Source: Acidobacteriota bacterium | GTDB taxonomy: Bacteria; Acidobacteriota; Terriglobia; Acidiferrales; UBA7541 | NCBI GenBank assembly: GCA_003224085.1 | Contig: QHYK01000084.1 | Coordinates: 1-64,000 of the forward strand | DNA length: 64,000 nucleotides | Reading direction: 5' to 3' | Shown: positions 1 through 64,000 of the stretch, in pieces | How the letters are laid out: every line of letters starts with the position of its first letter | Numbering within the stretch: position 1 is the first letter of the stretch | The notes under the pieces: generated by a model | Databases searched by the model: none | The model's input: the letters and a program-made list of their open reading frames with translations, nothing else | Told to the model about the DNA's origin: nothing | Translations under genes and position numbers: made by a program

Positions 1-256
1 TCAGGCGTCCCGGCCGCCCGGATCGGTCGCCCTCACGCAAGGCAGCAAGACCCCGCTCTTCGAACCCGCGAATCCAATACTCGACAGTTCTCGGCGCATC
101 GCCTAACAATGCCGCCACCTCTGGACAGGTCCTACCGTGGGCCACCAGTAGCAGACCGTGCAGCCGATGGTCATAACGCGATTCTTCACTTCGTCGGATT
201 TCATCTTGCAATGCCAGAATGATGGTTTCGGAATCTGCAACGGTGAGTGGTTTCAT
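1..256 (-). CDS. IS630-family-like transposase, N-terminal part (cut by window edge)
   Basis: The frame is open from an ATG at 256 to the window edge, giving about 85 residues. They form a Homeodomain-like helix-turn-helix with the sequence CPEVAALLGDAPRTVEYWI followed by FEERGLAALREGDRSGRPG. This is the usual DNA-binding N-terminus of IS630/Tc1-type transposases and related wHTH proteins, which recognise terminal inverted repeats. The DDE catalytic domain would lie outside the window, so completeness cannot be judged. A stand-alone HTH protein is possible. The genes beside it are also mobile or decayed, which fits an insertion sequence. Confidence 0.7.
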   Translation of the reverse strand, partial: MKPLTVADSETIILALQDEIRRSEESRYDHRLHGLLLVAHGRTCPEVAALLGDAPRTVEYWIRGFEERGLAALREGDRSGRPGRL

Positions 257-364
257 TCTCCCAGGAAACCACAAATCACCCACATGCGCAATTACTTATG
301 ACGCCCTGTATAGAATGAGTTTGTACGACTCCCCGGCTCTTACAGGCCGGTTCGGGCGGCCTAT

Positions 365-910
365 ATGACCGCCCTCTTTCATTTATGGCCGGCCCCCGCC
401 GCCCCAGTGCATCCCGCCCCCCGAACAGTCATTTACATCGATGGCCTAAATCTGTATTACGGCGCCGTAAAGAGCACTCCAGCGCTGAAGTGGCTGAATC
501 TTGAGCGTTTTTGCAGGCTGCTTCGACCGCTTGATGACATAAGGCGCATCCGGATCATAAGTGGGGACTCCGACCTAGTGCCAGCTGTCAACATGGTCAG
601 ACAGCGTTTCGGGCAGAAGAAAATTTTCGTATATGTTCGGTCACGAAATCCCGTCCGTGGCGCCGCAGTGGAATTGCGAACGTCCGCGCATGTCCACAGG
701 GTTCTTCCGCTTATCCTGCTTTCAAAGTCTCAATTCCCAAATCAAATGCCAGATGGCGCAGGCGGGATGCTAAGGCGGCCCGCCACGTGGGTCCTCTGTA
801 CCCTTCCGTCGTTTGTTTCCAGTCTGTTCCCAACACGCAAACCCGCGGACGTCCGTAAAGACCAGCGAAGCGAATCACTCGCGCACTGCGAGACTGGCTC
901 TGTTCTTTGA
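365..910 (+). pseudogene. NYN (PIN-like nuclease) protein with internal in-frame deletion
   Basis: The frame encodes 181 residues. Residues 21-63 match the start of NYN/LabA-type proteins (VIYIDGLNLYYGAVKSTPAL), with the first catalytic Asp present. The middle of the fold is missing: the text jumps at about base 554 from DDIRRIR straight to IISGDSDLVPAV, the late-strand acidic motif of the same family. The C-terminus keeps the SKSQFPNQMPDGAG...RRPATW tail common in the family. Intact relatives are longer by roughly 60-80 residues at this point (family knowledge). No good ribosome binding site precedes the ATG. Function is probably lost although the reading frame survived. Confidence 0.65.
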
Positions 911-916
911 ACCTAC

Positions 917-1585
917 TCACGTCTTAAACAAGAGCTCGTTCTTGTGGTGTTCCAAAGCAATGCGAACGAGCTGAGCGCGATTATGCGCGCCCGTCTTGGC
1001 AAAGAGTTGCTGGAGGGTAGCCTTGACAGAACTCTCTGAAACGTCAATGCGTTCCGCAATTTCCTTGTTAGCCAGACCTTCAAAGACAAAAGAAAGGACC
1101 TGCCGTTCCCGTTGCGTAAAGTGTTCTGGACGAGAATGAGCCGTATGTCTCGTCTTGGCTGCTACGGCCGCCTGCAAGAGTTCTTGGTCGAGGAACACTT
1201 TTCCGTCCACTACGTCGCGGATCGCTTGCGTGAGCAAGGCCGCAGAGTGATGCTTCATGAAAATTCCTGAGACACCAGCGTGGATCAACTCGGCTGCTTG
1301 GCCTTGGTTGACAACGGCAGTCACGACCAAGACCTTGCCGCCAAAGCCTTGTCGCTTCGCGGAACCCAGGAATTGCGTTCCTGTACTTTCGCCCAGATCA
1401 AAATCCAGCAACACGACATCAACTTGCCTTTTCTGCAGAACCCTAAGGGCTTCTTCGATTGTGCCGCAATGCGCTATTACTTCGAATCCCGGTTCGGCGT
1501 GTAGGAGCCGCACCAAGCTTTCGCGAAAAAGAGCATGGTCATCAACTATTAAGATCGCGATCGTTTTTTCTATTGCTTCAGTCAT
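917..1585 (-). CDS. NarL/LuxR-family response regulator
   Basis: A 222-residue transcription regulator with an N-terminal receiver domain and a C-terminal LuxR-type HTH. Asp15, Asp16 and the phospho-acceptor Asp61 (in VVLLDFDLGES) are visible in the receiver, which covers about residues 9-125. The HTH is at about 155-215, with FTQRERQVLSFVFEGLANKE and the recognition region SSVKATLQQLFAKT. The ATG at 1585 was chosen because it overlaps the end of the upstream kinase gene by 8 bases, a translational-coupling arrangement. A longer in-frame extension to 1669 lies inside the kinase gene and is unlikely. It probably acts as the output of the adjacent kinase; the target genes are unknown. Confidence 0.9.
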   Translation of the reverse strand: MTEAIEKTIAILIVDDHALFRESLVRLLHAEPGFEVIAHCGTIEEALRVLQKRQVDVVLLDFDLGESTGTQFLGSAKRQGFGGKVLVVTAVVNQGQAAELIHAGVSGIFMKHHSAALLTQAIRDVVDGKVFLDQELLQAAVAAKTRHTAHSRPEHFTQRERQVLSFVFEGLANKEIAERIDVSESSVKATLQQLFAKTGAHNRAQLVRIALEHHKNELLFKT

Positions 1586-3002
1586 GGACGGTTTCTTCGG
1601 TAGAGCACAGGGCGGGCACCGATATAACGAAACAGCACCCTGCCGTTCTGGCCTCGTAGGCCAATTCACCGCCGAAACTCTTCATTACCGCGCGCGACAC
1701 AAAAAGGCCCAGGCCCCCAGACTCAGCACCGCGCTGAAAAGGCCGGAACAGATTTTCAGGACAAGCGATGCCGACGCCGGTATCCTCGAAGCGGATAACC
1801 ACCCGGGTTGCTTCCTTCGACGCTGTTACACACAGCCTCTTCGACTTCGTGAACTGCATTGCACGTTGGCTATTCTTGGCCAAATTCAAGAAGACTTGAA
1901 TGAGTCCGTAGCGGTCCGCCCAAACTAAAGGCAGTGGCTGGGCGACCTGCCATATGATTTGGATTTCTGATTCGCGGTAGGCATTCTCGATTAAAACGCG
2001 GAATTCATCGAGCACGGTTTTCAACTCAACCGCCGTCGCGGTCTGACCAGGGGTGGTCCGTAACTCCAGAGCTGCTACCCTGTGCAGACTTTCCACTAGC
2101 GTGCCCAGGGCGTGAAAGTCCTCATTGTTCTGCAGTTCCTGTACCCGCGAAAGATTCTTGTGGACTAGCAATACCGCACCGCACAAATTCCGCACCTCGT
2201 GAGCAACTGCGCTCATGAGAATGCGGCTGTTTTTTAATAGAAAATCCAGGCTCAAATCCTCTCGGGAACGCAGATCCTCTGAGAGGTCCACGATGATAGC
2301 GGCCAAGCGCGGGCCTGAGGCGGTCGTGTAAGTGGAAAACCAGACGCCGGCCAAGAAAACCTCTCCATCGTTTCGCTGCCCGGTGCATTGCATTGTTGTC
2401 CGAAATGCAGCGAAAGATGGCGCCTGAAGGGGCCGTTGCAAGGCAGGCAGGAAAGTGCTGATTGGTTGCCCTCGCAGCGGCTGTGCTCTCGACGCCAGCA
2501 GGCGCTGAGCCGCGTCGTTGCAGAGAAGAATCTTTCCATCCGAATCAATGATGACGATAGCCGCCGGACTGCTCTCGACCAGAACATGCAACTGCTCTTC
2601 CGCTTCCTGCCGCCGCTTCATTTGGTCTCCCAGTTCGTCAGCGTGGCGTCGGAGTGCGAGATTGCGGTTGCGAATAAGCTCCGAAACAAACAGCCCCGTG
2701 CCCATGAAACCAGCGGAGCTAAATACAAGGTGTACGAGCTTCTCATTCTTGGGCAGATTGCTGAAATCAAGAACAGCGCATAGCAGGGCAACGATGATAG
2801 TCGCTTTGCGCGACAGGTATCCCCCTGCAATCATGATCGGAAAAAGGTAAAGAAAGCCTAACGAGAGATACGGCTCCGCCCACCAGTCGAGCAGGGCAAT
2901 CGCTGCTCCGAATACTCCCGCCGCAACCAACAATTTCCTACGGTTGGCCGGAACAAAAATGGATAACGGATCCTGCATGACCGAAATCTCATGATGCCCC
3001 AC
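1578..3002 (-). CDS. Membrane PAS-domain sensor histidine kinase
   Basis: A 474-residue kinase. Three to four hydrophobic segments at residues 23-110 form an N-terminal membrane sensor. A short charged linker follows, then a PAS domain (about 138-245) and a kinase core. The phospho-acceptor is His268 in SAVAHEVRN, the N-box is FLNLAKNSQ (Asn377), and the ATP-lid motifs are DTGVGI and GGLGLFVSR. It would autophosphorylate in response to an unknown signal and pass phosphate to the regulator downstream, whose start overlaps this stop. The frame opens with GTG at 3002; an ATG at 2978 is an alternative start. Unlike most genes around it, the pair appears intact. Confidence 0.88.
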   Translation of the reverse strand: MGHHEISVMQDPLSIFVPANRRKLLVAAGVFGAAIALLDWWAEPYLSLGFLYLFPIMIAGGYLSRKATIIVALLCAVLDFSNLPKNEKLVHLVFSSAGFMGTGLFVSELIRNRNLALRRHADELGDQMKRRQEAEEQLHVLVESSPAAIVIIDSDGKILLCNDAAQRLLASRAQPLRGQPISTFLPALQRPLQAPSFAAFRTTMQCTGQRNDGEVFLAGVWFSTYTTASGPRLAAIIVDLSEDLRSREDLSLDFLLKNSRILMSAVAHEVRNLCGAVLLVHKNLSRVQELQNNEDFHALGTLVESLHRVAALELRTTPGQTATAVELKTVLDEFRVLIENAYRESEIQIIWQVAQPLPLVWADRYGLIQVFLNLAKNSQRAMQFTKSKRLCVTASKEATRVVIRFEDTGVGIACPENLFRPFQRGAESGGLGLFVSRAVMKSFGGELAYEARTAGCCFVISVPALCSTEETVHD

Positions 3003-3130
3003 CGTTTGAAGAGGGGTGAATCACATTCTAATGGACTGGCCAAAGATAGGCAATTTATGTCTGAAAGATAGTTATTCGGAGCGGAAGGGCACTCCCTTTT
3101 TTTGCAGATTTGTGCAGAAGGGAGTCGAGA

Positions 3131-4623
3131 ATGGACATCGGGGACGTCGTGTCCGGAGCTAAGCTAAGAGGTATCCGCAGGGCGCTACTCTCCGCCGCGG
3201 CCCGCAAGGTGTTAGCAGATCAGCTGACAGCACTCCTCCCCGCGGGGGCTGCAGTGGGGCCGCTTCGTCTAAGAGAGGTGCAATTTAAGCCTAGGCGCAA
3301 GCTCACCGCGTAGTACGACGTGGTTGTTTTCACCAAGGGCAGGGCAGCTTCTTGCGTTCGTCGCAGTGACCTGGGGATCGGAACCCGACGCGGATCGCAG
3401 CGGCGAGAGGATCGATATGACCAAGGCGCTCGCCGAGGCGGTGCGCCGCGGAGTCGCGGCCCCCTTCCTGCGATTGATCGCCGACCTTCCCGACTGGAGC
3501 ATGCATATTCGGGTCTCGCCGTTGGACGCGCGATTCACGCAGCTTGCTCGACTATCGGACCCGCAGCACGTGGGCGCAATGCTTGCAGATACTTACGCGT
3601 CAGGTAGTGGGGCATGGGATCCGCGTCGAATCAGCGCTTATAAAATCGCGTCGGTTAAATATCGACCAGGTAGACGGCACGTGCTGCGCTACGATCCGGA
3701 GGATCCAGTCAGCGGGGAAACGGTATTCGCCAAGCTGTACATCAGCGAAGAAGAGGCGCGCACCTTTCGGCGCGAAGATGGGGCCCGGATCTTCCGCGTT
3801 GCGCGGGAGGTAGCAGACTGGCTGGGAGAACGCGGGCGGGGACCTGAAGGGCCTAAGGCCGTTCGCCCACGTGGCTCCGGACGCGGTGGTCCTTTATCCG
3901 CGACTTTGCGGCCTGCCCCTGTCCGATTACGCGCGGCGACTTAACGCGGACACTGCTAAGTGGTTGCGCCGGGCCGGAGCAGCACTCTGCACTTTGCATC
4001 AGCTTCCCGTGGGGCTCGCCAGTCGGCCTGAGCCCCATGGTCTTGCAGCGGAGATTCGTTCGATTGCACGGAAGAGCAATCATATTCGCGCCTTACTGCC
4101 GGACGTGGGATCAGCCATGGAGGCGCTCCTCAACCGTGCGCAAGAACTGCACGAGCGACTGTCCCAGGAGCCACCTACTTTCACACATGAGGACCTCAAA
4201 ACCGAGCACATTTGGGTTTCCGCGGACGGGCTCACCGTGATGGATTTCGACAGTTCTTGTTTAGCGGACCCAGCACTCGACGTGGGATATTTCTTGGCCG
4301 ACTGGCAATTCCGGCAAGCCGACCTTGATGACCGCAGAAAGGACGAGATGTATGAGAGTTTCCTTGCGGGCTACGTTCCTCGTGCGCCGAAAGATTTCTT
4401 GATCCGCGTCCGCTTATGTGAGGCAGTCGAGTTGGTAAAATGTGCCGTCCGTCGCGTGCAGCTCTTTGAAGATGACTGGGCGTCGCGTACGTCCGAGCTA
4501 GTAGAACGCAGCCAAGCGGTGATAGACGATGTCCAACGTATCCTCGTCTTGCGCGGACGGCGATTCCCGATGGCCCGCAGGTTCGACCCGAGTACGGCAG
4601 TAATGAGCAAGTATCTCCATTAA
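3131..4623 (+). pseudogene. Aminoglycoside-phosphotransferase-like kinase, broken by one stop and two frameshifts
   Basis: Three consecutive frames read as one APH/maltokinase-like protein of about 490 residues. The first runs from ATG 3131 (GGGAG upstream) to a TAG at 3311-3313 that interrupts RKLTA-YDVVVFTKG. Reading then moves frame near 3350-3365 and continues to about 3840 (YKIASVKYRPGRRHVLRY, VFAKLYISEEEA). It shifts again before 3871 and ends at 4623. The last piece keeps the catalytic-loop pattern THEDLKTEHIW and the metal-binding VMDFDSSCLADP, both typical of phosphotransferases. The substrate is unknown. Three independent lesions make sequencing error alone unlikely. Confidence 0.8.
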
Positions 4624-5017
4624 GGGAGGTGGAGCGTGCGCTGGTAAGTTTAACCCTCACTCCACTGCGGGGAGGAGGTAGGTGAGATTTAAGCGAGCTG
4701 GATCGTAGGGCGGGCGGCACCATTTGTCCTCCTCGACACGATCGATGGCGAGATGTTGCGTAGCGCTTGATTCCTTGTGTTCTGACAACTGAATTATCGG
4801 CGACAAGATCATTGGGAAAGGTGGTGGTACCGGGGCCAGGGGATTGGACCGCGCATCTGCCGGTACACTTCCACTGGCACTCGGCCGCATGATCGCGCGG
4901 TCCGCAGGGAAAGACACAGCACTTTGGGCTTTTCGTCAAAGGGGACCAAGCTGCCAGATAAATTCGCCCACTTTGGCAGCCCTGGCCGGCTCTTCACTGT
5001 GCCGAGGACTGAAAGCG
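4624..5017. other. Intergenic region, no gene recognised
   Basis: This lies between the broken phosphotransferase and the C-terminal end of the SBBP protein. Short minus-strand frames read on from the SBBP stop but show no domain I can name. They could be a decayed C-terminal tail of that protein, because SBBP proteins often carry extra Ig-like or DUF11 modules here. I see no RNA gene or clear promoter. Confidence 0.4.
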
Positions 5018-7432
5018 TCACCTGGCGCTTGAGTGACCTGATCGATATGCATGTTGGTTCGTCGTACGTGAGCGAGCGATCTTGGCCACGAAGGCATCAG
5101 AATCCGGCTCGCCCCCGTGACCGGTACCAAAGGGATTGACAAGAGGGAAGTCGCCGGCAAAGGTGAATCCCGTGATATAGGCTTCACCAAAAGAATCTAC
5201 AGCGATGCTGCGCCCCTGGTTTTCATCGGTGCCGCCGAGGCACGTGGAATAGAGAAGGGCATTGCCCCGAGCATTCAAGTTCGATACGAAGACATCCGGC
5301 CCGGCAGCACCCGCGCAGGACTTGAAGGACTGCTTGCTGGGGAAATCGCCAGAAGAAGTAGTTCCGACGACGTAAGCATTGCCAAAGGAATCTACGGCGA
5401 TGCCGTAGCCAAAGTCGTAGTCGCTCCCGCCGAGATAGGTGGAATAAACCGGGTCGCTGCCTGCCGCGTTAAGCTTAGTGACAAAGGCATCGTAGTAGCC
5501 GCCAAAGGTACTCTGGAAGGCCCCGTTGGTGGTGGGAAAGTTGGTTAGGATGGTTTGTCCGGTGACGTAAGCGTTGGCGGAGGAATCCACGGCAATGCCA
5601 TAGCCTTGGTCTCCTCCGTTTCCCAGGTAGGTGGAGTAAACCAGCGCGGTGCCGGCGGCGTTGACCTTGGTCACAAAGGCACCACCCGTACTTGTGCTCT
5701 CGAAGGCCCCATTGGTCGTGGGAAAGTCGGAGGAAAGGGTAGCCCCGGTGATGTAGGCGCTGCCGGACAGGTCCACAGCGACACTATTGCCTTGGTCTTC
5801 GGCACCACCTCCGAGATAGGTGGAGTAAGCCAGTCTGGTGCCATCCGCACTGAACTTAGTGACAAAAGCATCGCTGTTGCAGCCACAGATCGTCTGGAAG
5901 GCTCCGGCAGTCGTGGGGAAGTCGAGCGATTGGGTCAAGCCAGTCACATAGGCGTTACCGGAAGTGTCGACCGTGATTGCGTTGCCGTGGTCGTTGCTGC
6001 TGCCACCCAGATAAGTCGAGTAAACCAGAGCGCTGCCGTCGGGGCTGAATTTCGCTACAAAAGCATTCGGACCAACCGTAGAGGCGAGATGGGCCTGAAC
6101 AGCATTCGCTGTTGGGAAGTCTGGCGAATCCGTCGTTCCTGTGACATAGGCGCTGCCGGAAGAATCCACGGACATGCCTGAGGCCGCATCATCGTAGCTG
6201 CCACCCAGGTAGGTCGAATAAACCAGAGCGTTGCCAGCAGGGTTGATTTTCACCACAAAGACGTCTTCATACCCTCCGCCCGACGCGGGTTGGAGGGCGT
6301 TAACAGTGGGGAAGTCGGTGGAGTGCATAGCACCGGTCACATAGGCGTTCCCGGAGGAATCTACAGCAATGCTGTTACCCCAATCGGCGCCGCTACCGCC
6401 AACGTAGGACGAATAGACCAGGATGGGGTCGATGATAAGCGGCTTGGTCTTGTCGTAGCTAGGAATGTCGAGCCCTATGCAGTTATTGGCGACTACAAAT
6501 TCTGCATTCTGAATAACAAGTGGGGAATTGGTCGACTCAATGTTCGGGTCGCTGGGCTGATAAACATGGGGCTTATGAAGGCGCACCTCGCCGGACGTCA
6601 GCCCAACCACCAAGTCCCCATTTCCATCCACGCCGATTTTCGAGTTTCGATTCTCGATTTCCAGACGGATGGTCTTCGGATTGGCCTCGGCGGCAACTAC
6701 AAAGTCGTATTCGAGCTGCCGCTGGTGACCGTAATAGACGAGATCAATCCCGGGATAGACGCCTTCGTATTTCACCTTTGCATAGGTCGGCACGTTCGTC
6801 CGCCACTTCATCGGGTCCATACCGATGAAGTAGTTCGACTTGCCCGGCAGTTCGTCGACCCCCTTGACCTTTACCGCTCGATTCGCGCCCACCAATCTCA
6901 TACGCAAGACCTCGGGAGTCTGGGACTCGCCGCTAGGGGTTTCGGACCGAGGTTCGCGCGACGCAGAGTTGTTGTCTAACTCTGAGCCCGGTAGATGAAG
7001 AAGATCAAGCGCACGAGACTTGAGCGAAACGTTCAGGTCGCTTCTTCTGCTCTTCGACTTTTCGCCTCCACCATTGGCATTGCGCAGGACCAGGACTGCT
7101 TCGTCGCCTCTCAGAAACAGCGTGTATCCCCTGCCCTGCGAGAGAAATTTCACACTTGAGTCTATCTGACCCAGGTTAGCTTCGAAGCTCAGGGGCAGCT
7201 TGCCATAGTTTTCTAGCAAAGTACGTTGGCTCGTGGGGCTCTGCCGATCAACGGTGTGGTGCGACCTGGCGCCAGCATCGCCTTTCGCTTGGTGAGAGCT
7301 TTGCCGCTGAGCTTGATTTGAAATTGGCTGTGTCGCTTTCCCCCCTCGCAGGATGAACATGGGCAGGGTCGACAACAGGAATGTAGGAACGACAAGCTTC
7401 GAAAAATGATGTGGCGAAGCACACTTCCACAT
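5018..7432 (-). CDS. Secreted SBBP-repeat beta-propeller protein
   Basis: An 804-residue exported protein. Residues 12-28 are a hydrophobic signal segment. Residues 75-330 resemble the N-terminal domain common before SBBP repeats (NYGKLPLSFEANLGQ, GYTLFL, VYPGIDLVYYG, QLEYDF). Seven SBBP repeats follow, each with the pattern VYSTYLGGS...GxAVDSSGNAYVTG...DFPT. Such proteins are abundant in Acidobacteriota and probably act outside the cell; the ligand is unknown. The start ATG has GAGGGGGATCTC upstream. Two oddities: residues reading EIENRNSKIG are encoded by a dispersed repeat (6634-6662), and the C-terminus after FVAKIA turns basic and unlike the family, so the tail may be frameshifted. Confidence 0.88.
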   Translation of the reverse strand: MWKCASPHHFSKLVVPTFLLSTLPMFILRGGKATQPISNQAQRQSSHQAKGDAGARSHHTVDRQSPTSQRTLLENYGKLPLSFEANLGQIDSSVKFLSQGRGYTLFLRGDEAVLVLRNANGGGEKSKSRRSDLNVSLKSRALDLLHLPGSELDNNSASREPRSETPSGESQTPEVLRMRLVGANRAVKVKGVDELPGKSNYFIGMDPMKWRTNVPTYAKVKYEGVYPGIDLVYYGHQRQLEYDFVVAAEANPKTIRLEIENRNSKIGVDGNGDLVVGLTSGEVRLHKPHVYQPSDPNIESTNSPLVIQNAEFVVANNCIGLDIPSYDKTKPLIIDPILVYSSYVGGSGADWGNSIAVDSSGNAYVTGAMHSTDFPTVNALQPASGGGYEDVFVVKINPAGNALVYSTYLGGSYDDAASGMSVDSSGSAYVTGTTDSPDFPTANAVQAHLASTVGPNAFVAKFSPDGSALVYSTYLGGSSNDHGNAITVDTSGNAYVTGLTQSLDFPTTAGAFQTICGCNSDAFVTKFSADGTRLAYSTYLGGGAEDQGNSVAVDLSGSAYITGATLSSDFPTTNGAFESTSTGGAFVTKVNAAGTALVYSTYLGNGGDQGYGIAVDSSANAYVTGQTILTNFPTTNGAFQSTFGGYYDAFVTKLNAAGSDPVYSTYLGGSDYDFGYGIAVDSFGNAYVVGTTSSGDFPSKQSFKSCAGAAGPDVFVSNLNARGNALLYSTCLGGTDENQGRSIAVDSFGEAYITGFTFAGDFPLVNPFGTGHGGEPDSDAFVAKIARSRTTNQHAYRSGHSSAR
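6634..6662 (-). repeat. GAAATCGAGAATCGAAACTC-type repeat inside SBBP gene
   Basis: On the minus strand this reads GAAATCGAGAATCGAAACTC followed by GAAAATC, and it encodes EIENRNSKI within the SBBP protein. The same degenerate unit (cgagattcgagattcgag) is found at 56536-56573 between genes. Related SBBP proteins have an unrelated short stretch at this place, so it looks like an in-frame insertion. Confidence 0.5.
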
Positions 7433-7675
7433 GAGATCCCCCTCGATCAGAACCCGCGGTTAGCGGTTTCCAGTTCTGGTCTGCTGAAACCGAATAGAAA
7501 CAACAATGATGGGCGTATGGAGCGCTCCGCCAGCCCCCTTGAGCGTAGGGACGTCCAGTGCGAAGGTCAATCAGGCATAAGCTGGACATATTAGGCGGAG
7601 AACTTTGTAGGAAAGAGGATTATCACGCAGTAGAGCCCACGTCTTAGACAGGGGATGACCCCAGGGAAGGGTGCT

Positions 7676-7878
7676 TCAACATTTCAGCAACACACATTCA
7701 TTGCCAATCATCGCGTAATACACTCGGTAGCCCGGTCCCCAATCAATCCGTAGCTCGTACAATCCCAGGCGCAGAGATTTGCAAGCACCAAAGTTCCCGG
7801 CGGCAAGCCGGTTGATTCGGGTCGCAATCTTCGCCTGTGTGTGGGCATCCGCCAGTTGCGTCAGCCAATCATCAAAGA
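7676..7878 (-). pseudogene. HigB/RelE-type toxin, C-terminal fragment
   Basis: The minus strand from about 7878 reads VFDDWLTQLADAHTQAKIATRINRL...GLYELRIDWGPGYRVYYAMIG, the signature of Gp49-like HigB addiction-module killer proteins, which are ribosome-dependent mRNA interferases. The first 8-10 residues are missing, because at about 7875 the sequence switches to recombinase code on the other strand. The end stops early at VLLKC, where family members normally continue with a GGDKSTQ-like tail. No HigA antitoxin is seen. The open frame continues upstream to 8188, but that part is antisense recombinase sequence. Confidence 0.75.
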
Positions 7879-9499
7879 CATCCCCGAGCAGCGCATCGTT
7901 TCCGAAGATCTCTGGGATGCTGTGCGGCGCCGCATCGAGATCGTTGAGAAGCTTTACGATTGCGGACCTGGAAAGCGGCCGCGACTCGGCCGGACCGCCG
8001 GCTCGCCGTATTTGTTCACCGGCCTTCTTGAGTGCGCGGATTGCCGGGGGAGCATCACAATCGTTTCCGGGCAGTGGACACGACTCACTCGCAAACTTGC
8101 CGATGCGCTGAACCTCTATGAGCGCCTGACCTTTGCCGGCGTCCGCTTGGTAGCCGTGAGCCAGGGCGTCGACTCCGAAAGCTCTCAAGCTGAAATCCTA
8201 TTCGGTGTTCATGGCCTGATCGACAGCGTGTACTCTCGCGAGCTCGGGCTTAAGACTCACCGCAGAATGCAGGGCTGCGCGCTGAGGGCGCTCCATACCG
8301 GCGGCCGCGCATTCGGTTATCGAAGCGTGCGTGAACTCGACGGCGTAAAGCTCGAGGTCGTAGAGTCTGAAGCGTCCACGGTTCGCCGAATCTTTGAACT
8401 GTACAGCGGCGGCTATTCCCTGAAGCGCATTGCCCACCTACTGAACGCAGAGGGCGTGAAATCGCCCCAACCCCAAAAGGGAAGAGTAAGCCAGTCCTGG
8501 TGCGTCTCTTCAGTTCGCCACATCTTGAGGAATCGCCGATACGCCGGGCAGGTCCTCTGGAATACAAAACGCAAGGTGCGCGTTCCAGGAACGGGCAAGA
8601 GAATTTACCGCCGCCGTCCAGAATCGGAATGGGTTATAACGGCAGCCCCACAACTGAGGATTGTTTCCGATGGACTCTTTGCCGCCGTCGAGCGGAGATT
8701 CCAGACTACAAAAAGACTTTGGGGCGCTGGCAGCTCCGGGCTTGCCCGTGGACAGCAAAAGCAGGTATATCTCTTCTCGGGGCTGCTACAGTGCGGCGAG
8801 TGCGGAGGTAGCGTCACGTTGGTTGGTGGTCGCGCAAAGACTTCGCGTTCCGAGTACGGCTGCTCACTCCATGCGCAGCGTGGCAGTGCCGTTTGCGGCA
8901 ACGGTTTGCGGATTCAGCGAAAGCAGCTTGAGGACCGGCTCCTCTCTGGCCTACAAGACCGGGTGCTCCGCGAGGAATTCATCGATTACGTAATCGCTGG
9001 ACTCCAAGAGGAATTGCAGCAACGCCACTGGGAGTTTGAGTCGGGCCTCAAAGCGTTGCGAGATGAGAAGCAGCGAATCGAACTGGAACTAAAGCGCCTG
9101 GTCCAAATGATTGCCGTCGGGAACGGTTCGCCCACGATCATGGCTGCGATTACCGAGCGGGAGGCGAGGGTTCGGGAAATCGTGAATCAACTGATCGGAC
9201 CAGGCTCCGAATCGCTCCAGGAAAATCTCGACGAGCTACGTACCTTCGCTGTGTCGAGGCTCACGTGCCTGCGTGAACTCTTGGCCAATCCCAATGCGAT
9301 TCACGAAGCCCGGGCTCTTCTCGCTGAACAGGTTGGGAAGTTCACCTTGCAGCGGGCAGAGGAAAATGGCGCCATCAGCCTTAAAGCTAACGGAGATATA
9401 GACTTCTTTGGGGAAGAGGCTCTTACACGCGTGGGTGGTGCCGGGGGCCAGAATCGAACTGGCTACGCCCGCCTTTTCAGGGCGGCGCTCTACCAATGA
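7875..9499 (+). pseudogene. Mosaic large serine recombinase lacking its catalytic half
   Basis: One open frame carries pieces in the wrong order. Bases 7875 to about 8080 encode the zinc-ribbon region of one recombinase (VSEDLWDAVRRRI, YLFTGLLECADC). It is then fused to the second half of a resolvase domain (RLTRKLADALNLYERLTFAGVRLVAV), a recombinase domain (about 8290-8640), a second zinc ribbon (YLFSGLLQCGECGGS...CSLHAQRGSAVCGN) and a coiled coil (about 8990-9230). The N-terminal segment with the nucleophilic Ser is absent, so strand exchange is not expected. The frame runs antisense into tRNA-Phe, and its last 20 or so codons are an artefact of that overlap. A deletion between two tandem recombinases would explain the structure. 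Confidence 0.8.
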
Positions 9500-9510
9500 G
9501 CTACCCCGGC
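9436..9510 (-). tRNA. tRNA-Phe (GAA)
   Basis: The minus strand folds as a full cloverleaf of 75 bases including an encoded CCA. The acceptor GCCGGGG pairs with CCCCGGC, the D-stem GCTC with GAGC, the anticodon stem CCGCC with GGCGG around loop CTGAAAA (anticodon GAA), and the T-stem GCCAG with CTGGC around TTCGATT. The discriminator base is A. The recombinase remnant directly abuts the 3' end, the usual landing site for integrative elements. Confidence 0.97.
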
Positions 9511-9527
9511 ATTTTGGAAACTTTTCA

Positions 9528-9557
9528 ATTTTAGGGGCGTTAGCCCAGTAGTGTCAA
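9528..9557 (-). promoter_or_regulatory. Sigma-70-type promoter of tRNA-Phe
   Basis: On the minus strand TTGACA (9552-9557) and TAAAAT (9528-9533) are separated by 18 bases, placing the start point close to the tRNA 5' end at 9510. It overlaps the decayed end of the neighbouring pseudogene. Confidence 0.75.
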
Positions 9558-10353
9558 TTCAGCGCAGGCACCAGAGGCACCAGGCAATCCGCCGGCGCTC
9601 ACCAGGAATCGGAGAAAAGCCGTAAGGCCGCGACCGCACTTCTGGTATTTCGAGTACGCCTCCGCCGATCGCTCCCTGATTTGTTCCCTGGTCTCACCCA
9701 GAACCCAGCCGTCCATTGCAGCCTTTAACGCATACGCTTCAGGAGTCATTAAGCCGGTCGTCCAAAGCAAGGGTTCTGCGCCGGTCTTGTGGAGAAGATC
9801 TTTGAAAAACGACTTGCTTGCGCCCGTGGGATTCGGAAACTCGAGCGGCAAGGAAAAATCTATCAAGCCATCATGACCAACCTAGACCACCAGGTCCGCA
9901 TCATCGGGAGAGCAACAGGCCGATCCGCCGCCCACGCATCCCTTGGGTTCACCCATGTGAACGTTGACACCCGCCGCCGTTTGGAAGAAGCCTGTCAAAG
10001 CCTGCTTGATTTCGCTCCCTTGATACGCATCGGCCACCAGCACAACGTGGTGCGTCCTGTGCTGAAACGCAACTCGCTCAAGAACACCCTTGTAAGGATT
10101 CTGTACTCTGAGGACCTCCTTCCAGTCGGCGCTGTTGTGGAAGAAGGCCCTCACTGCAAATGCTGTGCCCCCATACAAATTGTGTGGAGGCCTCGCCATT
10201 CCCCAATGCGCACGGGACTGGAATGATGCCTTGGCGCTGGTTATCGGCAAGCGCCACGAAAACATGGACCACTCGCGGTTTCGCCTGTGCCGATGCAGGA
10301 CACAATGAAATGCAAAGGAGCCCGATCGCGGAAATAAATCGCACCAGCCGCAT
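9540..10353 (-). pseudogene. Exported hypothetical protein, frameshifted and with a nonsense codon
   Basis: The ATG at 10353 overlaps the ftsK stop (TAATG). It begins with a signal peptide (MRLVRFISAIGLLCISLCPASAQA) and PRVVHVFVALADNQRQGIIPVP. Near 10230-10260 the reading frame changes to one with GTAFAVRAFFHNSADWKEV and HHVVLVADAYQGSEIKQAL. A TAG at 9882-9884 then interrupts DLVV-VGHDGLIDFSL. The same frame continues with EPLLWTTGLMTPEAYALKAA and EAYSKYQKCG to 9540. The pieces together resemble a conserved acidobacterial exported protein of unknown function, and a short stretch before SKSFF also seems deleted. Confidence 0.7.
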
Positions 10354-12728
10354 TATTGTTGCGATTCGTCGAATTCTTTCATCCAATTCCGGTTTTTCAG
10401 GACTTCGCGCGGCTTAGTGCCGTCCGGCGGGCCGACGATGCCGTCTTTTTCCATAAGGTCAATCAGCCTCGCGGCGCGGCCATAACCAATCCGCAGCCGG
10501 CGCTGTAAAGTGGAAGTGGAAGCACGTCCCGCGTCGCAAACCACGCGCACCGCGTCCTGATACAAATGGTCGTCGACGTCGTCGCCGCCATGGGCTTCGG
10601 CGTCGCCTGCTCCTTCGGCGTTCTTGTCATTTTCTTCTTTGGGCGCTTCGAGCAGTTCCTCCTGGTACTTCGCCTGCGCCTGGTTGCGCCAAAAGTCGCA
10701 GACCTCCGTGATCTCTTCTTCCCTAACCAGCGGCCCGTGAATACGATGTAGCCGAGCCGATCCTGCCGGCAAATAGAGCATGTCGCCGCGACCGAGCAGC
10801 GATTCCGCGCCGTTCGAATCGAGAATGGTCCGTGAGTCCACCTTGCTGGCTACGCGGAAAGAAATGCGGGCAGGGAAGTTCGCTTTAATCAAGCCCGTGA
10901 TGACGTCCACCGACGGCCGCTGTGTTGCCAGAATCAAATGAATCCCCACGGCGCGCGCCATCTGCGCCAGCCGCGTGATGGACTCTTCCACGTTGTTCGT
11001 GTCCACCATCATTAAGTCCGCCAATTCATCGATGACGATGATGAGATAGGGAAGCGGCTTGTGCTCGGGCTCTTCAACATTGTCAAAAAGCGAAAGCGAC
11101 TGCTCCTTTTTGAACGTGCGGTTGTACTGGTCGATGTTTCGAACGCCGCGCTGCGCTAGCAGCTTCAGGCGGTTCTCCATTTCGCGCGTCGCGTTGCGCA
11201 AAACGTTCGAAGCGATCTTAGGGTCGGTCACCACCGGCGCAATCAAATGCGGAATGTTCTCGTAGAGGCTCAGCTCGAGCCGCTTCGGGTCGACCAGCAC
11301 GAGCTTTACTTCGTCGGGGCTGGCCTTGAACAAAATCGACATCATCAACGAGTTAATAAAGACGCTTTTGCCCGTCCCCGTGGAGCCCGCGATGAGCAGG
11401 TGTGGCATCGCGGCCAATTCCGTAACGCGAATCCGCCCGTGCAAATCGCGCCCCATCGCCAGCGTGAGTTTGCTCGGTGAATGGATGAACTCCGACGCTT
11501 CGATGATTTCCCGCAGCGCAATCGTTTGCCGCCGGTCGTTCGGAACTTCGATGCCAATCGTGGATTTGCCGGGGATGCGCTCAATCAGGATGGACTCGGC
11601 TTGCAGCGCCAGGCACAAGTCTTCGGTCAGCGCGATAATGCGACTGTACTTGATGCCTGCTTCGGGCTTGAATTCGAACGTCGTGACCACGGGCCCGGGG
11701 TTGATCTGCGTCACGCGCCCTTGCACGTCAAATTCCTGGCATTTCGCTTCGATCGCCCGCGCGCGCTGCTTCAGCTCTTCTTCATCTAACTTCTGGCTGC
11801 GCTCGCCTTCTCGCAGCAACGACGGAGGTGGCAGTTTGTAATTCTGGCTGCCCTTGGCTATCTTCGGTTCGCCACTTTTCTTGGCTGCTGGTTGTTCCGT
11901 GTCGCGGTGAAGAACGAAGATTGGCGCCTTGACGACGCTCGACTTGATCTCCTTCTCTTCCGCTTCCTCCTGCTCGTCCTTCAAAACGCTGCCTGCATCT
12001 AGCATCTTGCTGATCGCTTGTGGCGGCACGGGCTTTCTTCCGGAGAGCCGCGATTCTTCCACGCGACGCCGCATGCGCTCCTGCTCGCGGCGCTCGCGCC
12101 AATCGTGCCAGCGCGTTTGCACTTTCTGGAGAAGGCCCAGGCGCTCGACCGCGCCGATAGGCCCCTTCGGCCCGGTGGCCCAGGCATGCGTGCCCGCGAA
12201 GGAAAATCTCGTCGTCATGAACAACGAGGTAAAGAAAAGCGCCACCGCAACCAGCAGTGCTCCCCAAAAGTTAAATCCGGCGAGCAGCTCGCTGGAAATC
12301 AGCGAGCCAACGACGCCGCCCGCGGGAATTGCTCCGCGCACTTCAGGGAAGGGAAACAGCGCTAGCAGCGCGGGCAACGAAACCAGCAACAGGAGATAGC
12401 CCGCCAGCGTGGCAAATTGCGAATTGATCGCGCGGCTTCGGCACCTTCGCCAGCCACCGACCCCAAGCGCCATCGGCAGCAGAAACGCCGCGAAACCAAA
12501 AACCTGGAACAGCAGGTCCGACGCATAGGCGCCAACCGGCCCCATCCAGTTGTTGGTCACGCCCCCATCGGACGGCTGCGCGCCGACCGCATTGGAGCTG
12601 ACATTGAGCGATGCATCGCGCGGGTAATAGGAAAGCAGCGCCAGCGCGATTAACACCGCCAGCGAAATGCACAAAAAGCCCACTAACTCGTTCAGTCGCT
12701 TGTTTTCAGTCGGAGTAAGAAAGCGCAC
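10353..12728 (-). CDS. ftsK: DNA translocase FtsK/SpoIIIE
   Basis: A 791-residue septal DNA pump that moves chromosome termini during division. Four hydrophobic segments lie in residues 12-172 and a charged linker at 200-330. The motor domain has Walker A LIAGSTGTGKS (447-455) and Walker B YLIIVIDELADLM (561-573). A C-terminal winged-helix gamma domain (TSTLQRRLRIGYGRAARLID) reads KOPS-type sites. The start is GTG at 12728 behind GAGGAG. Length and domain order are normal for the family. The stop overlaps the start of the decayed exported-protein gene downstream. Confidence 0.97.
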   Translation of the reverse strand: MRFLTPTENKRLNELVGFLCISLAVLIALALLSYYPRDASLNVSSNAVGAQPSDGGVTNNWMGPVGAYASDLLFQVFGFAAFLLPMALGVGGWRRCRSRAINSQFATLAGYLLLLVSLPALLALFPFPEVRGAIPAGGVVGSLISSELLAGFNFWGALLVAVALFFTSLFMTTRFSFAGTHAWATGPKGPIGAVERLGLLQKVQTRWHDWRERREQERMRRRVEESRLSGRKPVPPQAISKMLDAGSVLKDEQEEAEEKEIKSSVVKAPIFVLHRDTEQPAAKKSGEPKIAKGSQNYKLPPPSLLREGERSQKLDEEELKQRARAIEAKCQEFDVQGRVTQINPGPVVTTFEFKPEAGIKYSRIIALTEDLCLALQAESILIERIPGKSTIGIEVPNDRRQTIALREIIEASEFIHSPSKLTLAMGRDLHGRIRVTELAAMPHLLIAGSTGTGKSVFINSLMMSILFKASPDEVKLVLVDPKRLELSLYENIPHLIAPVVTDPKIASNVLRNATREMENRLKLLAQRGVRNIDQYNRTFKKEQSLSLFDNVEEPEHKPLPYLIIVIDELADLMMVDTNNVEESITRLAQMARAVGIHLILATQRPSVDVITGLIKANFPARISFRVASKVDSRTILDSNGAESLLGRGDMLYLPAGSARLHRIHGPLVREEEITEVCDFWRNQAQAKYQEELLEAPKEENDKNAEGAGDAEAHGGDDVDDHLYQDAVRVVCDAGRASTSTLQRRLRIGYGRAARLIDLMEKDGIVGPPDGTKPREVLKNRNWMKEFDESQQ

Positions 12729-12880
12729 GAAATCTCCTCAGCTTCTGGGGAAGGCTGAGTGTGGAGGCGGTTGCTGGCGCTATCGCAATCCCGCCCCGAG
12801 GAACGCCCAAACCGACACTCACTATAGCAGAATCGCACTGGAGCGCAAAGGCTTTGAGCGCTCGTTTTTTCTAAGAGTCA

Positions 12881-13765
12881 TTAGCCCAATATTCCCATCG
12901 CCCAAGCCAGCACGGCTGCTCCTACAACAATCCGGTATATCGCAAATGGCGCGAACCCGTGTTTGCGTACCCACGCCAGAAACCACGCAACGGAGCCATA
13001 AGCCACGATGAACGAAACCACGAATCCAATCGCCAGCACCACCCACCCGTGCGGATCAATGTGCGTAACCCCCATTGCGTTTTCTCCCTTGCCCCGAAGC
13101 GATTTCAGTAAGTCATATCCTGTGGCGACCACCATCGTCGGGATCGACAGAAAAAACGAAAATTCCAACGCCGATGCGCGTGACATGCCCGCAATTTGCC
13201 CCGCCGCTATCGTCGACATCGACCGCGAAGTTCCCGGGAATACCGCCGAGAAGATCTGGCAGAAACCGATCCATACTGCTTGCCCGAGGCTCATGTCTTC
13301 CATGTGCCACGTATGAATCCGGTTTCCCGCTGCACCCGGGCCCATCTTTTCCGACTTGGCGTTCATGGCGTCCACAATCCACATCACTACGCCGCCAATC
13401 AGCAGTGAACTGCCCATGATGAAGAGGCTTTCGAGGTGTTTACCGATGACCTTGGTCAGCAAAAACGCCGGGAGCGCCGTCACCACGAATGCCACGCACG
13501 TCAACCCCAGCGGATGCGTCAAAACTGTCCGGTCGCCGCGTTCTCCTGCCGCCAAAAATTCTGCGATGCGTTCGCGAAAATACACGGGCAGGCAAAGAAT
13601 CGCCCCCAGTTGAATCACGATTGTGTACATCTTCCAATAGCCATTGGTCAGATCAATGTGGAAAAGCGCTTCGCTGATCCGCAGATGCGCCGTCGAGCTC
13701 ACCGGCAAAAACTCCGTCAGCCCTTCGACAATTCCCAGCAATACCGATAAGAGAAACTCGTTCAA
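12881..13765 (-). CDS. uppP: Undecaprenyl-diphosphatase UppP/BacA
   Basis: A 294-residue integral membrane enzyme that dephosphorylates undecaprenyl pyrophosphate to recycle the cell-wall lipid carrier; its loss or gain alters bacitracin tolerance in other bacteria. The two conserved motifs are present: EGLTEFLPVSSTAHL near residue 14 and FPGTSRSMSTI near residue 185. Several hydrophobic helices cover the rest. The start is TTG at 13765 with AGGAGAGG upstream, and it overlaps the stop of the acetyltransferase gene (TTGA). Coupled translation with that gene is therefore likely. Confidence 0.95.
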   Translation of the reverse strand: MNEFLLSVLLGIVEGLTEFLPVSSTAHLRISEALFHIDLTNGYWKMYTIVIQLGAILCLPVYFRERIAEFLAAGERGDRTVLTHPLGLTCVAFVVTALPAFLLTKVIGKHLESLFIMGSSLLIGGVVMWIVDAMNAKSEKMGPGAAGNRIHTWHMEDMSLGQAVWIGFCQIFSAVFPGTSRSMSTIAAGQIAGMSRASALEFSFFLSIPTMVVATGYDLLKSLRGKGENAMGVTHIDPHGWVVLAIGFVVSFIVAYGSVAWFLAWVRKHGFAPFAIYRIVVGAAVLAWAMGILG

Positions 13766-14250
13766 CTCGCCTCTCCTGATCGCGTGCCGGTTTTGTGTGC
13801 GGTGCCCGGCAGGATTTTCCGCATCTCATAAGCGTCGATGCGGCCGAGATAGTAGCGCTTCAAAGTTGCCTCGATACGATAGCCGTGCGCCTTCCAGAAG
13901 GCAACGGCGGCTTCATTATCAATTGCCGTCTCCAGCAAGATAGACCGCACGCCGCGAGCCGCAAGATTCGATTCCAGTTTTTCTAACAACATCGTCCCGA
14001 CGCCGAGTCTGCGATGCTTCGCATCTACGTCCAGCGAAATAATGTGCGCCAGCGGCGGATTCTCTTCGCTCACGATGAACCCCACGATTCGTCTGGCTTC
14101 TTCCGCAACTACGCAGTCCGCTGACGCTAGCGTCAAAAAATAGCGCAGCGTCGTCTTCGAATACGAAATGCCCGGCGGAAAGCAAGCCTGGTCCAGCTTG
14201 TACAGCGTCGCGAAATCGTGCGGCTCGTACGACCGAAGGGTGGGCGGCAT
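13762..14250 (-). CDS. GNAT-family N-acetyltransferase (RimI-like)
   Basis: A 162-residue single-domain acetyltransferase. The acetyl-CoA loop is HRRLGVGTMLLEKL (about residues 80-93). C-terminal features are LETAIDNEAAVAFWKAHGYRIEATLKRYYLGRIDAYEMRK, close to the RimI/ArdA-like branch that acetylates protein N-termini. The exact substrate cannot be read from sequence. The ATG at 14250 is chosen because homology starts there (PTLRSYEPHDFATLY); a longer frame upstream is antisense to the glycosidase end. It overlaps uppP by the stop/start TTGA. Confidence 0.88.
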   Translation of the reverse strand: MPPTLRSYEPHDFATLYKLDQACFPPGISYSKTTLRYFLTLASADCVVAEEARRIVGFIVSEENPPLAHIISLDVDAKHRRLGVGTMLLEKLESNLAARGVRSILLETAIDNEAAVAFWKAHGYRIEATLKRYYLGRIDAYEMRKILPGTAHKTGTRSGEAS

Positions 14251-14324
14251 GGCGGGATTGTAGTCCAGAACGGCTGTTGCAGGCTCTTTCGCACCTGCTT
14301 CTAAGCTGCTGCTTAGATCAGCTT

Positions 14325-15530
14325 CTACCTCTGTGGTTGAACCTGCGGCATCGCTCGTCCCAGCGCCTTCACCGTCAATTCGTCCGGCACCGCCCGGCCC
14401 TCCTGCTTGACCACCAACGCAAATCCTCCACTGTAGTCCCACATTGTCCACCCGATGCCATATTTCTCGAGCGTGGTCCGCACATCGGAAATCCACGCCG
14501 CCCGATCCTTCGGCTGTGCCGATTTGCGGTAAACGCCGAACTCGTTGCACGTCAGCGGCACGTTCCTGCGTTTCCCCCACGCCGCAATCTGCCCAATCTC
14601 TTCGTCAATCCGCGCTGCGTTCCACCGGTCCATTCCATAGTGAATCACCGCCAAGCGATTCACGGCATCCGGAACCAGCGCTGCCGCCTGCTGCACGTTT
14701 TCTGGATTCGCGGGGTACGGCAGGTCTTTCAGGTAATGCACGTAGTTCGTGCTCCACGTCGCTCCCTGGTGCGTGAACACATGGGGATCATAAAAATGGA
14801 AGTTATAGATAATGTTCGGGTCCCGCAGCGGGTCGATGAAAAGCAGTTCGCTGTCCGCGGACCAATTCGCACCCGCCACAATAATGGTGTGCGCGGGAGC
14901 GCCATCGCGAATCGCCACAGCGACTTTGGATTGCACGCCCTCCCAGCGGTAGCGGTCGCGAAATTCCGGTTCATTTAGGATCTCGAAGAACACGAGATCC
15001 GCATTCCACGAAGAGTAGTGCTTTGCCAGTGCGCGCCAGTAATCGGCGAACTGTTCCACAAACTCGTTGTCGTTCGCTAATTTTTCCTTGAAGTCCGAAT
15101 CCGGGTGGATATCGATGATCACCGCCAGCCCCTGGTCCAGAATCGTCTTTACCGCGGCATCGAGATATCCCAGGTAATCTTCGGGAATGCGATCCGCCTG
15201 TTTCTGGCGAAACATCGGCTGCGGATTCACGCTCAGCCGCACGTGATCAAAGTTCATCGTCTTGATCAGCGCGATGTCCTGCGCCGTGGTCCACGTTTCG
15301 AAGTGCTCCTTGGTGTAGCCCTTCTGGTCATACACCTGCGCGAACCATTCGCTCAGGTTAATCCCGTGCTTCAGGTGCGTCGCGCGCCTTTGTGCTACCC
15401 CGGAATCTTGTAAACTTTGTGCGGGCACCGTGCTACCTCCAAAGAAGAAGATCGCCCCGAGCATTCCCGCAAGAAAGCAAGAGCTCGTTTTCCTAACATT
15501 ACCGGTTGTGTCCGTCATGACCCCTCGCAT
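14325..15530 (-). CDS. Secreted glycoside hydrolase family 5 (cellulase-like)
   Basis: About 401 residues with a signal peptide (SSCFLAGMLGAIFFFGG) after a short N-region. The GH5 TIM-barrel landmarks are HGINLSEWF, DHVRLSVNP, VIIDIHPD, the acid/base FFEILNEPEF and the nucleophile TCNEFGVY, then WTMWDYSGGF. It would hydrolyse beta-1,4-linked glucans or mannans outside the cytoplasm; specificity is not evident. Starts at 15530 or 15518 both have purine-rich stretches just upstream, and the first is given. The longer frame to 15824 has no supporting signal. Confidence 0.9.
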   Translation of the reverse strand: MRGVMTDTTGNVRKTSSCFLAGMLGAIFFFGGSTVPAQSLQDSGVAQRRATHLKHGINLSEWFAQVYDQKGYTKEHFETWTTAQDIALIKTMNFDHVRLSVNPQPMFRQKQADRIPEDYLGYLDAAVKTILDQGLAVIIDIHPDSDFKEKLANDNEFVEQFADYWRALAKHYSSWNADLVFFEILNEPEFRDRYRWEGVQSKVAVAIRDGAPAHTIIVAGANWSADSELLFIDPLRDPNIIYNFHFYDPHVFTHQGATWSTNYVHYLKDLPYPANPENVQQAAALVPDAVNRLAVIHYGMDRWNAARIDEEIGQIAAWGKRRNVPLTCNEFGVYRKSAQPKDRAAWISDVRTTLEKYGIGWTMWDYSGGFALVVKQEGRAVPDELTVKALGRAMPQVQPQR

Positions 15531-15893
15531 GGCCCCCTCATTTTGAAAGGGCAGAAGCCTATACCGCCAAAAGAAAGTAGGCAAGCAAGGCTGGGCTCCA
15601 GAAATGCACACGATGACCAAATAGAACCAACGCTCAACTGCGCGAAATGCAAGCAACGCGACGAAGGGTGCCTCACCTAGTTTAGTCCTGTTTGCTTTGC
15701 TTCTCGCCCGTGGTGGAAATTCTTCTGAATCCGTCTGCCGTAAGGTGTTTTCTTGATTGACAACATTGCGGCATCTCGTGGACGCTACAATCCTGCAGAC
15801 TATGAAAGCAATTGCAGGCGGCAAGTTCTCGCGCCGCTGCCACAGCCTTGGATTCCCGGCGAGAAAAATTCATCATCATAACGAGGTATAGTG

Positions 15894-17372
15894 ATGCGCT
15901 TTCAGAGGCTGGCTGCTTTGGTCGTTATCAACACCGCGGGACTCGTTATCGCGGGATGCTCGGGGAACACTTCTCCAAATCAGAATCCTCACTCCGCTCC
16001 CCAGATCACTGCACAGCCGGTCAACCAGACCGTCACAGTGGGGCAGACAGCCTCTTTTAGCGTGACCGCCACGGGAACGGCCCCTTTGAGCTATCAATGG
16101 AACAAAAATGGGGCAGCGATCAGCGGCGCAACTTCGGCGACCTATGCCACTCCGGCAACCACTTCCGCGGACAATGGCGCGCAATTCGATGTAGTCGTCA
16201 GCAACGCCTATGGAAGCGTCACCAGCCTCACGGCCACGCTCACCGTGACATCCCCGTCCCCCGTACAAATCACCACTACGAGCCTGCCCAATGGCACGGT
16301 GCAAACGGCTTATTCCGCAACCTTGCAGGCCACTGGCGGCACGCCGCCTTATACCTGGTCCGTATCAAGCGGCAGCCTTCCCGCAGGACTCAGTCTCGCC
16401 GCTTCTTCCGGCACCATCTCGGGAACCCCGACAACGGCCGGGACGTCGACGTTCACCATTCAAATTTCCGACAGCGCCAGCAACAAAGCTTCCGCCGGGT
16501 TCACCATCACCATCAGCGGCGGAGGCGGTGGCACGATGCCGCAGTTCGGACACGTCTTCATCGTCATCGGAGAAAACTCCGCCTACGGTCAAACCTACAA
16601 CAGCACCAACATGCCGTACCTGACCTCGCTCGCCAATCAGTATGGGCTGGCCACCAAATATTGGGCGGACACCCATCCTTCGATCGGCAACTACGAGGCG
16701 CTTACGGCGGGACAAATCTTTACCAATGACGACAACCAGACGCCGTCCACCATGCCGCTTTCTTCCGACAACATCGCCTTCGAGGTGCAGCAGGCTGGCA
16801 AAACCTGGAAAGACTACGTGGAGAGTGGGAACGGCTGCGGTGCCCTGAATAGCGGGACTTACTATGTGCGCCACGACCCGCTCCAGTACTTTACAAACAT
16901 CAACAAGGCCAATCTTGTTTGCTTCAGCCAATTCGCCACCGACCTGGCCAACAAAACGCTGCCGAATCTTTCCTGGCTCTCGCCGAACGGCAGCGATGAC
17001 GGGCACGACACGTCCGCGTCCGCTTTCGACAGCTGGCTGCAAACCGTAATCACTCCGCTCCTGGCCAGCAGCTATTTTCAACCGGGAGCCGACGGGTTGC
17101 TCATCGTCACTTGGGACGAAAACGACAAGTCGGGCACGCCCAACTGCTCTACCACGACGGTCGGGCAAGGCTGCGGTGGCCAAGTCGAGACGGTCATCAT
17201 CAGCGCGCGCAGCAAACCGGGCTATCAGTCTACCGCTGGCGATCCCGCCAACTTCAACAGCACCTACGATGAAGCCAACATCCTGCGCACCATCGCCGAC
17301 GCACTGGGCGTAAAGACTTCCGGCCTCGGCGGCTCCTCCAACCGCATCCCCATGTCCGATTTCTTCCAGTGA
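15894..17372 (+). CDS. Lipoprotein with Ig-like, He_PIG and phosphoesterase domains
   Basis: A 492-residue exported protein. A type II signal peptide ends in the lipobox VIAGC. Residues 38-122 form an Ig-like module (ITAQPVNQTVTVGQTASF...YQWNKNGAAISG) and residues 125-205 a He_PIG module (LPNGTVQTAYSATL...GTPPYTWSV...LPAGLSL). The rest is a phosphoesterase domain of the phospholipase C/acid phosphatase type (GHVFIVIGENSAYGQTY, DTHPSIGNYEAL, IVTWDENDKSG). It probably cleaves a phosphate ester at the cell surface. The ATG is preceded by ACGAGG; a GTG three bases earlier is less well placed. It is oriented against the surrounding minus-strand genes. Confidence 0.85.
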   Translation: MRFQRLAALVVINTAGLVIAGCSGNTSPNQNPHSAPQITAQPVNQTVTVGQTASFSVTATGTAPLSYQWNKNGAAISGATSATYATPATTSADNGAQFDVVVSNAYGSVTSLTATLTVTSPSPVQITTTSLPNGTVQTAYSATLQATGGTPPYTWSVSSGSLPAGLSLAASSGTISGTPTTAGTSTFTIQISDSASNKASAGFTITISGGGGGTMPQFGHVFIVIGENSAYGQTYNSTNMPYLTSLANQYGLATKYWADTHPSIGNYEALTAGQIFTNDDNQTPSTMPLSSDNIAFEVQQAGKTWKDYVESGNGCGALNSGTYYVRHDPLQYFTNINKANLVCFSQFATDLANKTLPNLSWLSPNGSDDGHDTSASAFDSWLQTVITPLLASSYFQPGADGLLIVTWDENDKSGTPNCSTTTVGQGCGGQVETVIISARSKPGYQSTAGDPANFNSTYDEANILRTIADALGVKTSGLGGSSNRIPMSDFFQ

Positions 17373-17506
17373 GGTTTCTGGGCGTTTGGTTGGCGGGAAT
17401 TTGGCTAAGCCGACTTTAATGATTTACGATCTTCGATGATTCGCAACGATGGCGCTCTCGGGCGATCACGCCGCGGCGAATAAAACTAGAGGGTACCGAA
17501 GAATCT

Positions 17507-17773
17507 TTACTCTGCTTTGACGGCGGGCGCGACTCTCGACCGCTCTAATGTTCGCAGTCTCTTCCCCACGGGCGAACTGCGCGCGATGAACCGCATGCAT
17601 TCGCAGAATCCTTTGCGCGGGCCCGGCGCCTGGCACCCGTACCGGTAGGCCGCGTGGACCGTCGCCCGGTGGCCGCAAAGGCACCATTCTTTCGAAGGTA
17701 CAGCCATCGGCCTTCTGCCACGTCCGTTTCCAGCGGTTTCCGGCTTCTTGCCTTCCGGTCTGGTCTCACTCAC
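17507..17773 (-). CDS. Small Cys/His-rich protein, unknown function
   Basis: An 88-residue basic protein starting at GTG 17773 with GGAGGAG seven bases upstream, which decides the start. The centre has WCLCGHRATVH, then YGCQAPGPRKGFCECMRF, giving five Cys and two His in a spacing that could bind zinc. I do not recognise the family. The flanking arms are rich in Arg, Lys and Pro, suggesting nucleic-acid contact, which is only an inference. It stands alone between the phosphoesterase and RNase J. Confidence 0.6.
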   Translation of the reverse strand: MSETRPEGKKPETAGNGRGRRPMAVPSKEWCLCGHRATVHAAYRYGCQAPGPRKGFCECMRFIARSSPVGKRLRTLERSRVAPAVKAE

Positions 17774-17936
17774 AGAACTCCTCCACGCTCGCCATCCGGA
17801 GAGCATTCATTCGATTTGCAAAAGCTAGTACCACCCCGCCTGTGCTGCTGTGTCTTTCTTCAGATTATCCTCCCTTACCGCGCTGCGTTTCAATAGCTCG
17901 CATCTCCGCGCTGCGGCAGGGAGGCTCTCGAGCCGT

Positions 17937-19628
17937 CTACACTTCAAGAATCACAGGAAGGATGAGGGGCCGCTTGGAAGTCTGCTTGTTGATGTAGCGT
18001 TTCAGGTCGACGCGGATCTTTTCTTTGATGACGCCCCAGTCGGAGTTTTCCTCGGAGTTCGATTCCGCCACGGTCTTCATCAGAACTTCGCGCGCCCCGA
18101 CCAGAAGCTCCTGTCCGTTCTCGCTCATCAGGCCGCGGGTCACAATTTCCGGTTGCGATTCGAGCTTCCCGGTATGCTTATCGATGGCAATAATCGGTAC
18201 CACGACGCCATCTTCCGAGAGGTGCTTTCTGTCGCGGATGACCACTTCTTCGATTTCTTCGAGCGATCCCGAATCCACGAGCACGCGCCCGGCCGTCACG
18301 GGGTCGCGACGTTGCGCGCCCTCCTCCGTGAATTCGATGGCCTGGCCATTTTCCAGCAGAAAAATTTCTTCCGAAACGGCGCCCAGCTGGTGCGCCAGCG
18401 CCGCGTGGCGGAAAAGGTGCCGGTATTCGCCGTGAACAGGAACGAAATATTTCGGCTTGACCAGCTGCAGAATCAATTTTTGCTCTTCCTGGCTGGCGTG
18501 GCCCGAAACGTGAATCAAGCCGCCCGAATTGTCGTAATACACCAGCGCGCGCCGGCGGAACATGTGATCGAGCATGCGAAAGATGGATTTTTCGTTGCCC
18601 GGAATGATGCGCGCGGAAAGAATGACCGTGTCATTTTCATCGATGGAAACGTGGCGGTGATTGTCCACGGCAATGCGCGAGAGCGAGGACATCGGCTCGG
18701 CCTGGCTGCCGCTGGCGAGAATCACCAGGCGCCTGGGATCGAAGCCGCGAATGTCTTGCGGCCGCACGACCATGCCGTCGGGAATTTGCAGCAGGCCGAG
18801 CGAGTGCGCAATTTCGACGTTGTCAATCATGCTGCGTCCGACAAACGCCACCTTGCGGTTTACGCGCACGGCAATGTCAATCACTTGCTGAATGCGGTGA
18901 ATCGAAGACGCAAAACAAGACAAAATCACGCGGCGCGGCGCCGAACGGGACAATTCTTCGATGCGCGGCACCACCGCGCGTTCCGAAGGCGTGAAGCCCG
19001 GACGCTCCACGTTGGTGGAATCGCTGAAGAGCGCGAGCACGCCTTCGCTGCCGTATTTGGCGAGAGCGTGCAAATCAAAGGACGCGCCGTCGACCGGAGT
19101 TTGATCGATTTTGAAATCCCCAGTGTGGATGATCACGCCAAGCGGCGTGCGGATGGCCAGCGCCACGCAATCCAACGTGCTGTGGGTTACGGAAATGAAT
19201 TCGATTTCGAATGGGCCGATTTCGATCGTGCGGCCGGGCAGGACTTCGCGCAGCGTGGTGGAATCGAGCAAGCCCGCTTCTTCCACGCGCTTTTTCACGA
19301 GCGCCAGCGTGAAGCGCGTTCCGTACAGCGGAACATTCAAATCGCGAAGAATGTACGGCAGCGCGCCGATGTGATCTTCATGGCCGTGCGTCAGCACAAT
19401 CGCGCGAACCTTCGCCCGGTTTTGCTTGAGGTAGGAAATGTCCGGAATGACCAAGTCGACGCCCAAAAGCTCGGACTCCGGGAACATCATGCCCGCGTCG
19501 ATGACGATGATGTCGTCGCCGAGCCGCAGCACCATCATGTTCATGCCGAATTCACCGAGCCCCCCGAGAGGAATGGCGGTGAGGGACCGCGCTGTTTTGT
19601 GGGCGCTTTTTTCTGAGGCCTTACTCAA
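17937..19628 (-). CDS. rnj: Ribonuclease J
   Basis: A 563-residue metallo-beta-lactamase/beta-CASP nuclease with 5'-exo and endonuclease activity in mRNA decay and rRNA maturation. The zinc-binding HGHEDH is at residues 81-86, further ligands sit in VTHSTLDCVA and HTGDFKID, and beta-CASP motifs include FSDSTNVERPG and ASGSQAEPMSSLSR with VHVSGHASQEE. The C-terminal domain ends at RPLILPVILEV, the usual terminus. The start is TTG at 19628 with GGAG about ten bases upstream. Length is normal. Confidence 0.96.
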   Translation of the reverse strand: MSKASEKSAHKTARSLTAIPLGGLGEFGMNMMVLRLGDDIIVIDAGMMFPESELLGVDLVIPDISYLKQNRAKVRAIVLTHGHEDHIGALPYILRDLNVPLYGTRFTLALVKKRVEEAGLLDSTTLREVLPGRTIEIGPFEIEFISVTHSTLDCVALAIRTPLGVIIHTGDFKIDQTPVDGASFDLHALAKYGSEGVLALFSDSTNVERPGFTPSERAVVPRIEELSRSAPRRVILSCFASSIHRIQQVIDIAVRVNRKVAFVGRSMIDNVEIAHSLGLLQIPDGMVVRPQDIRGFDPRRLVILASGSQAEPMSSLSRIAVDNHRHVSIDENDTVILSARIIPGNEKSIFRMLDHMFRRRALVYYDNSGGLIHVSGHASQEEQKLILQLVKPKYFVPVHGEYRHLFRHAALAHQLGAVSEEIFLLENGQAIEFTEEGAQRRDPVTAGRVLVDSGSLEEIEEVVIRDRKHLSEDGVVVPIIAIDKHTGKLESQPEIVTRGLMSENGQELLVGAREVLMKTVAESNSEENSDWGVIKEKIRVDLKRYINKQTSKRPLILPVILEV

Positions 19629-19774
19629 GGAAACATTGACTCCGCAGCTTAAACAACCATCGTATCACACGAAAGTGACTTGTGACTGGTGAGGATTCAG
19701 GAGAGACTCCGGGGGTCGCTGGTGGTTGTTGGCTCGTGTGTCGGCTCTGGAATCTACGGGCAAGAGATGTGGAT

Positions 19775-20080
19775 CTATTGATGGGAGTCGCCTGCGAAAA
19801 GGTGGGCGATCGAAACGAGAATTATGGCGCCGAGGGTCGCGGCGGCGAGCGAATACCAGAAGCCGCCGCCGAAGACTCCCAGCTTGGTGAAAACCCAGCC
19901 GCCGATGAAGGAGCCCACTAACCCGAGGAGAATATCGGCGAGGCAGCCAAAGCCGCGGCCCCGCGCGATTTTTCCGGCGAGCCAGCCAGCAATCAGGCCA
20001 AGGATAAGCCACGAAACTATGCCGTGTGTCTCGAACCAGACACCATAAAACCTGTCCACAAGCATATGAGCAGCGAGCAC
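19775..20080 (-). CDS. GlsB/YeaQ/YmgE-type small membrane protein
   Basis: About 101 residues with three transmembrane helices rich in Gly (WLILGLIAGWLAGKI, ADILLGLVGSFIGGWVF, SLAAATLGAIILVSIAHLF), the pattern of the transglycosylase-associated/YeaQ family. In other bacteria these are stress-induced and their molecular role is unclear. A GTG at 20080 lies five bases after AAGGAGG and is the preferred start; an ATG at 20065 is the alternative. Confidence 0.85.
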   Translation of the reverse strand: MLAAHMLVDRFYGVWFETHGIVSWLILGLIAGWLAGKIARGRGFGCLADILLGLVGSFIGGWVFTKLGVFGGGFWYSLAAATLGAIILVSIAHLFAGDSHQ

Positions 20081-20237
20081 GAGGCCTCCTTGGCGAAAAA
20101 AAGATTGTAGCTGACTCTGCGGTTCCGGCAAGGTGAAACGATAATTTATGTTTAGCGCAGATGGGAAAGCCAGGCTGGTTGCTGCTGCGTTCAAAAAGCG
20201 AAACCAGATTCCTCGACTTCGCTCGCAATGACAACGT

Positions 20238-21317
20238 TTAATGGGTAATGGAAGCGGGTACCTGCTGGGTCATGCAGTGGATGGCGCCGAGGCCAAGCAC
20301 CAAGTCGCGGCAAGGAATGCCGACGACCTCACGGTCTAGAAAGAGGCGAGCGAGGGTGTTCAGAGCCACGCGATCGTTCGAATCGTTGAAAGTGGGCACG
20401 AGCACCAGTTTGTTCGCGATATAAAAATTTGCGTAGCTTGCGGGGAGGCGGAAGTCGTCGAAATAGACTGGAGCGGGCATGGGCAGCGGTTCCACTGTCA
20501 AGGGCTTGCCGCCCTGGTCTCTTATGGTTTTCAGCAGCGCGAGATTTTCTTGAAGCGGCGCATAGTTGGCGTCCTTCGCATCGGTCTCGATAATCGTCAC
20601 GACAGTGGTTGGATTCACGAAGCGCGTGAGATCGTCCACGTGGCCGTGGGTGTCGTCACCAGCAATGCCGCTCTTGAGCCACAGGACGTTGGTCACGCCG
20701 AGGTATTGGCGAAAAACTTCGGCGTAATCTTCCTTGGTGAAGCCGGGATTTCTTTCCTGGACTTTGCTGAGGAGACATTCTTCGGTGGTGAGCAGTGTGC
20801 CGCGGCCGTTGACGTCAATGCTGCCGCCTTCGAGAACGACGCGGCGGCCTTTGTGTTGCGGCAGCCAGAGGCGGCGCTTGAGTTTCGCATTTGCTTTCGC
20901 AACGACTTGCGCGTCCTTTTTGTGATTTGAATATTTGGCCCAGCCGTTAAATCGGAAATTGTTGAGAGCGACTTCCCCCGATTCATTACGAACGCAAATA
21001 GGGCCCAAGTCGCGCATCCAGCCGCGATCGGTGGGCACAACGAAAAAATCCACGGCATCGAGATTCGCTCCGGATTTTTTCAGCATGGAACGGACGCGGG
21101 ATTGCGCTGCGCGGCTCTCGACCAGCAGAAACACGCGCTCGACATTCGACAGGTGACGCACAATTTCCGCGAAGGCCCACGGGATGACAGCAAATTTTCC
21201 GGGCCAGTCGGTTGTTTCGTGGGGCCATCCGAGACAGGTGGCTTCGTGGGGCTCCCATTCGGCGGGCATGCGGAAGCCAAGCGTGCGCGGGGTCGATGAA
21301 GGGGAGACGGTTATCAT
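20238..21317 (-). CDS. aguA: Agmatine deiminase
   Basis: A 359-residue cytoplasmic enzyme of the peptidyl-arginine-deiminase fold, converting agmatine to N-carbamoylputrescine and ammonia. Conserved features are MPAEWEPHEATCLGWPH, TDRGWMRDLGPICV, EGGSIDVNGRGTLL, the acidic/His pair in GDDTHGHVDDLTRF and the catalytic Cys348 in GAIHCMTQQVP. The ATG at 21317 fits the family N-terminus; an upstream extension to 21392 translates intergenic repeat and is rejected. It lies next to the amidase that takes its product and close to a pyruvoyl arginine decarboxylase, giving a complete arginine-to-putrescine route. Confidence 0.95.
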   Translation of the reverse strand: MITVSPSSTPRTLGFRMPAEWEPHEATCLGWPHETTDWPGKFAVIPWAFAEIVRHLSNVERVFLLVESRAAQSRVRSMLKKSGANLDAVDFFVVPTDRGWMRDLGPICVRNESGEVALNNFRFNGWAKYSNHKKDAQVVAKANAKLKRRLWLPQHKGRRVVLEGGSIDVNGRGTLLTTEECLLSKVQERNPGFTKEDYAEVFRQYLGVTNVLWLKSGIAGDDTHGHVDDLTRFVNPTTVVTIIETDAKDANYAPLQENLALLKTIRDQGGKPLTVEPLPMPAPVYFDDFRLPASYANFYIANKLVLVPTFNDSNDRVALNTLARLFLDREVVGIPCRDLVLGLGAIHCMTQQVPASITH

Positions 21318-21344
21318 GAATTCGCGCTGAACAGCGGGTGTTGT

Positions 21345-21385
21345 TCTAACACAGAGTTCGCAGAGGACACAGAGAAGAAGGAGAG
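21345..21385 (+). repeat. ACACAGAG-type dispersed repeat
   Basis: The text aacacagagttcgcagagga followed by cacagagaagaagg is one copy of a degenerate unit repeated many times in this window, most densely at 49.3-61.9 kb. It lies just upstream of aguA, in the opposite orientation to that gene. Confidence 0.6.
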
Positions 21386-21437
21386 CTGGCAAAAAACGGC
21401 GGATAATGAGGTCGCGGGGAGCAGGGAAAAAGACACT

Positions 21438-22331
21438 TTATTTTTCGCCCAGCCAGCGATTGAGGATGGGTTGATAGGCATCAATGCGGCGGTCACGCAG
21501 GAAAGGCCAGTTGCGGCGAGTCTCTTCGCTTTTGGCGGGATCACATTCGACGACCAAAATTTCTTCCTTGCAGTTCGAAGCTTCGGAGATGATTTGGCCG
21601 AAAGGATCAGCGACAAAGGAATTGCCCCAAAATTCCAGTCCGGGATCGCCATTTTCCGGGTGGCCTTCGAAGCCGACGCGGTTGACCACGGCGGCGTACA
21701 CCCCGTTGGCGATAGCGTGGCCGCGCTGAATCGTTTTCCAGGCTTCCAACTGTGCGGCGCCGAATTCCGCCTTCTCATGAGGATGCCAGCCGATGCTTGT
21801 AGGATAAAAAATCACTTGAGCGCCGCTGAGCGCGGTGAGGCGTGAACCTTCCGGATACCACTGGTCCCAGCAAATTTGGACGCCGATGCGCGCGTACTTC
21901 GTATCGAAATTCGGAAATCCCAAATCGCCTGGAGTGAAATAAAATTTTTCGTAATAGAGGGGATCATCCGGGATGTGCATCTTGCGGTATTTTCCGAGCA
22001 AGCGTCCATCGGCATCGAGAACGGCACAACTATTGTGATAAACGCCAGGGGCGCGGCGTTCGAAAATCGAGACGACGAGAGCGACTTTGCTTTCTATGGC
22101 GACGCGAGCTAGTTTTTCCGTGGTGGGCCCCGGCACGGGCTCCGCGAGATTGAAAAGATCCGCGTCTTGCTTACGGCAAAAATATTCGCCGCGGAACAAT
22201 TCGTGCATGCAGATGATTTGCGCTCCGCGCCGAGCCGCTTCCTGGATTTTCCCGATGACGCGTTCGAGGTTTTCCTCTACATTCGTCGTGCACCTCATCT
22301 GCACGAGCCCAACGGTGAATTTGTCTGCCAT
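21438..22331 (-). CDS. aguB: N-carbamoylputrescine amidase
   Basis: A 297-residue nitrilase-superfamily amidohydrolase that hydrolyses N-carbamoylputrescine to putrescine, CO2 and ammonia. The Glu-Lys-Cys triad is visible: Glu44 in MHELFRGEYF, Lys117 in KYRKMHIPDD and Cys154 in VQICWDQWYPEGSR. The FYPTSIGWHP stretch and the length are typical of the plant/bacterial AguB type. The gene follows upstream of aguA on the same strand (120-base gap), so co-transcription is likely. No strong ribosome binding site is seen before the ATG. Confidence 0.95.
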   Translation of the reverse strand: MADKFTVGLVQMRCTTNVEENLERVIGKIQEAARRGAQIICMHELFRGEYFCRKQDADLFNLAEPVPGPTTEKLARVAIESKVALVVSIFERRAPGVYHNSCAVLDADGRLLGKYRKMHIPDDPLYYEKFYFTPGDLGFPNFDTKYARIGVQICWDQWYPEGSRLTALSGAQVIFYPTSIGWHPHEKAEFGAAQLEAWKTIQRGHAIANGVYAAVVNRVGFEGHPENGDPGLEFWGNSFVADPFGQIISEASNCKEEILVVECDPAKSEETRRNWPFLRDRRIDAYQPILNRWLGEK

Positions 22332-22502
22332 GGATTTTAGTTTAGCATGAGCAACAAGCGGCTTTTCATGCGCGATTTTGCTTTTCTTTGTGCCGCGTTT
22401 GTACTAAAAATCATGCGAACATACAAGCATCACCACGAACCACCGGCAAGATTGCAGTTCATTCGCTCCAGGAAATTAACCTATTCAGTCTGAGGAGACG
22501 CG

Positions 22503-23576
22503 ATGGGGAAGCAGCAAAAAAAGACTGTGACCGAGCGGGTGTTGCACGACCCGGTAAAGGATAAGCTCCGGCCGATTTTTCCGCTGGACTTATCTCGCTG
22601 CCGCACCATTGACGAATTGGTTCGCGCCATGGGCAATACCGCATTCACCGGGAGGCAAATCGGAGACGCCGCGGACGTCCTCGAGGCAATGGCCCGCGAC
22701 AAAGAGTGCTTCGTCGTGATGACGCTTTCCGGAGCGTTGACGGTTGGAAAGATGGGGCTGATTTTCTGCGACCTGATCGAATCGGGTGTGGTGAACGCGA
22801 TTGTTTCGACGGGCGCGCTGATGGCCCACGGCTTGGTCGAAGCGACGGGCCATTCGCACTTCCGCTACGACCCGAGAATGGACGACAAGACGCTGTTCGA
22901 GGCCGGATACAACCGCGTTTACGATTCGCTCGAGCCCGAAGTCAATCTCGATCACGTCGAAGAAGTGATGCAGCGCCTGCTGGACGAGTGGGACGCGAAT
23001 GAAGTGGTTTGCAGCTGGAAGATTCATCATCGTATTGGCGAGTACCTGCACAAACAGGCGGCGGATAGGGGAATCCTGAAATCGGCGTACGAGCACAATG
23101 TTCCAGTTTTTGTGCCGGCGTTTAGCGATTCCGAATTGGGCATTGACTTCGCGCTGCATAAAATCGCGCGGCAGAGAGAAAGCCGGCCGGTTCTGCGATT
23201 CGATCCTTTTGAGGATTTTGAGAAATTCGCCGGGATCATGATGGCGACCAAGCGAATGGGAATTTTTACCGTGGGCGGCGGCGTGCCGCGCAACTGGTCG
23301 CAGCAATTTGGCGTGTACGCGGAGCTGCTGGCTCGGCGCGGCTATAAGAAATTGCCGCTCAAGCGCTATGACTACGGCGTGCGCATTTGTCCGGAGCCGG
23401 TGAGCTGGGGAGGGCTAAGTGGCAGCACGTATTCCGAAGCCGTTTCCTGGGGGAAATTTGTTCCGCGCGAGGAGGGCGGCCAGTTCGCGGAAGTTTTCGA
23501 TGATGCCACGGTGGCCCTGCCGCTGATTGTTGGGGCGGTGCTGGCGCGACTTGGCCACTTCAAACACCACAAATGA
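22503..23576 (+). CDS. Deoxyhypusine-synthase-like protein, probable homospermidine-type synthase
   Basis: A 357-residue NAD-dependent enzyme of the deoxyhypusine synthase family. The family nucleotide-binding and substrate motifs are seen in CFVVMTLSGALTVGKMG, VVNAIVSTGALMAHGL, KRMGIFTVGGGVPRNWSQQ and the catalytic Lys318 in YSEAVSWGKF. Bacteria lack eIF5A, so the substrate cannot be the eukaryotic one. Bacterial members are known or proposed to move the aminobutyl group between polyamines, for example making homospermidine from putrescine. The position beside aguA, aguB and an arginine decarboxylase supports this. The ATG has GAGGAG upstream. Confidence 0.85.
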   Translation: MGKQQKKTVTERVLHDPVKDKLRPIFPLDLSRCRTIDELVRAMGNTAFTGRQIGDAADVLEAMARDKECFVVMTLSGALTVGKMGLIFCDLIESGVVNAIVSTGALMAHGLVEATGHSHFRYDPRMDDKTLFEAGYNRVYDSLEPEVNLDHVEEVMQRLLDEWDANEVVCSWKIHHRIGEYLHKQAADRGILKSAYEHNVPVFVPAFSDSELGIDFALHKIARQRESRPVLRFDPFEDFEKFAGIMMATKRMGIFTVGGGVPRNWSQQFGVYAELLARRGYKKLPLKRYDYGVRICPEPVSWGGLSGSTYSEAVSWGKFVPREEGGQFAEVFDDATVALPLIVGAVLARLGHFKHHK

Positions 23577-23668
23577 AATGGAGAATTCCTTGCTACAAGA
23601 ACACAAATCCGAGGAGGGAAGCAGGCAAAACCTAAAGTTGTTTCTCCATCTTGGAAGGAGGTGCAGTC

Positions 23669-24262
23669 ATGGCAAAACGAGTGGTGATTGCGGGAATCCT
23701 GGGTGGGCTGACGATGTTTGTTTGGTTGTTTGTGGCGCATGAGTTTCTGCCGCTCGGCGAATTGGGCGTCGGAGAAGTTTCCAATGAAGCTCTCGTGCTC
23801 AGTGCGATGCAGTCAGCGATACCCCAGGCTGGGCTTTATCTCTTTCCTGGGCTGGGACTCGGACCGAACCCAACGATGCAACAGCGCAACGCAGCGATGC
23901 CGGCGTACAGGAAGAAGTATGAGCAGTCTCCTCACGGACTATTGGTCTACCATCCCCCGTCGGGCGCGTTTAATTTTGGTGTGGCACTTGCGAAAGAGGG
24001 TGGCCTAAACCTTCTGGAAGCTTTGCTTGCGGCTTGGCTGCTTTCGTGGGCAGCAGCAGGAAGAGGGTACAGTGAGCGCGCAGGATTCGTGGTTATCCTC
24101 GGCGCGCTTGCCGCGGTGACAACCAACGTCGAGTACTGGAATTGGTACGAGTTTCCCGGCAACTACGCCGCCGCTTATATGGTCACGCAGATCATCGGCT
24201 TCACGCTGATAGGGCTGGTTGTCGCGGCGTTGGTGAAAACCGACGCTGCTTCAAGGAGTTGA
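23669..24262 (+). CDS. Hypothetical membrane protein (four helices)
   Basis: A 197-residue protein beginning at ATG 23669 behind GGAAGGAGG. Hydrophobic helices cover about residues 6-25, 113-128, 137-152 and 170-190, with an extracytoplasmic loop containing NPTMQQRNAAMPAYRKKYEQ. I recognise it only as a conserved acidobacterial-type hypothetical. It sits four bases before a decayed DUF4287/DUF5655 gene, probably once one operon. No catalytic motif is evident. Confidence 0.75.
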   Translation: MAKRVVIAGILGGLTMFVWLFVAHEFLPLGELGVGEVSNEALVLSAMQSAIPQAGLYLFPGLGLGPNPTMQQRNAAMPAYRKKYEQSPHGLLVYHPPSGAFNFGVALAKEGGLNLLEALLAAWLLSWAAAGRGYSERAGFVVILGALAAVTTNVEYWNWYEFPGNYAAAYMVTQIIGFTLIGLVVAALVKTDAASRS

Positions 24263-24266
24263 GGTC

Positions 24267-24627
24267 ATGGCTACCGCAAAACTGCAAGCACTTACGACGT
24301 GCATCCGGGTGCGGCGGTGCGGAAGCGGGCGGCCGAACGGAGAAGCGAAACGGGGCGCTCACTCGAGGAATGGCTCGCGCTGGTGAAAAACACGATCGTT
24401 CCGCTTTATCGCGAGCATGTGTTCGCGCAAATCAAGCCGACGACAAATTCGCGCGTGGACTTCGGGCTTGCGCTGACACATTTACAAAGGGAAATTGCCC
24501 AAGCGACTGATGGATACCGGCGGGCTGGCCAAAAAAGACCGTATCACGCATCGAACTGACTTCGCCCGAGCAAATCGACGGGGAAGTGAAGAAGTGGCTG
24601 AAAACGCCGTATGATTTGGATTCGTAA
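24267..24627 (+). pseudogene. DUF4287/DUF5655-type protein, internally deleted and frameshifted
   Basis: The ATG at 24267 begins MATAKLQA. After a frame change near 24290 it reads YDVHPGAAV, then RSLEEWLALVKNTIVPLYREHVFAQIKPTTNSRVDFGLAL. Another shift near 24490 gives KGKLPKRLMDTGGLAKKDRITHR, and a last one near 24550 gives IELTSPEQIDGEVKKWLKTPYDLDS and the stop. The RSLEEWLALV head belongs to DUF4287 and the VPLYREHVFAQIKPTTNSRVDFG part to DUF5655; the region between them is deleted. It is non-functional. Confidence 0.75.
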
Positions 24628-24665
24628 TTCCCGCCAGGGATTTCGCACTCGCAGAATTCCTTAGC

Positions 24666-24698
24666 ACAAAAACAAAAAGCGCCAGCAGGGCTGGTGCT
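24666..24698 (-). terminator. Rho-independent terminator of the arginine decarboxylase gene
   Basis: On the minus strand AGCACCAGC, loop CCT, GCTGGCGCT (one G-T pair) is followed by TTTTTGTTTTTG. It lies about 20 bases past the stop at 24719. Confidence 0.85.
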
Positions 24699-24718
24699 TT
24701 CTGGCTTTGCCGTGCGCT

Positions 24719-25276
24719 TTAGTCGTCTTCGCCGATCAGAATGGCGGCGCCAAGCACTGTGGCCCAGAGGCCGCGCTTGTCGCCGACGGCGGACTGCGTG
24801 ATGTTCATCGTGCGGACAATTTTATTGGAAATGCGGTAGACTTCTTTTTTTTCGTCGAACGACAAATCGGGATCAAATTCCACGTTCAAAGTAGTGGCAA
24901 GCATTTCTGCGGCGAGCTCTTCGGCGTATTCGCCGGCGACTTCTTCTGTTTCCCCAAACGAGTGGTGCTCCGAGAGATAGCCGTACATGCTTTTGTCGCT
25001 CGGCAGCGCAAGTCCAATGCTCGCTGCGATGAGGCGGTGCGGTTCTTTCGTGGAATTTTCGCTGATGACGGTGAAGGCCACCTGGCCGGGCTTGAGATGC
25101 TTCAATCCTTCGCTGCGGGAAATCAACTTGCAATTCGGCGGAAAGATGGAGGAGACGCGGACGATGTTGCACGCGGCGATGCCCGCATTGCGCAGGGCCA
25201 GCTCGAAGCTGGAGAGCCGTTCTCGATGTTTCCCGACACCTTTTGTGAGGAAGATCTTCTTCGCTACAAACGCCAT
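24719..25276 (-). CDS. Pyruvoyl-dependent arginine decarboxylase
   Basis: A 185-residue proenzyme that self-cleaves to give a pyruvoyl group and decarboxylates arginine to agmatine. The cleavage site is the Ser42-Ser43 pair in NIVRVSSIFPPNCK. Other family landmarks are KIFLTKGVGKHRERLSSFE, GQVAFTVISEN, IAASIGLALP and YGYLSEHH. ATG 25276 starts the homology; a TTG at 25333 gives a less likely extension. It provides the substrate of the agmatine deiminase 3.4 kb away and has its own terminator. Confidence 0.93.
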   Translation of the reverse strand: MAFVAKKIFLTKGVGKHRERLSSFELALRNAGIAACNIVRVSSIFPPNCKLISRSEGLKHLKPGQVAFTVISENSTKEPHRLIAASIGLALPSDKSMYGYLSEHHSFGETEEVAGEYAEELAAEMLATTLNVEFDPDLSFDEKKEVYRISNKIVRTMNITQSAVGDKRGLWATVLGAAILIGEDD

Positions 25277-25435
25277 GGTGCCGGTTTTCCGGGCCTCCCT
25301 GACAGGATTGAGAGCAAAAAATTTTAGGGCCAAGCAAAAGTAACAAGAAGGTTTTCGAGTGTCAATTTATTTTGATGGCCGCGTTCGAACGGCTTGCGGA
25401 ATTGTGAACGGGGCTTAACAGAGATTTGACGGGTG

Positions 25436-25975
25436 CTATTCTCCGGCGGCGCGATGCACGAATTTCGCCAGCGGCTTGCACAGCGCCAGCAGATTTCCGA
25501 GATGTTGCGCCGTGAAATCCGGTCCCGCCGCCACGGACGTTGCTCCTTTGCGGCTCACCTGGATGGCCCCGATGACTTTGCCGTCGTGGAGAATCGGCGC
25601 GCTGATGATTTTCTGGATGAGTTCCTGGGGTTCGCCGCTGAGCTTTATGTTTTCGAAAACATTGGCGTGGCGCGCGGCGCTAAAATTATTGTCAATTTCG
25701 GGCCGGCTCTCGCGAACCGTCCTCGCCGCAAGGGCGGAATTGCTGGTCAGCGGGATGAAGCCAACATTTCTCAGCGCTTCGGGAACCAAAAAGTGCAGGT
25801 GTTTCCATTTCCTGGAAACCGCCAGGACGGCCACTTCTTCATTGCGGACTCCAATGATTTTAGCAATCTTTTCTGCAATGGCGGGCAGCGAGGGTCGCGC
25901 AGCGCCTGCGGCCTCGGAATCGAGTTCGCGGGCGATGCGCTCCAGTTCCGACACAAGACCGAGGGTTGTGCTCAT
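25436..25975 (-). CDS. GAF-domain protein
   Basis: A 179-residue protein, essentially one GAF domain: EVAVLAVSRKWKHLHFLVPEAL, then PEIDNNFSAARHANVFENI and SAPILHDGKVIGAIQVSRKG. Such domains bind small ligands or mediate dimer contacts; none can be named here. The start at ATG 25975 has AAGGA upstream; an ATG six bases earlier is possible. No output domain is present. It is convergent with nothing and divergent from sdhC. Confidence 0.8.
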   Translation of the reverse strand: MSTTLGLVSELERIARELDSEAAGAARPSLPAIAEKIAKIIGVRNEEVAVLAVSRKWKHLHFLVPEALRNVGFIPLTSNSALAARTVRESRPEIDNNFSAARHANVFENIKLSGEPQELIQKIISAPILHDGKVIGAIQVSRKGATSVAAGPDFTAQHLGNLLALCKPLAKFVHRAAGE

Positions 25976-26251
25976 ACCCATCCTTGAAAAAACTAGGGAG
26001 TGCAACCAGGAGGGGCCCAGCCCGGGGCGGGCCCAGGGCTGGGGATCCCGTCGTACGACAATGTCATTTTCATGCCGCCTGCGCGAAGCCTCAAGAGAAA
26101 TTACGGAGTACAGTTTCACAAAAAAAACCGTCCCTTGGGACAGCTTTCGACCGTTATTGGGGCCCCAACGAGAATTTGGTTCTCGCTAGCGTTTGGCGGT
26201 GGTTCTGGCTCCTGGCTTCTCGGGGTATCAGGGGCGGAGCCCTGGGCTAGT

Positions 26252-26280
26252 TTGCATCGACCGATGCATCTGCCTATACT
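26252..26280 (+). promoter_or_regulatory. Sigma-70-type promoter of sdhCAB
   Basis: TTGCAT (26252-26257) and TATACT (26275-26280) are separated by exactly 17 bases, upstream of sdhC at 26356. Confidence 0.7.
26253..26268. promoter_or_regulatory. Operator-like palindrome in the sdh promoter
   Basis: TGCATCG-AC-CGATGCA is a perfect 7-base inverted repeat covering most of the -35 box and half the spacer, where a bound repressor would block RNA polymerase. The regulator is unknown. Confidence 0.45.
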
Positions 26281-26355
26281 GGGTTAGCCGCGATTCTCAT
26301 CGCTCCTTCGGTTTGTCAAGCGTGCACCGGCACGGAAACCCGCGGCGGAGAGGGC

Positions 26356-35410: not shown

Positions 35411-36403
35411 CTACTCGCTCTTCCTCTGCTGCACGCCCTTCACCGCGCCAAGAATCAGGTTGTAAGCCGCTTGTCGCGAAATGCCTGTTTTGTCGCGATC
35501 GTCGAAGGGCGTAGACGCCACGCCAAACGCCCCCACTTTTTCGCACTGGAACATTTCCGTCAAAGCCGCTGCCAGTTCGACGCTGGTTGGGCCTCCAGGC
35601 ACCTTCAGCGGATGCCCTGGCACTTCACTGGGATCCAGCCCATCCATGTCCACGTGTACGTAAATTACGTCCGTAAGATCCGAGAGCCGCTTCACCTCGC
35701 GATGCAAGTTCGCGGAGCGCGTGCGCACGTCCTCCAGCGTGAGCTGCTGAATGTCCGAACGGTCCAACAGTTCCTGCTCCAGCGGATCCGTGTCCCGCAC
35801 GCAAACTTCGACGATGTGCCGCGTGGGAATCGCAGGCTGCAATCCCGCCTTGAGCCGCATTCGCGTGAGGCATTGCCCGGCCGCAATCGCCACTGGCATG
35901 CCGCCAAGCATCCCGCTCAGCGTCGTTTCCGGCGTATTGAAATCCCCGTGCGCATCAACGAACACCATGCCCACGCGCAGCGGTTTCGCGGTCGGCCCCG
36001 AATGCTGCAACCCACTGAGCATTCCCAGAAGCCCGCTGCAATTAGCGAGGAATCCGATGGGCAAATATCCACTGCGCCGCTCCTCGGCAACAATCTTCCC
36101 CATGTCGCCGCTCGCCAGCGCCAGATGATTCCACGAACCGTAGGCCTTCTCCTCTTCCGCGGTTAGCGCCACGGTGTCGGTCGGTTTCACCTGCACGCCT
36201 TGCTGCTCCAGAAGCTTTCGAATGCCGCCTTCTTCCAAATAATCCGGCCCGCGCGAAATGTCCGGAACATTTCGTTCGCCGACGTATGGCATTTTCACTA
36301 GCGCCACGCGCACCGGCTTCGTCTCGCCCTCACCGCTCTTTGCAAACAACGTCACCACAAACACCATCAGGCCCACAAAAAACAAAGCCTTGAAGCGCCT
36401 CAT
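35411..36403 (-). CDS. Exported arginase-fold protein with altered metal motif
   Basis: A 330-residue ureohydrolase-fold protein with an N-terminal hydrophobic segment (KALFFVGLMVFVVTLFA) that should export or anchor it. Two metal motifs are present: FVDAHGDFNTPE and VHVDMDGLDPSEVPG. The first, normally GGDHS, is replaced by LANCSGLLG, so a Cys stands at the usual ligand His. Substrate may differ from arginine. Start ATG 36403; the frame to 36442 overlaps the mdh end. It is 25 bases downstream of mdh. Confidence 0.8.
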   Translation of the reverse strand: MRRFKALFFVGLMVFVVTLFAKSGEGETKPVRVALVKMPYVGERNVPDISRGPDYLEEGGIRKLLEQQGVQVKPTDTVALTAEEEKAYGSWNHLALASGDMGKIVAEERRSGYLPIGFLANCSGLLGMLSGLQHSGPTAKPLRVGMVFVDAHGDFNTPETTLSGMLGGMPVAIAAGQCLTRMRLKAGLQPAIPTRHIVEVCVRDTDPLEQELLDRSDIQQLTLEDVRTRSANLHREVKRLSDLTDVIYVHVDMDGLDPSEVPGHPLKVPGGPTSVELAAALTEMFQCEKVGAFGVASTPFDDRDKTGISRQAAYNLILGAVKGVQQRKSE

Positions 36404-36428
36404 CGCTTTCCTCACCCTGAGCGAGACA

Positions 36429-37370
36429 TCACCAGAGTCCAAGAACTGTCACGAGTTCCTTCACCGAATTCGCCGACTTCTGCAGCGCCGCATTTTCCTC
36501 CGGCGTCAATTTAATTTGAATGATTTCTTCCACTCCCTTGACGCCCAGCTTCACCGGTACGCCAACAAACAATCCTTTAATTCCGTACTCGCCTTCGAGA
36601 TACACCGCGCACGGCAAAATCTTTTGCTTGTCCTTCAAAATCGCCTCGACCATTTCCACTGCTGCCGCCGATGGGGCGTAGTACGCCGAACCGGTCTTCA
36701 GTAAATTCACAATTTCCGCGCCGCCCTTCCGCGTGCGTTCGACGATTGCGTCAATGCGTTCTTTCGGCAGCAAGTCAGGGAGGGGAATTCCCGCTACTGT
36801 CGAATACCGCGGCAGCGGCACCATGTCGTCGCCATGCCCGCCCAGCACGAACGAGTGCACGTTTTCCACGCTCACTTTGCATTCCATGGCCACAAACGCG
36901 CTCATGCGTGCCGAGTCCAGCACGCCCGCCATACCGATCACGCGATTCTTCGGAAACTTGCTGACCTTGAATGCCGTTTGGGCCATAGCGTCCAGCGGAT
37001 TGGTCACCACGACGAGGACGCAGTTCGGCGAGTGCTTCACGATCTGCTCAACGACGCCTTTCACCACGTCGTAGTTGGCTTTCAGCAAATCGTCGCGGCT
37101 CATCCCCGGCTTTCGCGGAAATCCGCACGTGACCACCACCACGTCGCTGTTTGCAGTCGCGGAATAGTCGCCGTTCACGGTCGAAATGCCCAGCGCCTGT
37201 GAATCACTTCGTGTAATCGGCCCGGACTCCAGCATGTCCAAGCCTTTTCCCGCGGGAGGCCCGTCTAAAATGTCCGTTAGCACGACATCAGCCAGCTCCC
37301 TGTCCACTATCCGCTGCGCCGCTGTCGATCCCACAAAGCCGCCTCCCACTACCGTCACTTTCTTCCGCAT
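36429..37370 (-). CDS. mdh: Malate dehydrogenase (lactate-dehydrogenase-like class)
   Basis: A 313-residue NAD-dependent enzyme. The Rossmann motif is [17 protein letters not shown], substrate Arg residues lie in [15 protein letters not shown] and [14 protein letters not shown], and the catalytic His is in [16 protein letters not shown]. It interconverts malate and oxaloacetate in the TCA cycle. ATG 37370 follows AAGAGGAGACTTC; the frame to 37394 is not needed. It sits 44 bases after icd on the same strand, forming a TCA pair. Confidence 0.96.
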
Positions 37371-37414
37371 GAAGTCTCCTCTTTTCTTCCGCAAGTAGCT
37401 GGTTAAATCCGTCG

Positions 37415-38839
37415 CTAACGCCTCGCCGCCGTCGCTCCCCGCATGTTCTCAATGATCGCCGATGCGAACGACGAGGTCCCCAGCTTGACCGCCCCGGGCA
37501 TCAGCCGTTCCAGGTCGTACGTCACGCGCTTCTGCTGAATCGTTCGCGCAATCCCGTCCTCAATGAGCTTCGCAGCTTCTTTCCATCCCAGAAACTCAAA
37601 CATCATCGCCCCCGAGAGCATCACCGAACTCGGATTGATGACGTCCTTGTCCGCGTATTTCGGCGCCGTTCCGTGCGTGGCCTCGAATACGCCGTAGCCG
37701 TCGCCAATGTTGGAGCCCGGCGCCATACCCAGCCCGCCGACCTGCGCCGCACACGCATCGGAAAGATAATCGCCGTTCAGATTGGAAGTCGCCAATACGC
37801 TGTACTCATCCGCGCGCATCAGCACCTGCTGGAATACCGAATCCGCGATGCGGTCGTTAATCATTAGTTTCTGTTTCCACTGGCCCTTCCCATGCGTCGC
37901 GTAAATCGCGTCGAGCGTCTTTTTCACTTCGTCGTAGACGGTTTTTTTGAACGCGTCCGTTGCCTGCTCGAGGCCGGGCTCGATCATCGCCGCATTCTGT
38001 TCGACCGTCAGCGCTGGATTCTTGTCTTTGTTGTCGAGAATCCAGCTTTCGCGCTCGGTCACCGTCTGTGCGCGAAACTCTTCGCGCGCCAACTCGTAGC
38101 CCCAGTCTCGAAACGCGCCTTCCGTAAATTTCTGAATGTTTCCCTTGTGCACCAGCGTGACGCTTTTCCTTCCGTGCGCCAGCGCGTACTTGATCGCGCG
38201 ACGCACGAGCCTCTTCGTCCCCGTCGGCGAAATCGGCTTGAGGCCCACGCCGGAATCCCAGCGAATTTGCTTCTTGCCGTCTTTCAGCATTTCGTTGTTC
38301 AAGAATTCCAGTAGCTTTTTTACTTCCGGCGTTCCAGACTTCCACTCTATCCCGATGTACACGTCCTCCGTGTTCTCGCGGAAAATCACCACATCCATTT
38401 TTTCCGGCGCGCGCACGGGAGAGGGAACTCCCGGGAAATAGCGCACGGGGCGTTCACAGGAATATAGGTCGAGGACTTGCCGCAAAGTCACGTTCAAGGA
38501 ACGAATCCCGCCGCCCACTGGCGTTGTCAGCGGCCCTTTGATCGCAATGCGAAAATCCCGAATCGCGTCGACGGTGTCATTCGGCAGCCATTCTTTGAAC
38601 GCGTTGAATGCCTTCTCTCCCGCGAAAACCTCAAACCACGCCACGCGCCGCTTGTCGCCATAGGCTTGCTCCAGCGCCGCATCAAAGACGCGCCGCGACG
38701 CTTTCCAGATATCTCGCCCGGTTCCGTCGCCCTCGATAAAGGGAATGATCGGCGTGTCCGGCACCTGCAAGTCGCCGCCGCTGTAGCCAATCGGTTTTCC
38801 GTCAGCTGGTATGGATTCCCCGTTGTACGAATTTTTCAT
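37415..38839 (-). CDS. icd: NADP-dependent isocitrate dehydrogenase
   Basis: A 474-residue enzyme of the bacterial Icd type. Features include [15 protein letters not shown], the active-site Ser region [67 protein letters not shown] and the NADP-binding [12 protein letters not shown]. It converts isocitrate to 2-oxoglutarate and CO2. AAGGAGTAGTCTCCC precedes the ATG. Somewhat longer than the E. coli enzyme, within the range of the family. Confidence 0.96.
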
Positions 38840-39180
38840 GGGAGACTACTCCTTATGCCAGGGTCGATTTCTTGCGGGCATGTAGGGGCGCGCTTTCGCG
38901 CGTCCCCGGCTTATGCTCCGTTGCGGGCATGAAAGGAATGGGCCGCGCTGCTTTCTGCTGCTATCGCTTTGACAATTGCCCGGCCGGATGCCCCTTACGA
39001 TGCAGGGGCGGGGCTCGTTTATCCTGAGCGTAGCTGAAGGACCCCGCCCGCGATGCAGATCGCGTGGACAGCATCGAGCAAACTACAGAAGATATCACAT
39101 CGCGCCGCGCGACGAGTATAATGCCAGCCCATTACCCATCCGTAGCAGCCGCTTTAGGCTGCCGCAAACAGGAGAAAGGC
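38840..39180. repeat. Intergenic stretch with REP-like palindromes
   Basis: No gene is seen. It contains gtaggggcgcgctttcgcgc followed by gtcccc (38883-38908) and ggggcggggctcgtttatcc followed by tgagcgtagctgaaggaccc (39005-39047). Both belong to a family also present at 41310, 42433, 49256 and 54521. Confidence 0.55.
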
Positions 39181-39543
39181 ATGGTCATGGATTGGAATCA
39201 GTACCACAAGGAAATCGGCGCTCGCGTCGGCGAGCTGGGCAAGCTGTCTCCCGACACTCTGAAGGGGTATCAGACTCTCAGCAGCGCGAACGCGAAAACC
39301 ACCAAGCTTGGCGAGAAGACGCGCCAGCTTATTTCGCTAGCCGTGGCGGTCACCACACGCTGCGATGGCTGCATCGTGTTTCACACCGATGCGGCTCTCA
39401 AGGCCGGCGCGACTCGGGAAGAAATCTCCGAAACGCTGGGAGTAGCGGTCAGCATGAACGCCGGCGCAGCGTTGATTTACTCGGCGCGCGTCCTCGACGC
39501 CGTCGAAGCCAAGTCCGGCGCGCATGCTTCCGCCAACGACTGA
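39181..39543 (+). CDS. AhpD-like carboxymuconolactone-decarboxylase-family protein
   Basis: A 120-residue all-helical protein. The redox motif TTRCDGCIVFHTDAALKAGATREEI has the CxxC...H arrangement of AhpD-type alkylhydroperoxidases. The C-terminal VAVSMNAGAALIYSARVLDA is family-typical. It probably acts in peroxide defence as a thiol-dependent oxidoreductase; the partner is unknown. ATG 39181 follows GGAGAAAGGC, whereas the upstream frame to 39064 has no signal. Confidence 0.87.
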   Translation: MVMDWNQYHKEIGARVGELGKLSPDTLKGYQTLSSANAKTTKLGEKTRQLISLAVAVTTRCDGCIVFHTDAALKAGATREEISETLGVAVSMNAGAALIYSARVLDAVEAKSGAHASAND

Positions 39544-39923
39544 GGTTTTCAGGTAGCGCCGTGCTTCAGCACGGCATCTTGAAGCGAAATCCAGAGCCAG
39601 ACCAGACGCCGTCAGTGGTTTCATGGTTTCTGGGGTCCCCGCAACAGTTTTGGGAAAATCTGGACCGGCTCGATTTGTGCTAAATCCGGACGCTGAGCCT
39701 CAAGTTGGCATCGGGATGCCTCAGGGAGTTGCCGGACGAGGTCCTGCCGAAGCTGTATTTTCAGGTTGCCGCTGCGTATGCGGATTGCGCGCATCCGCGA
39801 CAACACCATCCTTTCCCCGGACACACGCAGTCTTTTCTTGCTTCGCTTGAACGGTTGCTTCTGGCTCGTAGCCCAGCCAAAGCCCGACCACCCTCCGCCA
39901 ACGTTTCTGAGAGTCAGTTTCGC
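39544..39923. other. Intergenic region, no gene recognised
   Basis: 380 bases between convergent genes. A small palindrome (gccgtgcttcagcacggc, 39559-39576) lies just after the AhpD-like stop and may end transcription. The remaining short frames have no recognisable product. Confidence 0.4.
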
Positions 39924-41237
<1,314 letters not shown>

Positions 41238-41701
41238 GCCGCTCCTTTTGTGTCAAGTTCTTGTAGGGTTGGCCTTCTACTGCCGACCGCGTCCGAATTC
41301 TGTATGTAGGCGCGTTTTGGGGCGCAGCAGTGCTGCGCCCTTCTGTCATCTGCTTGTCAACAGCCTGTTAGTGCATGATCGGATTCTTAGCGGACCCGAC
41401 CATGAAAATTGGAATTGTAAACAATTGAAATCAAGGATTGCGGCAGCGGAAGCGCGCTGCGGCCCCGAACAAAGCATTTATGATGCGGGAACCGCCGCCA
41501 ATTTGCAAATCGCAGAAAACAAAAAGACTTGGCTGTCAGATCATGTCTTGTCGACATTTCGCGGAGCCATTCTAGTTTAGGCCGCCTCAGGAAGGTATAG
41601 ACGATTAGGACAATGGCTCTTCCTTTGGCTGCCTCACTTTTCCCTTTCTGGCTTAGATTGAAAGAAAGCAGGCGGAGGGTTCCGCCACGGAGGAGTCTAG
41701 A
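41238..41701. other. Intergenic region with one perfect hairpin
   Basis: 464 bases with no supported gene. GGGCGCAGC-AGT-GCTGCGCCC (41320-41340) is a perfect 9-base stem followed by TTCTGT. Downstream, a purine-rich leader (gcggagggttccgccacgga) with its own short palindrome ends at the next gene. Confidence 0.5.
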
Positions 41702-42364
41702 ATGAAGCTTTCCACTCGCTATGCAATTTTTGTGATTGCGGCGGCGGTACTTTTCGCTGCGGCTCTCACTTTGTTCAGCGCCCCGTCAGGTGCCCAGGAT
41801 GACGGCTGGACGATCATGCGCGCCGAGTACGGCACGCGAGCCCGGCATAAAGATGTCACCGACATCGTGAAAGACCTTGTCGGCAGCGGCGGCGTCAACG
41901 GCCGCGTGGCCGTCAACAATCAAACCATGGGCGGCGATCCCACCGTCGGCGCCGAGAAGCATCTGCGCATCTGGGCCAGAAACCGCAAGTACGAAGAGCG
42001 GGAATTCGAATATAAAGAAGGTGGCTTTGTGGATGCTGTCATGTTTGCCGTGCGCCGCGACCGCGACGATTGGAACGACCGCCCGGTCAGTTACGGCGAT
42101 CGTGATCGGGATCGTGACCGCGAATATTCCAATGGCCTCTCCATCGTCCGCGCCTACTACGGCTGGCAAGCAAGCACCAACAATGTGACCGAGCTGCTGC
42201 GCAGCCGGATGCGCGACGGTCAACTCAGTTTTGTTGTTACAAACAGCGCCATGGGCGGTGACCCCGCCATCGGGGCGGACAAAATCCTGGTAGTGATCTA
42301 CCGCAACCAAGGGACGGAAAAAGCGGCGATCGTTCGCGAAGGCTATACCCTCACGCTCCCGTAA
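41702..42364 (+). CDS. Secreted protein with two DUF3395-like repeats
   Basis: A 220-residue exported protein: signal peptide (YAIFVIAAAVLFAAALTLFSAPSGAQ), then two copies of one motif. Copy one is YGTRARHKDVTDIVKDLV...NQTMGGDPTVGAEKHLRIWA and copy two YYGWQASTNNVTELLRSRM...NSAMGGDPAIGADKILVVIY. The motif resembles DUF3395, known from DnaJC11-type C-termini, as a free-standing secreted form. A DRDRDRDRE linker separates them. GGAGGAG precedes the ATG. Function is unknown. Confidence 0.75.
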   Translation: MKLSTRYAIFVIAAAVLFAAALTLFSAPSGAQDDGWTIMRAEYGTRARHKDVTDIVKDLVGSGGVNGRVAVNNQTMGGDPTVGAEKHLRIWARNRKYEEREFEYKEGGFVDAVMFAVRRDRDDWNDRPVSYGDRDRDRDREYSNGLSIVRAYYGWQASTNNVTELLRSRMRDGQLSFVVTNSAMGGDPAIGADKILVVIYRNQGTEKAAIVREGYTLTLP

Positions 42365-42432
42365 TTTTTCGCCCTGCGCCCTATTGGGCATGAGGTATTT
42401 TGCAGCTCGCAAAAGACGGCGTCCGTCGAATC

Positions 42433-42486
42433 ATTTGCAGGGGCGCGCTTTAGTTTACCCAGAGCGACGAAGGGGCGCGTCCCCAT
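42433..42486. repeat. REP-like palindrome (GGGGCGCGCTT type)
   Basis: gcaggggcgcgctttagttt acccagagcgacgaaggggc gcgtcccc forms a long imperfect inverted repeat. A near-identical unit is at 54521-54570. Confidence 0.6.
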
Positions 42487-42588
42487 GAGAATTTTCCAAC
42501 ACGAGTCGCAAAGTCACTCGCTGTCATCCCTACCCTCGGGTCGCGGTCTTCTGCGGCCTGGGGCAGAGGGATCTGCTTCTCAGGTTTG

Positions 42589-43089
42589 TCATCCGCGCTG
42601 CTTCGGGAACCGCCGCAGTTCGAAAATCAGGTACGCGACGACCGCGAGATTGACCATTAGAGCGAAAATCCTGCCGCTGCTCGCGCGCCTCACAAGCTCA
42701 TAAATCTCAATCGGTAGGAGGGAAGAAGTCGTGACAATCGTGAAATACTCCGCCCAGCGCTTCCGCAGCGCCAAGCCCACCCCTTCCACTGAGAAAATCC
42801 CCGCGTAAATGAAGGTGCCCACGCTCAGTTCTTTCAGCCGCCGGTCGTCCAGGATCGAGAGTCTCGCCAACAAGAGATCGATGAACTGATTGTGTGGATC
42901 TACTCCGAACATGTTGATCCAATGCACCACAATGGCGGCCACGTCTTTATGAAGAAGTCTCAGCGCGCCGACTCCAACCGCGATCAATCCGCAAGCCTTC
43001 AGCAGCTTGAACGCGGCGATGATCCACAGGCCCCGGCCTCGCTGTGCGCCTCCACGCAGTTTCTCGCCGTGATCAGCCTTCTCAGACAT
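42589..43089 (-). CDS. DUF2127-family membrane protein
   Basis: A 166-residue membrane protein with four hydrophobic segments (LWIIAAFKLLKACGLIAVGVGAL, LSVGTFIYAGIFSVEGVGLAL, YFTIVTTSSLLPIEIYEL, IFALMVNLAVVAYLIFEL) in the order typical of DUF2127. ATG 43089 follows AAAGGCGGGGGA; the longer frame to 43191 is unsupported. Role unknown. Confidence 0.82.
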   Translation of the reverse strand: MSEKADHGEKLRGGAQRGRGLWIIAAFKLLKACGLIAVGVGALRLLHKDVAAIVVHWINMFGVDPHNQFIDLLLARLSILDDRRLKELSVGTFIYAGIFSVEGVGLALRKRWAEYFTIVTTSSLLPIEIYELVRRASSGRIFALMVNLAVVAYLIFELRRFPKQRG

Positions 43090-43219
43090 TCCCCCGCCTT
43101 TCTGAGTGGCTAGGAATTGTATGTTCAAAGGTAGCAATGGCAGTGCATGATTTTCGCCCTCGCGGAATCTGATGGCTGGCTCGACCGACAAGTCTTGCGA
43201 AGGAACTGGACCCTAGCAG

Positions 43220-43312
43220 CTAGCGGCGTTTGCTGTCTTTCAGGTCGATTGCGCTGACGGCGGTGATCCCCACAAGCATCAGAATGGCGGCGAGCAGGAC
43301 GATAACAATCAA
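43220..43312 (-). CDS. Possible 30-residue membrane microprotein
   Basis: TTG at 43312 lies seven bases after AGGAG and opens a 30-codon frame: IVIVLLAAILMLVGITAV followed by SAIDLKDSKRR. One transmembrane helix and a charged tail are the usual look of a bacterial microprotein. It lies between two envelope-protein genes. No homologue can be named and chance is possible. Confidence 0.4.
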   Translation of the reverse strand: MIVIVLLAAILMLVGITAVSAIDLKDSKRR

Positions 43313-43509
43313 GGGATTTCTCCTGGTCTTGCCCGTGGAGATGCAACTCGATCGCCAAGCACCAACATCCGACTTTTCAATTGTTTACAGATCGGCTGGC
43401 ACTTCCACAAGGCAAGGAAACAGGACATCTTGCTGACACAATTTTCCTGCATCTGTTGTACTGGTACTTGCTCAAGATTCCTGTTTCGGTTGCCGTAGGT
43501 GCATCCAGA

Positions 43510-44445
43510 CTAGGTAGTGCTCTTGGTCAGCCTAATCGAGCCATCGCCCGTGTGGATAGTCAGCGTCTGGCCTCCGCCATTCATCTTGCCGCGCACTTCC
43601 GACCTGCTGAACGTGCCCTCGACCGTCACGGGTACCCCCAAGCTGATGTGCCCGTCGCCCGTCGTCGCGTTGATGTCCGCCTGAAAATCCGCTGGGAGGG
43701 AAATGTCCACGCTTCCGTCACCGGTTCGGAGGGTCCAAGCCGTCGCCATCCTGGAGCCGGGCAGGACGCGCGTGTCTACGCTGCCGTCGCTCGTCCTGAC
43801 GTTTAATGCCTCGAACCGTCCTACCAACCGGATATGCCCATCGCCGGAATCGGCCTCGACTTTGCCGTCCAACTCCCGGGCCTCAATCGAGCCATCCCCG
43901 GTGCGCAGCTTAATGTCGCCTTTCAGCGCATCAACTGTGATGCCGCCGTCGCTGGTGTGCAGGTCCATCGTGCCATCCAGGTTATTGGCCTTTACCGACC
44001 CGTCGCCGGTGTGCACGTTCAGCGTCCCGCTGAGCCCGCTGGTTTCCACCGGCCCATCTCCCGTATTGACCTGCAAATCGCCCTGCTGAGGCATGCGCAC
44101 TTCAATGTGCAGCCGCCGATTGTGGCCCCAGCCAAAATTGATGCCCCAGTGGCCCGTCACGCGCGCAATAAGCTCAACCTTGTCACCATCTTGCCGCGAA
44201 TCCACGCGCAGGTTCTTGCCCAATTCATAGCCTTGGTATTCCACGCGAAATTCGACCTGCTTGGCGTCTCCCGACGTGACCCGCACGCTGCCGTCGTTCG
44301 TTTCCACGCCCACGCTAGGCCGGCCTGACACGGGAAAAGACTTGGTGACCTCTTCGGCTCGAACCATCTGTGGCGCGGCCAGTGAAGCTGCCAGGATGGC
44401 CGCGCACGCGATTCCTAGGCGATAAGCGCTTGCGATGACTTGCAT
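43510..44445 (-). CDS. Exported DUF4097 beta-helix-like protein
   Basis: A 311-residue exported protein. After a signal peptide (YRLGIACAAILAASLAAP) the sequence is built of repeats with the core HTGDGSVxxxxLxGxxxLxTSDG, making a right-handed beta-helix of the DUF4097 type. About ten turns are seen from residue 45 to the end. ATG 44445 has GGAGGA upstream. Such proteins are frequent in Acidobacteriota near transcription regulators; the ligand is unknown. Confidence 0.85.
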   Translation of the reverse strand: MQVIASAYRLGIACAAILAASLAAPQMVRAEEVTKSFPVSGRPSVGVETNDGSVRVTSGDAKQVEFRVEYQGYELGKNLRVDSRQDGDKVELIARVTGHWGINFGWGHNRRLHIEVRMPQQGDLQVNTGDGPVETSGLSGTLNVHTGDGSVKANNLDGTMDLHTSDGGITVDALKGDIKLRTGDGSIEARELDGKVEADSGDGHIRLVGRFEALNVRTSDGSVDTRVLPGSRMATAWTLRTGDGSVDISLPADFQADINATTGDGHISLGVPVTVEGTFSRSEVRGKMNGGGQTLTIHTGDGSIRLTKSTT

Positions 44446-44646
44446 AACCGTAGTTTTCCTCCGTGGGTGCGTAATACCTTGCTCTGACAGAAGGTACGCC
44501 AATTTCTGCCAAAATGTTCCCCTTGGCTACTGCCACGATTCGTTTCCATCCTCCCTCTGACGTTGCCAAAAGCCAAGATCAGGCCTATGCTAGCCCGCAA
44601 ATCGCGACCCAAACTATAGCCCAAACTCTGAAATACGGAGGGAACG

Positions 44647-45117
44647 ATGAAAAGATTCTTGACTGCTGCGGTCGTGCTGGGAGTCTGTTTCTTTTTTCTT
44701 GTGAACACGTCTGGACAACAAACCGAACAGGAATTGCGCGTCCTGGTGCCGAAGATTGTCGCTTCCTGGGAGACTTTTGACCTTGCGAAGATTGAACCGT
44801 ATTATGCGGCGGACGCGGACCTTACCTACTTCGACCTCGCTCCTTTGAAATACAATAACTGGGCCGAGTATCGCGCCGGTGCGCAGAAGGGTCTCTTCGA
44901 ACCCAATAGCAGCATCAAGGCCAAAATAAACGACGACCTGCGCGTGCATTCCAGCGGTAAGTTTGCCTGGGCCACCTTCACCTTCGGCGCAGACATCACC
45001 AGCAAGCAAGGCGCGACCACGCACCTCGACGCGCGGTGGACCATGGTGCTCGAAAAGCGCGCCAAGGGCTGGATCGTCGTCCACGAGCACGTCTCGGCCC
45101 CTTTAGGCGGCGCATAG
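44647..45117 (+). CDS. Exported SnoaL/NTF2-like protein
   Basis: A 156-residue protein with a signal peptide (FLTAAVVLGVCFFFLVNTSG) and a single NTF2-like cone domain: LVPKIVASWETFDLAKIEPYYA, ADLTYFDLAPL, WATFTFGADI and LDARWTMVLEKRAKGWIVVHEHVS. This resembles the DUF4440 ketosteroid-isomerase group. The substrate is unknown. CGGAGGGAACG precedes the ATG. Confidence 0.85.
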   Translation: MKRFLTAAVVLGVCFFFLVNTSGQQTEQELRVLVPKIVASWETFDLAKIEPYYAADADLTYFDLAPLKYNNWAEYRAGAQKGLFEPNSSIKAKINDDLRVHSSGKFAWATFTFGADITSKQGATTHLDARWTMVLEKRAKGWIVVHEHVSAPLGGA

Positions 45118-45129
45118 ACATTGCCGCGG

Positions 45130-45540
45130 AAGCAGGTGCTCTTGGATTGGCGCGCTTTATGCGGCGCAGCAAATCCCCGAATCGCGGGTCCGCACGAAGG
45201 CTATCAAGCATTGGCTCGGCATTTAGAAAATTGAACCAGCAATCATGGTACTCGATTGCTTTTTTCGGCGAGGCACACACCTTGTCTTTGTCTCCCAGGC
45301 CCGTATAAACTCCAGCGCGTTTGGGAAAAAATACGGATCCAGTTCCAGCGCCTGGTTCAGACTGCTAATGGCCTCGCCGTCACTGTGCGCGCGGTAGAGA
45401 CGAGGGCCCCAGCCTGCGTTGATGATCAGCGAAAGTGGATCCAACTCCAGGGCCCGCTTGCTTTCCGCTATCACTTGGTCGTCCCGTCGCTCGGCTCCAA
45501 GGATTTGCGCCTACCGCGCATGTGCCGTTGCATAGCTGGG
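45130..45540 (-). pseudogene. Remnant of a TPR protein (CadC/TolB-TPR type)
   Basis: The minus strand from 45540 reads SYATAHAR-stop-AQILGAERRDDQVIAESKRALELDPLSLIIN, then a TPR unit ending SLNQALELDPYFFPN. After a frame change near 45290 it gives PMLDSLRADPRFGDLLRRIK. These are the last TPR copies and the standard C-terminus of large acidobacterial winged-helix or kinase TPR proteins. The N-terminal part and several repeats are gone, so it is a fossil. Confidence 0.7.
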
Positions 45541-45617
45541 GTCTTAGAAACGTGACTGAACATATGAAATGACCGACTTAGCGGGCGGGCGGCGGGTTGG
45601 CGCTTTATGGGAAACCT

Positions 45618-47405
45618 TTACCGGTTGGCTTTTGCCGCGTGCTTTCTGCTCGCTGCACCCGGCTTGGGCCGCAGCGCGGCGAGAAATTCCTCGCAGGGCA
45701 GGGAATTGATGACGTTCTTCTTTTCGAGCCATCCCCTTCGCGCCATGGTCACGCCGTAGCGGATGAACGCAAGATTCGTCGTCGTGTGCGCGTCCGTGGA
45801 GATGACCACTTTCACGCCGCGTTCCTGGCACATCCGCAAATACACGTCCTTCAAGTCCAGCCGGTCCGGATAAGAGTTGCATTCCATGGCCACGCCGTGT
45901 TTCGCGCAGGCGTCCAGCACTTTTTCCATGTCGTAGTCAAAAGGATCGCGGCGCAGCAGCAGCCGCCCCGTGGGATGCGCGATGATTTGCGTGTACGGAT
46001 TCTCGATCGCCGCCAGCAGCCGCTCCGTCATGGCCGCGCGGTCCAAGTTCATGTAGGAATGGACCGAGCAGACCACCACATCGAGCTGCGCCAGAATTTC
46101 GTCCGGATAATCCAGCTCGCCATCCTTGAGGATGTCCACTTCAGCGCCCGCAAGCACGCGAATTCCCAATTCCTTCTCGCTGAGCCCATGAATCTTCTTG
46201 ATATGCGCCGCTGCGCGCTTTTCGTCCAGCCCGTTCGCCACCGTCACTGCCTTAGAATGATCCGTAATCGCGATGTACTGATGGCCCATTTGCCGCGCCG
46301 CCTCCGCCATTTCTTCAATCGAATTTTTTCCATCGCTCGCCGTCGAATGCATCTGCAAATCGCCCTTGACGTCTTTCAATGTGAGCAAGCGAGGTAGCTT
46401 GTGTTGTTCCGCGGCGGCAATCTCGCCGGTGTTCTCCCGCAGCTCTGGCGGGATGTAATCCAGTTTCAACTTCGCGTAAATGTCCTCTTCTGTGCGCCCC
46501 GCTACGGGTTTTTCGCCTTTCAACGTTGCCAGCGCATATTCATTCAGCGTCAGCCCCATGTCGTTTGCTCGCCCGCGCAGCGCCACGTTGTGCTCCTTCG
46601 AGCCGGTGAAATACATCAGCGCCGCGCCATAATTTTCTTTCTCGAGCAAGCGCACATCCACCTGCAGTCCATTCGTCAGCGTGAAGCTGACTTTGTTCTC
46701 TCCATGCGCCAGCTTTTGATCGATGTCCGGAAATTTCAGGATGTGTTCCGCCAGCGCGTCGACATGCTTCTGCGAAGTGAATCCCTCCCCCAGCGTCACC
46801 AGCAAGTCCAAGTCGCCAACGGTCTCTTTTCCTCGCCGCAGCGAACCCGCCGGCGTTACCGAATCCACCGCTTTTCCTGCTTTCTTGATATGCCCTGCAA
46901 TCGCCAGCGCCGCCACTTCCGCCGTGTGAATCAGGAACCTCCCTGTCGACTTCTTGTAAACCTCCACGGCTTTCAAAATATTTTGTTCACTTTTTTCGCC
47001 GAACCCTGGCAGATCGCGCAGCTGCTGCTCTCTCGCCAGCCTCTCCACGTCCGCGACGGTGGCTGTCTTGAAGTGCGACCACAAAAACGCCACTTTCTTC
47101 GGCCCCAGCGACTGCAGTTGCAGCACGTCCAGAATCGTCGGCGGATATTTTTTCAGCAGCTTCTTTCGCAGCGAATAATCGCCGGTTTTCACAATTTCCT
47201 GCAAATGCTCGACCATGCGCTCGCCGATTCCCGGCAGCTCTTCGAGCTTCTCCGGCTCCTTGACCAATTGCTCCACTGATTCTGGCAAGCTGTCAATCAG
47301 CTCCGCGGCTTTCTCGTAACTTCTGTAGCGGCCAATGATTGCGCCGTCAATTTCCAGAAGCTGCGCGGTGTCGCGCAAAATGCGTGCGATTTGCTTGTTG
47401 TCCAT
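45618..47405 (-). CDS. polX: DNA polymerase/3'-5' exonuclease PolX
   Basis: A 595-residue family X polymerase fused to a PHP domain, used in gap-filling base-excision repair. Helix-hairpin-helix motifs are LEELPGIGERMVEHL and LRDLPGFGEKSEQNIL. The catalytic Asp pair is in TVGDLDLLV with a third in LQVDVRLL. The PHP exonuclease starts at GDLQMHSTASDG and includes AITDHSKAV, AGAEVDI, VCSVHSYM and VISTDAHTTTNL. The Met at 47405 is taken as the start. Length is normal. Confidence 0.95.
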   Translation of the reverse strand: MDNKQIARILRDTAQLLEIDGAIIGRYRSYEKAAELIDSLPESVEQLVKEPEKLEELPGIGERMVEHLQEIVKTGDYSLRKKLLKKYPPTILDVLQLQSLGPKKVAFLWSHFKTATVADVERLAREQQLRDLPGFGEKSEQNILKAVEVYKKSTGRFLIHTAEVAALAIAGHIKKAGKAVDSVTPAGSLRRGKETVGDLDLLVTLGEGFTSQKHVDALAEHILKFPDIDQKLAHGENKVSFTLTNGLQVDVRLLEKENYGAALMYFTGSKEHNVALRGRANDMGLTLNEYALATLKGEKPVAGRTEEDIYAKLKLDYIPPELRENTGEIAAAEQHKLPRLLTLKDVKGDLQMHSTASDGKNSIEEMAEAARQMGHQYIAITDHSKAVTVANGLDEKRAAAHIKKIHGLSEKELGIRVLAGAEVDILKDGELDYPDEILAQLDVVVCSVHSYMNLDRAAMTERLLAAIENPYTQIIAHPTGRLLLRRDPFDYDMEKVLDACAKHGVAMECNSYPDRLDLKDVYLRMCQERGVKVVISTDAHTTTNLAFIRYGVTMARRGWLEKKNVINSLPCEEFLAALRPKPGAASRKHAAKANR

Positions 47406-47586
47406 AGCGCCCAATTATAAGCCCAGTTTCCGAGCTGCCAGCCATGGCGCGGACTCTAGGACGGGGATTTCTTGCGGCCCGCTTTGGTGACGGACATGCG
47501 TGTAGAATGCTTGTTTTGAAAAGAGGCAACGTGGCTCAGTCCACTTCTGGCCGAGTGCCACCCGAGAGGGGTCAACTGTTAACTCC

Positions 47587-47626
47587 AAAAAATAAAAACG
47601 GCCGGCAGGAGGGTAAACTGCCGGCC
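47587..47626 (-). terminator. Rho-independent terminator of cspA
   Basis: On the minus strand GGCCGGCAG-TTTACCCTC-CTGCCGGCC is followed by GTTTTTATTTTTT, 28 bases past the cold-shock gene stop. Confidence 0.92.
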
Positions 47627-47653
47627 AATTTGCTAATTCTGGTCTGGAGATCT

Positions 47654-47860
47654 TCAGCTTCCGCCGTTCTTCGAGACGTTGGCGGCCTGGGGACCCTTTG
47701 GCCCTTGAACGATCTCAAATTCGACTGGATCTCCTTCTTGCAAGGTTCGATACCCGTCGCCCACGATCGCCGAATAGTGCACGAACACATCCGGCCCGTC
47801 GTCACGACCGATGAATCCATAGCCCTTGGAATTATTGAACCACTTTACGTTTCCTTTCAC
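47654..47860 (-). CDS. cspA: Cold-shock protein, CspA family
   Basis: A 68-residue single cold-shock domain binding single-stranded RNA or DNA. RNP1 is KGYGFIG and RNP2 VFVHYSAI. The start is GTG 47860 with AGGAGG ten bases upstream, which fixes it; an apparent longer frame to 47986 is leader. The 5' leader is about 90 bases, as expected for a cold-regulated mRNA. Confidence 0.94.
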
Positions 47861-47957
47861 TTCCCTTGGCCTCCTGACTATACGTGGGGCTAGTCCCCAT
47901 CCGCCTTGGCGCCAGAGATGCTTGCGCTCCAGCGCCTGAAATACTAAATTGGCCGGG

Positions 47958-47986
47958 AGTGTAGCCAGAACATTCTTCCGAGTCAA
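47958..47986 (-). promoter_or_regulatory. Sigma-70-type promoter of cspA
   Basis: TTGACT (47981-47986) and TACACT (47958-47963) on the minus strand with a 17-base spacer, about 90 bases upstream of the cspA start. Confidence 0.75.
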
Positions 47987-48270
47987 TAGCCTTTGCCTCC
48001 TTGGTAGTTGAAAATGAAGGACTTATCGGCGAAATGAAGTGTATTGCTTTGCACGTACGGCGAGATTCTCTTATCCGCGAAGGTAACGGGGATAATCATA
48101 AGACTCCCGCGATCGTCTGACGATTTGCAAAGATGAGCGTGCTTCACTCGAAGCACCGGAACCCGCAGCGAGCGTTTCCGCGGCGGGTTCGCCGCGATTG
48201 AGCTTGCGGACGACATCGGCGCGAATCGACCAGGACGTCTGTGTGCGGACTTAGTGCGTGACGGTAGCCG

Positions 48271-48588
48271 TCAAGCCGCTGGAGTGTGCCGCGACGTAAT
48301 GCGTGCTCTCACAATCGGTGCTGCGATTGGCTTCATAACGTCGGAGCCGATTCCGCTTTCCCACAAGATCGGGAGGCCTTTCGTCGGCAAAGCCTGGAAT
48401 CCAGTCGGATCGATTGCTGGCCAGGCGGCTAATCCCGCCCGCAGTTCCGTCCGCGCCTGCGGAATCAATCCCTCGCGGTAAATTCTGAGGAGTTCCTCCG
48501 ATTTCTCGGCGTCGAGATTGTTGGCGAAGTTCGAAGGCAATGTGCTGCGATTGCATTTCCCGTCAACGAAAACAGCGGCGTAACTCAT
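48271..48588 (-). CDS. Hypothetical protein coupled to NUDIX gene
   Basis: A 105-residue frame whose ATG at 48588 overlaps the NUDIX stop (ATGA). It contains AEKSEELLRIYREGLIPQARTEL, a plausible helix, and ends in a basic tail. No domain is recognised. The overlap is the only argument for expression; it may be the head of a decayed gene. The 280 bases further down to the cspA promoter show no gene. Confidence 0.4.
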   Translation of the reverse strand: MSYAAVFVDGKCNRSTLPSNFANNLDAEKSEELLRIYREGLIPQARTELRAGLAAWPAIDPTGFQALPTKGLPILWESGIGSDVMKPIAAPIVRARITSRHTPAA

Positions 48589-49325
48589 GCTCCTCTGCCT
48601 TTCCTCTTTCCTGCCGGGGCAAGGAACTCCAAGTAATACAGGATCCCCGCGATGGTCTTCGCGTCCCGCAACTTTCCCTTTCGAATCATCTGCTCAAGCT
48701 GTTTGTTCGTATAAGGCCGCGCGATAATCATCTCGTCTTCTTCCGGCTCCGCTTCCCCCGGCGTCAGTCCTTCCGCAAGCAACAAGTACATTTTTTCTTC
48801 CAGAAACCCCGGCGAAGGATAAAACTCGAGAAAAACTCTGAAACTCCTCGCCCGATAACCGGTTTCTTCTCTCAATTCGCGTTCCGCCGCCTGCAGCGCC
48901 GTTTCTCCTTCATCGATTCGTCCCGCCACCAATTCCCACAAAAACTGCCGCGCCGCGTAACGATATTGTTGAATGAGCAGCACCCTTCCATCCCGCAACA
49001 CCGGAAGCACCGCCACCGAACCCGGATGCGTAATCATCTCCCGCGTCGTTCGAACGCCGCTCGGCTCCACCACCTCATCGCGCCGAATCCCAAACACTTT
49101 TCCGTTGTAAACCAGCTGGCTGCTCAGCACGTGCGGCTTCTTCCCCGACGTACTCATATACGCGCGCGATTCCGCTTGCCCTGCTTGCCCTGACTGGGTT
49201 CTGCGAGGGGAGACAGGAAGGGCGCGCCTCACAACTTTTGCATCCTCAGTCTTTGTGTAGGGGCGCGCTTTGGCGCGTTCCTTTTGCACTTTCTTTCTAG
49301 AAGCTCCGGCCGCCGCCTTCTTCAT
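48585..49325 (-). CDS. NUDIX hydrolase (ADP-ribose pyrophosphatase type)
   Basis: The NUDIX box starts GRIDEGETALQAAERELREE and is preceded by LWELVAG; the downstream YPSPGFLEEKMYLLLAEGL matches ADP-ribose/NDP-sugar hydrolases. It would cleave ADP-ribose to AMP and ribose-5-phosphate. Catalytic homology starts near residue 57 (ATG 49157), but that ATG has no binding site. The first ATG at 49325 follows GAGGAAAATCG. The extra 56 residues are basic and partly encoded by a GGGGCGCGCTTTGGCGCG repeat (49256-49285). Confidence 0.88.
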   Translation of the reverse strand: MKKAAAGASRKKVQKERAKARPYTKTEDAKVVRRALPVSPRRTQSGQAGQAESRAYMSTSGKKPHVLSSQLVYNGKVFGIRRDEVVEPSGVRTTREMITHPGSVAVLPVLRDGRVLLIQQYRYAARQFLWELVAGRIDEGETALQAAERELREETGYRARSFRVFLEFYPSPGFLEEKMYLLLAEGLTPGEAEPEEDEMIIARPYTNKQLEQMIRKGKLRDAKTIAGILYYLEFLAPAGKRKGRGA

Positions 49326-49379
49326 CGATTTTCCTCACAAAAACGCCACGCCATCATACCGGAAATGCGCACTTGGCAG

Positions 49380-49490
49380 GTTACGCCTCTCTGCGGAGCT
49401 CGGTGTTCTCTGCGTCTCTGCGTTATGTTTTTCTTCTCTGTCTTCTCCGCGTTCTCTTTGTCCTCTGTGCACTCGGTGTTGAATCCCGCC
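49380..49490 (-). repeat. ACACAGAG-type dispersed repeat cluster
   Basis: The minus strand holds several degenerate copies of CGCAGAGACGCAGAGAACACC and AACACCGAGTGCACAGAGGA, in front of the NUDIX gene. The same unit occurs at 50622-50665, 52965-53010, 54619-54666 and onward. Confidence 0.6.
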
Positions 49491-49590
49491 GCTCCCGCTA
49501 CCATAGACAAAGCGCCTGCTCAATCCACTTCCCCGGCCCATGCTTTGTAGGATTTTCACGAGTCACTCCCTTATCTGCTAACATCTCCCC

Positions 49591-50370
49591 ATGCCCATCA
49601 ACACCATCATCGTGGACGACGAGAAACCCGCCCGCCAAGAGCTCGCCTATCTGCTCAAGGGCTTTCCCGAAATCAATGTCATCGGTCAGGGCCGCAACGG
49701 CGTAGATGCCGTCAACCTCATCAAAGAACACTCTCCCGATTTGGTCTTCCTTGATGTGCAGATGCCGGGACTCGATGGCTTTGGTGTTTTAAAAAAACTC
49801 GTGGAGCGCAAAACCAAAGTTCCGCACGTTATTTTTGCGACGGCCTTCGATCATTACGCGGTGCAGGCGTTTGATGTAAATGCGGTCGATTACGTTTTGA
49901 AGCCGTTCGACAAGGCGCGCATTTCGAAAGCCATCCAGCGCGCGCGCAAAGAAATTGAAGCGCAAACCAGTCCCACCGAGCGGCTCGAGCAGCTCGTCAG
50001 CCAGCTGGGTAGTTCGAAACAAGGCTCCGCGCAGCCGGTGAAGATTCTGGTGAAATCGCAGCAGCGCCTGCTGCTTGTGGACGCCGAAGATTTGATCTGG
50101 GCTTCCATTCAGGACGGCGCCATCACCATCATGGCCAAGGACGTGGAAGGCACTTCGAACTATCGCACACTCGATGAATTGGCCGCCGCGCTTGATTCGG
50201 ACACGTTCTGGCGCCCGCATCGCTCCTTCCTCGTCAACATTCATTACATCAAGGAAGTGGTGCCGTGGTTCAAGGCCAGCTACATGCTCAAAGTGAGCGA
50301 CAAGAAGCAAACCGAAATTCCCGTCAGCCGCGGCCAGATCAAGCGCATGCGCGAACTGTTCAAGATATAG
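49591..50370 (+). CDS. LytTR-type response regulator
   Basis: A 259-residue regulator. Receiver domain at residues 1-120 with DDEKPARQE, the phospho-acceptor Asp in LVFLDVQMPGLDGFG and the ATAFDHYAVQAF / DYVLKPFDKAR switch residues. The C-terminal LytTR DNA-binding domain has VKSQQRLLLVDAEDLIWASIQDG and FWRPHRSFLVNIHYIKEVVPWF. The partner kinase, normally a LytS/YehU histidine kinase, is not adjacent. No clear ribosome binding site precedes the ATG. Confidence 0.92.
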   Translation: MPINTIIVDDEKPARQELAYLLKGFPEINVIGQGRNGVDAVNLIKEHSPDLVFLDVQMPGLDGFGVLKKLVERKTKVPHVIFATAFDHYAVQAFDVNAVDYVLKPFDKARISKAIQRARKEIEAQTSPTERLEQLVSQLGSSKQGSAQPVKILVKSQQRLLLVDAEDLIWASIQDGAITIMAKDVEGTSNYRTLDELAAALDSDTFWRPHRSFLVNIHYIKEVVPWFKASYMLKVSDKKQTEIPVSRGQIKRMRELFKI

Positions 50371-50743
50371 AAATACGGACATCCTCCCGACAATGCCAAA
50401 TGTCGCTTCCGCGCGGTTGATCCCTCTCCATACCACGAATATGCGTGTTTCTCTTCAATGGTTCTATGAAAGCGACGATTTTCCGGTTGGGCAGTGCTTT
50501 TGGCCCGGCAAGAATGGCTACTATCCGTGGGAGGAGGCATGCCCCCCGAGCATCGTCGAGCTCCAGCCGCTGTTGTATGAACCTTTCCGTGCTAGGCGCG
50601 GGCGTCACATAAACTAGTTCTCCGTGACCTCTGTGCTCCCGTCTCCGCGCTCTCTGTGTTAACTTGTTCTCCATCCCCGGGGCTGTTGACTCTCAACTTT
50701 TAACTGCGAACTGTCGACCGTCTTCTTTGGGCAGGAGGGCGCC
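50371..50743. other. Intergenic region with dispersed repeat
   Basis: 373 bases. Short frames (for example 50393-50617) have no recognisable product. The right part (ctccgtgacctctgtgctcc and ctctctgtgttaac, 50622-50662) is one more ACACAGAG-type repeat in minus orientation. Confidence 0.5.
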
Positions 50744-51109
50744 ATGATTCGAGAGCGAGCGTTGCAGGTTGTTTTGGTTCTGGTGGGGTTACTCTTCTCC
50801 GCGGCGCTTTACCCGCTTGTGGCCATGAAGCTGGAGGAAGCCTTGCGCATGATGCTCAGCGTGTACGCGACGCTGGGAACCTTCCTGCTGCTTGCGTCGC
50901 GGAATCCGTCCGAGCATCGCAGCCTGATTGCGTTCACGGCCTGGTCCAGCTTTGCTCATGCCGGGGTTATGGCCTTGCAGGTTTACTACAACTTGATCCC
51001 GCGCACAGAGGCATCGGGTGTCGTGACGCTTGGCCTCATCGGCGTAGTCCTGCTCGCGCTGGCTCCACGCAAACGCTCGGTGGCGCCGGCGGCCGCCCCA
51101 GTCGCCTGA
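50744..51109 (+). CDS. Small membrane protein (DUF6632-like)
   Basis: A 121-residue protein with four helices: VVLVLVGLLFSAALYPLVAM, MMLSVYATLGTFLLLAS, LIAFTAWSSFAHAGVMALQ and GVVTLGLIGVVLLALAP. The ASRNPSEHRSLIAFTAWSSFAH stretch is characteristic of a small DUF6632-like family; that assignment is from memory. GGAGGGCGCC precedes the ATG. Role unknown. Confidence 0.75.
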   Translation: MIRERALQVVLVLVGLLFSAALYPLVAMKLEEALRMMLSVYATLGTFLLLASRNPSEHRSLIAFTAWSSFAHAGVMALQVYYNLIPRTEASGVVTLGLIGVVLLALAPRKRSVAPAAAPVA

Positions 51110-51114
51110 GGTGT

Positions 51115-51615
51115 GTGCCGCGGGCTCTGTTTGAGCCGATTACTGCACGCAACGCATTCGTTTTCAAAACCGTGCGGCTTCGCGCGCTGCAAGATGCACC
51201 GTACGCCTTCAGCGCGACCTACGCAAAGGAGTCGCAGTTTCCCGACGCAGAATGGGCGCGGCGCGCAGAACGATGGAATGGGGAGACGGGTGTTGGATTC
51301 CTCGCGGTGGATGGCGACAACGCTTGCGGCATCGTCGAGGCATTCCTCGATGCGAACGCTACGCGGGCGCAGCTGGTCTCCATGTGGACGGCTCCGACAC
51401 ATCGGCGGCGCGGCGTGGGCCGCTTGTTGGTAAACGAGGTTCTGCGTTGGGCGTGTCTCCGTGGAGCAAGCAGCTTGCTCTTGATGGTCACGTCAAACAA
51501 TGAGCCCGCGATGCGGTTTTACGAAAAGCTGGGGTTCGGGCGAACGGGCAGAACGGGACCGTATCCCCATGACACCGGCGTCCTCGAATACGAAATGTCG
51601 CGGGCCGTTTCGTAA
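51115..51615 (+). CDS. GNAT-family acetyltransferase
   Basis: A 166-residue acetyltransferase. FKTVRLRALQDAPYAFSATYAKE at the N-terminus, the acetyl-CoA loop HRRRGVGRLLVNEVL and the C-terminal NNEPAMRFYEKLGFGRTG are typical of the MarR-linked/PhnO-like GNAT branch. Acceptor unknown. The start is GTG at 51115, six bases after the preceding stop, so the two genes are probably co-expressed. Confidence 0.85.
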   Translation: MPRALFEPITARNAFVFKTVRLRALQDAPYAFSATYAKESQFPDAEWARRAERWNGETGVGFLAVDGDNACGIVEAFLDANATRAQLVSMWTAPTHRRRGVGRLLVNEVLRWACLRGASSLLLMVTSNNEPAMRFYEKLGFGRTGRTGPYPHDTGVLEYEMSRAVS

Positions 51616-51732
51616 ACGACGTTCCGCGTTCTTAGTGACCTCCGTGCTCTCGTTTCGACTCTTGAGAGCTTCGCTCATTGTCGTTGCGCAGGCTCGTGGT
51701 ACCATCGTGCCTAACCCGCGTACAATGGACTG

Positions 51733-52920
51733 ATGGACTTTTCCCTTAAGGACCACCAAAAACTGATTCGCGACGCCGTCCGCCAATTCATGGAGACGGA
51801 GGTGCGCCCGTTCGTCAAGAAATGGGAAAAGCAGGAAAAATTTCCCGCGGAAGCCATCCAGAGACTCGGCGAAATGGGCTGCTGCGGAATGCTCACGCCG
51901 GAGAAGTGGGGCGGGCCGGGGCTGGACACCGTTTCTTACGTGCTTATGCTGGAAGAAGTGGCGCGCGTGCACACGGCCATGTCTACGGCGCTAGGCGTGA
52001 CGAATTCCGCGGTGCAGGCGCCGCTCCTGATGTTTGCCAACGACGCGCAGAAGAACAAATACCTGCGGCGCATGGCTACAGGCGAAACGCTCGGAGCATT
52101 TTGCCTGACCGAGCCGGCGGCAGGCTCCGACGCCGCGGGAATTCAAGCCACCGCCGTAGCTCGCCACTCGCCGCTCGCCGCTCGCCAGTACGTTCTTAAC
52201 GGCACCAAAACTTGGGTCACGAATGGAAACGTTGCCGGGGTCTACATGGTCTTCGCCAAGACCGATCCCGCGGCGGGCGGGAAGGGCATCAGCGCGTTTT
52301 TGGTTGAACCGGATTTTCCCGGATTTCGCAGGGGTCGCCACGAAGAAAAAATGGGCCAGCACTCGTCGCCGTCGGTTGAAATTTTACTGAGTGATTGCAT
52401 CGTGCCTCTAGAGAACCGGGTGGGCGAAGAAGGGCAAGGGCTGAAAATTGCGCTGAGCGCGCTGGACGGCGGGCGCATCGGCATTGCCGCGCAGGCCGTG
52501 GGACTGGCGCAAGGCGCGTTGGAAGAAACGGTCAAGTACGCGAAGCAGCGCAAAGCGTTCGGGAAAAATCTCGCGGAGTTTCAGGCAGTTCAGTGGATGA
52601 TCGCGGACATGCAGACGGAAATCGAGGCGGCGCGCGGATTGACGCATTACGCGGCGTGGCTGAAGGACGCGCATCCCACGAAGCTCGGCGCAGCTTCCTC
52701 CAAAGCCAAACTGTATGCCAGTGAAATGGTGAACCGCGTGGTGTACAAGGCGGTCCAGGTGCACGGCAGCGTCGGGTATTCGCGGGAGACGGATGTCGAG
52801 CGCATGTATCGCGATGCGCGTGCGCTGACCATTTACGAAGGGACCAGCGAGGTGCAGCGCATGATCATCGCCCGCGAATTGCTCGGCGAAGGTGCGAAAC
52901 GCTCCGTCGCCGCGAATTAG
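51733..52920 (+). CDS. Acyl-CoA dehydrogenase
   Basis: A 395-residue flavoprotein that dehydrogenates acyl-CoA thioesters, passing electrons to ETF. Conserved parts are CLTEPAAGSDAAG, YVLNGTKTWVTNG, the FAD region RKAFGKNLAEFQAVQWMIADM, VQVHGSVGYSRETDVERMYRDAR and the catalytic Glu in IYEGTSEVQRMI. The loop before YVLNGTK reads AVARHSPLAARQ and is encoded by a tandem repeat (52159-52187) instead of the usual short polar turn. It should remain functional, as the loop is surface exposed in the family. Confidence 0.93.
   Translation: MDFSLKDHQKLIRDAVRQFMETEVRPFVKKWEKQEKFPAEAIQRLGEMGCCGMLTPEKWGGPGLDTVSYVLMLEEVARVHTAMSTALGVTNSAVQAPLLMFANDAQKNKYLRRMATGETLGAFCLTEPAAGSDAAGIQATAVARHSPLAARQYVLNGTKTWVTNGNVAGVYMVFAKTDPAAGGKGISAFLVEPDFPGFRRGRHEEKMGQHSSPSVEILLSDCIVPLENRVGEEGQGLKIALSALDGGRIGIAAQAVGLAQGALEETVKYAKQRKAFGKNLAEFQAVQWMIADMQTEIEAARGLTHYAAWLKDAHPTKLGAASSKAKLYASEMVNRVVYKAVQVHGSVGYSRETDVERMYRDARALTIYEGTSEVQRMIIARELLGEGAKRSVAAN
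52159..52187 (-). repeat. GTGGCGAG tandem repeat inside acyl-CoA dehydrogenase gene
   Basis: gctcgccactcgccgctcgc cgctcgcca is the reverse complement of a GGCGAGCGGCGAGTGGCGAG run. It encodes ARHSPLAAR in frame. Confidence 0.75.
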
Positions 52921-53087
52921 GTTTGTTTAGCTGCGAGTGGCGAGAAAAGAGATTGGAGATTTAACAGGAGAGGGCACAGAGTTCGGAGCACAGGCGGCAC
53001 AGAAAAGAACGAAGAGAGGTTTCTCCTCGCAAAAGCGGCTCGGAGAGGAAGAAGTTCTCGCTTCGGAAGAAATGACCGTTTTATAGT

Positions 53088-54518
53088 TTGGGAGCCAAGG
53101 TGGCGACGGGGGATAAAGGGAAGAGCGGAGAAAGCGGGAGCGCCCCAGCGACTGCGCGCCGCGGCGAGCCAGCCAGCAGGCGTCCAGCACCTCAAAGGGC
53201 GCGCGTGCTGAGCGGCATGCGGCCGACGGGCCGCATGCACGTCGGCAATTATTTTGGCGCCCTGGCGAATTGGGTGCGCCTGCAGAACGAAGTTGCCTCA
53301 GATGTAGCCACGGGCTACTCGCCACTCACTCGCCACTCGCGACTTCCTCTCTATGAATGCTTCTACTTCATTGCCGATTGGCATTCGCTGACCAGCGACT
53401 ACGCAGACACTTCCGAGATTGCGCAGAACGTCATCGAAATTGCGACCGATTACCTGGCCGGCGGCCTCGATCCGGACAAGAGCGTCCTTTTCTTGCAGTC
53501 GCTCGTGCCCGAACACGCGGAGTTGCACTTGCTGCTGTCCATGGTGACGCCGCTGGGCTGGCTCGAGCGGGTGCCCACCTACAAAGAGGCCCTGGAAAAC
53601 ATCAAGGACAAGGACCTGCACAATTACGGGTTTCTGGGCTATCCGGTACTTCAATGCGGCGACATCGTGATGTACGGCGAGCCCGGCGTGCCACTGTGCG
53701 TGCCTGTCGGCGAAGACCAGGTTTCGCACGTCGAAGTGAGCCGAGAAATCGTCCGACGATTTGACGTTCTTTACGGGCTAGATGTGATAGGCGAACTGTT
53801 TGAAAAAAGGAATGAAGCCTCTCTATTGAACTGTCTACATGGGAGGGTGTTTTGGGGCCCTGCGACAAAGCTCGAATATCCCCTGCGGGAAAGCATGCGG
53901 ACGTATCTTGTTGGCAAGCTTCGCACCACTGCAACTGAGGAAGGAGTTGAGAATTTTATAAAGCGTGTCGGAAACGCTTCTGCCTTCTTTAAGCGCGTTG
54001 ATGTTTTGACTGAACCGCAGGTGATGCTCACGAAGACGCCGCGTGTGCCGGGGCTCGACGGCCGAAAGATGTCCAAGAGTTATGGGAACACCATCACGCT
54101 GAGCGAGAGCGACGCGGACATTCGCGCCAAGACGAAAGTGATGGTGACCGACCCGGCGCGGAAGCGGCGTAGCGATCCTGGAAACCCGGATGTTTGTCCG
54201 GTGTACGACTGGCATAAACTGTTCTCGACCAAAGAGACCCTGGAGTGGGCGGCGCACGGCTGCCGCACGGCGGGAATCGGCTGCATCGAGTGCAAAGCGA
54301 AAATGGCGGACCATCTGATTGAGTGGATTACGCCGATTCGCGAGCGCCGCGTGGATTTCGAACGGCATCCCGCGCGCGTGCTGGAAGTTTTGGACGAAGG
54401 TTCGAAGAAGGCGCGCGTCTTAGCGCAATCCACGATGGAGCGCGTCCGCGAAGCCGTCTTCGGCTGGGAGAAAAAACGTAAAGAAATCACCGGCGCCGCG
54501 GGAAGCGCCAAGGCGTAG
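53088..54518 (+). CDS. trpS: Tryptophanyl-tRNA synthetase with N-terminal extension and loop insertion
   Basis: A class I synthetase charging tRNA-Trp, about 430-476 residues depending on start. The HIGH-equivalent is SGMRPTGRMHVGNYFG, then FIADWHSLTSDY, GFLGYPVLQCGDIVMY, PVGEDQVSHVE and the KMSKS loop LDGRKMSKSYGN. Family homology begins at RVLSGMRPTG (GTG near 53206); the open frame starts at TTG 53088, so the first 40 residues are doubtful. Between WVRLQNE and YECFYFIADWH about 20 extra residues occur, partly encoded by a GTGGCGAG-type repeat (53317-53343). Confidence 0.92.
   Translation: MGAKVATGDKGKSGESGSAPATARRGEPASRRPAPQRARVLSGMRPTGRMHVGNYFGALANWVRLQNEVASDVATGYSPLTRHSRLPLYECFYFIADWHSLTSDYADTSEIAQNVIEIATDYLAGGLDPDKSVLFLQSLVPEHAELHLLLSMVTPLGWLERVPTYKEALENIKDKDLHNYGFLGYPVLQCGDIVMYGEPGVPLCVPVGEDQVSHVEVSREIVRRFDVLYGLDVIGELFEKRNEASLLNCLHGRVFWGPATKLEYPLRESMRTYLVGKLRTTATEEGVENFIKRVGNASAFFKRVDVLTEPQVMLTKTPRVPGLDGRKMSKSYGNTITLSESDADIRAKTKVMVTDPARKRRSDPGNPDVCPVYDWHKLFSTKETLEWAAHGCRTAGIGCIECKAKMADHLIEWITPIRERRVDFERHPARVLEVLDEGSKKARVLAQSTMERVREAVFGWEKKRKEITGAAGSAKA
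53317..53343 (-). repeat. GTGGCGAG tandem repeat inside trpS
   Basis: actcgccactcactcgccac tcgcgac, the reverse complement of GTGGCGAGTGAGTGGCGAGT, encodes SPLTRHSR in a loop of the synthetase. Confidence 0.75.
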
Positions 54519-54520
54519 TT

Positions 54521-54600
54521 TGTAGGGACGGGCTTAAGTTTACCCTGAGACACGAAGGGCGCGTCCCTCCGGGTTTGTAGAGGCCGGGCTTCAGCCCGGC
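54521..54600. repeat. REP-like palindromes after trpS
   Basis: gtagggacgggcttaagttt accctgagacacgaagggcg cgtccct is followed by gaggccgggcttcagcccgg c. Both are inverted repeats and may end trpS transcription. The first matches 42433-42486. Confidence 0.6.
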
Positions 54601-54618
54601 GATTCCGGGCAGAAGGAA

Positions 54619-54666
54619 TTTAACGCAGAGTTTACTGAGGTCGGAGCACAGAGGACACAGAGAAGA
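54619..54666 (+). repeat. ACACAGAG-type repeat forming the scpA leader
   Basis: taacgcagagtttactgagg tcggagcacagaggacacag agaaga runs right up to the scpA ATG, so the repeat supplies the purine-rich ribosome-binding region. Confidence 0.65.
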
Positions 54667-55608
54667 ATGGCGACGCCGGAGAGCAAGCTGACAGGAAAAA
54701 GCGCGGAACCAGAGGAGCAATCTGCTTCGGGCGGCGCGGAGCAGGCCGCCTCAGAAGGCGGTCCCCACAAGAGCGCGGAAATGGCCGCAGGAGAAGTTGC
54801 GGGCGGCGGTGCCGAGCAGGCCTATTCAGGTGGCGGGTACAAGATTCGCATCCCGATGTACGAGGGTCCGCTCGACCTTTTGCTAGACCTCATCAAACAG
54901 CAGAAGATGAGCATACACGACATTCGAATCTCGGAGATCACCGCGCAATATTTGGATTATCTGCACAAACTGGAAGAGTTGGACGTGGACGTTTCCGCGG
55001 AATTTATTTACATGGCGGCGACGCTGATTTACATCAAGAGCAAAATGCTGCTGCCGACGGACGCGCTGGCGAGTCCGGAGGAGCAAGCGACGGATCCGCG
55101 CGCAGAATTGGTGCAACGGCTCGTAGAACACGAAAAATTCAAAAACGCCGCGCAAATTTTGTACCAAAAGCAGCAGATTGAAGAAAACGTGTGGTCGAAG
55201 CCCGACAAAACGCTGTACCAGGACCCGGGGACGGAAGGCGAGTTGGTGGTTTCGCTGGTTGACTTGGTAAAAGTTTTCCAGCAGGTGCTGGAACGGCGCA
55301 AGGAAACGGTTCGAATCGAGCTGCAGCATGAGCAGTTCACCGTGGCTCAGATGATCGTGCAGTTGCGCGCGCAAATCATTGCGAGCGCGGAAAACAGCGT
55401 GAACCTGATTCCGTTTTTCGAGGCCTGCCCGTCGCGGCACGCGATGATCGTGGCGTTCCTGGCAGTGCTGGAAATGGTGAAGCTGCAAGCGGTGGCGCTT
55501 GTGCAGGAAAAAATGTTCGGGGACATCCTGGTGAAGAAGGGGAAGGCGTTTGACGTGGTTTTTGATGAAAATGGGGCGATTCGAATGGTGGATGAAGAGT
55601 ATCGGTAG
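54667..55608 (+). CDS. scpA: Segregation and condensation protein A
   Basis: A 313-residue kleisin that links SMC and ScpB for chromosome condensation. After a 55-residue low-complexity N-terminus the conserved part starts YKIRIPMYEGPLDLLLDLIKQQKMSIHDI, then FIYMAATLIYIKSKMLLP and the C-terminal winged helix (NLIPFFEACPSRHAMIVAFLAVLEMVKLQAV). scpB follows after 150 bases. The Ala/Gly/Glu-rich head is not seen in most family members. Confidence 0.94.
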   Translation: MATPESKLTGKSAEPEEQSASGGAEQAASEGGPHKSAEMAAGEVAGGGAEQAYSGGGYKIRIPMYEGPLDLLLDLIKQQKMSIHDIRISEITAQYLDYLHKLEELDVDVSAEFIYMAATLIYIKSKMLLPTDALASPEEQATDPRAELVQRLVEHEKFKNAAQILYQKQQIEENVWSKPDKTLYQDPGTEGELVVSLVDLVKVFQQVLERRKETVRIELQHEQFTVAQMIVQLRAQIIASAENSVNLIPFFEACPSRHAMIVAFLAVLEMVKLQAVALVQEKMFGDILVKKGKAFDVVFDENGAIRMVDEEYR

Positions 55609-55761
55609 GAAGTGCCGAGTGACCCCTCGAAGCTCGGGGTAAACGAGAGGCGAGAAAGAGATGAAGAGAACAGGCGGACATAATCCATGGCGCCCCGGCC
55701 AACGGGGAAGACCACCCAAGAACGAGCCTAAGTTGCAGCCACGAAAAGCGAGGCATTCCTG

Positions 55762-56526
55762 ATGACGAATGAAGAGAGAAAAGCGGCGCTGGAAGCGATT
55801 ATTTACGCGGCAGATGAGCCGGCGACGATCGAACAGTTGATGAAAGCGCTGGGCGAAGAGAAAGCGGCGGTGCAGGCGTCGCTCGACGAGTTGGTGGCGA
55901 GCCATGCGGCGGAAGAGCACGGGATCGAGATTCGCGCGGTGGCGGGCGGCTACAAGATGTACACAAAGCCGCAGCAGCATGACGCGGTGCGGCGGTTCAT
56001 CAAGAGTTTGCGGCCGCCGCTGAGGCTGTCGATGCCGGCGCTCGAGACGCTGGCGGTGATCGCGTACAAGCAGCCGGTGACGGCGCCGGAGATTTCGGAG
56101 ATTCGCGGAGTGAACACTTCGGGAGTGATCAGCACGCTGCTGGACAAGCACTTGATTACGACGGCGGGGCGGAAGGAAGTGATCGGGCGGCCGATTTTGT
56201 ACAAGACGTCGAAAGAGTTTTTGATGCGATTTGGGCTGAGCGACTTGGAAGAGTTGCCGAGCTTGAAGGAGTTTGAGGCGCTGGCACGGGAAGCCCTGGG
56301 GAGCGACGAAGGCTTGGCGCCGGTGGATGCGAGTTTGACGAATGAGGCGAGCATTGGGAAAGAAGCGACGAGTGGCGAGTCGCGAGTGGCGAGCGAGGAG
56401 AAGAAAGAGGAAGGCGCGAGCGCGGAGATGGAGGCGCGGGAAGAGGTGCTGGAAGAGACCGCGGCGAATAACGAAGGAATGCCGGAGGAAGAGAATTCGA
56501 CGAAGAGTGCGGCGGCGGGAGAGTGA
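55762..56526 (+). CDS. scpB: Segregation and condensation protein B
   Basis: A 254-residue partner of ScpA. Two winged helices: KAALEAIIYAADEPATIEQLMKAL and LETLAVIAYKQPVTAPEISEIRGVNTSGVISTLLDK, ending FLMRFGLSDLEELPSLKEF. The last 70 residues are a Glu/Ala-rich tail that contains TSGESRVASEEKKEE, coded by a GTGGCGAG repeat (56368-56398). The tail is probably disordered and dispensable. The start ATG follows a weak purine stretch. Confidence 0.93.
   Translation: MTNEERKAALEAIIYAADEPATIEQLMKALGEEKAAVQASLDELVASHAAEEHGIEIRAVAGGYKMYTKPQQHDAVRRFIKSLRPPLRLSMPALETLAVIAYKQPVTAPEISEIRGVNTSGVISTLLDKHLITTAGRKEVIGRPILYKTSKEFLMRFGLSDLEELPSLKEFEALAREALGSDEGLAPVDASLTNEASIGKEATSGESRVASEEKKEEGASAEMEAREEVLEETAANNEGMPEEENSTKSAAAGE
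56368..56398 (+). repeat. GTGGCGAG tandem repeat in scpB tail
   Basis: gacgagtggcgagtcgcgag tggcgagcgag encodes TSGESRVASE in frame. Confidence 0.7.
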
Positions 56527-56535
56527 GGAGAAGCC

Positions 56536-56640
56536 GAAACTCGAAATACGAAAATCGAGATTCGAGATTCGAGAAAGAGAAGATTCAACACACACAGAGC
56601 GCAGAGGTCGGAGCACAGAGGACAAGGAGAAGAAGGAGGA
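56536..56640 (+). repeat. Two adjacent dispersed repeats after scpB
   Basis: gaaactcgaaatacgaaaat cgagattcgagattcgag (56536-56573) matches the unit inside the SBBP gene at 6634. It is followed by an ACACAGAG-type unit (56587-56640). The rest of the 263-base gap to the next gene holds no gene. Confidence 0.6.
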
Positions 56641-56789
56641 GAGATTCCGCGACTTCGCAGGTCGACGCGTTCGCTCGAACGAACGCGGAAGAAAAAGTCG
56701 GCCAGCTGCGCTAGCAATGACAAGTTTTTGGTTTCGCCCAACAAAGAGGATAGCTGGCAGAAGAGCCCTTCAGAAGAAGAATCCACGAC

Positions 56790-57584
56790 ATGCAGGAGAG
56801 ATTGCAGAAGATTATTGCACGGTCGGGGATTGCTTCGCGGAGGCACGCGGAAAAGCTGATCCTGAGCGGACAGGTGCGCGTGAACGGGCGCGTGGTGACG
56901 GAGCTGGGCACGAAAGCTGACGCGGCGACCGACCGGATCGAGGCAGCCGGACGAGTGGTGAAGGGCGAAGAGCGGCACGTGTACCTGGTGCTGAACAAGC
57001 CTCCGGAAGTGGTTTCGGCGATGGCGGACCCGGAAGGACGGAAGACGCTGAAGAATTGTTTGCGGGGTTTTCCGGCGCGCGTGTACCCGGTGGGGAATTT
57101 GGAGTATACGGCGTCGGGGCTGGTGTTTTTGACGAATGACGGCGATTTGGCGGCGAAAATGTTGAAACATTGGGGCGAGTTGGAGCAAGTGTACTTTGTA
57201 AAAGTGAAAGGTATGCTGACGCTGGAGGAGTTGGAGCGGCTGGGAAAAGAGATTGGCGTGCGGATGAGAACACTGCGGCAGCCGGATGCGACGCGAAGGC
57301 GGGCGGCGAATTATTGGTATGAAATGAGAATGCGGGAGACAAAGAAGTGGCGAGTGGCGAGTGGCGAGTGGCGAGAAAAGAAAAAAGAAGAAATGCGGAA
57401 CGTGCTGTTTCGCGAGGGGCATCCGGTCGAGAAGATGAAGCGCGTGGGATTGGGGCCGCTGACGGTGGAGGGAGTGGCGGAGGGGAGATACGGGATGCTT
57501 GGGGCGAAGGAAGTAGGCGAATTGAGAAAAGTGGCGAGTGGCGGGTGGCGAGTGGCGAGAACAGAGAACAAGCAGAAAACATAA
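56790..57584 (+). CDS. RluB/RsuA-family pseudouridine synthase paralogue with altered catalytic residue
   Basis: A 264-residue protein with an S4 domain (RLQKIIARSGIASRRHAEKLI) and a pseudouridine-synthase domain (YLVLNKPPEVVSAMADPEGRKTL). The catalytic motif, GRLD in the family, reads PVGNLEYTASGLVFLTNDG, so the nucleophilic Asp is Glu and the preceding Arg is Asn. It may bind RNA without isomerising uridine. An RVASGEWRE loop and an RKVASGGWRVAR C-terminus are coded by GTGGCGAG repeats. The intact paralogue follows 155 bases downstream. Confidence 0.85.
   Translation: MQERLQKIIARSGIASRRHAEKLILSGQVRVNGRVVTELGTKADAATDRIEAAGRVVKGEERHVYLVLNKPPEVVSAMADPEGRKTLKNCLRGFPARVYPVGNLEYTASGLVFLTNDGDLAAKMLKHWGELEQVYFVKVKGMLTLEELERLGKEIGVRMRTLRQPDATRRRAANYWYEMRMRETKKWRVASGEWREKKKEEMRNVLFREGHPVEKMKRVGLGPLTVEGVAEGRYGMLGAKEVGELRKVASGGWRVARTENKQKT
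57346..57375 (+). repeat. GTGGCGAG tandem repeat in pseudouridine synthase paralogue, internal
   Basis: agtggcgagtggcgagtggc gagtggcgag, nearly perfect copies of a 7-base GTGGCGA unit, encodes WRVASGEWRE in a loop just before the NVLFREGHPVEKMKRV strand. Confidence 0.8.
57531..57559 (+). repeat. GTGGCGAG tandem repeat at the paralogue C-terminus
   Basis: gtggcgagtggcgggtggcg agtggcgag encodes VASGGWRVAR at the very end of the protein and is followed by an ACACAGAG-type unit (57570-57612). Confidence 0.8.
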
Positions 57585-57739
57585 CGCAGAGACACAGAGG
57601 ACGCAGAGAACTAGCAAAGGGCACATGTTATGGAGCGTTGAAAGAAAAGCGGCGGCAAGCCGCCGCACTCCAAAAGGCTTCGCCCCATGTTGTGCAGAGC
57701 TCAGTAGTACATAGAATTTCTTCCCTTGGAAGCGGATCC

Positions 57740-58627
57740 ATGCAAGAACGGTTGCAGAAGATTATGGCGGGGAGCGGGATTGCGTCGCGACGCAAGGCGG
57801 AAGAGATGATTGCGGCGGGACGGGTGACGCTGAATGGGAAGGTGGTGACCGAACAGGGAACAAAGGCCGATGCGGAGCGAGATGAGATATGCGTGGATGG
57901 AAAGCCGCTGGAGAAGCGGCAACGGTTGCGGTTTTTGCTGCTGAACAAGCCGAAGGGATATGTGACCACGGTGAGCGATCCGGAGGGACGGCCGACGGTG
58001 ATGGATTTGTTGCCGAAGAGTGGAGAGCGCGTGTATCCGGTGGGGCGGCTGGATTACGCGAGCGAGGGATTGCTCTTGATGACGAATGACGGGGCGCTGG
58101 CGCAGAAGTTGATGAAGGCGGGCTCGCATGTGCCGAAGAGCTATCTTGTGAAAGTCAGCGGGCAGCCGGATGAGAAAGCAATTGCGCGGTTGAGAGCCGG
58201 CGTGACGATTGAGCTGGAAGATGGGCGCAGGTTGAAGACGTCGCCGGCGAAGATACGGCTAGTGGAGGACGGAAGAAGTGGCGAGTGCCGAGCGGCGAGC
58301 GGCGAGCGGGCCAACCCCTGGTATGAGGTGACTTTGATTGAGGGAAGGAACCGGCAGATTCGGAGGATGTTTGAACACGTGGGGCATCAGGTGGAGAAAA
58401 TCAAGCGGGTGCAATTTGGGCCGCTGGTGCTGGACGTGGGGCCGGGGAAGTTTCGGGAGTTGACCAAGGAGGAAGTGGAAGAGTTGAGGAGAGTGGCGGG
58501 TGGTGAGCGAGTGGTGGCGAAAGAAGAAAGAGAAAAAGATAACGCAGAAACGCAGAGGACAGTAGATAGCGCAGAGAAGAAGTACGATTCGCGTTCTAAC
58601 GCTCGCGGGTTTCGGCGGATCAGGTAA
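57740..58627 (+). CDS. rluB: RluB/RsuA-family pseudouridine synthase
   Basis: A 295-residue enzyme converting a uridine in rRNA (probably 23S, RluB type) to pseudouridine. S4 domain at RLQKIMAGSGIASRRKAEEMI; catalytic Asp in YPVGRLDYASEGLLLMTNDG; KSYLVKVSGQP and YEVTLIEGRNRQIRRMFEHVGHQVEKIKRV complete the family set. A loop before WYEVTLIEG contains GECRAASGERA from a GTGGCGAG repeat (58277-58308). The last 45 residues are repeat-derived and atypical. ATG 57740 chosen by homology. Confidence 0.9.
   Translation: MQERLQKIMAGSGIASRRKAEEMIAAGRVTLNGKVVTEQGTKADAERDEICVDGKPLEKRQRLRFLLLNKPKGYVTTVSDPEGRPTVMDLLPKSGERVYPVGRLDYASEGLLLMTNDGALAQKLMKAGSHVPKSYLVKVSGQPDEKAIARLRAGVTIELEDGRRLKTSPAKIRLVEDGRSGECRAASGERANPWYEVTLIEGRNRQIRRMFEHVGHQVEKIKRVQFGPLVLDVGPGKFRELTKEEVEELRRVAGGERVVAKEEREKDNAETQRTVDSAEKKYDSRSNARGFRRIR
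58277..58308 (+). repeat. GTGGCGAG tandem repeat inside rluB
   Basis: agtggcgagtgccgagcggc gagcggcgagcg encodes SGECRAASGER in frame. A more degenerate copy lies near 58490-58520 in the C-terminal tail. Confidence 0.75.
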
Positions 58628-58744
58628 TGGAGAAGCGAACCAAAGTGGACTTAACGGCTGAGGTAAGTTTGGTTGGGCGGAACCAGCAGGAAATTGGCGA
58701 AGGTGCGAGAATGGTGTGTGCTGCCAAGCACTAACGGGAAAGAT

Positions 58745-58828
58745 TTGACACAAAGGGCACAGGGGACACGGAGCAGAAAGCCGAAAGCCAACCGCAAGGG
58801 AAACGCAGAGGGGCACAGGGAAGATAGG
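58745..58828 (+). repeat. ACACAGAG-type repeat upstream of hisC
   Basis: gacacaaagggcacagggga and gaaacgcagaggggcacagg are two degenerate units in the hisC leader. Confidence 0.55.
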
Positions 58829-58833
58829 GAGCG

Positions 58834-59964
58834 ATGGCGAAGACGATTGAAGAACTGATACCGGATTACCTGCGCGGGCTGCCCGTTTACGTTCCAGGGA
58901 AACCCATTGAAGAAGTCGAACGCGAGCTGAAAATTCACGCGGTGAAGCTCGCTTCGAATGAAAATCCGCTGGGGCCGTCCCCCAAGGGGATGGAAGCGGC
59001 GCGCAAGGTGCTGAATGACTCAAACCGCTATCCCGACGGCGGAACGCTGCGGCTGCGGGAAAAAATTGCGGCGCTGCACGAGGTTTCGCCGGATGAGATT
59101 TTCATCGGACTGGGTTCCAGCGAGTTGATTGACTTGGCGGCACGCGTGCTGCTGGGGCCGGGGACCATCGGGTTGACGTCGGAAGGCACGTACCCGCCGT
59201 TTTCGACGGCGATTCGAGCGAATGGGGGCGCGGTGGAACACGTGCCCATGTGCGCGTTCGCGTACGACTTGCCAGAGATGGCGCACGCAATTACCAACAC
59301 GACTCGAATCCTCTATCTGGCAAATCCGAACAATCCGACGGGAACGGCGTTTGGAGGAGAAGACTTCGAGCGCTTCTTGAGCCATGTGGCGAGCGACACG
59401 CTGGTGGTTTTAGATGAGGCGTACATCCATTACGCCGAGCGCCCAGACATGCCGCAGTCGGTGGAACTTTTCCGGGAACGCAAGAATTTGCTGATCCTGC
59501 GGACGTTTTCGAAAGTGTATGGGATGGCAGGGATGCGCATCGGGTACGGCATCGGGGCGGCGGCGTTGGTTTCCGCGATGAACAAGCTGCGCACGCCGTT
59601 TAACGTGTCGGGGGTGGCGCAAGCGGCGGCACTGGCGGCATTGGACGATCACGAGCACGTGAAGCAGTGCATCGAGGCGAACCGCGCGGAGCGGAGGCGG
59701 ATCACCGAGGAAGTCGCGCGGCTGGGATTGAAGCCGGTGAAGAGCGAGACGAATTTTGTTTTTGTGGAAGCGGGGCCGGAGGCCAAGGCGATTTGCGAGG
59801 AATGGTTACGGGAAGGCGTGATTGTGCGGCCGCTCGGGTGGATGGGGTTTCCGGAGGCGATTCGGATTTCGGTGGGGACCAAGGAAGAAAACGATAAGTT
59901 GTTTGTGGCGCTCGGCCGGGTGCTGGCGAAGCGCAAAGGCAAGCCGGAGCTGACGGCGCGGTGA
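58834..59964 (+). CDS. hisC: Histidinol-phosphate aminotransferase
   Basis: A 376-residue PLP aminotransferase of the histidine pathway, exchanging imidazole-acetol phosphate and glutamate for histidinol phosphate and 2-oxoglutarate. Conserved elements are KLASNENPLGPSPKG, YPDGGTLRLREKIA, YLANPNNPTGT, VLDEAYIHYA, the PLP Lys in RTFSKVYGMAGMRIGY and a substrate-binding Arg in IRISVGTKEEN. No other his genes are nearby, so an aromatic aminotransferase role is possible. Confidence 0.92.
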   Translation: MAKTIEELIPDYLRGLPVYVPGKPIEEVERELKIHAVKLASNENPLGPSPKGMEAARKVLNDSNRYPDGGTLRLREKIAALHEVSPDEIFIGLGSSELIDLAARVLLGPGTIGLTSEGTYPPFSTAIRANGGAVEHVPMCAFAYDLPEMAHAITNTTRILYLANPNNPTGTAFGGEDFERFLSHVASDTLVVLDEAYIHYAERPDMPQSVELFRERKNLLILRTFSKVYGMAGMRIGYGIGAAALVSAMNKLRTPFNVSGVAQAAALAALDDHEHVKQCIEANRAERRRITEEVARLGLKPVKSETNFVFVEAGPEAKAICEEWLREGVIVRPLGWMGFPEAIRISVGTKEENDKLFVALGRVLAKRKGKPELTAR

Positions 59965-60083
59965 AGGAAAGTAGCGAGAGAAAATCAGGTGGGATTCCTC
60001 GCTCCGCGGAATCGACCAGTTCACCTTGACCGCATGACCCTTCGCTGGCGGTCGGGGCAAGCTGGTGAAAACCTGAAGATGTT

Positions 60084-60119
60084 GCCCGCGTGAATTGGTT
60101 GCGCGGGCGTTTGATTTTA
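60084..60119 (+). terminator. Terminator after hisC
   Basis: GCCCGCG-tgaattggttg-CGCGGGC followed by GTTTGATTTT. A closely similar hairpin ends the next gene. Confidence 0.7.
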
Positions 60120-60212
60120 TGGGACAGAGTCGTTCTGCGAAGAAAAAAGATACCACACAGAGCGCGCAGAGGTCAGAGCACGGGGAACACAGAGAAGAAA
60201 AGGAAAGACGCG

Positions 60213-60662
60213 ATGAGAGTGCTGGTGCCGGAAGGGTCGGAGTTTGGGGCCAAGAACGGGACGGACCCGATTTCAGAAATTTTGCAGAAGTGCAGGACGA
60301 TTGCAGTGGTGGGGTTGTCTTCGAACCCGATGCGGCCGAGCCATGCGGTGTCGGAGTACATGCAGCGCGCGGGGTACCGGATTATTCCGGTGAATCCGAA
60401 TGAAAAGGAAGTGCTGGGGGAGAAGAGTTACGCGCGGCTGGAGGACGTGCCCGAGAAAATTGATGTGGTGAATATTTTCCGGCGGGCGGATGAGGTGTCG
60501 CCGATAGTGGAGAGCGCGATTCGGGTAGGCACGCAGGTCGTGTGGATGCAGTTGGGAATTGAGAACGAAGTGGCGGCGGAGAAGGCGCGAGAGGCGGGAT
60601 TGGCGGTGGTGGAGGATGCCTGCATTTTGGTGGAGCATCGGAAGAGGGGGATTGGGAGATAG
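60213..60662 (+). CDS. CoA-binding protein (YccU type)
   Basis: A 149-residue Rossmann protein of the CoA_binding family: TIAVVGLSSNPMRPSHAVSEYMQRAGYRIIPVNP, then KIDVVNIFRRADEVSPIVESAI and the C-terminal VVWMQLGIENEVAAEKAREAGL with VVEDACILVEHRR-like end. It resembles the nucleotide-binding half of succinyl-CoA synthetase but has no catalytic partner; the physiological role is unknown. ATG 60213 follows AGGAAAG in an ACACAGAG-type leader (60153-60205). Confidence 0.9.
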   Translation: MRVLVPEGSEFGAKNGTDPISEILQKCRTIAVVGLSSNPMRPSHAVSEYMQRAGYRIIPVNPNEKEVLGEKSYARLEDVPEKIDVVNIFRRADEVSPIVESAIRVGTQVVWMQLGIENEVAAEKAREAGLAVVEDACILVEHRKRGIGR

Positions 60663-60691
60663 GGGCCAGGGGTTAGGCAAGACGAGAGAAA

Positions 60692-60728
60692 CGCCCGCGT
60701 GGAATAGCTGCGCGGGCGCTTGATTTTT
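60692..60728 (+). terminator. Terminator after CoA-binding protein gene
   Basis: CGCCCGCG-tggaatagctg-CGCGGGCG then CTTGATTTTT, nearly a duplicate of the hairpin at 60084. An ACACAGAG-type repeat follows at 60750-60800. Confidence 0.75.
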
Positions 60729-60832
60729 AGAGAGAGGGCAAGACAGGATTTCAACACAGAGGACACCGAGGGCAGAGCACAGAGGGCACAGAGAAGAAAA
60801 AGAAGGAAGAAGAGAGAAGCACGCCGTGGGTG

Positions 60833-62068
60833 TCAGTGAGGGAGGGGGAAGACGAGGAGGTCGCGCTTGCCGGGGACGACGACGGCCAAGAGGTGGCCGT
60901 CGGGAGAAATGGAGAATTCGCGGAAGGTCAGGCCGTGAAGAATAGAGACGGGCGTGGGCTGCGCGACGGGGATTTCCTTGTTGGGCGCGACGGCGGCGAG
61001 TGGTGGAACGGGAAACCAGACGATGTCGGCGGATTTTTTTTCGAGGGCGCGCTTGAGGAAGATGCGCGAGCCGTCAGGAGTCCAGCGATAAACGCCGAGA
61101 CCGACGCGCACGCGGGCGAGGCGATTGGAATTCGTCAGGCTGCGAATTTCAAGGACTTCGCGGTCGATGAAGTAGGCCGCCATGGTGCGATCGGGAGAAA
61201 CGGTGAGGCCGTTTTCAAAGCCATCGAGCGTGGCGAGTTCTTTGTCGGAGTCGTTAAGAACATCCAGATATTGCAAGCGGGGCGGGCCGGACATGGAATG
61301 GTCCTGCTCGACGGCGACGGCGAAATTCATCCCCGGGAGCCAGGCGACGTCGCGGAAGGTGCGGCCTTCGTAAGGAGAAGGAAACGAACCGGAGGAGAGG
61401 CGCGTGGTTTTGATGGAGAAGAGGGGGAGTGTGCGCACGGCGTTGGCGAGGTAAGCGATAGTGTTGTTATCGGGAAGAAATGCGGCGTTGGCGGCATCGA
61501 GGAGGATATTATCACCTTTGTTGATGCGCGCTTCGCGGCCGGAGTCGTCGAAGAGAAGCGTTTGGAAGGAGTTTGTGGCGTTGCCGCTGTCATCTTCGAC
61601 GGTGGTGGTCATCAGCTGGACAAGGAGATAGTGGCCGTCGGGGGACCACCGGATGGAATCTGTTAAGTAGCTGAGGAGCTGGGTGCCACGCACGTATTTT
61701 TGGCCCTCGAGGAGGCGGCGTCGCTTGCCGCGGGCGTCCTGAATCCAGATGTCGTCGTGCTCGAGGTCGTACTTTTTGGTTTTGAAGTTGTGATAGACGG
61801 AAAAGGCGATGGAGCCGTCGGGGCTGAAAGAGAAAGCGGTGATTTCTTCGTCGATGGATTGAAGAGGCTTTTCAAGGTTCTGGGCGCGACCGGGGTAAGT
61901 AAAGAGGAAAGAATCAACGAAGAGGGCACAAAGAATAGAGCAGAGGAGAGAAGAAAACCCCGCACCCTTAAACGCCAAGGGTGCGGCACCCGGCAGAGAG
62001 TGCAGAAAAGAGTGGCGAGTGGCGAACGGCGAGTGACGAGTTTTGGAAAAAGAGAAAGGACAGATCAT
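60833..62068 (-). CDS. Exported WD40-like/TolB-type beta-propeller protein
   Basis: A 411-residue protein. ATG 62068 overlaps the stop of the VOC gene (ATGA). The N-terminus holds TRHSPFATRHS, encoded by a GTGGCGAG repeat (62011-62040), then a hydrophobic segment (FSSLLCSILCALFVDSFLF) that looks like a signal peptide. Blade-like motifs recur: ITAFSFSPDGSIAFSVY, SIRWSPDGHYLLVQL, VAWLPGMNFAVAV, GVYRWTPDGSRIFLK and FSISPDGHLLAVVV. It probably binds a ligand in the periplasm; no catalytic motif is seen. Confidence 0.75.
   Translation of the reverse strand: MICPFSFSKTRHSPFATRHSFLHSLPGAAPLAFKGAGFSSLLCSILCALFVDSFLFTYPGRAQNLEKPLQSIDEEITAFSFSPDGSIAFSVYHNFKTKKYDLEHDDIWIQDARGKRRRLLEGQKYVRGTQLLSYLTDSIRWSPDGHYLLVQLMTTTVEDDSGNATNSFQTLLFDDSGREARINKGDNILLDAANAAFLPDNNTIAYLANAVRTLPLFSIKTTRLSSGSFPSPYEGRTFRDVAWLPGMNFAVAVEQDHSMSGPPRLQYLDVLNDSDKELATLDGFENGLTVSPDRTMAAYFIDREVLEIRSLTNSNRLARVRVGLGVYRWTPDGSRIFLKRALEKKSADIVWFPVPPLAAVAPNKEIPVAQPTPVSILHGLTFREFSISPDGHLLAVVVPGKRDLLVFPLPH
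62011..62040 (+). repeat. GTGGCGAG repeat in the propeller-protein signal region
   Basis: agtggcgagtggcgaacggc gagtgacgag, read on the minus strand, encodes TRHSPFATRHS just before the signal helix. Confidence 0.75.
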
Positions 62069-63006
62069 GGTTTGGCGGGCGCCGTCGACGGAGATTGGGG
62101 ACCAGGATGCGGGCCAGTGAAGGTGGAACAGCAGGGCTTTTGAACGGGGGCGAATTCCATCAGTTCGACGCGGGTGTCGTCGGGGTCGTAGAGATTGAGC
62201 TGCCACTTGCCGTCGCGGCCGATTTGAGGTTCTTCGGTGAGCTTGGCGTCATTTTTTAGAAGCTGTTCTTTGGCCGCCTTGATGTCGGGAACACCAAGGG
62301 CGACGTGATTCATGATGCCGAGTTCCTTCTTGTCGGCGTTGGGCGAAACGTTGAGCATGTACTCGATCCAGTCCGTGCCGTCAGGGACTTGCATGTCGAC
62401 CCAATCGGTTTCGTTGTCCTTCATGCCACCATGCCAGTAGACGCGGAAGCCGAGAATGTCCTTGTAAAATTTATCCTCGACGGCGCGGTTGCGAACGACA
62501 AAGCCGGCATGGATCAGGCGCGTGCTGATCCGGTTCGCAGGGGCGGTCATCTGGTGATGCACAGGGGCCTGGACGAATGTAATGGGAATACCCTCGGGAT
62601 CCAGAAGAGAAAAGTGCACCGTGCCGTTGAAATCCCTGGTAACCGCGTTGACACGGATGTTGTGAGCTTGAAGATAGCCGTGCATCCCCATAGCGTCAGC
62701 AGTGGCGAAGCCGATTTCCGCGAGGAGGCTTGCGTGAGGGCTAGAGGCGGATTCGGCCAGCGCGACTTGCTGGTGCTCACTGATGATGTAACAGGGGCGA
62801 ATCATGCCTGTGCAACCGGCGTCACGCGAGGTAAGTCCGAGAATCTTGCTATAGAAATTGAGCGCTATGTGCGGGTCCGCGGACCACAGACGGACGTGAG
62901 TGATGCCGGTGATGGGTGGCCGAGCAGGCTGATCCTGGCCAGCAAGCGAGACGGCCAACCGCAGACCAACCAGCGACAGAACCACGGTTATCAAAATGCG
63001 GCGCAT
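62065..63006 (-). CDS. Exported protein with two VOC (glyoxalase-fold) domains
   Basis: A 313-residue protein: signal peptide (ILITVVLSLVGLRLAVSLAG), first VOC domain about residues 32-150 (GITHVRLWSADPHIALNFYSKILGL ... LLDPEGIPITFVQ), second about 163-290 (LIHAGFVVRNRAVEDKFYKDILGFRVYW ... LYDPDDTRVELMEF). Candidate metal ligands are HVRLW and the terminal Glu of VELMEF. Substrate unknown; dioxygenase or isomerase roles are possible. It overlaps the propeller-protein gene by ATGA, so the two are co-translated. Confidence 0.85.
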   Translation of the reverse strand: MRRILITVVLSLVGLRLAVSLAGQDQPARPPITGITHVRLWSADPHIALNFYSKILGLTSRDAGCTGMIRPCYIISEHQQVALAESASSPHASLLAEIGFATADAMGMHGYLQAHNIRVNAVTRDFNGTVHFSLLDPEGIPITFVQAPVHHQMTAPANRISTRLIHAGFVVRNRAVEDKFYKDILGFRVYWHGGMKDNETDWVDMQVPDGTDWIEYMLNVSPNADKKELGIMNHVALGVPDIKAAKEQLLKNDAKLTEEPQIGRDGKWQLNLYDPDDTRVELMEFAPVQKPCCSTFTGPHPGPQSPSTAPAKP

Positions 63007-63022
63007 CAGATCACCTCAGGAA

Positions 63023-64000
63023 TTAAGGTACAGGCTTGGATTTTAACTTACGGATTTCGTCGAGGCGAACGCGGAGGCGCTGCTCGAAGCCCTGGTCGGT
63101 GGGATGGTAGTAGGTGCGGCCGGCGAGATTGTCGGGGAGACAGGGCATGTCGGTGACTTTTTCCTCGAAATTGTGAGCGTACTTGTAGCCTTCGCCATAG
63201 CCCATGTGTTTCATGAGGCCGGTGACGGGATTGCGGAGATGCAGCGGGACGGGGTCGGCTTCGGTTTTCTGGACGTCTTCGATGACCTCGCCGTAGGCGG
63301 TTTCGAGCGCATTGGATTTGGGCGCGAGCGCGAGATAGACGGCGGCCTGCGCGAGCGCGAGATAACCTTCGGGCGGGCCGATGAAGTGGAAGGCGTCTTT
63401 TGCGGCGATGGTGATGGCCAGGGCGCTGGGCTCGGCGAGGCCGACGTCTTCGCTGGCCATGCGCACCATGCGGCGCGCGATGTAGAGCGGGTCTTCGCCG
63501 GACTCGATCATCCGCCCGAGCCAGTAGAGCGCGGCGTCGGGGTCGGAGTTGCGGACGGATTTGTGGAGCGCGGAAATGAGATTGAAGTGCTCTTCGCCGG
63601 CTTTGTCATAGCGGAGAAGTTTGCGCTGGAGAATGTCTTCGAGAAGCTCGGAGGTGATGACGCGCGGGGCGTTTTTCTTGGGACGCGTGCTTTTGACGGC
63701 GAGTTCAAGGGTATTGTAGGCGATGCGGGCGTCGCCGTTGGCGAAAGAAGCGATGCGAAAGGGGATGTCGTCAGAGACTTCGATGGATTCGTTGCCGAAG
63801 CCGCGTTCTTTGTCGGCGAGGGCGCGGCGAAGCAGTTCCACGATTTGCGGCGTGGCGAGAGGTTCGAGGACGTAGACTTTGGTGCGCGAGAGCAGCGGAG
63901 AGATGACTTCGAAGGAAGGATTCTCGGTGGTCGCGCCGATAAAAGTGATGTGGCCGGCTTCGACGTGAGGGAGGAAGGCGTCTTGCTGGGCCTTGTTGAA
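63023..64000 (-). CDS. rarA: Replication-associated recombination protein RarA (5' end cut by window)
   Basis: The frame is open from the window edge and starts in the middle of the AAA+ domain: FNKAQQDAFLPHVEAGHITFIGATTENPSFEV, with the sensor region LLSRTKVYVLEPL. The Mgs/RarA tetramerisation part follows: DKAGEEHFNLISALHKSVRNSDPDAALYWLGRMI, ASEDVGLAEPSAL and LPDNLAGRTYYHPTDQGFE. It acts at stalled replication forks. Walker A lies outside the window. Confidence 0.95.
   Translation of the reverse strand, partial: FNKAQQDAFLPHVEAGHITFIGATTENPSFEVISPLLSRTKVYVLEPLATPQIVELLRRALADKERGFGNESIEVSDDIPFRIASFANGDARIAYNTLELAVKSTRPKKNAPRVITSELLEDILQRKLLRYDKAGEEHFNLISALHKSVRNSDPDAALYWLGRMIESGEDPLYIARRMVRMASEDVGLAEPSALAITIAAKDAFHFIGPPEGYLALAQAAVYLALAPKSNALETAYGEVIEDVQKTEADPVPLHLRNPVTGLMKHMGYGEGYKYAHNFEEKVTDMPCLPDNLAGRTYYHPTDQGFEQRLRVRLDEIRKLKSKPVP

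Follow-up and report, generated by a model that had tools for sequence, protein, structure and literature searches.

Across much of an order of soil-dwelling Acidobacteria, the only RluB orthologue that we found has its catalytic residue replaced, a situation that seems to be new even though pseudoenzymes of the pseudouridine synthase fold are already known. The case came to light in a 64,000-nucleotide stretch of DNA from an Acidobacteriota bacterium (the window), where two genes lie side by side on the forward strand: P1 (56790-57584; an ORF of 264 aa), a protein of the RluB lineage with an S4 domain, a PseudoU_synth_2 fold and a rebuilt active site, and P2 (57740-58627; an ORF of 295 aa from the ATG at 57740), a canonical RluB-type pseudouridine synthase. 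On comparative sequence grounds we consider it probable, at roughly 60%, that P1 is a retained rRNA-binding pseudoenzyme, i.e. an S4-domain factor that makes no pseudouridine. Two further points seem to be new as well: motif III of the lineage holds a conserved acid, and a canonical copy came to stand beside the rebuilt RluB at a later stage. The catalytic Asp is the one residue that pseudouridine synthases are said to conserve without exception (PMC7822408), and a literature search covering few subscription journals listed no paper on this lineage or on a naturally occurring Asp-to-Glu change in a pseudouridine synthase.

The change is most easily seen in motif II, where P1 reads YPVGNLEYTASGLV (motif II stretch YPVGNLEY) and P2 reads YPVGRLDYASEGLL (YPVGRLDY). 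Within the GNLEY motif of P1 (57093-57107; G102-N103-L104-E105-Y106, codons GGG AAT TTG GAG TAT), alignment to RluB places Asn103 (57096-57098) at the base-flipping Arg108 and Glu105 (57102-57104) at the catalytic Asp110. The same alignment identifies Tyr135 (57192-57194) as the retained equivalent of RluB Tyr140 and puts Gln133 (57186-57188) at RluB Arg138. P2 keeps both GRLD (58043-58054) and the motif III sequence EGRNRQIRR; in P1 the latter is replaced (57336-57398), with Glu200 (57387-57389) aligned to RluB Arg194 and Arg203, the counterpart of RluB Arg197, retained. The motif III region of P1 also holds in-frame copies of the 7-bp repeat GTGGCGA (57347-57375, forward strand; WRVASGEWR), which represent a copy of a genomic repeat, and the insert at this point occurs in the window's copy only among the aligned P1 rows. 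Set against the hallmarks of the family, P1 lacks the catalytic Asp, the base-flipping Arg and the motif III signature EGRxxQ(I/V)R, and has the active-site Tyr.

Profile searches reflect this mixture of kept and altered features. Both proteins match an S4 domain (PF01479, residues 3-44 of P1, E 1.2e-13) and PF00849, which P1 hits with 40.1 bits vs a cut-off of 26.8 in a match that spans profile positions 2-94 of 152 only. On TIGR00093, P1 reaches 72.6 bits and stays under the curated cut-off of 109.3, whereas P2 exceeds it with 165.3. The RluB model NF007976 recognizes all 77 lineage members scanned at E 1e-5 or better, with P1 itself scoring 72 vs a cut-off of 290. The first-pass annotation of this DNA had reported Glu for the catalytic Asp in P1 beside a canonical motif in P2, and this observation holds well beyond the window, as laid out below. 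The Asn in place of the base-flipping Arg, the altered motif III with its repeat and the non-duplicate origin of the two genes had escaped that annotation.

An order-wide search with P1 as query (E 1e-30) found a match in 81 of 95 genomes, and the lineage alignment comprises 81 sequences, 30 from the window's genus, 46 from the rest of its family and five from family f3. The comparison set consists of 160 canonical relatives, namely 57 from other families of the class, 24 P2 copies and 79 from named genomes of several phyla. Among the 80 named loci, L142 turned out to be a lineage member with the same DNA as G082 over 2,000 bases and was taken out of the canonical count, which also excludes a duplicate (O_G051_L134); E. 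coli RluB, E. coli RsuA and a third copy that the window's genome carries stand outside all counts. At the position of RluB Asp110, the lineage has Glu in 59 sequences, Asp in 16, Pro in five and Tyr in one, meaning that Glu, Pro or Tyr replaces the Asp in 65 of 81 lineage members vs none of the 160 canonical relatives, every one of which carries both Asp110 and Arg108. The Pro is found in all five members of family f3 (GRLP), and the single Tyr (G107) comes with the motif III type of the lineage. The Arg108 position holds Arg in 54 sequences, Asn in 24, Gly in two and Ser in one, the Tyr140 position holds Tyr in 77, Trp in two and Phe in two, and the Arg197 equivalent is retained throughout (81/81).

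Within the window's genus, P1 is present in 30 of 36 genomes, and its motif II reads GNLE in 24 of the 30 orthologues, GRLD in three, GRLE in two and GSLD in one. It had been proposed earlier that orthologues be checked for NLE, and that GRLD among them would point to a local mutation or an assembly error; NLE proves to be the prevailing form, and GRLD is confined to the said three of 30, with Asp of any motif context in the 16 of 81 noted above. The lineage gene was not found in six of the 36 genus genomes, 14 of the 95 order genomes and six of the 52 most complete order genomes, so that it is either dispensable or missing from incomplete assemblies. As 35 of the 59 Glu carriers are genomes in which no P2 was found, the change is an order-wide one and not specific to a spare copy.

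Motif III sets the lineage apart more sharply still. The canonical EGRNRQIRR aligns gap-free to sequences such as EARRDALRN, the exception being the insert in the window's P1. RluB Gly191 corresponds to Gly in just one of 81 lineage sequences, position 195 is Gln in three and Glu in 18, and the Arg194 position is acidic in all 81 (Asp 60, Glu 21) vs none of the 160 canonical relatives, which have Arg, Asn, His or Gln and rarely Leu or Lys at this site. RluB Arg138, described as tying the bulge-binding loop to RNA (PMC3919597), is replaced by Gln in 81 of 81 sequences; RluB Glu135, a bulge contact, varies in both the lineage and the canonical group and is uninformative. Because lineage members with GRLD share the altered motif III, they do not represent an unchanged starting state, and since the motif III and Arg138 features extend even to these members, we infer that the rewriting of motif III probably preceded the loss of the Asp.

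The P1 gene is under purifying selection. In a sample of 24 chosen pairs, dN/dS (Nei-Gojobori) ranged from 0.04 to 0.16 in nine P1 pairs, from 0.045 to 0.14 in seven P2 pairs and from 0.05 to 0.19 in seven pairs taken from the family's other genera, and the maximum, 0.30, belongs to a single f3 pair; synonymous sites are close to saturated in G001/G003. The matched stretch is free of internal stop codons in every P1 row, and 29 positions, many of them in the S4 domain, are at least 95% conserved in both the lineage and canonical RluB. An AlphaFold2 model of P1, built from P1 and 76 relatives, has a mean pLDDT of 89.3 and finds its best solved match in RluF with RNA (VIA-align Z 20.6, rmsd 3.4 over 225 residues). 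It likewise matches RluB with RNA (4lgt; VIA-align Z 20.1, rmsd 3.6 over 232 residues) and RluB in 9cl9 (Z 15.3), an entry whose title names an assembly fraction or intermediate with RluB bound. The suggestion of the first-pass annotation that P1 is either a retained pseudoenzyme or an enzyme of changed mechanism, to be followed up by a test of selection on the first copy, therefore named the right pair of options, given a conserved NLE and the purifying selection seen here.

Genomic context speaks to the identity of the lineage. In the window, P1 is preceded by ScpB (55762-56526; PF04079) and, further upstream, by ScpA (54667-55608; PF02616) and a putative TrpS-like tRNA synthetase (53088-54518; PF00579, class I W and Y), while P2 is followed by a putative HisC-like aminotransferase (58834-59964; PF00155) and a CoA-binding domain protein (60090-60662; PF13380), all on the forward strand. 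Lineage loci often show this same arrangement, with TrpS and ScpA before and the aminotransferase and the CoA-binding protein after. ScpB adjoins the lineage gene in 69 of 81 loci and was not found in the available stretch of the other 12, in some of which the contig ends; in other families of the class, 16 of 17 canonical RluB loci have it as a neighbour too. Since the scpB-adjacent place is common to the lineage and to canonical RluB of the class, the most natural reading of P1 is that of the resident RluB orthologue.

P2 appears to have a different history. Of the 30 genus genomes with P1, 25 have P2 as well; in most of them it follows P1 directly, and in two (G020, G021) it lies nearby on the opposite strand. 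The 25 include two genomes (G018, G029) whose P2 is split over two frames; the split pieces were excluded from the 24 P2 rows, and both genomes were counted as P2-bearing. No P2 was found elsewhere in the order, either with P2 as query on the genus, G036, f2 and f3 or with P1 as query (E 1e-30) on the whole order. In a class sample of 299 genomes, the matches ranking between the genus's intact P2 and the match in G153 (family f6; 60% identity) all belong to family f11, at 56-70% identity; of the 250 genomes with a match, 40 were chosen for further class comparisons. A careful, unrooted tree of 63 chosen rows, from which the motif II and III columns had been removed, places the P1 lineage on one side of a branch (support 100/97) and groups P2 with f11 on another (support 100/99). 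A quick tree of 109 rows, rooted on distant homologues, nests the lineage among the RluB proteins of the class, with several weak inner branches and long-branch warnings for the outgroup. It served only as a second view and for counting changes, and left out the duplicate, the partial P1 of G025, the P1 of G013, the partial G038 and the unchosen P2 rows. Taken as they stand, these sequence relationships indicate that P2 was probably acquired horizontally from another family of the class, and because it is absent elsewhere in the order, the transfer would have been into the genus.

The first-pass annotation had called the two genes adjacent paralogues. Adjacent and co-directional they are, but a local duplication as their origin is rejected, with an AU p of 3.4e-47 for a single clade of genus P1 and P2. 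The notion that they arose by a recent tandem duplication, after which the spare copy decayed or gained a new role, draws on their adjacency, shared direction and 44% identity, and we regard it as highly improbable: the AU test also rejects a grouping of P2 with the whole lineage (p = 0.0012), and single-copy relatives already bear the changes. Even harder to maintain is the idea that P1 owes its features to an error in sequencing or binning, or to decay as a pseudogene. While the in-frame repeat in its motif III and the frame-split P2 of G018 and G029 might raise such a suspicion, GNLE recurs in 24 of 30 genus assemblies, other replacements are found in orthologues across the order, and the low dN/dS of P1 goes along with matched stretches that contain no stop codon; an error or pseudogene was rejected on these grounds.

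The presence of P2 coincides with a further change in P1. None of the 25 genus genomes with P2 retains Arg108 in P1, and all five without P2 do (one clade). Because the P2-bearing genomes group together, this association amounts to one event or a few and not to statistical proof, and the Fisher p of 7e-06, which ignores relatedness, is not used as a probability. The pattern fits a scenario in which the base-flipping Arg of P1 was freed from its last constraint once P2 had arrived. Lineage genes from P2-less genomes keep Arg108 in 54 of 56 cases (49/51 outside the genus, 5/5 inside), with the two losses in G071 and G074 (GGLE), which suggests that base flipping still matters in these genomes.

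Loss of the target site as a cause of the changes was looked for in the 23S rRNA. The relevant stretch was found in 38 of 95 order genomes, and the stem-loop 2587-2607, read in 30 of these (none from f3), is intact with U2604 and U2605 in 30 of 30. With the target present, a loss of P1 activity, if real, is not explained by target loss, but the ribosome itself also constrains the sequence of this stem-loop.

What, then, might P1 still catalyse? TruA is inactive when Glu takes the place of its catalytic Asp. More broadly, Asp mutants of TruA, TruB, RluA and RsuA are described as inactive, and RluB is described as keeping 0.6% activity as R108A and about 3% as Y140F (PMC3919597). As the window's P1 has neither Arg108 nor Asp110, loss of pseudouridine synthase activity would be the likeliest outcome. 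An enzyme that still forms pseudouridine, with Glu as the nucleophile in a slightly reshaped pocket, is an unlikely alternative that would apply at least where the Glu form is the sole RluB and comes with Arg108, Tyr140 and Arg197. It gains from the interchange of Asp and Glu within the lineage (at least eight state changes among D, E, P and Y at the catalytic position on the quick tree), from the retention of an acid there in 75 of 81 sequences, from the intact target stem-loop where read and from Glu in 19 of 28 lineage genes of P2-less genomes that are at least 90% complete. However, the Pro of family f3 and the Tyr of G107 occur with the same motif III type, the window's P1 has lost an Arg whose replacement leaves RluB almost without activity, and loss of the Asp kills TruA, TruB, RluA and RsuA. 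We find it more doubtful again that the carboxylate was relocated, such that the motif III acid at RluB position 194 took over catalysis, or a different reaction, and freed position 110. This acid is invariably present in the lineage, even with Pro or Tyr at position 110, and in human Pus1 the possibly equivalent His292, three residues before Arg295, is described as lining the active site (PMC3983220). Yet canonical RluB already varies at this position, and a salt bridge with Arg197 would explain the acid equally well.

Under the preferred reading of P1 as a retained rRNA-binding pseudoenzyme, the course of events may be pictured as follows. P1 would be the vertically inherited RluB orthologue of the order at its usual scpB-rluB place. 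Early in the order's lineage, its active site would have been rebuilt, with motif III rewritten and Arg138 changed to Gln, and the catalytic Asp would then have given way to Glu, Pro or Tyr on several occasions; most of the window's genus would have lost the base-flipping Arg too. The resulting protein would most likely no longer form pseudouridine, and would most likely still attach through its S4 domain and intact fold to 23S rRNA close to the peptidyl transferase centre, as an assembly or folding factor. P2, a canonical RluB presumably from another family of the class, would have settled just downstream of P1, and U2605 pseudouridylation in P2-bearing genomes would most likely be its task.

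Irrespective of the reading preferred, the lineage offers a natural series of orthologues with Asp, Glu, Pro or Tyr at the catalytic position, with or without the base-flipping Arg and with or without a second, canonical RluB. Such a series makes it possible to ask which protein features persist after a change in catalysis, and whether it is chemistry or attachment to the pre-ribosome for which rRNA modification enzymes are conserved. Automatic annotation as pseudouridine synthase would be doubtful for many genomes of the order. A relocated carboxylate, if true, would mean that the order carries a natural enzyme with the pseudouridine synthase fold that still modifies a uridine although its motif II can dispense with the aspartate.

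Among known systems, the closest is RluB itself, the 23S rRNA pseudouridine 2605 synthase of the RsuA family, with which P1 shares the S4 domain, the fold, the place beside scpB and the equivalents of Tyr140 and Arg197, and from which it differs by Glu for Asp110, Asn for Arg108, Gln for Arg138 and a rewritten motif III. A parallel in another family and domain of life is the human mitochondrial RPUSD3 (RluA family), likewise a pseudouridine synthase relative without the catalytic Asp, here replaced by Gly, and described as having no noticeable activity on rRNA or tRNA (PMC12716993). RPUSD3 exists beside an active close homologue, RPUSD4, whereas in the present case most genomes of the order yielded no RluB orthologue other than the changed one. 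Human TRUB2 belongs to the TruB family and carries different changes from those of P1; its catalytic domain is described as diverged and without noticeable tRNA activity, and a role in large-subunit assembly has been suggested (PMC12716993). Silencing of either RPUSD3 or TRUB2 is reported to deplete the large subunit of the mitoribosome, and the same source recalls earlier work linking both proteins to pseudouridine in two mitochondrial mRNAs (PMC6414753), so that RPUSD3 may have some activity after all. Judging by their titles, the kinetoplastid mitoribosome assembly intermediates 7am2, 7aoi and 6yxx contain pseudouridine-synthase-like proteins of the same fold as P1; compared by fold alone, 7am2 and 7aoi match the P1 model more weakly than RluB does (Z 9.1 and 8.6).

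In E. coli, catalytically dead RlmB is described as still helping 50S assembly and catalytically dead RluC(D144A) as giving no such help (PMC11194073), so that a role independent of activity is not general. By the same account, RluB is present in the particles that accumulate without RlmE (PMC11194073).

The alignment places other residues at the catalytic position (the equivalent of RluB Asp110) elsewhere in the comparison set: the RluB orthologues found in all five genomes of f3, a family of the same order, read GRLPY, with proline at this site (L066-L070 in G038-G042), and a single genome, G107, reads GRLYY, with tyrosine (L093), its close relative G108 having Asp. The P1-type RluB orthologue of the order can probably be lost altogether, because a search at E 1e-30 found no match to it in 14 of the 95 genomes of the order (G007, G012, G034, G037, G064, G111 and eight others), a count that includes 6 of the 52 most complete ones.

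The canonical RluB-type synthase 3′ of P1, P2, is irregular in some related assemblies. It is broken across two reading frames in both G018 (L010/L133) and G029 (L012), and may therefore be decaying or wrongly assembled there. G030 carries a second P2 copy (L132) on another contig (G030:C182), ahead of the aminotransferase gene, which possibly represents a second strain in the bin.

Dispersed repeats also occur within P1 and P2 and at their 3′ ends. The 7-bp repeat (GTGGCGA)n, with 12 partly overlapping matches to GTGGCGAGTGGCGAG in the window at up to one mismatch (0 expected in shuffles), lies in frame in the motif III region (57347-57375) and C-terminus (57531-57559) of P1, in P2 (58278-58292) and in the C-terminus of the upstream ScpB (56372-56393), and there are further copies in the window. 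A second repeat, AACGCAGAGACACAGAG, has three matches in the window at up to two mismatches versus 0.01 expected: at the 3′ ends of P1 (57583-57599) and P2 (58541-58557) and, away from both, at 49408-49424. Separately, the alignment shows different inserts immediately ahead of N-x-W-Y in P2 of G019 and G030 and in P1 of G018.
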